Part shown: positions 1 through 38,844 of the stretch, in pieces
How the letters are laid out: every line of letters starts with the position of its first letter
Position numbering within the stretch: position 1 is the first letter of the stretch
Assembly (NCBI GenBank): GCA_019637115.1
Contig: JAHBWH010000066.1
Span: forward strand, 1-38,844
Length of the DNA: 38,844 nucleotides
Direction of reading: 5' to 3'
From: Myxococcales bacterium
GTDB taxonomy: Bacteria; Myxococcota_A; Polyangia; Polyangiales; Houyiibacteriaceae
Notes under the pieces: model-generated
What the model was told of the DNA's origin: nothing
Seen by the model: the letters and a program-made list of their open reading frames with translations, nothing else
Database searches by the model: none
Program-made: the position numbers and the translations under genes

Positions 1-103
1 GAGTCCGAGTCCGAGTCCGAGGCCGTATCCGAGGCCGTATCCGAGGCCGTATCCGAGGCCGTATCCGAGGCCGTATCCGAGGCCGTGTCCGGGGGCCGTG
101 TCC
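1..103. repeat. Tandem repeat array (GAGTCC hexamers, then GAGGCCGTATCC 12-mers)
   Basis: Positions 1-18 are three GAGTCC hexamers. From 19 the unit becomes a 12-mer, GAGGCCGTATCC, repeated five times without change to 78, then decaying (GTATCC to GTGTCC) to about 103. The array runs off the left edge, so its full length is unknown. It lies just downstream of the M50 protease gene and shares its CCGAG core with arrays at 1602-1742, 5539-5666 and 11427-11445. Confidence 0.9.
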
Positions 104-140
104 GGGGGCGTCTGCGGCCGCTACGCTGGTTGGACCGAGG

Positions 141-1532
141 TCACGCTTCGAAGCGGGCGCGGAGCGCGTCCCAGTCGGGGTGCTCGCGGAGGGCCTCGAG
201 GTCCTCGTCTCGATCGAGCAGCCCGAGATCGCGGAAGCCGACCTCGTGGGCCTTCTCGAGCCAGCCCACGGCGTCGTCGAGCCGCCCTAGCCGCGCGAGC
301 GCGCACGCGGCGTTGAATGCCGTCAGCGGCTCGCGCGCCTGTGGGAAGGCGAGCTCTCCGAGGAGGAACGCCGCTTCGGCGTCTCCCGCGCCGAGCGCGG
401 ACGCCTGCAGGCGCGAGAGGGCGCGCGGCCCGACGAGATCCTGTCGCTCACGGACGAGCCGCGCCGCGTGGCGGTACGCACCCGCGCGCTCGATCGCCTC
501 GACCCACTTCTTGACGACCAGCTCGGTCGGTCCCGCCGCGAGCGCCTCCTCGAAGCGCTCGATGGCCTCGTCCGCGCGGCCGAGCGCGAGCTGCACCGAG
601 CCCTCGAGCGCAGGATCGGGGGCGCGCTCGCCGCTCAGGCGGTCGAGCGCCTCGCGCGCCTCGCCCGGTTGCCCGGCGAGCAGCCGGCCCCACGCCAGCA
701 AATGGAGCGCCTCGTCGCGGGCCTCGGTCGACTCGGCATGCCGGTGGAGCACGACCGCAGCCTGCGAGACCGTCTCGTGGTCCCCCTTCTCGAGCGCCTG
801 GTAGGCGAGGTGCAGCAGGTCCTCGGCGGAGCGGATGATCGGGACGCCCGCCTGGCGCAGCTCCTTCTCCGCCCGCAGCGCCTGCACGTTGATGAACGCG
901 AAGAACGCGAGGAAGGCCGCGAGGAAGACCGCCTGCAGCGCGAGCGCCAGGAGCATCAGCGCTGCGATGACGAGCAGCGACACGTAGCGCGCGAAGCGGA
1001 CGCCGTGCTCGGGCGAGAAGAGCTGGAAGAAGGCGGCGAGGATGTTCCCGCCGTCGAGGGGGAGGATCGGGAAGAGGTTGTAGATGGACCAGATCAGGTT
1101 GACGAAGATGAACGCGCTCAGCGTCCACTGCAGGAGCGTCGGGGTCGCCTCGGGGTCCGTGAACAGCAAGGAGCCCTCGGGCAGGCCGAGCGCGAACGCG
1201 AGCGCGATGCCGCCCATCACCAGCCCGACGAAGGGCCCGGCGAAGCTCATCAAGATGCTCTTGCCCGGCGAGAGGTTGCGCCCGGTCGCCCACGACGTCT
1301 GGCCCATGAAGAGCATCAGCTCGATCCGCGGCTCGAGCCCGTAGGCGCGCCCGACGAGCGCGTGCCCGAGCTCGTGCATCAAGACCGCCTGCAGGACGAT
1401 GAAGAGCGAGATGGGCAACGTCGCGAAGCCCACCTCGGCGCCGCGAAAGCCCTGCCACACGAAGAGCGCGGTCACGAAGAAGAGCAGGTGGATCCGCACG
1501 GGGATGCCGAAGAGTCGCAGCTCGAAGGCCAT
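141..1532 (-). CDS. Site-2-type (M50) membrane metalloprotease with C-terminal TPR-like region
   Basis: 463-aa polytopic membrane protein. The zinc-binding HELGH motif is at residues 53-57 inside a hydrophobic helix, and the second M50 signature, NLFPILPLDGG, with the third metal ligand Asp160 is at about 152-162. Further hydrophobic helices lie at about 10-30, 95-118, 138-155 and 183-215. From about 265 the protein becomes soluble and helical with TPR-like Ala/Leu spacing to the end, a probable partner-binding domain. The start at 1532 is chosen because a GGAGG-like site lies just upstream (revcomp AAGGTGGAGGGCG then ATG) and the M50 fold begins there. The open frame continues upstream only through a Ser-Pro dipeptide stretch encoded by a hexamer array, which is unlikely to be translated. 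M50 proteases cleave within membranes in regulated proteolysis; the substrate here is unknown. Confidence 0.88.
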   Translation of the reverse strand: MAFELRLFGIPVRIHLLFFVTALFVWQGFRGAEVGFATLPISLFIVLQAVLMHELGHALVGRAYGLEPRIELMLFMGQTSWATGRNLSPGKSILMSFAGPFVGLVMGGIALAFALGLPEGSLLFTDPEATPTLLQWTLSAFIFVNLIWSIYNLFPILPLDGGNILAAFFQLFSPEHGVRFARYVSLLVIAALMLLALALQAVFLAAFLAFFAFINVQALRAEKELRQAGVPIIRSAEDLLHLAYQALEKGDHETVSQAAVVLHRHAESTEARDEALHLLAWGRLLAGQPGEAREALDRLSGERAPDPALEGSVQLALGRADEAIERFEEALAAGPTELVVKKWVEAIERAGAYRHAARLVRERQDLVGPRALSRLQASALGAGDAEAAFLLGELAFPQAREPLTAFNAACALARLGRLDDAVGWLEKAHEVGFRDLGLLDRDEDLEALREHPDWDALRARFEA

Positions 1533-1601
1533 CGCCCTCCACCTTGGGTCTTCCGAGGCCCGAGCGCCAGTGAACCCGTCCCTCCCGTCAGCGGGCGAGC
1601 A

Positions 1602-1742
1602 CGGACTCGGGCTCGGGCTCGGACTCGGACTCGGACCCGGGCTCGGACTTGGGCTCGGACTTGGGCTCGGACGTGGGCTCGGGCTCGGGCTCGGACTCGG
1701 ACTCGGACTCGGGCTCGGACTCGGACTCGGACTCGGGCTCGC
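1602..1742. repeat. Degenerate hexamer array (CTCGGN / CCGAGN)
   Basis: About 140 bp of GGACTC and GGGCTC hexamers (reverse complement CCGAGT/CCGAGC) with scattered GGACTT and GGACGT variants. Read on the minus strand in one frame it would encode a poly Ser-Pro tract joined to the M50 protease, but no start-site or composition evidence supports that. It fills the gap between the ion-channel gene (ends 1765) and the protease start (1532). Confidence 0.9.
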
Positions 1743-1764
1743 GTCCCGCACGCGACCAATGCGC

Positions 1765-2919
1765 TCAGTGGGCGACGACCCAGAGCGTGACCAGCGCGAG
1801 CGTGAAGATCAGCGGGAAGAGCCAGCGAGCCGTGCGGTCGAGACGCTCGCTCCGCTCGGGCTGACCCGCGCGCTCGGCGCGGTGCACGAGGATGATCTGG
1901 ATGATGACGGCCGCGGTGATCGCGAAGACCAAGTACACCACGCCATCCAAGAACGTCAGGTAGGAGATACGCGGGAGGTTGTCGGCGATCACCTTGTGGA
2001 AGGCGACCACGCTCAGCACCGCGATGAACGTGCGCTGCATCCGCGCCGACGTGGCCTCGCCGCTCATCCAGAAGGTCGTCCACGCGAGCATCGTGATGAG
2101 CAGGAGGGGGACGACCAACTTCCAGAGGTAGAAGCCGGGGTCACGCTCGACCGTGATGACGGCGACGAGCTCCGAGAAGGGGTGCTCCGAGCGCGCTTCG
2201 CGCCGCTCTCGGACCTCGACCCGGAGGTCGCGGACGTTCCACTCGAGCGTGTGGTGCTCTTCGTTCCATCCCACGCGCGCTTCGAGCGGGACCAGCCGAA
2301 CGTGCCGCGCGTCCCAGGAGAACGAGGCGAAGACGATGTCGAGCGCCTGCGTGTCGAAGGGAAAGCGGCGCAGGTCGACCTCGGCGTGGATCTTCGCGAG
2401 CGAGCGCTCCTCGTACTCGACGGTGCCGTCGGGGCGGATGCGGACGTCACGGCTCTCGATGTGGCGGCTGTCCTCTTCGTTCTCGATCTGGAGCGCGGGC
2501 CACCAGAGCTCCTCGAGGAGCGTCGCGACCTGCTGCCCCTGAAAGACCTTCACGCGCATGCCCGCCTCATCGGGATCGAAGGCGAGGCGGGGATCGCGCC
2601 ACCGCGCCTCGAGGAAGAGCTCGGCCTCGAAGCTGGGGAAGGACTCCGAGGGCGGGCTGATGCGGCTGATGCCGATCAGGTACACGCCGAGCTCGACCTC
2701 GGTCGGGGAGCCGGGGGGCTGTCGCAGCGCGAGCTCCTCGAGCTCCTCCCAGAGGTGCGCCGTGAGGTGGACCTCCCCCTCCAAAGCGTCAACGTCCGAA
2801 GCAACAGCATCCGAAGCGACAGCGTCCGAAGCGGAAGCCTCCACATCACCCGGCTGGGCACGCGCGCCGCCGGCGGCCACGAGGATCCCGAGCAGAGCGA
2901 GGCGCAGCGGACGTGCCAT
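1765..2919 (-). CDS. Pentameric ligand-gated ion channel (prokaryotic Cys-loop receptor family)
   Basis: 384 aa. A signal peptide (residues 1-21, ending GGARA) is followed by a short Ala/Ser/Asp linker with internal repeats (28-45). An extracellular beta-rich ligand-binding domain covers about 50-262. The signature loop appears as RRFPFDTQ (185-191), the Pro-loop of bacterial members that lack the two loop cysteines. ERDPGFYLWKL leads into M1 (265-285), then M2 (295-315), M3 (322-345) and M4 (364-382), the four-helix topology of GLIC/ELIC relatives. The ATG at 2919 is preferred over the longer frame to 3018 because it begins the signal peptide. The ligand and ion selectivity cannot be read from sequence. 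It stands alone; a short repeat element lies just upstream. Confidence 0.9.
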   Translation of the reverse strand: MARPLRLALLGILVAAGGARAQPGDVEASASDAVASDAVASDVDALEGEVHLTAHLWEELEELALRQPPGSPTEVELGVYLIGISRISPPSESFPSFEAELFLEARWRDPRLAFDPDEAGMRVKVFQGQQVATLLEELWWPALQIENEEDSRHIESRDVRIRPDGTVEYEERSLAKIHAEVDLRRFPFDTQALDIVFASFSWDARHVRLVPLEARVGWNEEHHTLEWNVRDLRVEVRERREARSEHPFSELVAVITVERDPGFYLWKLVVPLLLITMLAWTTFWMSGEATSARMQRTFIAVLSVVAFHKVIADNLPRISYLTFLDGVVYLVFAITAAVIIQIILVHRAERAGQPERSERLDRTARWLFPLIFTLALVTLWVVAH

Positions 2920-3000
2920 GGGTCCGCGTTCTATCTCGCCCGACGGCGCGCGCCACTCGCGGTCGGGAGGCCGCACGTCCGGCAACGTCGGCTCATCCCG

Positions 3001-3073
3001 GTCGCCAGCCCTCCCCATGGGGCATGACGCCCCGCGGGGCCCGCTCCCACGAGCCTCTGCTCGCTGCGCGCCG
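3001..3073 (+). repeat. Short (internally deleted) copy of a palindrome-ended repeat element
   Basis: Copy A of a three-member family in this window. It carries the two ends found in the longer copies at 27986-28182 (inverted) and 36098-36292: a GTCGCCAGCC + CCCCATGGGG end and a CCCCGCGGGG + CCCACGAGCC + GCTCGCT end. It lacks the roughly 115-bp structured middle, the two ends being joined just after CATG. It lies between the ion-channel start and the boxC stop. Confidence 0.7.
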
Positions 3074-3108
3074 TCCGGTAGGGCGGCTTGCGAGAACCCC
3101 GAGCGTGC

Positions 3109-4755
3109 TCAGCAGCGCGTGAAGTCGAAGCTCGGCCGATCGGGTTGACCGTACTTCGTGAGCGCGCCCTGCGGGCCCACCGCGTTCGGTCGCTGGAAGA
3201 TCCAGTTCTGCCAGGCCGAGAGGCGCGAGAAGATCTTGCTCTCGACCGTCTCCGGCCCCGGGAAGCGGAGCGAAGCCTCCATGCCGGTGAGCGCGTCGGG
3301 CGAGAGGCTCGCGCGCTCTTCGATCGCGATGCGGACGTCGTCCTCCCAGTCGATGTCGTCCGCGCTCACCGTCACGAGGCCGAGCTCGGCGGCCTCCTCG
3401 GTCGCGAGGAGCCCCTTCTTGGCGAGGAGCTCGTCGACCTTCCCGGGCTCGCCGAAGAACCGCACCTGAAGGCGCGACAACCCCGTGTTCACGGGCATCG
3501 AGCCCGCGTTCGCCGACGAGAGCGCGACGGCGACCTCACCGTCCTCGTCCTCGAGCATGTACGAGCGGTCCGCCACGAGAACGAGCTCGAAGAGCGAGCC
3601 CGCGAAGCAGCTCCCCTGGTCCACGAGCGCGAAGAAGCTCTTCGACGTCACGTCGAGGCGGCGCAGGACGCGGGCCTGAAGCCGCAGGATCTCGTTCGCG
3701 AGCCAGTGCGTTCGGTGCGCGTGCAGGGCCTCGTCGACCGCGCGCACGGCCTCGAGGTCGCCGCGCGTCTGCAGGACCACGAGGCCGACGTCGAGATAGT
3801 TGAGGCGCAGCCGCAAGATCGCGTCGTCCAGCTCGCGCCACGCGCGCAGCGCCCACTGCGAGGCCCCCGCGGCCTGGATCTCTTCGGCGGTGCTCGGCTG
3901 CTTGCCCTCCGGCCCCTTCATCGTGAGCGTCGCGACGCGCGTCGCGCGGTCGATCTCGACCGTCACGTGCTGGTAGGTGAGCGTGATCGCCTGGCCCTCC
4001 TCGTGTTTCTCGGGCCGGACGGGGTCGAGCGTGATCGCCGGGCCCTTGACCCGGTCGGCTTGCCGCGCCGCGAGCGTGGCCGCTCGCTCGCGCACCGCGT
4101 CGGCGAACTTCGAGCGGGGCGCGACGGCGTCGACGAGCCCCCACTCCACGGCGCGCTGGCCGCGGATGCCCTCGCTCGTCGTGCAGAAGATGTCGGCGCG
4201 ATCGCGGCGGACCTTCCGCTTGTCGACGAGGCGCGTCAGGCCCCCCGTGCCGGGGAGCACTGCGAGCAGCGGCACCTCGGGCAGCGAGACCGCGCTCGAG
4301 CCGTCGTCGATGAGGATCATCTCGTCGCAGGCGAGCGCCAGCTCGTAGCCGCCTCCGGCGCAGGTGCCGTTGAGCGCGGCCAAGAACGAGACGCCGCTGT
4401 GACGGCTGGCGTCCTCGATGTAGAGGCGCGTCTCGTTGGTGAACTTGCAGAAGTTCACCTTGAAGGCGTGCGTCGACGAGCCGAGCATGGGGATGTTCGC
4501 GCCCGCGCAGAAGACGCGATCGATGCCGCTGTCGACGACGACGACGCGGACCTCGGGGTGCTCGAAGCGCACGCGCTGGATCGCGTCGGCGAGCTCGATG
4601 TCCACGCCGAGGTCGTAGCTGTTGAGCTTGAGCTCGTACCCCTCCTTCAGCCCGCCGTCGCGCTGGACGGCCATCGTGAGCGTGGCGACGGGGCCGTCGA
4701 AGCTCAGCGTCCAGTGCTTGTATCGGTCGGGGTGGGTGTCGAAGTCGAGGTCCAT
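3109..4755 (-). CDS. boxC: BoxC-like 2,3-epoxybenzoyl-CoA dihydrolase (benzoyl-CoA-dihydrodiol lyase)
   Basis: 548 aa, the usual size for BoxC, which hydrolyses and ring-cleaves 2,3-epoxybenzoyl-CoA in the aerobic Box pathway of benzoate breakdown. It is a double crotonase-like protein. The first enoyl-CoA hydratase/isomerase region covers about 15-270, with the oxyanion-hole segments FCAGANIPML and CAGGGYELALACDE. A second, diverged region follows (about 285-480, FFALVDQGSCFAGSLFELVL). The C-terminus, AWQNWIFQRPNAVG followed by GALTKYG, is a BoxC hallmark. The ATG at 4755 is chosen because family homology begins there (MDLDFDTHP); the frame runs on to 4974 without conservation. No boxA or boxB (epoxidase), boxD or benzoate-CoA ligase gene lies in the window, so it is an orphan here. 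Confidence 0.88.
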   Translation of the reverse strand: MDLDFDTHPDRYKHWTLSFDGPVATLTMAVQRDGGLKEGYELKLNSYDLGVDIELADAIQRVRFEHPEVRVVVVDSGIDRVFCAGANIPMLGSSTHAFKVNFCKFTNETRLYIEDASRHSGVSFLAALNGTCAGGGYELALACDEMILIDDGSSAVSLPEVPLLAVLPGTGGLTRLVDKRKVRRDRADIFCTTSEGIRGQRAVEWGLVDAVAPRSKFADAVRERAATLAARQADRVKGPAITLDPVRPEKHEEGQAITLTYQHVTVEIDRATRVATLTMKGPEGKQPSTAEEIQAAGASQWALRAWRELDDAILRLRLNYLDVGLVVLQTRGDLEAVRAVDEALHAHRTHWLANEILRLQARVLRRLDVTSKSFFALVDQGSCFAGSLFELVLVADRSYMLEDEDGEVAVALSSANAGSMPVNTGLSRLQVRFFGEPGKVDELLAKKGLLATEEAAELGLVTVSADDIDWEDDVRIAIEERASLSPDALTGMEASLRFPGPETVESKIFSRLSAWQNWIFQRPNAVGPQGALTKYGQPDRPSFDFTRC

Positions 4756-4833
4756 GGCGGCGCACCCTAAGGGAATCGCTCGCCTTCGGGGCAGGTGCGC
4801 GGTGTGAAAACGCAAATGAGATCCGTCACCCGA

Positions 4834-4899
4834 AGCCCGATGCGGCCGCGCCCGGAGCCCGGTGCGGCCGCGCCCAGAGCCCGATGCGGCCGCGCTCGT
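4834..4899. repeat. Three tandem copies of a 22-bp GC-rich repeat
   Basis: Units at 4834-4855, 4856-4877 and 4878-4899, each AGCCCGRTGCGGCCGCGCYC plus two variable bases. Each contains a GCGGCCGC palindrome. They lie in the 248-bp gap between boxC (starts 4755, minus) and the rpsT terminator hairpin. Confidence 0.85.
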
Positions 4900-4919
4900 C
4901 GAGTCGCGGACATGCGCAA

Positions 4920-4947
4920 CGCCCACGTCGGGACTCCGACGTGGGCG
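4920..4947 (-). terminator. Strong hairpin downstream of rpsT
   Basis: A perfect 12-bp stem (CGCCCACGTCGG paired with CCGACGTGGGCG) around a GACT tetraloop, 57 bp past the rpsT stop. There is no U-tract on either side, so it is either a weak intrinsic terminator or a 3'-end stabiliser. The position fits the end of the rpsT transcript. Confidence 0.55.
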
Positions 4948-5003
4948 CGAGGAAGAAGCCAGGAGGTCATCCACGGGGCGCGGGAGGGATCCCGCGCGCC
5001 GCG

Positions 5004-5267
5004 TCAGCTGAGGGCCGCGACCTGCTGCGACAGCCGGCTGATGTAGCGGCTGCCCGTCTTGCGGTGGTAGACGCCCTTCGAGACCGCCATGTCGATTCGG
5101 CGCACGGCCGAAGCGAGCGCGGTCTGCGCCGCGGTGCGGTCACCGGTCGCGATGGCCTCGCGGACCTTCTTGACGTGGGTTCGGACGGTCGAGCGGACGT
5201 GGCGGTTACGCGCCGTACGCTTGAGGGTCTGACGGATTCGCTTCTTCGAGGATTCGTGGTTCGCCAT
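5004..5267 (-). CDS. rpsT: 30S ribosomal protein S20
   Basis: 87 aa, normal for S20, a helical protein that binds 16S rRNA early in small-subunit assembly. The N-terminus MANHESSKKRIRQ, the basic helix RTARNRHVRSTVRT and the C-terminal KTGSRYISRLSQQV block are diagnostic. It starts with ATG at 5267. As in most bacteria it is monocistronic: boxC is far downstream, with a strong hairpin between, and the next gene is divergent. No leader motif for autoregulation is obvious. Confidence 0.97.
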   Translation of the reverse strand: MANHESSKKRIRQTLKRTARNRHVRSTVRTHVKKVREAIATGDRTAAQTALASAVRRIDMAVSKGVYHRKTGSRYISRLSQQVAALS

Positions 5268-5766
5268 GGGGATCGCTCTCGCTTCTTCCTGAGCGGGCCG
5301 GGCGGTCTAGCATCGGGGTTCCGCAGGGTCAACACCGAGCACACCCTCCCCGTCGCTTGGGCCTGCTGGCCCCCGAGCCTTGGGGCCCGGCGTTCGCACA
5401 CGTCGCCGAACAACCGCCCGCGAATTCTCGAAAAGCACGAAGTGTCCTGGGGCGGACCAGCGCATCCGCGAGGACGCTGGCGCGACTGAACGGGCGCGGG
5501 CGGCAGCGATCTCGTCCCGCCTCCGACCCAACGGGGGGACCGAGACCGAGGCCGACACCGAGGCCAAGACCGAGGCCGAGACCGAGACCGAGACCGAGGC
5601 CGAGGCCGAGGCCGAGGCCGAGACCGAGGCCAAGACCGAGGCCAAGACCGAGGCCGAGACAGAGACGACCGAACCCAGGGCGCGACCGGGTGTGCCGGGG
5701 CGACCGAGCGAAAACCGCTCACCCGTCCGGTCCGCACCCGACCCAACTGACGAGAACGCTTGACCT
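5268..5766. other. Divergent intergenic region (rpsT / DUF445 gene) with a hexamer array
   Basis: 499 bp between divergent genes, which must hold both promoters. The half near the DUF445 gene is dominated by the hexamer array at 5539-5666. Open frames here are low-complexity readings of the repeat (Thr-Glu-Ala-Glu runs) without family resemblance. I could not identify a convincing sigma70 promoter. Confidence 0.6.
5539..5666. repeat. Hexamer array, CCGAGN family (GAGACC / GAGGCC / AAGACC units)
   Basis: About 21 hexamers of the pattern RAGRCC, arranged partly as 12-mers (GACCGAGGCCAA). It shares the invariant CCGAG core with the arrays at 1-103, 1602-1742 and 11427-11445, and differs at the wobble base, which is mostly A/G here and T/C in the others. 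Confidence 0.9.
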
Positions 5767-7008
5767 TTGCGCCCAGCCGGCGCATCCCACGGACCCGTGG
5801 GATTCTTCGAACGCATCGCGGCGGACTGGCTGGTCCTCACCATCCCCCTCGTGAGCGCGTTCATCGGGTGGTTCACCAACCTCGTGGCCATCAAGATGAT
5901 GTTCTACCCCACGGAGTTCCGCGGGATTCGCCCCTTCCTCGGGTGGCAGGGCATCGTCCCCGCGAACTCGCGGCGGCTCGCCAAGATGTCGACCCGCCTC
6001 ATCCTGACGAAGCTACTCAGCCTCGAGGAGCTCTTCGCGCCCTTCCGTGGGGAGGCCTTCGCCAAGAACCTCTCCCCCGTGGTCGAAGAGATCACGCAGC
6101 AGGTCATCGACGAGGTGGCGACCAAGCGCGCCCCGATGATGTGGGAGAACGCCGGCGAGTACATGCAGGACCAGATCCGCGAGAAGATCCGCGAGGAGGT
6201 CCGCGCCGTTGCCATCCAGATCGTCGACGACTTCTCGGAGAACATCACGGAGATCCTCGACCTCGAGAAGGTCGTGATGGACGCCGTCGAGGCCGACAAG
6301 CGCCTGATGAGCCTGATGTTCCTCCAGGTCGGCGTGGCCGAGTTCAAGTTCATCGAGATCAGCGGCGCCTACTTCGGCTTCATCTTCGGCCTCTTCCAGA
6401 TGAGCCTCTGGGTCTACCACCCGGCCGATTGGGTCCTGCCCTTCGCGGGCTTCCTCGTGGGGTACGCCACCAACTGGGTCGCGCTGAAGATGATCTTCAA
6501 CCCGCGCGAGCCCAAGAAGGTCGGCCCGATCACCCTCCACGGCCTCTTCCACAAGCGCCAGCGGGAGGTCTCGGCGGAGTTCTCGAAGCTGACGGCCGGC
6601 AAGGTGCTCAACGCCGACAACATCACCAAGACGGTGACCGTCGGCCCCTCGGCCGAGAAGATCCAGGCGATCGTCGAGGTGCGCATCAACGCGCTCATCG
6701 ACAAATACCTCGCCCACCCGATGGCCGCGATGCTCGTCCCCGAGGCCGATCGCCCTGCCCTCCGCGCCGAGCTGATCGACCGGATCCAGACCGAGCTCCC
6801 CAAGGAGGGCGGCCTGCTGCACACCTTCGCGGGCAAGGCGGTCGACATCAAGGACGAGATCCAGACGCGGATGGAGAAGCTGCCCCCCGACGAGTTCGAG
6901 GGCGTGCTCCGGCCGGCGTTCCAGCAGGACGAGTGGAAGCTGATCCTGGCCGGCGCGGCCCTCGGGACGGTCGCCGGCGTGATGCAGCTGCTCTTCGTGT
7001 TCAGCTGA
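5767..7008 (+). CDS. DUF445 family inner-membrane protein
   Basis: 413 aa if started at the TTG at 5767, 403 aa if started at the GTG at 5797; neither has a strong ribosome-binding site. The two family signatures are clear: IGWFTNLVAIKMMFYP near residue 33 and GYATNWVALKMIFNP near residue 232, each in or next to a hydrophobic helix. A long amphipathic region (about 75-205) lies between them, with a last membrane helix at the extreme C-terminus (about 392-413). DUF445 proteins are membrane-anchored and of unsettled function, with some linked to cell-envelope integrity. There is no neighbour in the same operon; the phosphate genes begin 176 bp downstream. Confidence 0.88.
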   Translation: MRPAGASHGPVGFFERIAADWLVLTIPLVSAFIGWFTNLVAIKMMFYPTEFRGIRPFLGWQGIVPANSRRLAKMSTRLILTKLLSLEELFAPFRGEAFAKNLSPVVEEITQQVIDEVATKRAPMMWENAGEYMQDQIREKIREEVRAVAIQIVDDFSENITEILDLEKVVMDAVEADKRLMSLMFLQVGVAEFKFIEISGAYFGFIFGLFQMSLWVYHPADWVLPFAGFLVGYATNWVALKMIFNPREPKKVGPITLHGLFHKRQREVSAEFSKLTAGKVLNADNITKTVTVGPSAEKIQAIVEVRINALIDKYLAHPMAAMLVPEADRPALRAELIDRIQTELPKEGGLLHTFAGKAVDIKDEIQTRMEKLPPDEFEGVLRPAFQQDEWKLILAGAALGTVAGVMQLLFVFS

Positions 7009-7146
7009 TCTCACGGGCCGCCGCCCCGTCGTTGGAGCCGCGGCGCGCTGCGAACCAAGCGACGCCGCTCGACCGAAGGGGGCGTGACGGGCGTCACCCG
7101 CCTCGCGCTCGGCACCCTTCGATTGCGACGCCGTCACCCACCGCGC

Positions 7147-7176
7147 TTGGCCGAAGACCCGTCGGGGAGGTATGAA
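7147..7176 (+). promoter_or_regulatory. Possible sigma70-type promoter for the DUF47-pit operon
   Basis: TTGGCC (7147-7152), an 18-bp spacer and TATGAA (7171-7176), only 8 bp before the ATG at 7185. If used, the mRNA would have almost no leader. This is a weak match and I saw no Pho-box-like direct repeat with confidence. Confidence 0.3.
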
Positions 7177-7184
7177 GCGGGGAG

Positions 7185-7859
7185 ATGCGGATCCCGCTCG
7201 CGAACCTGCTGGTGAAGAGTCCCTTGCCTCGGGTCGGCGAGCTGATGACCGCGGTGCGCACGTGCGCCGACAAGGTCCCGGACCTCATCGACCATTTGGT
7301 CCGCGCGGACCAAGCGGGGGTCGAGCGCCTCGCGAAGGAGACGAGCATCCTCGAGGGCAAGGCCGACGAGGTGAAGAACCGCGCCCGCGCCGAGATGCCC
7401 GTGCGCCTCTTCCTCCCGGTCGACCGCCGCGACCTCCTGCGCCTCGTCAGCCAGATCGACGCGATCGCCGACTGCGCGGAGGACGTGGGCGTCCTGCTGA
7501 CCCTCCGGCCCCTGACGGTGCCCGAGGGCATGCGACCCTACCTCGCCGAGTTCGTCGAGCACGTGATGCACACCGTGGCGGCCGCCGACGACCTCGTCCG
7601 GATCCTCGACCCGCTGGTGAAGGCCGGCTTCGGCGGGTCGACGGCCGAGCAAGCGCTCGCCCTCGTCGACGAGCTCGGCCGCCGCGAGCACGAGGCCGAC
7701 AAGCGCCAAGACCAGTGCGCGAAGGCGCTCTTCCGCGCGGAGGCCTCGATGCCGCCGGTGGCCATCTTCATGTGGACCAAGGTCCTCAACAAGATCGGCG
7801 ACATGGCGAACCACTCCGAGAACGTCGGAGACCAGTTCCGCCTCTTCGTCGCGCGGTGA
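7185..7859 (+). CDS. PhoU-like DUF47 phosphate transport accessory protein
   Basis: 224 aa, all helical, matching the DUF47/TIGR00153 family that accompanies PiT transporters. Typical features are the N-terminal LVKSPLPRVGELM, the acidic, charged helix around EGKADEVKNRARAEM and the C-terminal KVLNKIGDMANHSENVGDQF, which resembles the metal-binding helices of PhoU. The ATG at 7185 is immediately preceded by GGGGAG and, further up, GGGGAGG (7164-7170). It is followed after 83 bp by the PiT permease on the same strand, the classical pairing, so it probably modulates phosphate uptake at the membrane. Confidence 0.93.
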   Translation: MRIPLANLLVKSPLPRVGELMTAVRTCADKVPDLIDHLVRADQAGVERLAKETSILEGKADEVKNRARAEMPVRLFLPVDRRDLLRLVSQIDAIADCAEDVGVLLTLRPLTVPEGMRPYLAEFVEHVMHTVAAADDLVRILDPLVKAGFGGSTAEQALALVDELGRREHEADKRQDQCAKALFRAEASMPPVAIFMWTKVLNKIGDMANHSENVGDQFRLFVAR

Positions 7860-7942
7860 GCGGGCGGACGTGACGTTTCCGCTCGGCCCCATGCGAGGGC
7901 GAGCGATCTCGGCTACACCCGCGCCGTCGGACCACCGAAGGC

Positions 7943-9181
7943 ATGGACGCCGTCACGATCATCCTCGCCACCTGCGTCGTCGCGGGGCTCTACACCGCTT
8001 GGAACATCGGGGCGAACGATGTCGCCAACGCGATGGGCACCTCGGTCGGGAGCGGGGCGCTCACGCTGCGCCACGCGATCGTGGTCGCCGTGGTCTTCGA
8101 GCTCGCGGGGGCCGTGCTCGCGGGCGGGAACGTGACGCGCACGCTCAGCGACGGGATCGTGAGCACGGCGGCGCTCGGCGACGATCCGATGCTGCTCGCG
8201 ATCGGCATGACGTGCTGCCTCATCGCGGCCTCGGTCTGGCTTCACCTCGCGACGACCGCGGGGTGGCCCGTGTCGACCACCCAGAGCGTGGTCGGCGCGG
8301 TGCTCGGTTTCGGCTTGTGGCTCGGGGGCTTCCAGGGGGTCGACTGGACGATCCTCGGCCGCATCGGCCTGAGCTGGCTCGTCTCGCCGATCCTCGGCGG
8401 CTTCTTCGCGTTCCAGCTCGTGTCGTTCATTCAGCGCCGGGTCATCAACGCCCCCGACTCGGTGCATGCGCTGCGAACGATCGGCCCGATCCTGACGTTC
8501 GTGATGGCCTTCGCGATCACCTTCGCGACGATCTACGAGGGCGCCATTCCGTCGCCGCTGACCTTCGAGGCCCCCGAGGCCGTGGTCATCGCCGCGGCCG
8601 TGGGCTGCGTCGGAGCGCTGATCGTCCGCTTCGTGCTCGTCCGGCGCAGCGCGCTGCTCGGTCCGGGCAGCGACGTCGACCGCGCGGAGCGCCTCTTCTT
8701 GGTCCTGCAGGTGCTGACCGCCTGCTACGTCGCGTTCGCGCACGGCTCGAACGACGTCGCCAACGCCGCCGGTCCGATGGCGGCCGTCTTCGCCGCGGTC
8801 CGCGACGGCGTCACGGACGACATCCACGTGCCCTTCAACGTGCTGCTCATCGGCGCGTTCGGCATCGTGCTCGGCCTCGCGACCTTCGGCTTCCGCGTGA
8901 TGGCGACGATCGGCCGGGAGATCACCGCGCTCACACCGAGCCGCGGCTTCTCCGCCGAGCTCGCGGCCGCGACGACGATCATCACGGCCAGCGTGCTCGG
9001 GATCCCGGTCAGCACCACGCACACCCTGGTCGGCGCCGTCGTGGGCGTGGGCCTCGCCCGCAGCATCGGCGCGCTCAACCTCCGCGTGCTGCGAGGCATC
9101 GCGGGCAGCTGGCTCGCCACGATCCCCTTCACGGCCGCGCTCGCCGCCGCGCTCGTCGCCCTCGCGTCGCTGCTCACCTGA
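7943..9181 (+). CDS. pit: PiT-family inorganic phosphate transporter
   Basis: 412 aa with about ten hydrophobic helices. The inverted-repeat signatures of the PiT family are both present: GANDVANAMGTSVGSGAL near residue 23 and GSNDVANAAGPMAAVF near residue 266. Each half also has its PVSTT motif (WPVSTTQSVVGAV and IPVSTTHTLVGAV). PiT proteins take up metal-phosphate with protons or sodium at low affinity. The ATG at 7943 follows CGAAGGC. Its partner is the DUF47 protein just upstream. The gene ends 21 bp before the convergent kinase gene. Confidence 0.96.
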   Translation: MDAVTIILATCVVAGLYTAWNIGANDVANAMGTSVGSGALTLRHAIVVAVVFELAGAVLAGGNVTRTLSDGIVSTAALGDDPMLLAIGMTCCLIAASVWLHLATTAGWPVSTTQSVVGAVLGFGLWLGGFQGVDWTILGRIGLSWLVSPILGGFFAFQLVSFIQRRVINAPDSVHALRTIGPILTFVMAFAITFATIYEGAIPSPLTFEAPEAVVIAAAVGCVGALIVRFVLVRRSALLGPGSDVDRAERLFLVLQVLTACYVAFAHGSNDVANAAGPMAAVFAAVRDGVTDDIHVPFNVLLIGAFGIVLGLATFGFRVMATIGREITALTPSRGFSAELAAATTIITASVLGIPVSTTHTLVGAVVGVGLARSIGALNLRVLRGIAGSWLATIPFTAALAAALVALASLLT

Positions 9182-9202
9182 TCGTCAGGGGGCGAGAGTT
9201 CG

Positions 9203-10624
9203 TCAGGGGGGCGGGAGGAGCGAGTGCCGCGCCGGGCCCGCGTGGAGCGGGAAGAGCTGCCGCAGCAGATCCGCGAGCCGCGCGCGGAGCGTGGTGTCCT
9301 TCGTGAGGTAGTGGTGGACGCCGAGCTGGGAGAGCAGCTCCACGTCCTCGGGCTGCGCGCCCGCGCTCACGCCGACGATCCGGCACGTCGCGGCCGAGCG
9401 CTCGCCGCGGAGGTGCATCGCGACCTCGACGCCGTTCATCCGCGGCATGTGGATGTCGAGCAGGAGCAGATCCGGGGCGCGCTCGCGGAAGAGCGCGAGC
9501 GCTTGTTCACCGTCCGCCGCGCGGCGCATCGTCACGAGCCCCGAGAGCGACTCCCTCGCGTAGAACTCGACGACGCGCGCGATCGCGTCGTTGTCCTCGA
9601 CGATGAGCACGTCGAGCGGTGCGAGGGAGGGCATCGGTCGCGCGGACGGTCGCTCCCGCTCCAGGCGCTGCTTCAGCTTCCGCAGCTGCCACGCGACGCC
9701 TTCGGTGCTCGGCGGGCGATCCTTGGGGTTCGGCGAGAGCATCTCGTGGATGAGCTCGACGAGCGGGGCGGGGGTGTCGGGGCGCAGCTCGGAGACGCTC
9801 GCCCGGTCGTCGCGACCGTGCGCGACGACCAGATCCTCGAGCGTCCGCGCCTCCCAGGGTCGCCGACCGGTCAGCAGCTCGAAGGCCACGACGCCGAGCG
9901 CGAAGACGTCGACGAGGTGGCCTTCCCCCGGCGCCACCGCGCTCGCGAGGGCCTCGGGGGGCATGTAGGGGGGAGACCCGGCGAAGTAGCGCGTATCCGC
10001 GACCAAGACCTCGGGGAGCACGAGGCCGAAGTCCATCAGCACGACGCGGCCGTCGGGCGCCAGCATCACGTTGGCGGGCTTGACGTCACGGTGCGCGAGC
10101 CCCGCCCGGTGCACGATCGAGAGGCCGTCCGCCAGCGCCGCGAGCAGGTCGAGCACCTCGTCGACGCGGAACGGCCTGCCCTCCGCGCGACGGCCCTTGG
10201 CCTGCGCGGCCAGGCTCACGCCGAAGACGCGCTCCATCACGATGTACTCGAGCCCGCGGTGCTCCGCGAACCGGTGCACGATGCAGAGGCTCGGGTGCCG
10301 GAAGCGGGCGAGCGCCTTCGCCTCCTTGCGGAGCGAGCCGAAGTCGGCGTGAGGTCGCGCGACCTTCAGGGCGACCCGGCGCTCGAGCACATGGTCGACG
10401 GCCTCGAAGACTTGCGCCATCCCCCCGCGCCCGAGCAGCGCCGTGACCTCGAAGTCGCCGCCGACCAGCTCACCGAGGGCGAGCATGGGCGGGTCGGCCG
10501 CATCCTCCGCCGACACCCGACGTTCAGCCGACAGCGCTTCAGCCGACAGCTCTTCAGCCGACGCTGGGGCCTCACGCTCGGCCCCCCGTTCGGGGCGTTC
10601 GGGCCGCGTTCGCCGCTCCGTCAT
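9203..10624 (-). CDS. Ser/Thr protein kinase with C-terminal response-regulator receiver domain
   Basis: 473 aa, soluble. An N-terminal low-complexity tail (residues 20-42) has SAE repeats. The kinase domain covers about 56-325: Gly loop LLGRGGMAQVF (64-73), Lys87, HRDVKPAN (178-185) and DFG (198-200), followed by a substrate-binding PP-x-MPPEA segment, so it should be active. A receiver domain covers about 337-455: acidic pair ED at 343-344, phospho-acceptor Asp390 in LLLLDIHMPRMNG, Ser420 and Lys442, so it should be phosphorylatable. This is the kinase-receiver order, with no histidine kinase in the window. The ATG at 10624 lacks a clear ribosome-binding site and Met47 is an alternative start. 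It is convergent with pit and divergent from trxA. It probably merges two-component input with Ser/Thr signalling. Confidence 0.92.
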   Translation of the reverse strand: MTERRTRPERPERGAEREAPASAEELSAEALSAERRVSAEDAADPPMLALGELVGGDFEVTALLGRGGMAQVFEAVDHVLERRVALKVARPHADFGSLRKEAKALARFRHPSLCIVHRFAEHRGLEYIVMERVFGVSLAAQAKGRRAEGRPFRVDEVLDLLAALADGLSIVHRAGLAHRDVKPANVMLAPDGRVVLMDFGLVLPEVLVADTRYFAGSPPYMPPEALASAVAPGEGHLVDVFALGVVAFELLTGRRPWEARTLEDLVVAHGRDDRASVSELRPDTPAPLVELIHEMLSPNPKDRPPSTEGVAWQLRKLKQRLERERPSARPMPSLAPLDVLIVEDNDAIARVVEFYARESLSGLVTMRRAADGEQALALFRERAPDLLLLDIHMPRMNGVEVAMHLRGERSAATCRIVGVSAGAQPEDVELLSQLGVHHYLTKDTTLRARLADLLRQLFPLHAGPARHSLLPPP

Positions 10625-10692
10625 GACCGGTCGAGGCTACCACCGCCCGGCCTTCCCCCACACGCAATCCGTGTACGATCCGTTCACAAGCA

Positions 10693-10721
10693 TTGACAAC
10701 TCGAGTAGCCACCCCAACCAT
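10693..10721 (+). promoter_or_regulatory. Candidate promoter for the small ORF at 10728 (leaderless)
   Basis: A perfect TTGACA (10693-10698), 17-bp spacer, then AACCAT (10716-10721), a poor -10 box. Transcription would begin near 10728, exactly at a GTG codon, so a leaderless message is possible. Confidence 0.3.
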
Positions 10722-10727
10722 GATGAG

Positions 10728-10889
10728 GTGAGCGACGCACCTCGACCCCCTCGGACGAAGAGTTTGGCGGACCGAGTTCGCGAGGCCTTCGAGGGGCTCG
10801 CCGAGGCGCTGGACGAGCTGCTCTCCCCGCCGCCCGAGCTCATCCCCGTGCGCCCACGCCCGTCGCGCCCCCGCCCGCGCCGTCGCTGA
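10728..10889 (+). CDS. Possible small basic protein, 53 aa (hypothetical)
   Basis: Translation from the GTG at 10728 gives a short N-terminal tail, one amphipathic helix (SLADRVREAFEGLAEALDEL) and a Pro/Arg-rich end (PRPSRPRPRRR). There is no conventional ribosome-binding site, but a TTGACA-type promoter is positioned to start transcription at the GTG. The regular hydrophobic spacing of the helix and the high G/C at third positions argue for coding. I do not recognise the family. It could be a fortuitous frame. Confidence 0.35.
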   Translation: MSDAPRPPRTKSLADRVREAFEGLAEALDELLSPPPELIPVRPRPSRPRPRRR

Positions 10890-10952
10890 CGCGGAGCACG
10901 GTGGCCACGCGCGAACGACGCGGCGAACGACGTGTGCACATGGCCCCGACGC

Positions 10953-10988
10953 CCCGGTTGACGCGGTGGCCCGGTTGACACGGCGGCC
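10953..10988. repeat. Imperfect 18-bp tandem duplication in the trxA promoter region
   Basis: CCGGTTGACGCGGTGGCC (10953-10970) is followed directly by CCGGTTGACACGGCGGCC (10971-10988). The two copies differ at two positions; the change of TTGACG to TTGACA makes the second copy a consensus -35 element. Either a duplicated promoter or a repeated operator. Confidence 0.75.
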
Positions 10989-11003
10989 AGGGTTTCCATA
11001 ACT
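10975..11003 (+). promoter_or_regulatory. Sigma70-type promoter of trxA
   Basis: TTGACA (10975-10980), 17-bp spacer, ATAACT (10998-11003). The predicted start near 11010 gives a leader of about 78 nt. It is the best promoter match seen in the window. Confidence 0.65.
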
Positions 11004-11087
11004 ACGCCTCCCGGCGAGGCCGGGAGCGCAGTAACGGAGGCGTCGCCGCGGCGTCTCCCCCCTAGACCCCGCGTCCGAGGAGTAACG

Positions 11088-11414
11088 ATGGCTGGCAATC
11101 TCGAGCAGGTGAACGATCTCAACTTCGAAGAGGCCGTGCTGAAGTCGGACGTCCCGGTGCTGGTCGACTTCTCGGCGACGTGGTGCGGGCCCTGCAAGCA
11201 GATCGAGCCGTTCGTGAAGCAGCTCGCGGAGGAGTACGCAGGCAAGATCAAGGTCACGAAGGTCGACATCGACGAGAGCCCCGGCACCGCGGCCCGCTTC
11301 GGGATCCGCGGCGTCCCGACGCTCAAGATGTTCAAGGGCGGCCAGGTCGTCGCCGAGCAGGTGGGCGCCGCCCCCAAGGCGAAGCTCGCCGAGCTCATCC
11401 ACCGCGCGCTCTGA
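11088..11414 (+). CDS. trxA: Thioredoxin
   Basis: 108 aa, the standard size. The active site ATWCGPCKQ sits near residues 30-38, with the buried Asp in VLVDF before it and the cis-Pro loop GIRGVPTL near residue 75, followed by KMFKGGQVV. Thioredoxin reduces protein disulfides in the cytoplasm using electrons from thioredoxin reductase. The ATG at 11088 follows GAGGAGTAACG, a good ribosome-binding site. It is a single-gene unit with its own promoter upstream and a terminator at 11565-11592. Confidence 0.97.
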   Translation: MAGNLEQVNDLNFEEAVLKSDVPVLVDFSATWCGPCKQIEPFVKQLAEEYAGKIKVTKVDIDESPGTAARFGIRGVPTLKMFKGGQVVAEQVGAAPKAKLAELIHRAL

Positions 11415-11426
11415 AGACGCTCCGCC

Positions 11427-11445
11427 CCGAGTCCGAGTCCGAGTC
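11427..11445. repeat. Short CCGAGT hexamer run downstream of trxA
   Basis: Three consecutive CCGAGT units plus a partial one, the smallest member of the CCGAGN array family, located 12 bp after the trxA stop. Confidence 0.75.
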
Positions 11446-11490
11446 GTCGCGCAGCCCGATCGGACGGCGCGCCGCGAACGGAAGCGCGTG

Positions 11491-11530
11491 ACGCGGACGA
11501 CAGCCGCTCGACGCGGACGACAGCCGCTCG
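11491..11530. repeat. Perfect 20-bp tandem duplication
   Basis: ACGCGGACGACAGCCGCTCG at 11491-11510 is repeated exactly at 11511-11530, between the trxA stop and its terminator. Confidence 0.9.
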
Positions 11531-11564
11531 AGGGAGCCGAGCCGCGCTCCTTCGAAGACCTACG

Positions 11565-11592
11565 AAGCTCCGCCAACGGTCGTTGGCGGGGC
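11565..11592. terminator. Bidirectional terminator between trxA and the pseudokinase gene
   Basis: AGCTCCGCCAAC pairs with GTTGGCGGGGCT (12 bp, one G-T wobble) around GGTC, followed on the plus strand by the T-rich TTCGTCGTTTCTC. It sits 14 bp from the end of the convergent gene, so it can end transcription from both sides. Confidence 0.8.
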
Positions 11593-11606
11593 TTTCGTCG
11601 TTTCTC

Positions 11607-13742
<2,136 letters not shown>

Positions 13743-13752
13743 GAGCCCCTCA

Positions 13753-14202
13753 TCATACGCCGGTGCTGCCGAACCCGCCTCCCCCGCGCGTGCTCGCGTC
13801 GAGCGAGCTCGCCTCGCGGAGGGTGGGGACGACGTAGGCGGCGAGCACGAGCTGCGCGATGCGCATCCCCGGCTCGACGAGGAAGGGCTCGTCGCCGTGG
13901 TTGATGAGCAGGACCTTCACCTCGCCGCGGTAGTCCGCGTCGAGGGTGCCTGGCGCGTTGAGCACGGTGACGCCGTGCTTGAAGGCGAGACCCGAGCGTG
14001 GACGGACCTGCCCTTCGTGACCTGGCGGGATCGCGAGGGCGAGCCCAGTGGGGATCGCCGCCCAGCGGCCCGGCCGCAGCTCGATCGGCGCGTCGAGGCA
14101 CGCGGCGAGGTCCATGCCCGCCGCGCCCTCGGTGGCGAAGCGTGGGAGGACCGCGTCGGGGCGGAGCTTCTGTACGTTGAGGACGGTCGTTCGCTCGCTC
14201 AT
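13753..14202 (-). CDS. dut: Deoxyuridine 5'-triphosphate nucleotidohydrolase (dUTPase)
   Basis: 149 aa, normal for the trimeric dUTPase that hydrolyses dUTP to dUMP and pyrophosphate, keeping uracil out of DNA and feeding dTMP synthesis. All five family motifs are present in order: AAGMDLAA (27-34), RPRSGLA (67-73), [13 protein letters not shown] (82-94, catalytic Asp88), RIAQLVL (114-120) and the glycine-rich [10 protein letters not shown] (139-148). ATG at 14202 with GAGG about 12 bp upstream. It lies 111 bp after pnp, separated by two strong hairpins, and 10 bp before the pseudokinase gene. Confidence 0.97.
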
Positions 14203-14225
14203 TCGTCACGCCTCGTGAATTGCGG

Positions 14226-14270
14226 GAGGGCCGCGTCGCGGAGCAATTGTGCTCGGCGCGACGGGCCCTC
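14226..14270 (-). promoter_or_regulatory. Long imperfect hairpin in the pnp-dut intercistronic region (dut leader)
   Basis: Three stacked stems fold onto each other: GAGGGCC/GGCCCTC, GTCGCG/CGCGAC and GAGCA/TGCTC with an ATTG loop, 18 bp in all with two small interior bulges. It ends 24 bp before the dut start. Candidate RNA-processing site or attenuator; there is no U-tract. Confidence 0.55.
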
Positions 14271-14286
14271 TCGTCTCGACGTCACG

Positions 14287-14309
14287 TCGGGGACGCATCG
14301 CGTCCCCGA
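14287..14309 (-). terminator. Hairpin directly after pnp
   Basis: TCGGGGACGC pairs with GCGTCCCCGA (10 bp, loop ATC), 4 bp past the pnp stop. No U-run follows, so it may be a weak terminator or protect the pnp 3' end. Confidence 0.5.
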
Positions 14310-14313
14310 GCGC

Positions 14314-16746
14314 TCAGTCCTCACCCTCGGAGCTCGAGGCCTCGGTGCGCGGGGCGCCTTCGCCCTCGCCACCCTCGCCGCCCTCGCGGCGGCGGCGACG
14401 CCGACGGCGACGCTCGCTCTCACCGCCTTCGCCGCCCTCGCCCTCGCCGCCCTCGCGCGGACGGTCGCCCTCGCGGGCCTCGCGCGGACGATCGCCCTCG
14501 CGGGCCTCGCGCGGCGGACGATCGTCGCGGTCGCGACCACGGCCACCGCGTCCACGATCCCGATCACGGTCGCCACGACCGCGGCCACGATCTCGATCGC
14601 GATCCCCGCCACGCTCCCGATCACCGAAGTCGCGACGGGGGCGCTCCTCGCGCTCCTCGTAACCCTCCGGCTTCTCGAGGAGCGCCTTGCGCGACACCTT
14701 GAGGCGTCCGTCGCGGTCGATGTTGGAGACCACGACCTCGACCTCGTCGCCGATCTTGAGGTGGTCCTCCACCTTGTCGACGAACTCCCACGCGAGGTCC
14801 GTGACGTGGAGCAGGCCTTCCTTCCCGGGGGCGATCTCCACGAAGGCGCCGTAGCGCTCGACGCGGCGAACCGTGCCCATGTACTTCTGACCCACCTCGG
14901 GATCCGTCGTCAGGCTCTCGATGATCGCGATCGCCTTCTGCACGGCCTCGGGATCGCTGCTCGCGATGCTGACGGTGCCGTCGTCCGAGACGTCGATCTT
15001 CGCGCCGGTCTGCTCGACGATCGCCTTGATCATCTTGCCACCGGGCCCGATGATCACGCGGATCTGGTCGGGCTTGACCTTGATGGCCGTGATCTTCGGC
15101 GCGTACCTCGACAGCTCCGACCGCGGCGTCGCGAGGACCTCGTTCATCTTCGAGAGGATGTGCAGCCGACCGCGGCGCGCTTGGTCGAGCGCCTCCATCA
15201 TCAGCTCGCTCGTGAGGCCGTCGATCTTGATGTCCATCTGGATCGCGGTGATGCCCTTCTCGGTGCCGCAGACCTTGAAGTCCATGTCGCCGAGGTGGTC
15301 CTCGTCACCGAGGATGTCGGTGAGGATGGCGTATTTCTCGCCCTCCTTGATGAGGCCCATCGCGACGCCCGCGCAGGCCGCCTTGAGGGGGACGCCCGCG
15401 TCCATCATCGCGAGGCTGCCGCCGCAGACGGTCGCCATCGACGACGAGCCGTTCGACTCGGTGATCTCCGAGACGATGCGGATCGTGTAGGGGAACTCTT
15501 CCTTGGAGGGGACGAGGCCCTTGAGCGCGCGCTCGGCGAGGTTGCCGTGGCCGATCTCGCGGCGGCCGGGGCCGCGGAGGAACTTCACCTCGCCCACCGA
15601 GTAGGGGGGGAAGTTGTAGTGGAGGAGGAAGTTGCGCCACTCGGAGTCGTGGAGGCTCTCGATCTTCTGCTCGTCGGCGCTCGTGCCGAGCGTCGCGGTC
15701 ACGATGCTCTGCGTCTCGCCGCGGGTGAAGAGCGCCGAGCCGTGCGTGCGAGGCAGGAAGCCCGGCTCGATCGCGATCGGGCGGACGGTCTCGTAGTCGC
15801 GGCCGTCGACGCGGCGCTTCTCCTCGAGCACCTGCGCGCGCATCGTGTCGTACTTGAGGTCCTCGTACGACTTGCCGACGTCGCCCGCGCTCTCGGGGAA
15901 CTCCGCCGCGAGGGCCTCGGCGACCTGCTTCTTGACCTCCTTGAGCTTGCCGTAGCGGTCGTGCTTCTCGCGGATACTGCAGGCCTCCTTGACGCCGGCG
16001 AGCCCGAGCTCCTTCACCCGCTGGTCGATGCGCTCGTCGCGCTTCGGCGGCGTGAAGGACCACTTCGGCGTGCCGACCGCCTTGGCCATCTCGACCTGCA
16101 GGTCGAGGATGCCCTGCATCGACTCGTGCGCGTGCACGAGCGCCTTGACGAGGTCGACCTCGCTGACCTCCTTGGCCTCGCCCTCGACCATCACGATCGC
16201 GTCCTTCGAGGCCGCGACGGTGATGTCCAGGTCCGAGAGCTCGAGGACCTTCGGGCTCGGGTTGACGACGAGCTTGCCGTCCACGCGACCCACCGTGACG
16301 CCCGCGATCGGGCCCGCCCACGGGATCGGGCTGAGCATCAGCGCCGCCGACGCGCCGCACATGGCGAGCGCGTTCGTCGGGTGCTCGGGGTCGGCCGAGA
16401 GCACCGTCGCGATGATCTGGATCTCGCCGCGCCAGCCGTCCGGGAAGAGCGGGCGGCACGGGCGGTCGATCATGCGGCTGGTGAGCGTCTCGGCGTCGCG
16501 GAGGCGCCCCTCGCGCTTGAAGAAGCCGCCCGGGATCTTGCCCGAGGCGTACGTCTTCTCGACGTAGTCGACGCTGAGCGGGAGGAAGTCCATGCCGGGG
16601 CGGCCCTCTTTGGTGCCGACGACGGTGACGAGGACGATGGACTCGCCCGCGCTCACGAGCACGGAGCCATGAGCTTGCTTGGCGACGCGGCCGGTCTCGA
16701 GGGTGACCTCGGTATCCCCGACCTTCACGGATTCACGAATGATCAT
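14314..16746 (-). CDS. pnp: Polyribonucleotide nucleotidyltransferase (PNPase) with RG/DR-rich tail
   Basis: 810 aa, about 100 longer than usual. Two RNase PH domains (about 12-230 and 325-555; second-core signatures SNGSSSMATVCGGSLA and LTDILGDEDHLGDMDFKV) are followed by a KH domain (IRVIIGPGGKMIKAI) and an S1 domain (MGTVRRVERYGAFVEI then GKEGLLHVTDLAW). PNPase degrades RNA phosphorolytically from the 3' end. The extra C-terminus (from about 705) is disordered and almost entirely Arg, Gly, Asp and Glu, with DRDRGRG-type repeats, GDRPREARE repeats and a run of eight or nine Arg. ATG at 16746 with GGGGGAG upstream; longer open frames into hemL/murI are antisense artefacts. No rpsO lies upstream, unlike many bacteria. 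A 13-bp hairpin in its leader may mediate autoregulation. Confidence 0.96.
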   Translation of the reverse strand: MIIRESVKVGDTEVTLETGRVAKQAHGSVLVSAGESIVLVTVVGTKEGRPGMDFLPLSVDYVEKTYASGKIPGGFFKREGRLRDAETLTSRMIDRPCRPLFPDGWRGEIQIIATVLSADPEHPTNALAMCGASAALMLSPIPWAGPIAGVTVGRVDGKLVVNPSPKVLELSDLDITVAASKDAIVMVEGEAKEVSEVDLVKALVHAHESMQGILDLQVEMAKAVGTPKWSFTPPKRDERIDQRVKELGLAGVKEACSIREKHDRYGKLKEVKKQVAEALAAEFPESAGDVGKSYEDLKYDTMRAQVLEEKRRVDGRDYETVRPIAIEPGFLPRTHGSALFTRGETQSIVTATLGTSADEQKIESLHDSEWRNFLLHYNFPPYSVGEVKFLRGPGRREIGHGNLAERALKGLVPSKEEFPYTIRIVSEITESNGSSSMATVCGGSLAMMDAGVPLKAACAGVAMGLIKEGEKYAILTDILGDEDHLGDMDFKVCGTEKGITAIQMDIKIDGLTSELMMEALDQARRGRLHILSKMNEVLATPRSELSRYAPKITAIKVKPDQIRVIIGPGGKMIKAIVEQTGAKIDVSDDGTVSIASSDPEAVQKAIAIIESLTTDPEVGQKYMGTVRRVERYGAFVEIAPGKEGLLHVTDLAWEFVDKVEDHLKIGDEVEVVVSNIDRDGRLKVSRKALLEKPEGYEEREERPRRDFGDRERGGDRDRDRGRGRGDRDRDRGRGGRGRDRDDRPPREAREGDRPREAREGDRPREGGEGEGGEGGESERRRRRRRRREGGEGGEGEGAPRTEASSSEGED

Positions 16747-16859
16747 ACTGTTCTCCCCCAGCCCACTCGCATCGGGGCCAGGCGCTTCTGGGTTTCTGGG
16801 AGCGACGTGATGCCGCTCGGCTGACGCCCTCGGGGGAGAAGCTGGGGCTCGGTCCTCGA

Positions 16860-16890
16860 TTCGAGCGCTCGATTGGCTCGAGCGCTCGAA
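16860..16890 (-). promoter_or_regulatory. 13-bp perfect hairpin in the pnp leader
   Basis: TTCGAGCGCTCGA and its exact complement TCGAGCGCTCGAA flank TTGGC. Each arm is itself palindromic (TCGAGCGCTCGA). It lies 114-144 bp before the pnp start. In E. coli a leader stem-loop cut by RNase III lets PNPase repress itself; this could be an equivalent, by analogy only. Confidence 0.5.
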
Positions 16891-16992
16891 GCGAAGAACG
16901 AACGGCCCGCCTCCCGGACCTTCAGGCGGTCGCATGCTGGCGCATCCAGGCCCGAAACGCAAAAGCTCTCGCGGCTCACGTCCTTCGGGTCC

Positions 16993-17010
16993 GAGCCTGG
17001 AGACAGGCTC
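16993..17010 (+). promoter_or_regulatory. GNRA-type hairpin in the hemL leader
   Basis: GAGCCTG pairs with CAGGCTC around a GAGA tetraloop, 40 bp upstream of the hemL start. A 7-bp stem with a stable loop, regulatory or incidental. Confidence 0.35.
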
Positions 17011-17049
17011 ACGCGCTGGTGAACGCGGCGGCCGGGAGGTGATTTCGAG

Positions 17050-18375
17050 TTGACGCCCCGGGGCCTGCACGCTCACCTCTCGGCCATGACCGACGAACGC
17101 TCCCGCGCGCTCTACGCCGAGGCCTGTGAGGTGCTCCCTGGCGGCGTGAACTCCCCCGTCCGCGCCTTCAAATCCGTGGGCAGCACGCCCGTCTTCGTGA
17201 AGGAGGCGCGCGGCGCCACCCTCGTGGGCGCCGACGGCCGCGAGTACGTCGACTACGTCGGCTCGTGGGGCCCGATGATCCTCGGCCACGCACACCCCGA
17301 GGTCCTCGCGGCGATCACCGACGCCGCCTCCCGGGGCACCAGCTTCGGCGCGCCCACCGAGGGCGAGATCCGCATGGCCGAGGACATCCGCGCGGCCTAC
17401 CCACACATGGAGATGTCGCGAATGGTCAGCTCGGGCACCGAGGCGACCATGGGCGCCCTCCGGCTCGCGCGCGGCTACACCGGCCGGAGCGTCGTCGTGA
17501 AGTGCATCGGCGGCTACCACGGCGGCGCCGACTACCTGCTCGTGAAGGCGGGCAGCGGGCTCGCGACCCTCGGCGAGCCCGACAGCGCGGGCGTCCCGCC
17601 CGCCATCGCCGCGACCACCATCTCCATCCACTACAACGACCTCGACGGCGCCAAGGCCGCCTTCGCCGAGCGGGGCGACGAGATCGCGGCCGTCATCATC
17701 GAGCCGGTCGCCGGCAACATGGGCTGCGTCGGCCCCGAGGCGGGCTGGCTCGAGGGGCTGAAGGCGCTCTGCGATGCGCATGGCGCGCTGCTGATCTTCG
17801 ACGAGGTGATGTGCGGCTTCCGCGTCGCGTACGGCGGCGCGCAGGAGCGCTTCGGCGTCACGCCGCACCTGACGTGCCTCGGCAAGATCGTCGGCGGGGG
17901 GCTCCCGGCCGGCGCGTACGGCGGCCCGAAGACGATCATGAGCAAGGTCGCGCCGCTCGGCCCCGTCTACCAGGCTGGCACGCTCAGCGGGAACCCGCTG
18001 GCGGTCGCCGCGGGCCGCAAGACGCTCGAGCTGCTCCGCGCGCCGGGCACGTACGAGAAGCTCGAGGCGATCGGCGCCGAGCTCGAGGCGATGCTCGTCG
18101 CGGCCGCGAAGGAGGCCGGCGTCACCTGCACGGTTCAGCGGGTCGGCGCGATGATCACGCCCTTCTTCCACGACGGCGCGGTGCGGAGCTGGCGCGAGGC
18201 CGATCAATGCGACCGCGCCACCTTCGGGCGATGGCACGCCGCGATGCTCGAGCACGGCGTGCATTGGCCGCCCAGCCAGTTCGAGGCCGCCTTCCCCTCG
18301 CTCGCTCACGACGCCGACGCGCTCGCCAAGACCCGCGCGGCGCTCGGCCCGGCGTTCGCCGCGGCGCGAGGCTGA
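17050..18375 (+). CDS. hemL: Glutamate-1-semialdehyde 2,1-aminomutase
   Basis: 441 aa. This PLP enzyme converts glutamate-1-semialdehyde to 5-aminolevulinate in the C5 route to tetrapyrroles. Diagnostic segments are LPGGVNSPVRAFKSVG, the PLP phosphate-binding SSGTEATMGALRLARG, AVIIEPVAGNMG, the Asp of LLIFDEVMCGFR and the Schiff-base Lys279 in CLGKIVGGGLPAGAYGG. The TTG at 17050 is chosen because a full-strength GGAGGTGA (17035-17042) lies exactly 7 bp before it. The ATG at 17086 has no such site, although the conserved family start is nearer to it. murI follows after 12 bp, so the two are probably one operon. Confidence 0.96.
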   Translation: MTPRGLHAHLSAMTDERSRALYAEACEVLPGGVNSPVRAFKSVGSTPVFVKEARGATLVGADGREYVDYVGSWGPMILGHAHPEVLAAITDAASRGTSFGAPTEGEIRMAEDIRAAYPHMEMSRMVSSGTEATMGALRLARGYTGRSVVVKCIGGYHGGADYLLVKAGSGLATLGEPDSAGVPPAIAATTISIHYNDLDGAKAAFAERGDEIAAVIIEPVAGNMGCVGPEAGWLEGLKALCDAHGALLIFDEVMCGFRVAYGGAQERFGVTPHLTCLGKIVGGGLPAGAYGGPKTIMSKVAPLGPVYQAGTLSGNPLAVAAGRKTLELLRAPGTYEKLEAIGAELEAMLVAAAKEAGVTCTVQRVGAMITPFFHDGAVRSWREADQCDRATFGRWHAAMLEHGVHWPPSQFEAAFPSLAHDADALAKTRAALGPAFAAARG

Positions 18376-18387
18376 CGGAAAGCGCGC

Positions 18388-19200
18388 ATGGATCCGAACG
18401 CGCCCATCGGCGTCTTCGACTCGGGCCTCGGCGGGCTCACCGTCGCGCGAGCGATCCGCGCGGCGCTCCCCGACGAGCAGCTCGTCTACCTCGGCGACAC
18501 CGCGCGCGTCCCGTACGGCACGCGCAGCGCGCACACCGTCATCCGCTACGCGCGGAGCTGCGCGGCGCACCTCGAGCGACGCGGGATCAAGGCGCTCGTC
18601 GTCGCGTGCAACACCGTCAGCGCGGTCGCGCTCGACTTCCTGCGCGTCGAGCTCGACGTGCCGGTGCTCGGCGTGATCGAGCCGGGCGCGCGCGCCGGCG
18701 TCGCCGCGACGCGCACCGGCAAGCTCGGGGTGATCGCCACCCGCGGGACGATCGCGTCGGGGGCGTACATCCGCGCCGTCGCGTCGATCCGCTCGAGGGT
18801 CGAGGTCTTCGGGCAGCCGGCGCCGCTCCTCGTGCCGCTCGCAGAAGAAGGGTGGATCACGGGCGAGGTGCCCGAGCGAGCGGTCGAGCGCTACCTCGAG
18901 CCGCTCGCGGCTCAGGGGGTCGACGCCCTCGTGCTCGGCTGCACCCACTACCCGCTCTTGCGGCCCGTCATCGAGGCCGTCGGCCAGCGGGTGCTCGGCC
19001 CGAGCCTCTCGCTCGCCGACGGCGCCGAGGCGACCGCCGCCGAGCTCGCCGAGCTGCTCGAAGCCCGCGAGCTGCGGGCCGCCGGGCCGGGCGGGCTCGA
19101 GCTCTTGGTGACGGATCTACCCGACCGCTTCGCCGAGGTCGCCTCGCGCTTCCTCGGCGAGGACGTCGAGGAGATCGACGTCCATCAAGTCGATCTCTGA
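18388..19200 (+). CDS. murI: Glutamate racemase
   Basis: 270 aa, family-typical. MurI makes D-glutamate for peptidoglycan. The N-terminus IGVFDSGLGGLTVARAI carries the first catalytic-site loop. The two catalytic cysteines are Cys74 in VACNTVSA and Cys185 in LGCTHYPLL; the substrate loop YLGDTARVPYGTRS is also present. The ATG at 18388 follows GGAAAGCGC. It comes 12 bp after hemL, an arrangement that ties two glutamate-consuming steps together, although functional coupling is only inferred. Confidence 0.96.
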   Translation: MDPNAPIGVFDSGLGGLTVARAIRAALPDEQLVYLGDTARVPYGTRSAHTVIRYARSCAAHLERRGIKALVVACNTVSAVALDFLRVELDVPVLGVIEPGARAGVAATRTGKLGVIATRGTIASGAYIRAVASIRSRVEVFGQPAPLLVPLAEEGWITGEVPERAVERYLEPLAAQGVDALVLGCTHYPLLRPVIEAVGQRVLGPSLSLADGAEATAAELAELLEARELRAAGPGGLELLVTDLPDRFAEVASRFLGEDVEEIDVHQVDL

Positions 19201-19697
19201 CGGTCGACCCTCTGACGGGGTTCGGCGCACGACCCGAAGTCCGTACGGGTTGCCGTGGATGATCGGCTCGGAGGTCGTTGGCCGGGCCGACGAAGGACCA
19301 TGCCGATGCCGATTCGAGGAGGTCGGCCAGCGAGATCCGCATCGAGGGCCGGAGACACCCGGAACCAACGTCGGGTTGGCCACGCGTTCACCCCGCCGCG
19401 GGCCGAATCGCGGCCACCCCGTAGGCCTCCGTCGGAAGGGGCCCGAAGGGAGAGGGGCGAAGCTCGCCGATCGTGTCGCTCCCCGCCGCTGGATCGCCTG
19501 CTTCAGCAATCACCCGCATGGGTCAGGAGGTGACGCGCACCCTCACGGCCATTAAAGGTCATAGAGTACCTCAATCACCCTTGATTCGAGGGTCGGTTGC
19601 GCCAAGTGCCCCGCGTTCACAATTGTGCTTCCCGCCCCACGTCGTGGGTGTAAAGTCCCCACTCCATTCGCTGGAGACGAAGGGAAGAGCAACGACC
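19201..19697. other. Intergenic region upstream of the secreted propeller protein
   Basis: 497 bp without a credible gene. The part nearest the downstream gene (about 19540-19660) is markedly less GC-rich than the surroundings (for example ATTAAAGGTCATAGAGTA), as expected for a promoter region. A TGTAAAGT near 19649 could be a -10 region but no matching -35 box is clear. No tRNA or other structured RNA was recognised. Confidence 0.5.
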
Positions 19698-21389
19698 ATG
19701 ACACGCCGGACCAGCCGACTGCGACTCGACCGCACGTTCCCAGGCAGGCAGGCTCCGCGCACGCGCGTGGTGCTGACCTGCGTGGTCACGGCTGCGCTTT
19801 CACTGGCTGTGGCGCGTCACGCCGCAGCACAGAGCTCGACATGTGTCTCGGGCCAGGGGCTGCAGCATCAACAGGTGTGGTGGTCGGGCAACAGCGGCAC
19901 GAAGTATCGGCTGGATTTCTCGAGTGGCGCCCCAACCCTGTTCGAGTCCGGGCACGCCCAGTCCCCGTCGTTCGAGGGTACGGCGGTGTACACGAACGCG
20001 TCAGGTCAGCTCCTGCTCTACTCCGACGGCGTCCGAGCGTGGCGGGGGAGCGATCACGTGGAGATCGCGGCCGGCCTCCCGGGTGATCCCTCGGCGACGG
20101 AGGCCGCCTTGATCAGCCCCGTGCCGGGCGGCGATCCCCTCGACGACTTCTATGTCTTCGGGAACAGCGCAAATACGACGAACGGCACGGTCGCCTATGT
20201 GCGGGTGACCGTGAGCACGGGTATGGCGTCGGAGCGTGTCGACCTCTCCGTCGGCAACACCGGAGAGTCGCTCGCCGCGGTCCCGCACGCGAACGGGAGC
20301 GATGTCTGGATCTTGACGCTTCGGAACAACCCCGACCCGACCCGACCGATCGAGCTCGCCGCGTTCCTCGCCAGCCCCGCTGGCGTCGCGACGACGCCCG
20401 TCTTGACGGAGCTCCCCGACCTCGGTGCGGCGACGAGCCGCGCGAACCGCGGCAACCTCAGCTTCCATCCGCCCACGAACACGCTCGTTCTCGGCAATTT
20501 CGGCGTGGGGTCGGGTGTGATCCTGACCGCCGCGTTCGACGCCTCGGCGGGGACCATCTCCGACGTGGTCACCCGCGCCACGGGGGCGGTCGGCTACTCG
20601 TCGGCCCTATCGCCGTCGGGGCGATATCTGTACTTCACGAGCGGTCTGGAGGGGTTCCAAGGTACGGCCCGCGTGCTCGATCTCGAAGACCTCGAGGCGG
20701 CGGCGATGGACATCACGTTCCCCGGCGTCGGAGCGGTCGGAGGCTGCCGCCTCGCGTTCGATGGCCGGGTCTACTATTCGAGCTTTGGTGGTGGATCGCT
20801 CGGCGTCGTCGAGACTCCCGACAGCCCGACCGGCGCGTTCGCCTCGTCACTCTCGCTCGGAACGGGACGCGGCTCGTACCACCTGCCCAACCAGTCGTTC
20901 CCGGCGTGCGCCGAGGCGGGGTGTGCTTCTGACGAGGACTGCGACGACGGGACGTGCGACCTCGCGACGCGCGAATGCGTGCCCAACCCCGCGTGCGTCG
21001 ACAGCTCGGAGTCCGGGACCGACGAGGGGTGCGACGAGGCGGCCCCGCACTGCTCGAGCGAAGCGCGCTGCGAGGTCTGCATCGCCGTGGGCGAGGGAGT
21101 CGACCTCGGATGCGATGTCGCGCGGCCGCGTTGCACGATGGACGGCGCGGGCGGGTTCGTCTGCGTCGCGGACGACGCTGGCCCGTCGGACGCTGGCCCT
21201 TCGGATGCTGGGTCGTCGGACGCGGGGTCCTCACTGCCAGACGCAGGACCGACGGATGCTGCCGTCGCCGACGCGGGCGCCCCGGAGATCATCGATGAGG
21301 GCGGCTGCCGCTGCGCCACCACGGAGGGCTCTCCCACTGCGCTCCTCGTGCCCTTCGCGGTGATGCTGCTGCTGCGCCGCCGACGATGA
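19698..21389 (+). CDS. Secreted beta-propeller-like protein with Cys-rich region and MYXO-CTERM-like sorting tail
   Basis: 563 aa. A long basic N-region and hydrophobic core (residues 1-45, ending HAAAQ) form the export signal. Residues about 50-395 contain repeated strand patterns resembling the propeller found in some secreted proteins (GQLLLYSDGVRAW, DDFYVFGNSAN, YLYFTSGLEG). A cysteine-rich segment (about 400-490, CASDEDCDDGTCDLATREC) precedes a DAG/SDAG linker. The end is GGCRC, a hydrophobic helix and RRRR, the layout of MYXO-CTERM signals processed by myxosortase for surface display. ATG at 19698 with AAGGGAAGAG 8 bp upstream. Single-gene unit with a strong hairpin after it. Function unknown. 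Confidence 0.8.
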   Translation: MTRRTSRLRLDRTFPGRQAPRTRVVLTCVVTAALSLAVARHAAAQSSTCVSGQGLQHQQVWWSGNSGTKYRLDFSSGAPTLFESGHAQSPSFEGTAVYTNASGQLLLYSDGVRAWRGSDHVEIAAGLPGDPSATEAALISPVPGGDPLDDFYVFGNSANTTNGTVAYVRVTVSTGMASERVDLSVGNTGESLAAVPHANGSDVWILTLRNNPDPTRPIELAAFLASPAGVATTPVLTELPDLGAATSRANRGNLSFHPPTNTLVLGNFGVGSGVILTAAFDASAGTISDVVTRATGAVGYSSALSPSGRYLYFTSGLEGFQGTARVLDLEDLEAAAMDITFPGVGAVGGCRLAFDGRVYYSSFGGGSLGVVETPDSPTGAFASSLSLGTGRGSYHLPNQSFPACAEAGCASDEDCDDGTCDLATRECVPNPACVDSSESGTDEGCDEAAPHCSSEARCEVCIAVGEGVDLGCDVARPRCTMDGAGGFVCVADDAGPSDAGPSDAGSSDAGSSLPDAGPTDAAVADAGAPEIIDEGGCRCATTEGSPTALLVPFAVMLLLRRRR

Positions 21390-21406
21390 ACGAGGTGTCG
21401 CTCGCG

Positions 21407-21426
21407 CGCGGGCGAGGCCGCCCGCG
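21407..21426. terminator. Bidirectional hairpin between convergent genes
   Basis: CGCGGGCG pairs with CGCCCGCG around AGGC in the 46-bp gap between the secreted protein and the SlyD-like gene. Confidence 0.5.
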
Positions 21427-21435
21427 ACGGCTCGA

Positions 21436-21945
21436 TCACCCCTCGTCGTCGCCGTGGCCATGGCCATGGCCGTGGGGACCGTGCGCGTGTCCGTGCTCGA
21501 TCTCCTCGGCGGTCGCGTCGCGGACCTCGAGGATGGTGCACTCGAAGTGGAGCTCCTCGCCGGCGAGCGGGTGCTCTGGCGTCATGATGATCGTGGGGCC
21601 CTGGACCTTCTTGACCCAGAGCGGGATCATCTCGCCCTTCGGGCCTCGGCTGACGAAGCGCATCCCCGCCTCGACGTGCGCGTCGGGGGGGAAGTTGGAG
21701 CGCTGCATCCGGATGTCCTTGAAGCCCTGCCTCTCGCCGTAGCCCTCGGCGGCCGGGACCACCGCCTTCACCACGTCGCCGACCTGCTTGCCCTCGAGCT
21801 GACGCTCGAGGCCGGGGACGATGTTCTGTGCGCCGTGCAGATAGAGCAGCGGGTGCTCCTCGCTCGAGCGATCGATCTCGGTCCCCTTCGAGTCCGTGAG
21901 GACGTAGTGCATCTTGGCGACTTTGCCGTCGGCGATCGTGGTCAT
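21436..21945 (-). CDS. FKBP-type peptidyl-prolyl isomerase, SlyD-like
   Basis: 169 aa. The FKBP half (DGKVAKMHYVLTDSKG at the start, NIVPGLERQLEGKQVGD) flanks an inserted IF-type chaperone flap (about 75-125, AAEGYGERQGF onward), and FKBP sequence resumes before the His-rich tail (HGHAHGPHGHGHGHG), the plan of SlyD. SlyD-type proteins catalyse prolyl isomerisation, act as folding helpers and bind nickel through the His tail. The ATG at 21945 is preferred over a TTG at 22002 because the family begins there. No hydrogenase or nickel genes are nearby, so a metal role is unproven. Confidence 0.9.
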   Translation of the reverse strand: MTTIADGKVAKMHYVLTDSKGTEIDRSSEEHPLLYLHGAQNIVPGLERQLEGKQVGDVVKAVVPAAEGYGERQGFKDIRMQRSNFPPDAHVEAGMRFVSRGPKGEMIPLWVKKVQGPTIIMTPEHPLAGEELHFECTILEVRDATAEEIEHGHAHGPHGHGHGHGDDEG

Positions 21946-22067
21946 CGGCCGAGGACTAGCAGACCCCCCGCCCGGCTCCAGCCGACGCACGGCCGGACCC
22001 AAGCTCGGAGGGCCCCTTGCGGTCGCACCCGCATCTCGCCGATGATCGCGCGAGCAGGGGGGGACGC

Positions 22068-22451
22068 ATGCGAGGGACGACGTCGACGAAGAAGCGTTTG
22101 CGGCTCGCCGTGGGCTCGGCCCTCGTCATCGCGCCCGCGTCGCTGCTCGCGTGCGGCCCCGAGGCAGCCGAGGCCCCGCCGCCCGTGGAGCCGATGACGA
22201 ACCCTGGCGTCGAGGTCATCGAGCCCGTCGAGCCCGTCGAGCCCGTCGAGCCCGTCGAGCCAAGCCCGAACGTCAGCCCCTTCGACGACGAGGTCGAACC
22301 AGAGGCCGAGGTGGGCGAGCCCACGTCTCCGAGCACGATGTCGACAGCGACCACGACGGCGCTCGACCGTCCGCCCACCGTGAACGTGCCGGCGTCCCCG
22401 CCGCTGCCGACCGCGAACCCCGTCCCGACGAGATCCGAGAGGCCCCGATGA
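22068..22451 (+). CDS. Small Pro/Glu-rich lipoprotein A (first of three sisters)
   Basis: 127 aa. A basic start, a VGSALVIAPASLLACG signal with lipobox LLAC, then a disordered tail containing EPV repeats (four GAGCCCGTC 9-mers at 22221-22256) and ending with VNVPASPPLPTANPVP. The ATG at 22068 follows a G7 run that acts as the ribosome-binding site. Its stop overlaps the next start (ATGA at 22448-22451). The signal core VGSAL and the VNVP and PLPTANP motifs recur in the next proteins, so the genes look like paralogues. No family is recognised. Probably membrane-anchored and working with the ferritin-like protein of the same operon. Confidence 0.75.
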   Translation: MRGTTSTKKRLRLAVGSALVIAPASLLACGPEAAEAPPPVEPMTNPGVEVIEPVEPVEPVEPVEPSPNVSPFDDEVEPEAEVGEPTSPSTMSTATTTALDRPPTVNVPASPPLPTANPVPTRSERPR

Positions 22452-22726
22452 CACGCACCCGAACGCTCCGATTCACCGTCGGCAGCGCGCTCCTCTGCGC
22501 GCCGCTCACCCTCGCCGCGTGCGGCGGCGGCAACGAGGAGGTCCCCGACGAGCCGCACGTGAACGTGCCGCCCGATCCGGGCTCCGGAGGCGAGGTCCCG
22601 GAAGACGGGATCGACTGGGCCGTCACGAACCCTGGACCGCCCGACGACCCCGAGCCCACCGTCAACCCCGGCCCAGGCGATCGGCCGCTACCGACCGCCA
22701 ACCCCGCGCCCCCGGAGACGCCATGA
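22448..22726 (+). CDS. Small Pro-rich lipoprotein B (second sister)
   Basis: 92 aa. Signal VGSALLCAPLTLAACG with lipobox LAAC, then a Gly/Pro/Asp-rich tail carrying VNVPPDPG, TVNPGPGDRPLPTANP and a final PPETP. It starts inside the stop of the previous gene (ATGA) and its own stop overlaps the next start (ATGA at 22723-22726), so translation of the set is coupled. No domain is recognised; its likely role is as a surface or periplasmic tether. Confidence 0.75.
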   Translation: MTRTRTLRFTVGSALLCAPLTLAACGGGNEEVPDEPHVNVPPDPGSGGEVPEDGIDWAVTNPGPPDDPEPTVNPGPGDRPLPTANPAPPETP

Positions 22727-22956
22727 GCGCACGGATCGAGCGGCGCGGCCGAACACTCGGCGTGATGGTGGGGAGCGCGCTCCTCGTCGGCGCCGCCGCC
22801 TGTGGGCCGGACGAGCTGCGCGTCAACGTGCCCGCCGAACCCGTCGAGACGATCAACGTCCCTCCCGACCCACGGCCCGTCGAGGAGGAAGCGCCGGCGC
22901 CGGACGAGGACGAGCGTCCACCACGCGTGAACCCCGGACCGACCGACGACGAATGA
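22723..22956 (+). CDS. Small Pro/Glu-rich lipoprotein C (third sister)
   Basis: 77 aa. Signal VMVGSALLVGAAACG with lipobox AAAC, then an acidic, proline-rich tail with VNVPAEP, INVPPDPRP and VNPGPTDDE. It overlaps both neighbours by ATGA (start at 22723, and stop shared with the ferritin-like start at 22953). The shared VGSALL signal core and VN(V/P) tail motifs show descent from the same ancestor as the two upstream genes. Function unknown. Confidence 0.75.
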   Translation: MSARIERRGRTLGVMVGSALLVGAAACGPDELRVNVPAEPVETINVPPDPRPVEEEAPAPDEDERPPRVNPGPTDDE

Positions 22957-23921
22957 GCGGGCCCTCGAACGAGGCGCGCGGCGACGCCGAGGCGCTGCTG
23001 ACTCCGACCACGACCAAGCTCGGCTCGATGCATCGGAACCAGGTGCATCGCGCGCCCTGGCCGGACTTCGACGCCTTCGACGTCGCGCGCTACGACGTCG
23101 AGCTGCGGCGACACGCCGCGTGGCATTGGATCTCGCGCGCGCAGGCCGAGCACGGCTCGGTGCACCAGTTCAGCGCCGTCACGCACGCGCTCACCGAGGC
23201 GCGCGCCCCGGTCGAGCTCCTCGGCGCGCTCGCGCGCTTGCTCACCGACGAGGTCCGCCACGTCGAGCTCTGCGCGCGGGCCGCGAAGGCCTTCTACCCC
23301 GAAGGAGACGCCGCCTTCTTCCGGTGGCGCACGCCGCGCGCCCCCTGGCCCGACGCCCCAAGCGTCGACGCCGACCGGCGCGAAGAGAGCGAGCTGCGCC
23401 TCCGCGGCTGGGCAGCGCGGGCGATCCTCACGGCGTGCGCGCTCGGCGAGACCCTGAGCGAGCCGATGCTCGAGGCGATCGTCCTCGTCGCGACCGATCC
23501 GCTGCCTCGCGCGTGCGCCGAGCAGATCCTGAAGGACGAGCGCTTCCACGGCCGCTTCGGCTTCGAGGCGCTCGCGGTGCTGGTACCGACCCTCGACGAC
23601 GCCGAGCGCGACGCGCTGCAGACGCAGCTCTCGCGCGCGCTCGCCGGCTTCGAGCGGACGACGTGCGGGAAGGTTCGCGTCGAAGACCTCGCGGGCCGCG
23701 AGCTCGAGATCACGGCCCCCGAGCCCGGCGCGCCGCCGAACCTCGGCACGCTCACGGAGGAAGAGTTCGCCGCGATCTTCTACGCGACCCTCGAGGCGCG
23801 CATCTTCCCCGCGCTCGAGCCGCTCGGCCTCGACCCGATGCGCGCCTGGGCCGAGCGCGGCCGCTTCCCGGCGGCGCGGCGAGAGGCGAGCGCCGAGGCC
23901 CGCGCCACGACCGCGGACTGA
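22953..23921 (+). CDS. Ferritin-like diiron-type four-helix protein
   Basis: 322 aa, no signal peptide, so cytoplasmic. The metal-ligand pattern of ferritin-like proteins is intact: E66-H67 (QAEHGS), E100-x2-H103 (TDEVRHVEL), E166 (GETLSE) and E196-x2-H199 (KDERFHG), each in a predicted helix. The N-terminal 50 residues and the region after 230 are outside the bundle. Family members store iron, oxidise substrates or act as oxygenases; which applies cannot be told from sequence. It is the last gene of a four-gene, ATGA-coupled operon behind three small lipoproteins. It ends 51 bp before the convergent nuclease gene. Confidence 0.75.
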   Translation: MSGPSNEARGDAEALLTPTTTKLGSMHRNQVHRAPWPDFDAFDVARYDVELRRHAAWHWISRAQAEHGSVHQFSAVTHALTEARAPVELLGALARLLTDEVRHVELCARAAKAFYPEGDAAFFRWRTPRAPWPDAPSVDADRREESELRLRGWAARAILTACALGETLSEPMLEAIVLVATDPLPRACAEQILKDERFHGRFGFEALAVLVPTLDDAERDALQTQLSRALAGFERTTCGKVRVEDLAGRELEITAPEPGAPPNLGTLTEEEFAAIFYATLEARIFPALEPLGLDPMRAWAERGRFPAARREASAEARATTAD

Positions 23922-23972
23922 CCCGCCACGTGCCCTCGAGGTACCCGTCGACCTCGCGCGCGTGCGAGCACA

Positions 23973-24944
23973 TCAATCACGGACGATCGGGAGGACGATG
24001 GCCTCGATCCGGATCTCGGGGTGCTCCTCGACGATACGCTCCCGTTCGGCCTCGAGCGCCTCCGAGAGCTCGCGCGCGGAGGTCCTCGTGGATCCTCTCT
24101 GCCCCGTGAAGCCGACCACATAGAAGCCGTGGGTGCGGTCGTGACCGAGCAAATACCTAGCCACGAGCTGGCTCCACAGCGCCCTCCGCCACTCGCAGTT
24201 CTTCGACCACTTCACCTCGATGGGGATCGAGACCACCTCGCCATCTCGGGTCCAGCTCGCGACGAAGTCGGGCTCATCACCGTGCCGTCCCTTGGGCTCC
24301 CGCGAGAGCACGACCCGATCGCCGATCGCCATCTTGAGGCGCGCGTGCAGATACTCCTGGAGGGCTCGTTCGCGCGGGACCGCCCCGCCTTTGCCGAGGA
24401 GCAAGAACTCGTGCTCTCCGACGTCGCCTGCGATCGCATGTAGCGCCTCGTTCACGTCGAAGAAGAGGTCGTCGATGGATCGAGCGCCCGCGACGCCTCG
24501 CAAGGCGTCGTGGATCCACTGGACGGTGGGCCGACAGGGCGGCGGCGAGAGCATGCTCAACTCGTCGCGAAGCCTCATCTCCTCGGAGAGCGCGTCAAGC
24601 CAGCGCCGCTGCCGCGCTCGCTCGCTCTCGGGGAGCAGCGCGAAGACCCGCTCCGCGTAGCCACGTCTCACAACCGCTCGGAGGAGAGTCGAGCGGAGGG
24701 CCTGAAGCCGATGGCTCTCCGTGAGGATTCCGTCGGGGAGGCGCTCCCACGGGACCTGCGCGGCGCAGAGCCGGCCGAGCAACCGGAGCGCGTCGTCGTC
24801 AGACCACTCGTCGAAGCGCGACGCGGTCGCGCGGAACTTCGGGGCCAGCTCCCGAAGGCATTCGCCAAGTCGCGCGGTCGCGGCGGTCGGGATGCGCTCA
24901 ATCACCGCCAGTCCGGCGCTACGGGTCGCCCGATCCACCAGCAA
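23973..24944 (-). CDS. PD-(D/E)XK superfamily nuclease (cassette member 4)
   Basis: 323 aa from a TTG at 24944. The N-terminal 150 residues are helical. The C-terminal part has the nuclease core: a helix with Glu/Arg, then DEPDF (Asp as metal ligand), a strand, and IPIEVKWSKN (Glu-x-Lys), followed by a strand FYVVGFTG, the pattern of restriction-endonuclease-like folds. Coding signals (high G/C at third positions) continue upstream of the TTG into DDALGIACTRW, back to a run of nine G at 24977-24985. With eight G the preceding 397-aa frame would read straight into this one, giving a 730-aa protein. The true start is therefore uncertain. Probably DNA or RNA cleaving in a defence-type cassette. 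Confidence 0.72.
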   Translation of the reverse strand: MLVDRATRSAGLAVIERIPTAATARLGECLRELAPKFRATASRFDEWSDDDALRLLGRLCAAQVPWERLPDGILTESHRLQALRSTLLRAVVRRGYAERVFALLPESERARQRRWLDALSEEMRLRDELSMLSPPPCRPTVQWIHDALRGVAGARSIDDLFFDVNEALHAIAGDVGEHEFLLLGKGGAVPRERALQEYLHARLKMAIGDRVVLSREPKGRHGDEPDFVASWTRDGEVVSIPIEVKWSKNCEWRRALWSQLVARYLLGHDRTHGFYVVGFTGQRGSTRTSARELSEALEAERERIVEEHPEIRIEAIVLPIVRD

Positions 24945-24972
24945 CCAGCGCGTGCAGGCGATGCCAAGCGCG

Positions 24973-26166
24973 TCATCCCCCCCCCGCGCGCCTGACCGCC
25001 CAGCTTCGCAACGTCCCGTCTACCGCGCCGCGCTCGCGCGCGAGGTCGAGGAGCCGAGCGCGATGCTCGACTGTCGCGTCCGACTCGTCCGAGAGCAGCT
25101 CACGGAGCGCGCTGGCGAGCCACGCCGGGGGGATCGCCAGCGCGACCACGGGACGCTCCCGCGTGCGGAGATCCAGTCGCAGCTGCTCAGCCGCGACCTC
25201 GCGCGTCACCTGCGACTGATGCTCCGCGCAGAGCTGGACGCAGTACCCCAACTGCTCGTGACCGACGAAGAGCGCTGTCGGCAGCCAGCGACGGATGGTT
25301 GGGGGGTCGAGCCACTCGAAGCGGTCCGATTGGACCACCGCGTGGACGAACGCGGCTCCCTCGTCGGCGAGATGCGACGGGTAGGCCATCCCCCGCGGAA
25401 CCGGCGTCGGCTCGACATGCTTCAGCAAGGTGCGGAGCTCCTGGAGGATCCGCGTCCGCAGCCCGGGATTCACGTCGCGGAGCGTCCCGCGAAACCCTCG
25501 CTCGGCCGACCGGTTGAAGCAGAGGAAGGTCACCCAACGGAACCGGGTCGCGGGATCCGTCTCCGATTCGAGGCGACTCTCGAGCTGCTCGGCCAGGCTT
25601 GCTCGGGACGACGTCTGCGGAGATGCCCGCCACTCTGCTTCCTCGCGGTGTCTTGCTTCGAGCCACTGACTCCACGCGTCCGCGTAACGGTCGCGAACCA
25701 CCTCGCGAGCATGCTCCGACGTCCGCGCCAACCGGAAGAGGGTGTCTTGGGCCCGTGCCGAGTGCTCGGCACCCGATCCAGAGAGCTCGGCGAGCCAGTC
25801 GACGTCGTTCTCCGCCGGGGAGACGCCCCAGACGCTCCGCTCGAAGCAACGCCTCCGAGCCTCGACGTCCATCTCGAGCCGCTCGGAGAGCGCCTCGCGG
25901 ATCGACTCACGATCCGCATCCAGCACCAACGAGAGCCATCGTGCATCCAAAGGGCCCTCCCGAACGAGGAGTCGTCGCGCGTGCGCGTGGAGCCTCGGAT
26001 GCGCGCTCTGCTGCTCGGGCTGTAGGACCCAATGAGCGTGGTCGAGCGTCATCGAGTCTTCAAGGTCGTCGTAGAGGAGCCCGACGAGGCCGTCATTCGA
26101 GAACCGGACCATCGCGGCATGTCGCCATGTCCCGAGATCGAGGCGCAGCTTGGCGAGCCACAACAA
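24973..26166 (-). CDS. Unrecognised helical protein (cassette member 3)
   Basis: 397 aa from a TTG at 26166 (the ATG at 26112 is an alternative). Almost entirely predicted helical, rich in Arg, Glu, Leu and Trp, with long amphipathic helices that suggest HEAT/ARM-like repeats, but no motif I can name. Its last codons (RRAGGG, stop) are read through the G9 run at 24977-24985; losing one G fuses it to the nuclease. At its 5' end the coding bias continues upstream of 26166 to about 26190 without a start codon and meets the end of the 213-aa frame, offset by one base. It may therefore be the middle of one larger protein broken twice. Confidence 0.55.
   Translation of the reverse strand: MLWLAKLRLDLGTWRHAAMVRFSNDGLVGLLYDDLEDSMTLDHAHWVLQPEQQSAHPRLHAHARRLLVREGPLDARWLSLVLDADRESIREALSERLEMDVEARRRCFERSVWGVSPAENDVDWLAELSGSGAEHSARAQDTLFRLARTSEHAREVVRDRYADAWSQWLEARHREEAEWRASPQTSSRASLAEQLESRLESETDPATRFRWVTFLCFNRSAERGFRGTLRDVNPGLRTRILQELRTLLKHVEPTPVPRGMAYPSHLADEGAAFVHAVVQSDRFEWLDPPTIRRWLPTALFVGHEQLGYCVQLCAEHQSQVTREVAAEQLRLDLRTRERPVVALAIPPAWLASALRELLSDESDATVEHRARLLDLARERGAVDGTLRSWAVRRAGGG
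24977..24985. repeat. Homopolymer run of nine C (G9 on the coding strand) at a gene junction
   Basis: Nine consecutive C on the plus strand. It lies at the end of the 397-aa frame and the upstream edge of the nuclease frame; one base fewer joins the two. An identical-length tract breaks the first gene of the same cassette (27755-27763). Confidence 0.95.
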
Positions 26167-26734
26167 CTCGCGGAGCTGATCTCCTCGATCGCCAGCGCTC
26201 GAGCGGACCAGCGAGCTCCGGGCGAATCTGACTCAGGGGTTCGACCAGCCCCGTCGCTTCATCTCGAAGCGCGCCTTCGTCGTCGGTCAGGAGGCGCTGA
26301 AGCGCACGAACCGGGAGCGCGCAGAGTCGCCCCGCGGCGAGCGACTCCTCCACGTGTCGCTCCCGAAAGACCAGAGCCCCGTCGCTGCGTGCCACGAAGA
26401 GGTCGGTGCGGGAGAGCGCTCGCCACTCGTCCTTCGAGGCCAGTGGGAAGTCCTCGTGGTCGAGCGCCCGACCCGAGAGCAAGGCGAGCAGCACCATCCC
26501 CGCCACCGCGGGTGGAGCGGCCTCGACCTGCGAGGCCGTGACGTGGACGCACACGTCTAGGGCCCCTCGTTCGAAGCTGAATGCGAGCACGGCGCGGGCA
26601 CGCGCCCACGCCTCGTCCGCGTCCTCTCCGACGCGGAGGGACGGGGCTCCATCGGCCGCGAGCTCGGTGCCTCCGAACCGTCGTTCGAGCTCGAGCCGGA
26701 ATCCCTCGGAAGCCCCGTGGACGACGATGAACAT
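26093..26734 (-). CDS. Unrecognised 213-aa protein (cassette member 2)
   Basis: The ATG at 26734 lies 2 bp after the stop of the AlbA_2/GHKL gene, so it is co-transcribed and probably translationally coupled. The N-terminus MFIVVHGASEGFRLELERRF and the following segment look like a small alpha/beta domain. I do not recognise a family. The last 27 codons or so (after LAGPLERW) lose the high third-position G/C that marks real coding in this genome, while the overlapping +1-shifted frame gains it. The natural C-terminus is therefore probably not the one encoded here, but continues into the 397-aa frame after a one-base shift. Confidence 0.5.
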   Translation of the reverse strand: MFIVVHGASEGFRLELERRFGGTELAADGAPSLRVGEDADEAWARARAVLAFSFERGALDVCVHVTASQVEAAPPAVAGMVLLALLSGRALDHEDFPLASKDEWRALSRTDLFVARSDGALVFRERHVEESLAAGRLCALPVRALQRLLTDDEGALRDEATGLVEPLSQIRPELAGPLERWRSRRSAPRVVVARQAAPRSRDMATCRDGPVLE

Positions 26735-26736
26735 CG

Positions 26737-27892
26737 TCAGCTCGGCGCCTCCAATCGGAGCGTCACGCGCATCTCGCCGCTTCGCACCTCGAACTCCGGC
26801 TCGGGATACCCAGCCTCGGTGAGCTCTCGAATCATGTGCACGACCCCGACGCCCATATCCTCGCGGTAGCCGAGGCGATGGAGCATGTTCGCGAGGTAAG
26901 GGTTGCGCCGCTGCGAGACCCCACCAAGGCGGATGCTGTCGACGGTCATGTGATTCAAGAGGCCACCCGGGTTGATGACCTCGACGCGGTCGTCGAAGAC
27001 GAAGATCCGCACTTGAGAGGGGACGGCGTAGTCTCGGTGGGCGAGCGCGTTCGCAACGACCTCGCGCCAGACGTCGGGAGGTATGCGACGGTCGACCCGC
27101 TTCAGCCCGGAGCTCGACGACGAGCTCGCTGGCGTGTGAAGCTCGAGAAACGCGACGGCCTGCTCGAGCTGGTGCACCACCGTCCCTCGGAGCTCCTTGC
27201 GGTCCACGAGGTCTCTGCTCATCGCGACGCCCCGAAAACGCACCGCCGTGACGTAGGCATCGATCACGAACCGTTGCGGCTCGGCCGAGAGCATCAAGAC
27301 CCCTGCGAGCGTCGGGGTCCCGTCATCCGTGATTGCCCGCAGGGCGCGCAGGAGCGTTTCGTCTTGCACCCTCGCGCGCGAGGGAAGCCGCGCGACCAGC
27401 TCCGCGATGAGCACGGGGTCCAAGTCGGCACGGTTCGCTCGCGGCGCTGGCTGCTCATCGAAGTGTGCCGTGCTCCCATGGAGTAGGTGCTTGAGCTCCT
27501 CGGACGTCGCCTCACGAGACATCGCTCCGTCGCGTACGAAGAACCTCGAATCCCCCCGGAACGGACGCTCGGGGAGGAACCCGGGGACCGCCACGTGCAG
27601 AACGGGCCCCTCGTCGAAGTCCAACACATCCAGGTCGACGCGGAGGGCGGGGTTGCAGGAATCCCGTGCGATCTGGGCGACGGTCCGTTGGGCAACGTCG
27701 ATGTCGTCGAGCCCCGTCACCGTTCCGTCGTTCTCGACGCCGAGGAAGAGATCTCCCCCCCCCGCTGTTCGCGAAGGCGACCAGCGCTTTGGCGATCGCG
27801 CGGCGCTCTGGCAGGCCCGGCCGCGCCGACTTCAGCTCCGTGCGGCCGTCCTCTCCTCGCGCGAACCGGACTCGCAGATCCTCCAAGGTCAC
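26737..27892 (-). pseudogene. AlbA_2 (Schlafen-like) + HATPase_c_4 protein, frame broken at a G9 tract (cassette member 1)
   Basis: Starting at a GTG (27892), the first 45 codons give the AlbA_2 opening (EDGRTELKSARP, then ALVAFANSGGG). At a run of nine G (27755-27763) the frame is lost. With eight G it would continue as DLFLGVENDGTVTGLDDID, the expected family sequence, for a 384-aa protein. Downstream, the intact frame (26737 to about 27754) holds the rest of AlbA_2, a linker with a Ser run, and a GHKL-type ATPase module (VVANALAHRD as N-box, EVINPGGL, RNPYLANML, GVGVVHM). Such proteins are regulators, helicase-related proteins or defence effectors. Genuine pseudogene, phase-variable gene and sequencing error are all possible. 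Confidence 0.75.
27755..27763. repeat. Homopolymer run of nine C (G9 on the coding strand) inside the AlbA_2 domain
   Basis: Nine consecutive C on the plus strand encode the GGG of the conserved ANSGGG motif. Eight would keep the AlbA_2 frame open. Runs of this length are prone to slippage in cells and to length errors in sequencing. Confidence 0.95.
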
Positions 27893-27985
27893 CTGGTGAA
27901 TCTAGCACGAACGCGCGAGAGCCCCGTCGGGCGTCGCGCTCAGTGCAGCGAACCGGAAGTTCGTGACCAGGTGCAAAGAGGCGCC

Positions 27986-28182
27986 CGTCCAGCGAGCGGA
28001 GCGAGCGTCGGCTCGTGGGAGGGGGCCCCGCGGGGCTGCGTCGCACCGCGCTGCCGCGCGGTTGCGACTGTCTCGCGAATTCGTGCAGCTTCGCGGACTA
28101 CGTCCGCTTCGCCTCGCACGATTCCGCTTGGATCCATGCCCCATGGGGGAGGGGCAGGCGACAGCCCCTCATAGGAAGCTCA
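27986..28182 (-). repeat. Structured repeat element, long copy (inverted relative to the copy at 36.1 kb)
   Basis: Copy B. Read on the minus strand it begins TGAGCTTCCT (including the stop of the transaminase gene), passes the CCCCATGGGG palindrome, then a two-arm hairpin (TCGTGC with GCACGA at 28081-28121, inner GCGGAC-TAC-GTCCGC), then a 12-bp stem with one bulge (28040-28068) and the CCCCGCGGGG end with CCCACGAGCC. Copy C at 36098-36292 matches along its length; copy A at 3001-3073 matches only the ends. Confidence 0.75.
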
Positions 28183-29274
28183 GTAGAGCCGGTCGATGCC
28201 CATCTCCGCGAGGACCTCGCGGAGCGCGACGATGAAGCGGGACATGTCGTCCGGCGTGATGGCGCCCATGTTGGCGAGCCGGAAGGTGTCCTTCTTCGCG
28301 CCCTTCCCCGGGTAGATCGTGAAGCCTCGCGCGAAGAGCAGGTCGTGCATCCGGTCGTACGAGTAGGCCGGGTGCGTGGGCTCGAGGTAGGCCGTGAGGA
28401 TGCGCGAGAGCTGCGCCTCCGGGAGCAGGCGCTCGAAGCCGAGCTCGCGCATGCCGCCGTCGAGGACCTCGAAGCAGGCGGCGTAGCGGCGGTGGCGCGC
28501 CTCGACGCCGCCCTCCGCCTCGAGCTCGCGGATGGCTTGCTCGAGCGCGTAGACGAGCTGCACGGGCGGCGTGAAGCGCATCTGGTGGTTCTTGAGGAAG
28601 AAGCGATATTGGTCCGCGAGGCTCAGGTAGAGCGAGCGCCCCGGGACGCGCTGCATCGTCTCGATGCGCGCGCGCCGGCAGAGGACGAACGAGAGGCCCG
28701 CCATGCCCTGGATGCATTTGTTGGAGCTCGACACGAGGAAGTCCGCGCCCAACGCGTCCATGGAGATGGGGATGCCCGCGTAGCTCGACATCGCGTCGAC
28801 GATCATCTCGACGCCCGCGTCCTTGCAGAGCGCGCCGACCGCCTCGACCGGGTTGAGCATGCCCGTCGTCGTCTCGTGGTGGACGATCGCGAGGTGGGTG
28901 AAGCCGCCCTCCGCGAGCTTCGCCTCGACTCGCGCGAGGTCGACCGGCTCGCCCACGCCAAGGTCGAGGACCTCGTGCGCCATGCGGTACGCGGCCGCCA
29001 TCTCGGCGATCCGGGTGCCGTACGCGCCGTTGTCGACGACGAGGAGCTTGCCGTCCTCGGGCACCGCCGAGGCCACGGCGGCCTCGACCGCCGCGGTGCC
29101 CGAGCCGCCGAAGAGCACGGCGACGCAGTCGTCGCCGACGAGCTTCGCGAGGCCCTCGGCGACGCGGCCCATCGTGTCGCCGAAGCTCTGCTCACGGGGG
29201 CAGATGTCTTCGCAGACGAGCGCGTCCTTGACGGTCTGGGTGGTGGTCGCGGGGCCCGGGTTGAGCAGGATCAT
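28180..29274 (-). CDS. phnW: 2-aminoethylphosphonate-pyruvate transaminase
   Basis: 364 aa, class V PLP aminotransferase. N-terminus ILLNPGPATTTQTVK, cofactor-binding GGSGTAAVEA, Asp160 in MIVDAMSSYAG and the Schiff-base Lys186 in SSSNKCIQGMAG, as in PhnW. In a biosynthetic setting it runs from phosphonoacetaldehyde to 2-aminoethylphosphonate (2-AEP), the reverse of its catabolic direction. ATG at 29274 shares a base with the stop of the nucleotidyltransferase gene (TGATG), so the two are coupled. Last gene of the minus-strand phosphonate operon; its stop codon lies inside a structured repeat. Confidence 0.93.
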   Translation of the reverse strand: MILLNPGPATTTQTVKDALVCEDICPREQSFGDTMGRVAEGLAKLVGDDCVAVLFGGSGTAAVEAAVASAVPEDGKLLVVDNGAYGTRIAEMAAAYRMAHEVLDLGVGEPVDLARVEAKLAEGGFTHLAIVHHETTTGMLNPVEAVGALCKDAGVEMIVDAMSSYAGIPISMDALGADFLVSSSNKCIQGMAGLSFVLCRRARIETMQRVPGRSLYLSLADQYRFFLKNHQMRFTPPVQLVYALEQAIRELEAEGGVEARHRRYAACFEVLDGGMRELGFERLLPEAQLSRILTAYLEPTHPAYSYDRMHDLLFARGFTIYPGKGAKKDTFRLANMGAITPDDMSRFIVALREVLAEMGIDRLY

Positions 29275-30131
29275 CAGGCGGACTCCATGCGGAGGATCTG
29301 CGGGTAGAGCTCGCGCCGCAGGAGCGCGTACTCCTCGGGGCTGTCGACCTCGAGGAAAGGGAGCTCCTCCCCCGAGAAGGTGAGCGCGCGGACGCGGCCG
29401 TAGCGCATGAGGCGCTCGGTGAGCTCCTCGTGCTCGGTCGCGCGCTTGGCAGGCCCGAAGCCCTTGAAGGCGAGCGACGTGGGGTCGGCGTCCGGGTCGC
29501 CGAGGAGCCACGCCATCGTGCGGCGCACGAGCCCGTGATCCTCGGGCGCGAGCTTCACGATGCCCGTCGCCTCGCCGAGGCAGGGTTCGTGCATGACGAG
29601 CTCGGGCGTCAGGCCCTTGCCCATGAAGCGCGGCGCCTCGCGCGGTCCGAAGACGAGCACCTCCTCGGTGGAGTTCTCGAAGCGGTCGCAGACGAGCGTC
29701 GTCGTCACCGCCGGCGCCTCGAGCATGCGCCGCAGCACGTCGCGGTGGTAGACGATGTCGGCGTCCATCAACAGCGTCTGCCGCGTGCCGTCGAGGACGC
29801 CGTGCTCCGAACGCGAAGCGAACTGGAAGCTGTGCAGGCTGCCCGAGGTCTGGATCTCGGGCGTCGGGTTCACGACGAGCTTCACCCACGGCGCCCAGCG
29901 CTCGACCTCGGCGGCGATCATGTCGCGGCGGTAGCCGACGACCACGACGACGCGCTCGACGCCGAGCTCGCGGAGGAGCTCGATCTGCCGGCGCAGGAAG
30001 CTCGTCTCTTCCTGGTCCGCGGCGCCGCGCGGGCCGATCGGCAAGATGGCCTTGGGCCGCTCGTCGGTCTCCTCGGAGAGCCGGGAGCCGCGGCCCGCGG
30101 CCAAGATGACCGCCTCGTACTCGTGCTTCAT
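29274..30131 (-). CDS. Nucleotidyltransferase, probable CTP:2-AEP cytidylyltransferase (PntC-like)
   Basis: 285 aa. A complete sugar-phosphate-type nucleotidyltransferase: VILAAGRGSRL with the downstream RPKAILPIG lysine motif, VVVGYRRDMI, and LLMDADIVYH for the metal-binding Asp. In phosphonate clusters such enzymes activate 2-AEP with CTP to CMP-2-AEP; that substrate is inferred from the neighbours. ATG at 30131, 63 bp after the decarboxylase gene; overlaps the transaminase start. An NTP-binding role is secure, the exact substrate less so: phosphocholine or phosphoethanolamine cytidylyltransferases look similar. Confidence 0.82.
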   Translation of the reverse strand: MKHEYEAVILAAGRGSRLSEETDERPKAILPIGPRGAADQEETSFLRRQIELLRELGVERVVVVVGYRRDMIAAEVERWAPWVKLVVNPTPEIQTSGSLHSFQFASRSEHGVLDGTRQTLLMDADIVYHRDVLRRMLEAPAVTTTLVCDRFENSTEEVLVFGPREAPRFMGKGLTPELVMHEPCLGEATGIVKLAPEDHGLVRRTMAWLLGDPDADPTSLAFKGFGPAKRATEHEELTERLMRYGRVRALTFSGEELPFLEVDSPEEYALLRRELYPQILRMESA

Positions 30132-30194
30132 GGTGCTGCCTTCGACCTCGCTGCGCCGCCGGCTTCCGGCGGAGGTTGTTCGTGATGCGCGCGC

Positions 30195-31343
30195 TCAGGC
30201 CGTCTCGGCCAGCCAGTCGCGGAAGCGCGCGTAGGCGTCCCTCGGTGCCAGCTTCGGCCGGCCGAGCTCGGCCTTGCCGCCCGTCCGCACGACCACGCGG
30301 AGGAAGGTCGGCCCCTCCTCGCTCAGGTGCGCCTCGAGCGTCTGCTTCAGCTCGTCCGCCGTCGACACGGTGTCGGCGCGGCGGTAGCCGCTCGCGAGCG
30401 CGATCGCCGCGAAGTCGACCGAGGGCGACGCCGTCGGCTGGCCGCCGGTCGAGTCGTGCGCCGCGTTGTCGATGACGACGTGGTGCAGGTTCGCAGACTT
30501 CGCCGCGCCGATGGTCGCGAGCGTGCCGAGCTTCATCAGGAGCGCGCCGTCGCCGTCGAGCACGACGACCTTGCCCGGCCGGGTGCGCGCGACGCCGAGG
30601 CCGAAGCCCGCCGCGCAGCCCATCGAGCCGACCATGTAGAAGCGGTTGGCCTTCGAGTGGTCCTGATCGTCGAGCTCGTAGAGCTCGCGCGAGAGCTTGC
30701 CGGTCGTCGCGACCACGGCCGGTCGGTCGGCCTCGGCGTTGAGCAGGGGGGCGATGACCTGCAGCGCGTCGTACCGATCCATCGCGGGGACGTGCCGGCG
30801 ACGCGGGGGCAGCGCGAAAGCGCTCGTCTCGGCCTCGAAGGTGATCGGCGCCGCCACGGAGCCGCCCGTGAGCCGGCCCTTGCGGAAGACCCAGCCCGCC
30901 GGCACCTGGCGCGCGAGCACGTCGTCGAGCTCGCGCCCGAAGCTCGTCTCGTCGAAGACGTAGCCCTCGATCCCGCAGAGCGTGATCAGCTCGTCGGTGA
31001 TGACGCCCATGCGCTCGTGCTGCGGCTCGTCCGGTTTGCCGGGCTCGCCGCGGTGCGAGACGAGGAGCACCACGGGCATCTGGTAGATGTAGAGCATCGA
31101 GGTGATGGGGTTCACCGCGTTGCCGAGCCCGGAGTTCTGCATGAGCGCGAAGGCCGGGCGGCCACCCGCCACGAGGCCCGCCGCGATCGCGACCGCCTCG
31201 CCCTCGCTCGAGGCGGGGACGTAGTCGAGGCCCGGGTCCGAGCCCATGTAGTTCACGACCGGGGTGAAATACGAGCAGGGCACGCCGCTGCCGCTGCGGA
31301 TACGGCGCTCCTTGAGCTCGCTGCCGAAGGCGTCGATGTCCAT
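30195..31343 (-). CDS. Phosphonopyruvate decarboxylase
   Basis: 382 aa, TPP-dependent. An N-terminal pyrimidine-binding half (SSEGEAVAIAAGLVAGGRP with the catalytic Glu, LMQNSGLGNAVNP) is followed by the diphosphate-binding half (VLDGDGALLMKLG near 262-273, ending with NAAHDSTGGQPT near 293-304). This enzyme pulls the unfavourable PEP mutase reaction forward by decarboxylating phosphonopyruvate to phosphonoacetaldehyde. Its ATG comes 1 bp after the stop of the PEP mutase gene, so the pair is coupled. The short length (a single chain of about 380 aa) is normal for Ppd. Confidence 0.94.
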   Translation of the reverse strand: MDIDAFGSELKERRIRSGSGVPCSYFTPVVNYMGSDPGLDYVPASSEGEAVAIAAGLVAGGRPAFALMQNSGLGNAVNPITSMLYIYQMPVVLLVSHRGEPGKPDEPQHERMGVITDELITLCGIEGYVFDETSFGRELDDVLARQVPAGWVFRKGRLTGGSVAAPITFEAETSAFALPPRRRHVPAMDRYDALQVIAPLLNAEADRPAVVATTGKLSRELYELDDQDHSKANRFYMVGSMGCAAGFGLGVARTRPGKVVVLDGDGALLMKLGTLATIGAAKSANLHHVVIDNAAHDSTGGQPTASPSVDFAAIALASGYRRADTVSTADELKQTLEAHLSEEGPTFLRVVVRTGGKAELGRPKLAPRDAYARFRDWLAETA

Positions 31344-31344
31344 C

Positions 31345-32952
31345 TCAGCTCACCTGGTCCGAGGCGAGGAGGTCGGCCTGCTCGTCGAGATCGCGCCAAT
31401 GCCCGAAGGTGTGCACGACGTTGACCTTCTCGCCGGCCGCGATGAGCCGGTTGAGCAGGTCGACGAGGCTCGCCGAACGCAGCGCCTCGGGCTCGTCCTG
31501 GGCCATCGCCTCGAGCGCGGCGACGACCTTCGCGGCTGCGTCGCCCTGGAGCGCGAGCAGGCCGATCCACTCGCCGCTCGCGGCGTCGGGCTCGATCGCG
31601 CCGATCGCCTGGAGCGTGCACTCGCCGCCGAGCGGCGTGCGCGTGCCCTCGGTCTTCACGAGGTCGCGTTTGTCGTCGACGCGCGGGCGGATGCGGAAGC
31701 CGGCGTCGGCCGCGAGCGTGACGCCCTGCGACTGCGCGAGCAGGTTCTGCAGGATGAAGGGGTCGTAGATGACGTCGCCGTAGGCGATCACGACCTCGCC
31801 CTTGAGGAAGTCGCGCGCCTGGTAGAGGGAGTAGAGCTCGCCGGTCGTGCCGTAGTCGTCGTTGTCGAAGTAGCTCAGGCCCGCGAGGTTCACGGCGTCC
31901 TTCTTGTAGCCGCGCACCACGCCGATGTTCTTGATGCCCTGCTTGTTGAAGGCCTCCGTGTGCCACGTGAGCACCGGCTTGCCCTTGAGGTTGAGCATGC
32001 ACTTGGGCTTGTCCTCGACGAGCTTGCCGAAGTTGCCCTTCGTCGCGGCGAGGACGAGCGCGCGATACGGCGCCTGGGTCGGCTCGGGGAGGTAGCGCGC
32101 CTCCAGCGAGGCGAACTCCTTCATGCCCTGCAGGCGGAAGATCTCCGAGACCGGCGCGATGTCGTTCTCGACCGACATCAGGTCGTGCGTCTCGCGCAGC
32201 TTCTTGAGCGTGTCCTGGAGCGCCGTCACGACGGTGCGGATGCACTGGTTGGCGAAGATGAAGTTCGTGATACCGGCCTCGACGAACTTCGACATCGGCT
32301 CGGTCGGGTACTTCGTCGGGACGATGATGACGGGCGCCGCGCCACTCCAATGCTGCATGAACGAGAGGATCTCGCTGCTGTCCTTGCGGGCGCTGTGCAC
32401 GAGGATCACGTCCGCGCCGCTCTCGGCGTAGGCGGTCGCGCGCAGGAGCGCCTCGTTGAGGCCCCAGCCGGCGATGAAGGCCTCGGTTCGCGCGACGACC
32501 ATGAAGTCCTCGTCGGCCTGGGTGTCCTTGGCCGCGCGGAGCTTGCCGCAGAACTCGTCGACCTCGGCGAGCGCCTGCTTCTCGCCCGAGATGAAGCTGT
32601 TCGTCTTCGGGAAGAGCTTGTCCTCGAGGCAGACGCCCGCGATGCCGCGCTGCTCGAGCTTCTTCACGAGACGGATGACGTTGTTGAAGTTGCCGTAGCC
32701 CGTGTCGCCGTCGAGGAGGATGGGCAGGTCGGTGGCGTCGCTCATGAACTCGAGCACGTCGAGGACCTGCGTCCAGCTCGCCTCGTTGTTGTCGCGGACA
32801 CCGAGCGCCGCCGAGATGGAGAGGCCGCTGCCCCAGATGCCCTCGAAGCCTGCTTCCTTGACGAGCTTCGCGCTCAGGCCGTTGTGGGCCTCCATGAGCA
32901 CCGCCGTGTCGTTGCCCATCAGCATCTGGCGGAGTTTGGTCGTGCGTTTCAT
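31345..32952 (-). CDS. pepM: Phosphoenolpyruvate mutase with fused nucleotidyltransferase-like domain
   Basis: 535 aa. Residues 1-290 are PEP mutase, which makes the C-P bond by turning PEP into phosphonopyruvate. The defining motif EDKLFPKTNSF (110-120) is complete, and the metal site LLDGDTGYGNFNN (79-91) is in place. Residues about 297-535 form a nucleotidyltransferase-like domain (YRALVLAATKGNFGK, DKPKCMLNLKGKP, AYGDVIYDPF) whose glycine-rich loop departs from the LAAGxGxR consensus, so its activity is uncertain. ATG at 32952. First gene of the minus-strand operon pepM-ppd-nucleotidyltransferase-phnW, divergent from the LysE-like gene. Confidence 0.94.
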   Translation of the reverse strand: MKRTTKLRQMLMGNDTAVLMEAHNGLSAKLVKEAGFEGIWGSGLSISAALGVRDNNEASWTQVLDVLEFMSDATDLPILLDGDTGYGNFNNVIRLVKKLEQRGIAGVCLEDKLFPKTNSFISGEKQALAEVDEFCGKLRAAKDTQADEDFMVVARTEAFIAGWGLNEALLRATAYAESGADVILVHSARKDSSEILSFMQHWSGAAPVIIVPTKYPTEPMSKFVEAGITNFIFANQCIRTVVTALQDTLKKLRETHDLMSVENDIAPVSEIFRLQGMKEFASLEARYLPEPTQAPYRALVLAATKGNFGKLVEDKPKCMLNLKGKPVLTWHTEAFNKQGIKNIGVVRGYKKDAVNLAGLSYFDNDDYGTTGELYSLYQARDFLKGEVVIAYGDVIYDPFILQNLLAQSQGVTLAADAGFRIRPRVDDKRDLVKTEGTRTPLGGECTLQAIGAIEPDAASGEWIGLLALQGDAAAKVVAALEAMAQDEPEALRSASLVDLLNRLIAAGEKVNVVHTFGHWRDLDEQADLLASDQVS

Positions 32953-33007
32953 GGCTGGTCTCTCTTCGTACGGAGTCGATGGCCCCCCTCGGGAGGCGGA
33001 GCTTCAG

Positions 33008-33050
33008 GTGTCGGCGCGGGCGCCCTCGGGCCGGCGGAGCCGCCCGACAC
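33008..33050 (-). promoter_or_regulatory. Hairpin in the pepM leader region
   Basis: GTGTCGG (33008-33014) pairs with CCGACAC (33044-33050), enclosing GC-rich sequence that can fold further. It lies 56-98 bp upstream of pepM in the divergent control region. Regulatory role is speculative. Confidence 0.3.
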
Positions 33051-33132
33051 GGGGGCGCAGTCCTACCCTTTTCTCGGGGCGCGTGCTAGGCCGCTCCGGC
33101 TGCGGCTCGGGTCGTCGTGGCGACCTCGGGTG

Positions 33133-33780
33133 ATGCTGACCGCTGCGTTCTTCGGGTTCCTGTTGGGGTTCTTTGGGTCCATTCCCGTGGCGGGGCCGCT
33201 CGCGGTGTTGGTGCTCTCGCGCGGGCTCGACGGGCGCTTTCGCCCGGCCCTGCTCATCGCGGTGGGCGGCGCGGTCGGCGAGGCGGGCTACGCGGCCCTC
33301 GCCTTCTGGGGTTTCGGCGCGCTCCTCGCGGACCACTCGTGGATCGAACCCGCCTCGCGAGCGGCCGGCGCCGTCATCCTCGCGCCCCTCGGCTACCTGC
33401 TGATGCGCACGCCCAAGGCCGCGCCGCTCGTCGCCGAGGACACGCCGCCGCCGCCGCCGCGGCGGAGCGAGCTCGCGAGCTTCCTGCTCGGCTTCACGGT
33501 CACCGCCGCGAACCCCACGCTCATCGCTACGTGGACGGCGGCCGTCACAGCGCTCTTCGCGTCGGGCCTCGTCGACTTCCAGCCCTCGAGCGCCGCGTTC
33601 TTCGCGCTCGGCACGGCGCTCGGGATCGCGGCGTGGTCGACGCTCTTGCTGGGCCTCATCTGGAAGCTGCAGAAGCGCTTCCGCCCCGAGCTGCTCGCGG
33701 CCACCAAGCGCGTCACCGGCGCGCTGGTCGTCGTGCTCGCGGTCTTCTTCGCGTGGCGCTTCGTCGCCTACTTCATCTGA
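33133..33780 (+). CDS. LysE/RhtB-type membrane exporter
   Basis: 215 aa with about six hydrophobic helices: 1-25 (FLLGFFGSIPVAGPLAVLVLS), 36-60, 70-88, 110-130, 145-165 and 190-213. The first-helix SIPVAGPLAVLVL and the mid-protein NPTLIATWTAAVTALF correspond to the conserved proline-containing segments of LysE-family amino-acid exporters. ATG at 33133 with only a weak upstream GGGTG. Divergent from the phosphonate operon and 81 bp before the phosphonoacetate hydrolase gene, so it may move an amino-phosphonate, or simply be a neighbour. Confidence 0.68.
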   Translation: MLTAAFFGFLLGFFGSIPVAGPLAVLVLSRGLDGRFRPALLIAVGGAVGEAGYAALAFWGFGALLADHSWIEPASRAAGAVILAPLGYLLMRTPKAAPLVAEDTPPPPPRRSELASFLLGFTVTAANPTLIATWTAAVTALFASGLVDFQPSSAAFFALGTALGIAAWSTLLLGLIWKLQKRFRPELLAATKRVTGALVVVLAVFFAWRFVAYFI

Positions 33781-33861
33781 GACTCGGACCATGCGCGCGC
33801 GCACGAAGTCACCCGCCGACGTCCGCACGCGCGCGGTCCCCCTGACGCTCTTCGAGGTGCC

Positions 33862-35049
33862 ATGAGCTTCGTCCTGCACGGCCGCCACTACCGCTCGCCG
33901 CGCGGCCCGACGGCCGTCGTCTGCGTCGACGGGCTCGACCCCGCGTACCTCGACGCGGCGCTCGCGCGCGCCGACGTGCCCACGCTCGCGACGCTGGCCG
34001 CCGAGGGGCGGCTCGGGGTGGCGCGCGGGGCGATGCCCTCGTTCACCAACCCAAACAACGCCTCGATCGTGACGGGCGCCCCACCCGCCGTGCATGGTAT
34101 CTCCGGCAACCACTTCCTCGACGCGGAGGGGCGCGAGGCGCCGATGAGCCGGCGCGAGCACCTCTGGGGCGACACGATCCTGGATGCGCTCGCCGATCAA
34201 GGGGTCCGCGTGCTCGCGATCACCGCAAAGAAGAAGCTCACCGAGCTGCTCGCGCCACGCGGCGGCCACGCCTTCTCGATCGAGGCGCCCTCGGAACAGG
34301 GCCTGAGCCTGCTGCGCCGAGCCCGGCCCGACCTCGATCCGAGCCAGGTCGCGATCTACTCGGACGAGGCGTCGCTCGCGGTGCTCGACGCGGGCCTCTG
34401 CGCGCTCTCGTGCGGCGAGGCCGAGCTCGTCTACCTCTCGACGACCGACTACGTCCAACACAAGCACGGCCCCGAGAGCCCCGAGGCGCTCGCTTTCGTC
34501 GAGGCCCTCGACCGACGGCTGGCCGCGCTCGAGGCCATGGGCGCCCGCTACGTGTGGACGGCGGATCACGGCATGAACGACAAGACCCAGGCGGACGGCT
34601 CGCCGAAGGTCGTCTACCTCGAGGCGGCGCTCGCCGCGGCGTTCGGAGACACCGCGGCTTGTCGTGTCCTGCTGCCCATCACCGACCCCTACGTCGTGCA
34701 CCACGGCGCCCTCGGCTCGGCGGCCACGGTCTACTGCCCGCCGGAGACCCGCGACGCCGCACGCGCCGCGCTCCGCGCGCTCGAGGGCGTCGAGGACGTG
34801 CTCACCCGCGACGAGGCCGCCGAGCGGCTCGCGCTTCCCTCCGCGCGGATCGGCGACCTCTTCGTCCTCGCCGACGCGCGCACCGTGCTCGGGCGAGCGC
34901 CCGAGAAGCACGATCTCGCGGAGGTGTCGGTGGGGCTTCGTTCGCATGGGGGGCTTCACGAGACACGGGTGCCCTGGCTCTCGGATCGGGCCATCGACCC
35001 GAGCCTCGAGCTGCGGAACGCGGACGCTTTCTGGTGGGCGCTCAGCTGA
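33862..35049 (+). CDS. phnA: Phosphonoacetate hydrolase-like enzyme (alkaline phosphatase superfamily)
   Basis: 395 aa. All elements of the two-zinc alkaline-phosphatase-like site of PhnA are visible: Asp23 in VVCVDGLDP, the nucleophile Thr62 in PSFTNPNNASIVTG, Asp196 and His200 in STTDYVQHKHGP, Asp235-His236 in TADHGMNDK, and a late His (362 or 366) in SHGGLHE. PhnA splits phosphonoacetate to acetate and phosphate. ATG at 33862 with GAGGTGCC before it. It is downstream of the LysE-like gene on the same strand and convergent with the CDP-alcohol phosphotransferase. A degradative enzyme inside a biosynthetic locus suggests clean-up of oxidised phosphonoacetaldehyde. Confidence 0.88.
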   Translation: MSFVLHGRHYRSPRGPTAVVCVDGLDPAYLDAALARADVPTLATLAAEGRLGVARGAMPSFTNPNNASIVTGAPPAVHGISGNHFLDAEGREAPMSRREHLWGDTILDALADQGVRVLAITAKKKLTELLAPRGGHAFSIEAPSEQGLSLLRRARPDLDPSQVAIYSDEASLAVLDAGLCALSCGEAELVYLSTTDYVQHKHGPESPEALAFVEALDRRLAALEAMGARYVWTADHGMNDKTQADGSPKVVYLEAALAAAFGDTAACRVLLPITDPYVVHHGALGSAATVYCPPETRDAARAALRALEGVEDVLTRDEAAERLALPSARIGDLFVLADARTVLGRAPEKHDLAEVSVGLRSHGGLHETRVPWLSDRAIDPSLELRNADAFWWALS

Positions 35050-35098
35050 GCGTTCACCCGACCCCCCCTTGATCGGGGCGCGGCCGGGCTCGGCAACG

Positions 35099-35926
35099 TC
35101 AGGCCAGCGCGGGCTCCTCGTCCAGCTCGCCCTTCGCGTGGCGGACGACGAGGAAGAGGTAGACGTTCGCGGGCACGAGCGCGACGAAGACGTAGACCCA
35201 GAGCGCGTAGGGCACGAAGGGCGTGAGCAGACCGGCGATCACGAAGCCGACGTTGTGGTGGGTCGGCCCGACCCACTGCACGCGCCGGAAGAAGCGGTAG
35301 CTCGCGCCCTGCTCGCCCGCGCTCGCGTTGTCGATCGTCTTCGAGTAGTTGCGCAGGAACCAGTAGAGGAAGTGGTCGAAGGGGCCGCGGAGCTCGGCGC
35401 GGTAGGCGTCGATGTGCTTGTCGAGCGAGTCGGGCTTGAGCTTCTGTTTGATGCCGTCGAGCGTCGTCGAGCCCCAGATCACCGAGAGGCCAGCGGCGGA
35501 CATGAGCACGAAGAGGGCCGCGGGGTGGAGCGTGTAGTCGAAGAAGGTCGGGTCGTAGAACCAGAGGTGGAGCCACACGCCGACGTGGACGGCGATGAAG
35601 GAGACCATGTCGCCGAGGCCATCGAGGATGCGGCCGCGCCAGGTGCCGCCACCGCGGAGCCGGGCGAGGTCGCCGTCGGCGCAGTCGACCACCATCATGG
35701 TCAGGTAGAGCAGGGCGCCGTAGAGCGGGCCGTAGCCCGGGAAGGCGAAGAGCACGCCGCCGGTGACGCCGAAGACGGTCGCGATCGCGGTGATGTGGTT
35801 GGGCTGGAGCCGCGTCGGGGCGGCGGCCTTGGCGATCCGGCGAGCGATCGGGCGACAGAAGGCCGAGTCGAAGGCCTCGTCGAGGACCATCTCGCGCTCG
35901 CTGGACGGTGTGGTGGGCTGGGACAT
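35099..35926 (-). CDS. CDP-alcohol phosphatidyltransferase, candidate phosphonolipid synthase
   Basis: 275 aa integral membrane enzyme. The family signature is exact: D81-x2-D84-G85-x2-A88-R89-x8-G98-x3-D102-x3-D106 (DCADGDLARL to LDGLGD). Hydrophobic helices surround it at about 42-62, 68-84, 108-125, 140-158 and 235-262. Such enzymes displace CMP from a CDP- or CMP-activated head group. Placed beside CTP-type nucleotidyltransferase and 2-AEP genes, it could transfer the aminoethylphosphonyl group from CMP-2-AEP to diacylglycerol, making a phosphonolipid; the substrate is inferred. The ATG at 35926 is chosen for its GAGGT site and the family start; the longer frame to 36196 runs into the repeat element. 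Confidence 0.88.
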   Translation of the reverse strand: MSQPTTPSSEREMVLDEAFDSAFCRPIARRIAKAAAPTRLQPNHITAIATVFGVTGGVLFAFPGYGPLYGALLYLTMMVVDCADGDLARLRGGGTWRGRILDGLGDMVSFIAVHVGVWLHLWFYDPTFFDYTLHPAALFVLMSAAGLSVIWGSTTLDGIKQKLKPDSLDKHIDAYRAELRGPFDHFLYWFLRNYSKTIDNASAGEQGASYRFFRRVQWVGPTHHNVGFVIAGLLTPFVPYALWVYVFVALVPANVYLFLVVRHAKGELDEEPALA

Positions 35927-36097
35927 CGGACGCGACCTCGGCAGGCGGGGTGCTGACACAGGAGCGTGAAGCAAGCCACGTGCCCGTGACAGACCCGTGA
36001 GGATACGATGGACAGCACTCGGAAATTCCGGACGACCGGTCAGATGGTGCGAAGTGTACGACACACCAGCGCGTAGCCAAGGTGGCGGCGCTGTGAG

Positions 36098-36292
36098 GTT
36101 ACTCAGCTTCCTCGGACTGTCGCCAGCCTCCCCCATGGGGATGGTTCGAAGCGGAATCGTGCGAGGCGAAGCGGACGGAGTCCCGCGAAGCTGCACGAAT
36201 CCGCGAGACAGTCGCAGCCGCGCGACGCGCGATGCATGAAGCGCCGCGGGGGCCCCTCACGAGGCTCCGCTCCTTACGCTCGCTCTAGGGCG
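36098..36292 (+). repeat. Structured repeat element, long copy
   Basis: Copy C. It begins ACTCAGCTTCCT, contains GTCGCCAGCCTCCCCCATGG, the hairpin TCGTGC (36157-36162) with GCACGA (36193-36198) and inner GCGGAC with GTCCCGC, and the end CCGCGGGGGCCCCT with ACGAGG and GCTCGCT. It matches copy B at 27986-28182 in opposite orientation. The second stem seen in copy B is partly eroded here. Confidence 0.75.
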
Positions 36293-36368
36293 CATTGCGA
36301 GCCGGCCGAGCTTCCTTTCGGATCGCCCCAAGGCACGAAACTGCCGCCCCCGCGCGTGCGCTGCAAGA

Positions 36369-36397
36369 TTCACCGCCGCGACGGGCCCAGGTATAAA
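36369..36397 (+). promoter_or_regulatory. Promoter giving a leaderless mRNA for the TPR gene
   Basis: TTCACC (36369-36374), 17-bp spacer, TATAAA (36392-36397), then 7 bp to the ATG at 36405. Transcription would start at the A of the start codon. There is no ribosome-binding site, consistent with leaderless translation. Confidence 0.6.
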
Positions 36398-36404
36398 GCT
36401 CGCG

Positions 36405-37202
36405 ATGAGACGCCTCGTGCAATGGATCATCCTCGCGTGCCTCTCGACCGCGCTCGTGCCGGCGGTCGGGCACACCCAACCGGAGGCGACGCCAGATGAG
36501 CGGGCCACGCTCGACCACGAGGCGCGGCAGCTCTTCAACGCCGGGGAGACGGCGTTCGCGAGCGGTCGATACGAGAGCGCGCTCGACTACTTCACGCGAG
36601 CCTACGAGCTCAGCGGACGAGCCGTGCTCCTCTACAACGTGGGCCTCGCGGCCGAGCTCGCGCGACAGGACGAGCGCGCGCTCGAAGCCTACCGGGGGTT
36701 CCTCGAGCTGGTCCCAGCCTCCGAGCAGCGCACGCGCGTGCAGACCCGGGTGCGCGAGCTCGAGGCGCGCGTCGCCTCGAGGACCGAGGCCCAGGCGGCG
36801 GACGAGGCTTCCTCCGGCGTGGGCATGGGAGACGCCTCCGAGGATGCCGCCTCCGACCCGCCAGCTCCCGCGACGCGCAGCGAGGGGCGAAAGCCAACGC
36901 TGGGTTGGGCGCTCTTCGCTACGGGCGCCGTGGTCACGGCGACCGGCGCGGTCCTCGGCGCTCTGGCGCTCGCGGACATCTCCGCGGTCGAGAACGCGCC
37001 CCAAGGCAGCTCGTGGTCGGACGTCCGCGGCGCCTCCACGCGCGCCGAGCCGCTCAGCGTCACGAGCCTCGTCGCGCTCGGCGTCGGCGTGGTCGGCATG
37101 GGGGTCGGCCTCGTGCTCGCGCTGACCGCGCGGAGGGGGAACCACGATTTCGCGCTCCGAGTGGGTCCGGGCAGCCTCGCGCTGACGGGGAGCTTCCGAT
37201 GA
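36405..37202 (+). CDS. Secreted or membrane TPR protein
   Basis: 265 aa. A signal peptide (1-25, ending VGHTQ) is followed by about two TPR units (residues 38-105; FNAGETAFASGRYESALDYF and YNVGLAAELARQDERALEAY), a charged, acidic linker (110-155) and two hydrophobic helices (about 165-190 and 222-243) with a short C-terminal tail. Similar small TPR-plus-membrane proteins are common in myxobacteria. A promoter with TATAAA positions transcription at the ATG itself. The stop overlaps the next start (ATGA at 37199-37202), so the downstream lipoprotein is in the same operon. Confidence 0.78.
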   Translation: MRRLVQWIILACLSTALVPAVGHTQPEATPDERATLDHEARQLFNAGETAFASGRYESALDYFTRAYELSGRAVLLYNVGLAAELARQDERALEAYRGFLELVPASEQRTRVQTRVRELEARVASRTEAQAADEASSGVGMGDASEDAASDPPAPATRSEGRKPTLGWALFATGAVVTATGAVLGALALADISAVENAPQGSSWSDVRGASTRAEPLSVTSLVALGVGVVGMGVGLVLALTARRGNHDFALRVGPGSLALTGSFR

Positions 37203-38844
37203 GAGCGGTCGTCGTCGCTGGAGTGATCGTGCTCTCTCTCGCTTGTGGGCCCACCGTCCCCGAAGGTCGGTTCGCGTGCGTGACAGCCGGGGAGTGCCCG
37301 AGCGGGTGGGACTGCGTCGACGGGTTGTGCTTCTCGAGCGCAGACGCAGGCCCGCGAGATGCGGGGCCCGACACTGGTCCGCGCGACGCCGGACCGGACA
37401 CTGGTCGGCCTGATGCCGAACCCGAAGACGCCAGCACGCTCGACTGCGGCGCCCTCGAAGCGTGTGATGGCGCGTGCGTGGACACGACGACGTCTCCCGT
37501 CCACTGCGGCGCGTGTGGGGTGGCGTGTCCGCCAGGGGCCCTCTGCCGAGGTGGCTGCCGCCCGAGCGTCGAGCGCGCGACGCGTCTCGGCAGCCCTGGC
37601 CTCGCCAGCGCGCGCGCCGTCGCGGTCGACGCGCTGGGCAACGCCTACGTCGCCGGCCACTTCGCGGAGACGCTCGCCGTCGGGGAGACCACGCTCGCGT
37701 CTGCGGGAGGCGACGACGGGTTCCTCGTGAGCTACGGCCCCGACGGCTCGTTCCGTTGGGTCACCCGCTTCGGCGGGCCCGGAGACGATGTGCTCCGAGG
37801 CGTCGCGCTCGACGCCACGACCAACCGCCTGATCGTCGTCGGCACGGTGTCCGAGGATCTCACGGTCGGCACCGACGACCTCACGGTCCGCGGCGAACGG
37901 GACGTGCTCGTCGTGGCGGTCGATCTACTCGGGAACGTGACCTGGAGTCGGACGCTCGGCGGCGATGGCGCGGAGACGGGCAAGCGGGTCGCGGCGTCCG
38001 AGGGGCACGCCTACGTCGTGATGGACTACGACGCGAGCTTCGCCCTCGACGGGCTGACGGTGGCGGCGGAGGGCGAGCTCGATGGCCTCATGGTCCGACT
38101 CGATGCCACCTCCGGGAGCGCGCTCGCGTTCGACAGGGTCGCGTCCGCTGGTTTCGACGTGCTCGATGGGGTCGCGGCGGTCGGGTCCTTCGCGTGCGCG
38201 GCGGGGTTCTTCGGGGGGCCAGCCATGCTCGAGGGCGGCGCGACCATCGCGCCGGTCGGAGGGTTCGACGCGATCGTTCGTTGCCGCGACTTCGCGGGCT
38301 CCGAGCGGATCACACGCACCTTCGGGAGCCTCGAGAACGACCAGCTCGCCGCGGTCTCGATTCGCGGCGACGTCATCGCGTACGTCGGCGTGATCGGCGG
38401 CCCTGCGTCCATCGGATCGACCGCGATCTCCGCGCCCAGCGGGGTCTGGGATCCCCTCGTGGGGCTCATCTCTCGCACGACGGGCGCGTTCGCGTCGGCC
38501 CGCCGGTTCTCCTCCACGGGGGACTTCGACTACCCATCGGACGTACACCTCGGCGCCGGCGGAGAGGTGATCTGGACCTCCCGGCTCCTCGGGGCGCTGA
38601 CCAGCCCCATCGAGCTCCCCCACCAAGGGTCGTCGGACGCTTTCGTGGCCACCCTCGAGAGCGACCTGGAGCTCCGGTGGGCGCGCATCTTCGGCTCCAG
38701 CGGCGACGACGGGTTCTCGGGCGTCGCCGAGGGCGTCACGGGAGACCTCTGGCTCACGGGCGAGCTTCAAGGCGCGGTGAGCTTCGATGGGACGACGCTG
38801 ATCAGCGCGGGCAGCTACGACGGCGTCGTCCTCCGCCTCGCGCT
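37199..38844 (+). CDS. Beta-propeller (SBBP-like) lipoprotein, truncated by the window end
   Basis: 548 codons are open to the right edge with no stop. The ATG at 37199 overlaps the TPR gene's stop. The signal VVVAGVIVLSLACG has a lipobox (SLAC). Next come two small Cys-rich segments (CVTAGECPSGWDCVDGLCF; CGALEACDGACVD to CPPGALC) around a DAG/DTG linker. From about 120 onward there are repeated propeller-like blades (AVAVDALGNAYVAGHF, DDGFLVSYGPDGS, GGPGDDVLRGVALD) of the SBBP type, recurring to the end. It is probably surface-exposed. Partner to the TPR protein; function unknown. Confidence 0.82.
   Translation, partial: MRAVVVAGVIVLSLACGPTVPEGRFACVTAGECPSGWDCVDGLCFSSADAGPRDAGPDTGPRDAGPDTGRPDAEPEDASTLDCGALEACDGACVDTTTSPVHCGACGVACPPGALCRGGCRPSVERATRLGSPGLASARAVAVDALGNAYVAGHFAETLAVGETTLASAGGDDGFLVSYGPDGSFRWVTRFGGPGDDVLRGVALDATTNRLIVVGTVSEDLTVGTDDLTVRGERDVLVVAVDLLGNVTWSRTLGGDGAETGKRVAASEGHAYVVMDYDASFALDGLTVAAEGELDGLMVRLDATSGSALAFDRVASAGFDVLDGVAAVGSFACAAGFFGGPAMLEGGATIAPVGGFDAIVRCRDFAGSERITRTFGSLENDQLAAVSIRGDVIAYVGVIGGPASIGSTAISAPSGVWDPLVGLISRTTGAFASARRFSSTGDFDYPSDVHLGAGGEVIWTSRLLGALTSPIELPHQGSSDAFVATLESDLELRWARIFGSSGDDGFSGVAEGVTGDLWLTGELQGAVSFDGTTLISAGSYDGVVLRLA

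Follow-up and report, generated by a model that had tools for sequence, protein, structure and literature searches.

Three small lipoprotein genes (LP1, LP2, and LP3) and a gene for a ferritin-like diiron protein (FLP) form an operon in the 38,844-nt stretch of DNA analysed here (the window), and FLP-lipoprotein pairs of this kind recur across the Myxococcota. On balance, we favor the reading that FLP is a cytosolic oxygenase, which would modify a motif in the tails of its partner lipoproteins before these are exported, lipidated, and anchored.

The operon and its lipoprotein precursors

All four genes lie on the + strand. LP1 (22068..22451) encodes a lipoprotein precursor of 127 residues, with its lipobox cysteine at position 29 (codon 22152-22154) and the tail motifs TNPGV, PNVSP, VNVP, and PLPTANP; LP2 (22448..22726) one of 92 residues, with C25 (22520-22522) and the motifs VNVP, TNPGP, VNPGP, and PLPTANP; and LP3 (22723..22956) one of 77 residues, with C27 (22801-22803) and the motifs VNVP, INVP, and VNPGP. 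They are followed by FLP (22953..23921), a protein of 322 residues and of the diiron oxygenase type. As the first-pass annotation had stated, the genes are chained by three ATGA overlaps (LP1/LP2 at 22448..22451, LP2/LP3 at 22723..22726, and LP3/FLP at 22953..22956, all +), and the third-position GC content (0.90, 0.86, 0.82, and 0.94 for LP1, LP2, LP3, and FLP) supports coding for all four. No obvious Shine-Dalgarno sequence occurs within 20 bases upstream of the FLP start; its translation thus probably depends on coupling to LP3. None of the four proteins is recognised by any Pfam or NCBIfam model.

The lipoboxes claimed for all three lipoproteins are present, as read directly from the sequence (those of relatives were called by a rule-based scan), and each cysteine follows a leader of the signal-peptide type, a feature also of DAG-RiPP precursors. 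The signal core VGSALL, proposed to be common to the three, is found in LP2 and LP3, but reads VGSALV in LP1. The tail motifs are likewise shared in part: VNVP occurs in all three proteins, but VNPGP only in LP2 and LP3, its place in LP1 being taken by TNPGV, and PLPTANP only in LP1 and LP2. Pairwise similarity is clear between LP2 and LP3 (E 2e-10) and lower between LP2 and LP1 (E 7e-5), values to be read in the light of the low complexity of the tails; the leaders are also similar when compared alone. The pattern [VTIHA]N[VP][PGS] occurs eight times in the tails, against 0.43 expected in shuffled ones, and none of 20,000 shuffles scores as high, although the exact odds are flattered by the pattern having been framed after the tails had been seen. 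In the tail class of the window, up to five copies of the motif occur.

A comparison of six FLP-partner lipoproteins from two species of the genus finds the leaders alike (z 3.5-12), but little similarity between most of the tails (z mostly 1-5), which also vary in length. The partner lipoproteins combine a conserved core motif with an otherwise variable tail, as is also seen in DAG-RiPPs. The AlphaFold model of LP2 contains no secondary structure (pTM 0.14).

Ligands and fold of the ferritin-like protein

FLP carries the full ligand set (E, ExxH, E, ExxH) that had been attributed to it: E66 (codon 23148..23150), E100xxH103 (23250..23261), E166 (23448..23450), and E196xxH199 (23538..23549), all on the + strand. 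Variation of these residues among relatives, which had been named as a ground for dropping the proposal, is almost absent: the ligands are kept in 93 of 93 relatives, except for E196, which is kept in 91, and E66, E100, H103, E166, D195, and H199 are invariant in an alignment of 84 rows. No signal peptide is seen in FLP.

The AlphaFold model of FLP is confident (pLDDT 91.6, pTM 0.88) and aligns with a Z score of ~17 to phenylacetyl-CoA epoxidase (PaaA), to aldehyde-deformylating oxygenase (ADO), and to the hydroxylase of methane monooxygenase (sMMO), and with 16.7 to the azoxy synthase VlmB. PaaA and ADO are the best structural matches, extending over 200-221 residues, but share only ~13-17% identity with FLP and occur in other gene contexts. 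Carboxylate-bridged diiron oxygenases are marked by their ligands on a four-helix bundle; FLP has both, with Z scores of 15-17 to known members. Since helical bundles give high Z scores in general, these values place the fold among diiron oxygenases without naming the reaction, and Foldseek E-values are modest (best 4e-3). The modelled fold matches the diiron-oxygenase type of PaaA, ADO, and methane monooxygenase rather than that of a storage ferritin.

At the level of sequence profiles, the window FLP has no significant match in Pfam or NCBIfam, and PF11583 (AurF) gives no hit even at E 1; among 84 relatives, 32 match PF11583 weakly, at E 0.01 or better, and a profile built from the 84 finds AurF (E 1.6e-6) and ADO (E 8e-6) among solved structures. 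FLP thus resembles the AurF/VlmB-type N-oxygenases in its E, ExxH, E, ExxH ligands, its helical-bundle fold, and a weak profile similarity. The substrates of these enzymes are small or carrier-bound amines, unlike those proposed here for FLP, and we know of no lipoprotein partner for any of them.

Two other roles for FLP are to be weighed against this evidence. A role of FLP in iron storage, peroxide scavenging, or oxygen sensing, with the lipoproteins sharing its operon by coincidence, is in our view very unlikely. The membership of FLP in the ferritin superfamily and the weak matches of 15 of the 84 family members to Pfam Rubrerythrin would fit such a role, but fold and profile indicate oxygenases, and the many paralogs per genome, each with its own class of lipoprotein, are unlike a housekeeping protein. 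Storage ferritins and bacterioferritins were rejected as candidates, as FLP has 322 residues and extra helices beyond the bundle, compared to ~160-180 residues in a cage subunit, and lacks a match to any ferritin family; fold, profile, and paralog pattern disfavor a storage role and a rubrerythrin role alike. The second possibility, which we consider rather unlikely, is that the substrate of FLP is a small molecule or lipid, with the lipoproteins serving outside the cell as carriers, sensors, or product anchors and the operon being shared by way of a common pathway. Operon partners do often belong to one pathway, and the close structural relatives PaaA, ADO, AurF, and VlmB use small or carrier-bound substrates; however, no other pathway gene was seen to recur across the classes in a coarse comparison of neighboring ORFs, the tail of LP2 is modelled without structure, and the tails bear short, sometimes repeated motifs instead of binding domains. 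Small-molecule chemistry would also not predict that different FLP clades keep different motifs, as is described below.

Recurrence and classes of the pair in Myxococcota

The FLP family, surveyed first in 76 relative genomes and then in 282 genomes of Myxococcota, occurs in 194 of the latter, with up to 27 copies per genome. The genome of the window has four FLPs, of which the other three also adjoin small lipoproteins, though of other kinds. A lipoprotein-like ORF, as called by a rule-based detector, ends just before or at the FLP start in 96 of 144 cases, compared to 6/144 on the antisense strand, 13/138 downstream, and 5/89 far upstream. FLPs are thus regularly preceded by lipoproteins in other Myxococcota, as had been suggested for checking, and relatives are not mostly devoid of them; the pairing of a cytoplasmic diiron protein with membrane-tethered tails, on which the first-pass annotation had remarked, is strongly supported by this recurrence across the phylum. 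The overlap with the FLP start is 4 nt long in 61, and 1 nt long in 9, of the 110 upstream partners accepted. Where the upstream partner is missing, there may instead be a WGPPVPP lipoprotein downstream (five loci) or a lipoprotein with the MopE motif. When these are added, together with partners that are slightly further away or on the other strand, one that is truncated, one without a lipobox, and two found by eye, ~128 of 146 FLPs have a partner, a figure whose last step was made partly by eye and without a matched control; the remaining ~18, about one in eight, have none that is visible.

The number of lipoproteins per FLP ranges from one to about four, so that the fixed ratio originally proposed does not hold. 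In the window class there are three in the window and in two other genomes (G001 and G006), two in G034, and one each in G009 and G015. A locus of another tail class (L046) has three or four lipoproteins further upstream, and at yet another, three WGPPAPP proteins precede FLP in tandem, paralleling the 3:1 arrangement of the window. At L155, the WGPPAPP protein beside FLP has a signal-like leader but no lipobox, which suggests, on the sequence of this one protein, that lipidation may not be essential to the pairing.

The association can also be recovered from the motif. The DNA pattern for WGPPAPP has 75 hits in the 282 genomes, against ~25 for the reversed control, and at least 21 of the 75 lie beside a listed FLP, where we estimate that well under one would do so by chance. 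In a test on 12 genomes, 16 of 19 hits lay beside an FLP, but these genomes had been picked for having the pair, and we therefore rely on the larger search. The GP/WGPP clade, used as query against 84,980 species genomes, finds 80 loci, all in records titled as myxobacterial or as loosely named bins (deltaproteobacterial, proteobacterial, or simply 'bacterium'), cultured Nannocystis, Polyangium, Minicystis, and Sorangium included; a motif-bearing partner adjoins FLP at 43 of the 49 loci not seen previously. That the adjacency merely reflects incidental synteny, to which the one FLP in eight without a visible partner might point, is scarcely credible in view of the position controls, the motif-specific DNA search, the agreement of classes with clades, the independent loci, and the excess over controls across the phylum; chance adjacency is rejected on the position controls and the WGPPAPP search.

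Each partner lipoprotein consists of a leader, a lipobox, and a low-complexity tail with a short motif. There are at least five classes of tail, and every class goes with an FLP clade of its own: VNxP-like (the class of the window), GNLxPP, GPxxPP, WGPPxPP, and WxTTK. The proline-rich tail noted at the outset is therefore a property of the window operon, but not a general rule, as it represents one class among these. In the WGPPxPP and GPxxPP classes, the motif occurs in a single copy, 3-20 residues from the C-terminus. A universal target residue was sought by eye and rejected, since none is common to all classes, N being present in some and G in others. When 81 FLPs typed into five classes are placed on a tree of 146 FLPs, four changes of class suffice, the minimum possible, the classes having been defined by eye from the tails and independently of the tree. 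Any functional partners passed on together by vertical descent would also produce such a match, which is thus evidence for a stable unit but not for a particular chemistry. The leaders predict the class moderately across distant members, with the nearest neighbor being right in 35 of 71 cases compared to 15 by chance.

Two clades have partners of a different appearance. In one (L036, L038, L044, L049, L053, and L149), the lipoproteins carry MopE-motif repeats, which are putative metal-binding elements, and several end in NGMLDxD-like sequences; this likeness to MopE-type proteins (PF11617) is limited to that clade and does not extend to the tails of the window. In the other, a divergent FLP clade (L004 471-1379 and L093), the repeat W(E)xCC...CFCP.GA.CNYG occurs two to three times in the lipoproteins.

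Candidate modification of the tails and its precedents

FLP is a protein of enzyme type without a visible signal peptide, encoded beside lipoprotein precursors. As these leave the cytosol, contact between enzyme-type protein and precursor is to be expected only ahead of export, and we infer that FLP modifies the precursor beside which it is encoded. As a carboxylate-bridged diiron oxygenase of the cytosol, it would oxidise a short motif in the low-complexity tails post-translationally; in the window, the target would be roughly [V/T/I]-N-[V/P]-[P/G]-P, repeated in LP1, LP2, and LP3, which are made just before FLP. Candidate reactions at the motif are hydroxylation, desaturation, and N-oxidation. 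Sec would then export the modified precursors, with lipidation of the lipobox cysteine and cleavage by signal peptidase II to follow, so that the tailored tails come to be displayed outside on a membrane anchor.

Four features, taken together, are those expected of an enzyme and its substrate: an oxygenase-type protein, precursors composed of a leader and a fast-changing, low-complexity tail with a conserved motif, the match of motifs to clades, and the tight coupling of the genes. In the nearest case that has been demonstrated, DybH, an iron enzyme of the cytosol unrelated to FLP, modifies the precursor DybA, which has a lipoprotein signal, at a C-terminal motif before lipidation (PMC12636315). 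The best explanation for the FLP system, somewhat more probable than its negation, is that it forms a diiron counterpart of the DAG-RiPPs, which are made by unrelated iron enzymes. Points that count against it are the ~18 FLPs with no visible partner, the failure to find one residue shared by all tail classes or a recurrent maturation gene nearby, the modest Foldseek E-values and missing family match of the window FLP, and the moderate conservation of leaders between distant members. In both systems, a small precursor for signal peptidase II is encoded beside an iron-dependent oxidative enzyme of the cytosol, predicted to be such in the case of FLP, and the tail conserves a short motif while the remainder varies; some DAG-RiPP relatives have a type I signal instead, for which L155 offers a comparison. 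The DAG-RiPP enzymes described so far are MNIOs (DUF692), to which FLP is unrelated by fold and ligands, and the motifs are different, those of the window being repeated and free of cysteine; for the FLP system, covalent modification is a prediction from the genes. The authors of the DAG-RiPP study, who mined the MNIO family, call their approach applicable to other enzymes (Chen et al., 2025; PMC12636315). Bufferins offer a second comparison, as ribosomal peptides that are modified by an iron oxidase and in part carry lipoprotein signals, ~16% of Buf2 precursors being predicted lipoproteins; they differ in their MNIO enzyme and in a cysteine-containing, copper-binding core (Microb Genom 2025, PMC12452194). 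A literature search, mostly outside subscription journals, found no description of the FLP-lipoprotein pair.

The genes around the operon bear on a further role, namely that FLP is a cytosolic chaperone or metal-loading factor, which binds leader or tail without covalent chemistry. A SlyD-like FKBP prolyl isomerase (PF00254) with a His-rich tail, encoded at 21436..21945 (-), is transcribed divergently from the operon and adjoins it, as do related genes in G006, G009, and G015, in both orientations. The presence of this isomerase in four related genomes, the tight coupling of the genes, and the putative metal binders among the partner lipoproteins (those with the MopE motif) would all suit a chaperone; against it stand the invariant diiron ligand set, the oxygenase-like fold, and the tails of the window, in which acidic residues are the only obvious candidates for metal binding. 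We judge it quite unlikely. The SlyD-like gene is not found beside the operon in G001, of the same genus, and was on that account dropped as a core part, which it probably is not; the juxtaposition of a prolyl isomerase and proline-rich tails may have a meaning or be fortuitous.

Candidates for a second modification come from the GNLxPP clade, where a membrane protein with an HTTM domain is encoded at six loci, downstream and on the same strand in three (L116, L117, and L142) and in other placements in the rest (L059, L124, and L158). HTTM is a Pfam family that includes the vitamin K-dependent carboxylase; two of the proteins were compared to Pfam, one scoring above the cut-off (E 3.4e-7) and one just below, and by sequence they hint at a second protein modification beside GNLxPP FLPs. 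Many WGPP-clade pairs have a related LysR-type regulator nearby, on either strand (for example L035, L062, L130, L197, L205, and L214). A coarse all-against-all comparison of neighboring ORFs revealed no exporter, protease, or other gene for maturation that recurs beside the pairs. Elsewhere in the window, at 19473-21389 (+), a Cys-rich protein ends in a hydrophobic stretch followed by RRRR, which may be akin to a MYXO-CTERM sorting tail.

Extended to the phylum, these considerations raise the possibility, which we hold more tentatively, at slightly less than an even chance, that Myxococcota possess a large and so far undescribed class of lipid-anchored proteins with post-translational tailoring, the maturation of each being the task of a dedicated FLP that recognises a class-specific motif, with a second enzyme (HTTM) acting in one class. 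The class-specific motifs tell which peptides match which enzyme, and the presence of the pair in the cultured genera Nannocystis, Polyangium, Sorangium, and Minicystis makes the proposal directly testable. If it is true, lipidated peptides tailored by iron oxidases would extend beyond the single enzyme family now known, and these would be, to our knowledge, the first ferritin-fold oxygenases to act on the tails of ribosomally made proteins. A whole phylum would then have an unnoticed layer of surface-protein modification, carried out by enzymes of a family for which no action on peptides is known.

Follow-up and report, generated by a model that had tools for sequence, protein, structure and literature searches.

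Frame breaks in a putative NACHT-type defence operon of a Myxococcales bacterium

The locus

The DNA described here comes from a Myxococcales bacterium (GenBank assembly GCA_019637115.1, contig JAHBWH010000066.1). The source assembly comprises 434 contigs, and all of the inactivating changes reported below are known from this one fragmented assembly. The whole stretch that was analysed, 38,844 nucleotides long, is referred to as the window. On its minus strand lie a large gene for a predicted nuclease and, directly upstream, a partner gene, with the following features.

23973..26734, minus strand: large gene, helical region followed by a predicted C-terminal PD-(D/E)XK-type nuclease; without a P-loop, read-through length about 918 aa
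23976..24419, minus strand: nuclease domain, from alignment A2 and a match to the C-terminal part of the NCBIfam HyoA model (E 7e-8)
24977..24985, minus strand: G9 tract (C9 on the plus strand), at which the coding frame breaks between helical region and nuclease
26185..26197 (approximate), minus strand: further frame break of the same sign, no homopolymer; from codon scores and segmentation, and spanned by the BLAST alignment to relative L177
26315..26440, minus strand: post-NTPase motif, residues 99-140, LF..rsdG.lvFrerhvEEsLAAgrL; its profile match is collinear with the nuclease match
26737..27892, minus strand: partner gene, upstream, SLFN AlbA_2 and HATPase_c_4 domains (Pfam); orthologue in L179 (E 2.2e-70)
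27755..27763, minus strand: second G9 tract, in the Gly-rich AlbA_2 motif, which breaks the partner gene

Elsewhere in the window, at 22050-22960 on the plus strand, three consecutive small ORFs resemble lipoproteins, each having a signal peptide followed by Cys and a tail rich in Pro and Glu, and appear to form a local family.

Reading frames of the large gene

The run of nine G is real: the plus strand carries C9 at exactly 24977-24985, and the only other G/C run of at least eight in the window is the one at 27755-27763. The 397-aa frame (26166-24973) terminates just past the first of these tracts, as ...VRRAGGG-stop. The nuclease frame stays open back through the tract, where it reads RGGDDALGIACTRW..., and its first listed start is a TTG at 24944. 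An earlier note on this DNA had described that frame as open and coding-like upstream of the TTG and the TTG as having no ribosome-binding site. Both descriptions held, as the coding signal reaches the tract in the segmentation and no Shine-Dalgarno-like sequence was found upstream of 24944.

A Viterbi segmentation by codon usage, blind to the tracts, placed minus-strand frame switches at 24991/24992, at about 26192 and at 27763/27764, and a sliding-window codon scan agreed with these positions. The switches at 24991 and 27763 are the two G9 tracts. No comparable cluster of frame breaks was found elsewhere in the window by the codon-frame segmentation.

The remaining switch, which had been overlooked in the earlier note, lies within the large gene. 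The upstream ORF (26734-26093, minus strand), which opens with ATG 26734, and the 397-aa ORF sit in different frames, and the coding frame passes from one to the other at about 26185-26197, where there is no homopolymer. A BLAST match spans this break, pairing residues 88-220 of the read-through with 287-431 of L177. The gene unit is therefore longer than 730 aa. It had been proposed that eight G at the 24977 tract would restore a complete 730-aa protein; this proposal was not supported, as the gene starts at ATG 26734 and is broken a second time near 26190. The coding sequence is distributed over three frames (26734 to about 26190, about 26190 to 24985, and 24985 to 23973), and the full read-through of about 918 aa is still without the P-loop of its relatives.

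A single chain and its relatives

For comparisons, the frames of the broken gene were joined into one sequence, with X marking each join. In G361, a genome of the same order, a single uninterrupted frame of 1390 aa (L177) matches all three window ORFs in order (N-terminal ORF, E 7.6e-8; 397-aa ORF, E 2.7e-20; nuclease ORF, E 3.5e-20). One phmmer profile alignment crosses the tract junction and aligns residues 340-914 of the read-through with 706-1294 of L177 (E 2.4e-33), two segments of nearly equal length (575 and 589 residues). A profile built from five single-chain relatives finds two collinear matches in the read-through, to the nuclease and to the post-NTPase motif, the counterpart of which in the relatives reads 'LFssagqgrvgFaHqtyaEfLAAsYL'.

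Relatives of the nuclease were found in the phylum and on plasmids of Rhodococcus, Niveispirillum and Dolichospermum. In all of the dozen or so other whole relatives the nuclease is the C-terminus of one long chain, encoded in a single open frame of about 1,330-1,700 aa, and none of them has the two-gene form. The shorter frames among the relatives are L139, which lies at a contig end, L142, which has an in-frame stop, and L144, which is differently built. Because the whole relatives are single chains and the alignment to G361 crosses the junction, the reading as two separate genes fails, and from the sequence comparisons the tract appears to sit within one gene and not between two. The claim of a single chain comprising the 397-aa ORF and the nuclease is borne out by their ordered match to the G361 frame; whole homologues encoded as two genes, which would have spoken against it, were found neither in the phylum nor in Rhodococcus, Niveispirillum or Dolichospermum. 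The fusion claim thus appears right in substance.

Searched alone by tblastn against plasmids and a 282-genome sample of the phylum, the 397-aa ORF returned no relatives, and it was placed through its match in G361. Alignment A2 contains no stretch conserved enough for a pattern scan, and a degenerate-pattern scan of genome contigs with the nuclease sequence (P0002) found no relative. Searched as DNA, the upstream flanking genes showed no conserved neighbourhood in four relatives.

Several further observations concern individual genes of the family. L142 (G246:C166, 3460-3464, minus strand) is a family member split by a single in-frame TAG into halves of 856 and 565 aa. L144 (G255:C49, 3718-2, minus strand) consists of the family ATPase, a short C-terminal part and then an apparent second AAA ATPase module. 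The large gene of L138 (G057:C47, 5548-680, minus strand) opens, as judged by eye, with a ParA/MinD-like stretch (MNRPVIIACVGAVDDEPLG...) ahead of the ATPase, an N-terminal extra that is absent from the other relatives. At L034 (G183:C519, 5281-4523, minus strand) a small gene identified by Pfam as HipA/PI3-kinase-like lies upstream of the NACHT-type nuclease gene and overlaps it, a partner different from AlbA_2. In the window itself, residues 1-85 of the large gene (26734-26480, minus strand; MFIVVHGASEGFRLELERRFGG...) had no match in the searches made and occupy the place of the relatives' ATPase.

The partner gene and the operon

In the partner gene Pfam recognized HATPase_c_4 (E 5.5e-24) and SLFN_AlbA_2, the latter in two pieces. 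The second G9 break falls inside a Gly-Gly-Gly motif of this gene, and the Gly-rich AlbA_2 motif is intact in relatives (NAGGGRLVLGVEDDGTVTG in L179 and NTRGGELVLGVEDD in L116). The stop codon of the partner gene lies 2 bases before ATG 26734. In G415 (L179, same order) and G057 (L138, same phylum) an AlbA_2 orthologue is found directly upstream (E 2e-70 and 1e-24, respectively) and overlaps the start of the large single-chain gene by ATGA, so that the operon of an AlbA_2 gene and the large gene exists in intact form in two other genomes of the phylum. As the partner stop and the ATG are two bases apart and this operon junction is conserved, 26734 is very probably the true start of the large gene. 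The two genes probably form an operon with translational coupling.

The pairing of AlbA_2 and nuclease is recurrent and not universal: the stretch read at the G361 gene contains no AlbA_2 match, and in G224, source of the closest AlbA_2 match in the 282-genome phylum sample (47% identity), that gene is not followed by a nuclease gene. The cassette did not turn up in G296, a genome of the same genus, or in most of the order, and absence from a genome of the same genus is as expected of accessory defence genes. The partner gene shares its domains with defence-adjacent AlbA_2/HATPase_c_4 ('RecG-like C-terminal') proteins and overlaps PADLOC models for pAgo-associated proteins. Unlike the pAgo-linked proteins, it is paired with a NACHT-type nuclease, as it also is in G415 and G057, and there is no Argonaute.

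The nuclease domain and its family

Residues E206, D240, E257-x-K259 and Q273 of P0002 are invariant in alignment A2, and the codons of E206, D240, E257, K259 and Q273 begin at 24371, 24269, 24218, 24212 and 24170. The D...ExK residues are conserved and the order of elements fits alpha-beta-beta-beta-alpha in a single-sequence model that is itself poor (pLDDT 47). The conserved E, D, E-x-K and Q, together with this low-confidence predicted order, would fit a PD-(D/E)XK nuclease. The nuclease part has no match in Pfam or PDB; ribosomal protein S3, which appeared in the PDB profile search with an E of 0.0016, was taken as a chance match. Pfam and PADLOC searches of the window fragments returned nothing for the large gene.

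Residues 172-332 of P0002 match positions 1255-1425 of HyoA, a NACHT antiphage protein (NCBIfam NF058534), which are the last 170 positions of that model (E 7e-8); the score of 30.5 bits is below the curated HyoA cut-off of 1200. A genome of the same family, G027, matches HyoA over nearly its full length in one chain (926 bits). The NACHT antiphage protein EruA (NCBIfam NF058535) is matched by L121, L123, L034, L138 and L177 with E 1e-11 to 1e-71, below its cut-off of 1000 bits, and is not reached by the window fragments themselves. Overall, the relatives match EruA/HyoA with E 1e-11 to 1e-278 and with scores of 43-926 bits, against NCBIfam cut-offs of 1200 bits for HyoA and 1000 for EruA.

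The window copy contains no NACHT/STAND P-loop ATPase core, and only about 85 residues precede its post-NTPase motif. A P-loop is present in L177 (GEPWAGKT) and in L179, and the GEPWAGKT region is absent from the read-through. Unlike HyoA, then, the window copy falls short of the 1200-bit cut-off, has no NACHT P-loop, is preceded by an AlbA_2 partner and is broken. By these comparisons the large gene would be a distant relative of EruA and HyoA, with a predicted antiphage role. Being below the cut-off and without a P-loop, it stands outside HyoA/EruA in the strict sense while carrying a HyoA-like C-terminal region.

G tracts in the window and the genome

Long G tracts are not rare for DNA of this composition, and as many G8 words arose in 20 of 100 sequences obtained by dinucleotide shuffling of the window. 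The genome holds 37 runs of G9 or longer, about 22 of them away from contig ends. By our own arithmetic the chance of two such tracts within 2.8 kb is about 0.15, and the clustering of the two tracts was dropped as evidence for this reason. Their reading frames are less ordinary. Among the coding tracts sampled elsewhere in the genome, 18 of G8 were in frame and 2 were shifted, and all five of G9-G10 outside the cassette were in frame, giving 23 in frame against 2 for tracts of G8 or longer. The automatic classifier labelled the 24977 tract a 'strand change' since an antisense frame tied on one side; it was counted as a shift on the basis of the frame ends, the open nuclease frame and the segmentation. 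The earlier statement that two such tracts are unlikely by chance therefore stands for the frames and fails for the tract lengths and their clustering. That both cassette tracts are off by the same amount was correct, and this is atypical of the genome. The assembly is thus generally right at such tracts, and the two off-frame tracts are a property of the cassette.

Contigs C130, C147, C181, C243 and C374 of the source assembly (G000) carry long poly-G or poly-C at their ends that resembles sequencing artefacts. Poly-G of this kind suggests short-read chemistry, in which homopolymer indels are less common.

Origin of the frame breaks

The explanation that we favour, with a probability of roughly 0.6, is a broken accessory NACHT-type defence operon that has lost its ATPase core, was damaged by slippage and indels, was inactivated recently and is decaying. 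The first gene would encode an AlbA_2 and GHKL-type ATPase protein with a putative partner role in defence, and the second a helical sensor region ending in the PD-(D/E)XK nuclease. In intact relatives, by analogy with the named families, an N-terminal STAND/NACHT-like ATPase may sense infection and release the C-terminal nuclease. In the window, replication slippage in a G-run would have broken each gene once, a further indel would have broken the second gene near 26190, and the ATPase core of that gene would have been lost. In this copy the two genes together carry three frame breaks, the P-loop is missing, and the helical region falls short of the length it has in G361. At the same time its catalytic residues are intact, no in-frame nonsense codon occurs except at the breaks, and codon bias is still strong in each fragment. 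As decay would erode these features, they count against it; we infer that the inactivation of the operon copy was recent. The large gene could also be a natural short form without the ATPase, as its start lies exactly at the conserved operon junction.

An error of sequencing or assembly, with cells truly in frame and the consensus wrong at both tracts and near 26190, is an unlikely source of the breaks. Indel errors classically arise in homopolymer tracts, the nuclease is intact in other respects, and the 434-contig source has artefact-like poly-G at contig ends. However, almost all other coding tracts of this length in the assembly are in frame (18 of 20 for G8 and 5 of 5 for the other G9-G10), which makes systematic error a poor explanation; moreover, the third break has no homopolymer and no comparable cluster of breaks occurs elsewhere in the window. 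Reversible phase variation, with both G9 tracts as contingency switches for the AlbA_2 partner and the nuclease and the assembly caught in the OFF state, seems to us somewhat less probable again. A phage-defence gene of another high-GC bacterium is known to be switched by a G tract: in Streptomyces coelicolor the Pgl system depends on the G tract of pglX and is on when the tract has 8 G and off once it has contracted to 7 (PMC4365076). The pglX run is of similar length and its length sets the frame, but the protein is unrelated, and switching was shown there at a tract that decides, whereas the window gene also has a break outside any tract. In the window both tracts are long and shift the frame equally, which sets them apart from the other coding tracts of the genome. 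Yet a conserved Gly-Gly-Gly motif encoded in G-rich DNA accounts for the AlbA_2 tract. In most relatives the gene is free of G/C runs of at least 7, with runs of 9-10 in 3 of about 20 ORFs, and conservation of a tract at the junction was not observed. Tract length alone does not decide the open frame here, and with the break near 26190 no combination of tract lengths makes the second gene whole. A more elaborate version, in which the AlbA_2 gene and the nuclease are switched by independent G tracts, the nuclease is armed only when both are in frame and the third break is a consensus error, we regard as improbable.

Two further readings are given hardly any weight. Polymerases and ribosomes can slip on homopolymer runs, and programmed transcriptional or ribosomal frameshifting at the G-runs could in this way yield the full protein; but no tract was seen conserved at the place in the relatives, which read through in frame, and the third break has no slippery sequence. 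A helical protein with a separate nuclease started at TTG 24944 has in its favour that this TTG is present in the nuclease frame and that the G246 family member is likewise split into two ORFs. Against it, the TTG has no ribosome-binding site, the coding signal extends upstream of it to the tract, whole relatives are single chains, and the G246 split is one in-frame TAG in a broken copy with no second gene. Because the third break has no tract and the P-loop is missing, the operon is regarded as disabled and not switched; the 24977 tract is best explained as slippage damage, and the frame breaks most likely represent ordinary loss of function in an accessory gene.

With these comparisons, the three ORFs of the window are settled as one gene and connected with EruA/HyoA, a class of NACHT antiphage proteins of bacteria. 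The operon of an AlbA_2 gene and a NACHT-type nuclease recurs in three genomes, and the existence of an intact relative makes it testable as a defence system.

What the first reader, a model, noticed from the sequence alone, without database searches (positions are those of the whole stretch)
28180..35926. Phosphonate locus pointing to a 2-AEP phosphonolipid
PEP mutase, phosphonopyruvate decarboxylase and PhnW give 2-AEP; a canonical nucleotidyltransferase can make CMP-2-AEP; a CDP-alcohol phosphotransferase with an exact catalytic motif could attach it to diacylglycerol. Nucleotidyl activation of phosphonates is known (PntC-type enzymes). The complete set with a nearby lipid transferase predicts a membrane phosphonolipid in this organism.
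Basis: partly seen in the sequence, partly recalled or inferred. Interest (0 to 1): 0.7.

Follow-up and report, generated by a model that had tools for sequence, protein, structure and literature searches.

The report
Bacterial gene set for a phosphonolipid
This myxobacterium-like genome carries a gene set that should build the carbon-phosphorus compound 2-aminoethylphosphonate, activate it as CMP-2-AEP and attach it to a membrane lipid; such clusters had been predicted before, but here the set is a new arrangement, and comparison with about 115 related loci ties the lipid-type transferase to the pathway.

Summary
At 28180-32952 (minus strand) a tight four-gene operon encodes PEP mutase (fused to a nucleotidyltransferase-like domain), phosphonopyruvate decarboxylase, a stand-alone nucleotidyltransferase and PhnW; at 35099-35926 lies a CDP-alcohol phosphotransferase (CAP) with the exact catalytic motif. 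The stand-alone enzyme looks like a PntC (CMP-AEP synthase): best structural match Tde-PntC, Z 30.3, 1.9 A, with the three mutationally tested residues present. Two opposite-strand genes (LysE-type transporter, phosphonoacetate hydrolase) lie between, so the CAP is not in the operon. Its link to phosphonates is nevertheless supported: 25 of 36 true PEP-mutase loci in the class and 29 of 80 in named genomes carry a CAP nearby, from several CAP lineages, and 27 of those 29 also carry a stand-alone PntC-like enzyme. One relative has NTase-CAP-LysE-PepM-Ppd-PhnW in a single overlapping operon. Product: most likely an AEP phosphonolipid; the acceptor (diacylglycerol or ceramide) is not shown. The cluster type was predicted before (Yu 2013; Nostoc 2018), so this is a variant, not a new kind. 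Side observation: none of 80 PepM-fused nucleotidyltransferase domains has the signature arginine, while 42 of 45 stand-alone ones do.

The parts
28180..29274 (-). PhnW, 2-aminoethylphosphonate:pyruvate aminotransferase
   Evidence: TIGR03301 418.2 bits over cut-off 360.8; start ATG overlaps the stop of the upstream gene
29274..30131 (-). stand-alone nucleotidyltransferase, PntC type (CTP:AEP cytidylyltransferase)
   Evidence: PF12804; profile best PDB hit Tde-PntC 6pd1 E 7e-37; AF2 pLDDT 91.7, 6pd2 Z 30.3 rmsd 1.9 over 243
30195..31343 (-). Ppd, phosphonopyruvate decarboxylase
   Evidence: TIGR03297 368.8 bits over cut-off 312.5
31345..32088 (-). C-terminal nucleotidyltransferase-like domain fused to PEP mutase; signature arginine missing
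   Evidence: PF12804 5.7e-8; best PDB hit of its family profile is LicC 1jyk 9.5e-25; 0 of 80 fused domains have GxGxR..PK
32089..32952 (-). PEP mutase domain (same gene as the fused domain, 31345-32952)
   Evidence: TIGR02320 355.8 bits over cut-off 319.55; motif EDKLFPKTNS
32953..33132 (.). 180-bp divergent intergenic region between pepM and the LysE-type gene
   Evidence: coordinates; promoter role inferred
33133..33780 (+). LysE-type translocator
   Evidence: PF01810 1.1e-21; the same kind of gene adjoins pepM in L217 and L195
33862..35049 (+). phosphonoacetate hydrolase-like (PhnA) enzyme
   Evidence: TIGR02335 394.4 bits, just under cut-off 407.55; PDB 3szy E 4.2e-93
35099..35926 (-). 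CDP-alcohol phosphotransferase (CAP), 275 aa
   Evidence: PF01066; exact motif; fold: AF2299 Z 18.0, PIP synthases about 16, cholinephosphotransferase 14.6

Best explanation
The locus makes a 2-aminoethylphosphonate phosphonolipid by a Kennedy-type route. Steps with direct sequence support: PEP -> phosphonopyruvate (PepM) -> phosphonoacetaldehyde (Ppd) -> 2-AEP (PhnW) -> CMP-AEP (stand-alone PntC). Inferred last step: the CAP moves the AEP moiety from CMP-AEP to the hydroxyl of a lipid, most likely diacylglycerol, with release of CMP. Also inferred: the LysE-type protein moves the product or AEP across the membrane, and PhnA destroys phosphonoacetate formed when phosphonoacetaldehyde is oxidised by accident. 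The role of the PepM-fused nucleotidyltransferase-like domain is unknown.
For: Family models and motifs. PntC identity: profile and fold match to Tde-PntC well ahead of LicC, with Tde R15, K25, K153 and E196 matched by R17, K27, K172 and the second Glu of EHEE in the alignment; Rice 2019 (PMC6697681) found below 10% activity for Ala at R15, K25, K153. CAP linkage: 25 of 36 EDKxxxxxNS loci of the class have a CAP within 5.1 kb on the same strand as pepM; 29 of 80 in named genomes, in Burkholderiales, Nevskia, Bacteroidota, Myxococcota, Leptospiraceae and Verrucomicrobia; 27 of those 29 also have a stand-alone PntC-signature enzyme against 14 of 51 without CAP. The linked CAPs are not one clade (AU test p 1.9e-53), so the pairing arose more than once. 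L217 has NTase-CAP-LysE-PepM-Ppd-PhnW in one overlapping operon and its CAP is the nearest row to the window's. Lipid: CAPs of the sister loci best match CEPT1/CHPT1 (7.5e-10), Bacteroidota CAPs match CHPT1, PAP2 follows the CAP in Leptospiraceae, a LPG_synthase_TM gene lies between CAP and NTase in Burkholderia. The other two CAPs of the genome fall with PgsA-like and PssA-like groups.
Against: The window's CAP is not in the operon, and is not orthologous to the CHPT1-type CAPs of its sister loci; its best single-sequence PDB matches are PIP synthases, which use CDP-diacylglycerol. Its placement rests on long branches; a clade with type A CAPs is merely not rejected (p 0.44). One sister genome (G208) has no CAP beside its operon. 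No lipid data, no enzyme assay.
Confidence: 0.62

Rival explanations
1. The CAP is a CDP-diacylglycerol-dependent synthase (for example of a phosphatidylinositol-phosphate type) that happens to lie nearby, and CMP-AEP is used to decorate a glycan.
For: Closest single-sequence PDB matches are PIP synthases 6h53/6h5a and AF2299; best fold matches AF2299, DIPP synthase, PIP synthases; CAPs of similar sequence occur in many genomes of the class away from pepM; separate transcription unit.
Against: CAP next to pepM is recurrent and convergent across phyla; the nearest relative by tree sits inside a phosphonate operon; no glycosyltransferase, LicD or capsule gene was seen in 26737-37202 (and ORF list).
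Confidence: 0.2
2. Same pathway, but the acceptor is ceramide, giving a sphingophosphonolipid like that of Bdellovibrio stolpii.
For: A Bacteriovoracaceae locus has a FA_desaturase gene (Pfam PF00487; sphingolipid-desaturase-like only by my reading of its motifs), then LysE, then pepM; B. stolpii has a phosphonate-linked sphingolipid (PMC6148460). A third BioF/Kbl/SPT-family gene in the genome could be a serine palmitoyltransferase.
Against: That gene is below every SPT cut-off; no sphingolipid gene beside the window's locus; sister CAPs are of the DAG-using CHPT1 type.
Confidence: 0.12
3. The locus serves phosphonate breakdown (PhnW towards phosphonoacetaldehyde, then PhnA) or export of free AEP through the LysE protein, with no lipid product.
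For: A PhnA-like gene is present and PhnA is rare in the class, 5 of 289 genomes.
Against: PepM and Ppd are biosynthetic; no PhnY over cut-off in the genome (best 293 against 635.65 bits); a PntC would have no place in either role.
Confidence: 0.06

Closest known systems
Predicted phosphonolipid clusters of Nostoc and Burkholderia (PMC5987646 Fig. 7, adapted from Yu et al. 2013 PNAS, which was not readable here)
   Same: pepM, ppd, AEP transaminase, NTP transferase and CDP-alcohol phosphatidyltransferase together
   Different: No 2-oxoglutarate/Fe(II) oxidase and no HpnL-like gene seen in the window's locus; LysE-type and PhnA-type genes instead; a different CAP lineage placed outside the operon
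Treponema denticola PntC-AEPT (Tde1415, PDB 6PD1/6PD2, PMC6697681)
   Same: Fold and catalytic residues of the stand-alone nucleotidyltransferase; next to an AEP transaminase
   Different: Separate genes here, not fused to PhnW; the Glu104 position is Asp in the alignment; downstream partner is a CAP and not LicD or glycan genes
Choline/ethanolamine phosphotransferases CHPT1/CEPT1 (PDB 8ero, 8gyw)
   Same: Proposed reaction type; CAP fold; sister loci carry CAPs that match these best
   Different: The window's own CAP is shorter and nearer AF2299/DIPP/PIP synthases in sequence and fold

Membership tests
PEP mutase (PepM) | TIGR02320 over cut-off and EDKxxxxxNS motif | tested here: met
   355.8 bits against 319.55; EDKLFPKTNS
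PntC CTP:AEP cytidylyltransferase | GxG(T/S)R-x4-8-PK signature | tested here: met
   GRGSRLSEETDERPK in the stand-alone enzyme
PntC CTP:AEP cytidylyltransferase | Residues equal to Tde R15, K25, K153 | tested here: met
   R17, K27, K172 in the alignment
PntC CTP:AEP cytidylyltransferase | Closer to PntC than to LicC in profile and fold | tested here: met
   7e-37 against 4.9e-20; Z 30.3 (rmsd 1.9, 243 aligned) against 25.3 (rmsd 2.3, 227 aligned)
PntC CTP:AEP cytidylyltransferase | Prefers AEP over phosphocholine | not testable with these tools
   needs enzyme assay
Active PF12804 nucleotidyltransferase (PepM-fused domain) | GxG(T/S)R-x4-8-PK signature | tested here: not met
   Window domain reads LAATKGNFGKLVEDKPK; 0 of 80 fused domains match, 42 of 45 stand-alone ones do
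CDP-alcohol phosphotransferase | DxxDGxxAR-x8-GxxxDxxxD and PF01066 over cut-off | tested here: met
CHPT1/CEPT1-type head-group:diacylglycerol transferase | Closest solved relatives by sequence are CHPT1/CEPT1 | tested here: not met
   Window CAP's best PDB matches are PIP synthases and AF2299; the sister loci's CAPs do meet it
Phosphonolipid biosynthesis cluster (as predicted in PMC5987646) | AEP genes, cytidylyltransferase and CAP together | tested here: met
Phosphonolipid biosynthesis cluster (as predicted in PMC5987646) | C-P lipid in the organism | not testable with these tools
   needs 31P NMR or lipid mass spectrometry
Phosphonoacetate hydrolase PhnA | TIGR02335 over cut-off | tested here: inconclusive
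   394.4 against 407.55 bits; 3szy E 4.2e-93

The most novel reading that the evidence does not exclude
The nucleotidyltransferase-like domain fused to this large subfamily of PEP mutases is not an ordinary nucleotidyltransferase (regulatory, structural or with altered chemistry), and CMP activation of AEP is done only by the separate PntC whose presence goes with the CAP; this would change the reading that the fusion itself shows nucleotidyl activation. Alongside, CAPs of several lineages were recruited independently to make phosphonolipids in several phyla.
Probability: 0.35. Interest if true: 0.6.

Novelty: new variant of a known kind. Interest (0 to 1): 0.45.

Why it matters
Phosphonolipids are thought to resist ordinary phospholipases and have been shown in few bacteria; I found no paper that experimentally assigns the gene for the last step. 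A compact set with a PntC and a CAP, and cultured Burkholderia and Cupriavidus species with the same logic, make the step directly testable. The missing arginine in the PepM-fused domain raises a testable doubt about a published inference.

Tried and rejected
Window CAP as ortholog of the CHPT1-type CAP of the sister loci: rejected, no blastp match at 1e-8 and a different place in the tree. Catabolic locus: disfavoured for lack of PhnY. Type C loci (L092-L100) as support: set aside, since they lack EDKxxxxxNS. Sphingolipid desaturase in the own genome: PF08557 found nothing, but nothing rang in the controls either, so uninformative. Serine palmitoyltransferase: three BioF/Kbl-type genes, none over an SPT cut-off. 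Yu 2013 is not in the library.

Full report
OBSERVATION. On the minus strand four genes lie head to tail: pepM with a C-terminal nucleotidyltransferase-like domain (31345-32952), ppd (30195-31343), a stand-alone nucleotidyltransferase (29274-30131) and phnW (28180-29274). The pepM stop is next to the ppd start, and the nucleotidyltransferase stop overlaps the phnW start. Family models name each of them. At 35099-35926, same strand, is a 275-aa CAP with the exact motif, which occurs once in the window and not in 200 shuffled windows. Between pepM and CAP, on the plus strand, are a LysE-type translocator (33133-33780, PF01810 1.1e-21) and a phosphonoacetate hydrolase-like gene (33862-35049, PDB 3szy 4.2e-93).

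THE STAND-ALONE ENZYME LOOKS LIKE A PntC. A profile of it and its relatives has Treponema denticola PntC (6pd1) as the best solved relative, 7e-37, ahead of LicC at 4.9e-20. Its AlphaFold model (pLDDT 91.7) matches 6pd2 with Z 30.3, rmsd 1.9 over 243 residues, five units above LicC. In the alignment the three residues whose alanine mutants kept less than 10% activity (Arg15, Lys25, Lys153; PMC6697681) correspond to R17, K27 and K172, and Glu196 to a glutamate. Glu104 corresponds to an aspartate.

THE FUSED DOMAIN IS ODD. Rice 2019 (PMC6697681) counts fusions to PF12804 or PF01467 as signs of nucleotidyl activation. In the window the fused domain reads LAATKGNFGKLVEDKPK: the signature arginine is missing. 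In 80 fused domains from the nearest PEP mutases of named genomes, none has GxGxR..PK, against 42 of 45 stand-alone ones in the same loci. The lysine, the YGD aspartate and other residues remain. The family profile's best solved relative is LicC, 9.5e-25. So the fused domain may be inactive, regulatory or of altered chemistry, or still active without the arginine; this was not tested. The sample is limited to the nearest subfamily, and some genera are over-represented (Burkholderia, Paraburkholderia).

THE CAP BELONGS TO THE PATHWAY. The genome has three CAP genes; the other two fall with PgsA-like and PssA-like groups in the tree (these names rest on motif and family knowledge). One within 5.1 kb of pepM by chance is about 0.35%. 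In 289 genomes of the class, loci fetched show three layouts. Type A, about 20 loci: pepM-NT, ppd, phnW, CAP, PntC-like, one strand. Type B, the closest to the window (about 65% identity in PepM): pepM-NT, ppd, PntC-like, phnW, with CAP directly after phnW in three of five. Type C: PepM-like without EDKxxxxxNS, CAP convergent. Counting only EDKxxxxxNS loci, 25 of 36 have a CAP within 5.1 kb, all on the strand of pepM; several of the rest are cut by contig ends. In 80 named loci 29 have a CAP, across Burkholderiales, Nevskia, Bacteroidota, Myxococcota, Leptospiraceae and Verrucomicrobia, and 27 of the 29 also have a stand-alone PntC-signature enzyme, against 14 of 51 loci without CAP. A few loci are in both sets (for example L138 and L088), and related species are not independent. 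A tree rejects one clade for all linked CAPs (AU p 1.9e-53), so CAPs of different lineages were drawn to phosphonate genes more than once. The window's CAP lies on a long branch; its nearest row is the CAP of L217, where NTase, CAP, LysE, PepM, Ppd and PhnW follow each other in one operon, most junctions overlapping. A clade of window, L217, type A, type C, L160 and Leptospiraceae CAPs is not rejected (p 0.44).

ACCEPTOR. Sister (type B) CAPs have CEPT1 and CHPT1 as best solved relatives (7.5e-10), and Bacteroidota ones CHPT1: enzymes that move a head group from a CDP-alcohol to diacylglycerol. In Leptospiraceae a PAP2 phosphatase gene, which could make diacylglycerol, overlaps the CAP gene's end. 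In Burkholderia a LPG_synthase_TM gene lies between CAP and PntC; a Nostoc paper draws a similar set with hpnL as a phosphonolipid pathway (PMC5987646). Ceramide is the main alternative: a Bacteriovoracaceae locus has a fatty-acid desaturase, LysE and pepM in a row, and Bdellovibrio stolpii has a phosphonate sphingolipid (PMC6148460). The window's CAP itself folds most like AF2299 (Z 18.0), DIPP synthase (17.4) and PIP synthases (about 16), with cholinephosphotransferase at 14.6 (model pLDDT only 73); fold does not settle the substrates.

OTHER GENES. LysE-type genes adjoin pepM in L217 and L195 as well, so it probably belongs to the pathway; what it moves is unknown. PhnA-like genes are rare in the class (5 of 289 genomes, all five among those with a PepM-like gene, but four are relatives of one another), and no PhnY exceeds its cut-off; removal of stray phosphonoacetate is a guess.

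VERDICT. AEP synthesis: nearly certain by sequence (about 0.93). CMP-AEP: likely (about 0.85). Transfer to a lipid by the CAP: likely (about 0.62), diacylglycerol before ceramide. Known kind, new variant; the concept predates this report.

Noticed in passing
L092-L100 (type C loci): PepM-like proteins with EDNxFPKRCSF in place of EDKxxxxxNS, fused to a nucleotidyltransferase-like domain, beside a Ppd-like gene and (in four loci) a convergent CAP, with no PhnW found; possibly a different C-P compound.
   Followed up: partly
L161-L215, Paraburkholderia loci: 28 Paraburkholderia loci have PepM-NT, Ppd and PhnW but no CAP, and only 5 have a stand-alone nucleotidyltransferase within about 9 kb; their product is unclear.
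   Followed up: no
L195:2-607: Fatty-acid desaturase (sphingolipid-desaturase-like to my eye) directly before LysE and pepM in a Bacteriovoracaceae contig, a lead to sphingophosphonolipid genes in that group.
   Followed up: partly
L140:6836-8776 and L140:12610-14436: Two sulfatase-superfamily genes with membrane-like N-termini flank the phosphonate cluster of Chryseolinea; they might move AEP from the lipid to a glycan.
   Followed up: no
window 26737-27720: Protein with HATPase_c_4 domain (PF13749) on the minus strand beside the locus; no sign of a link.
   Followed up: no
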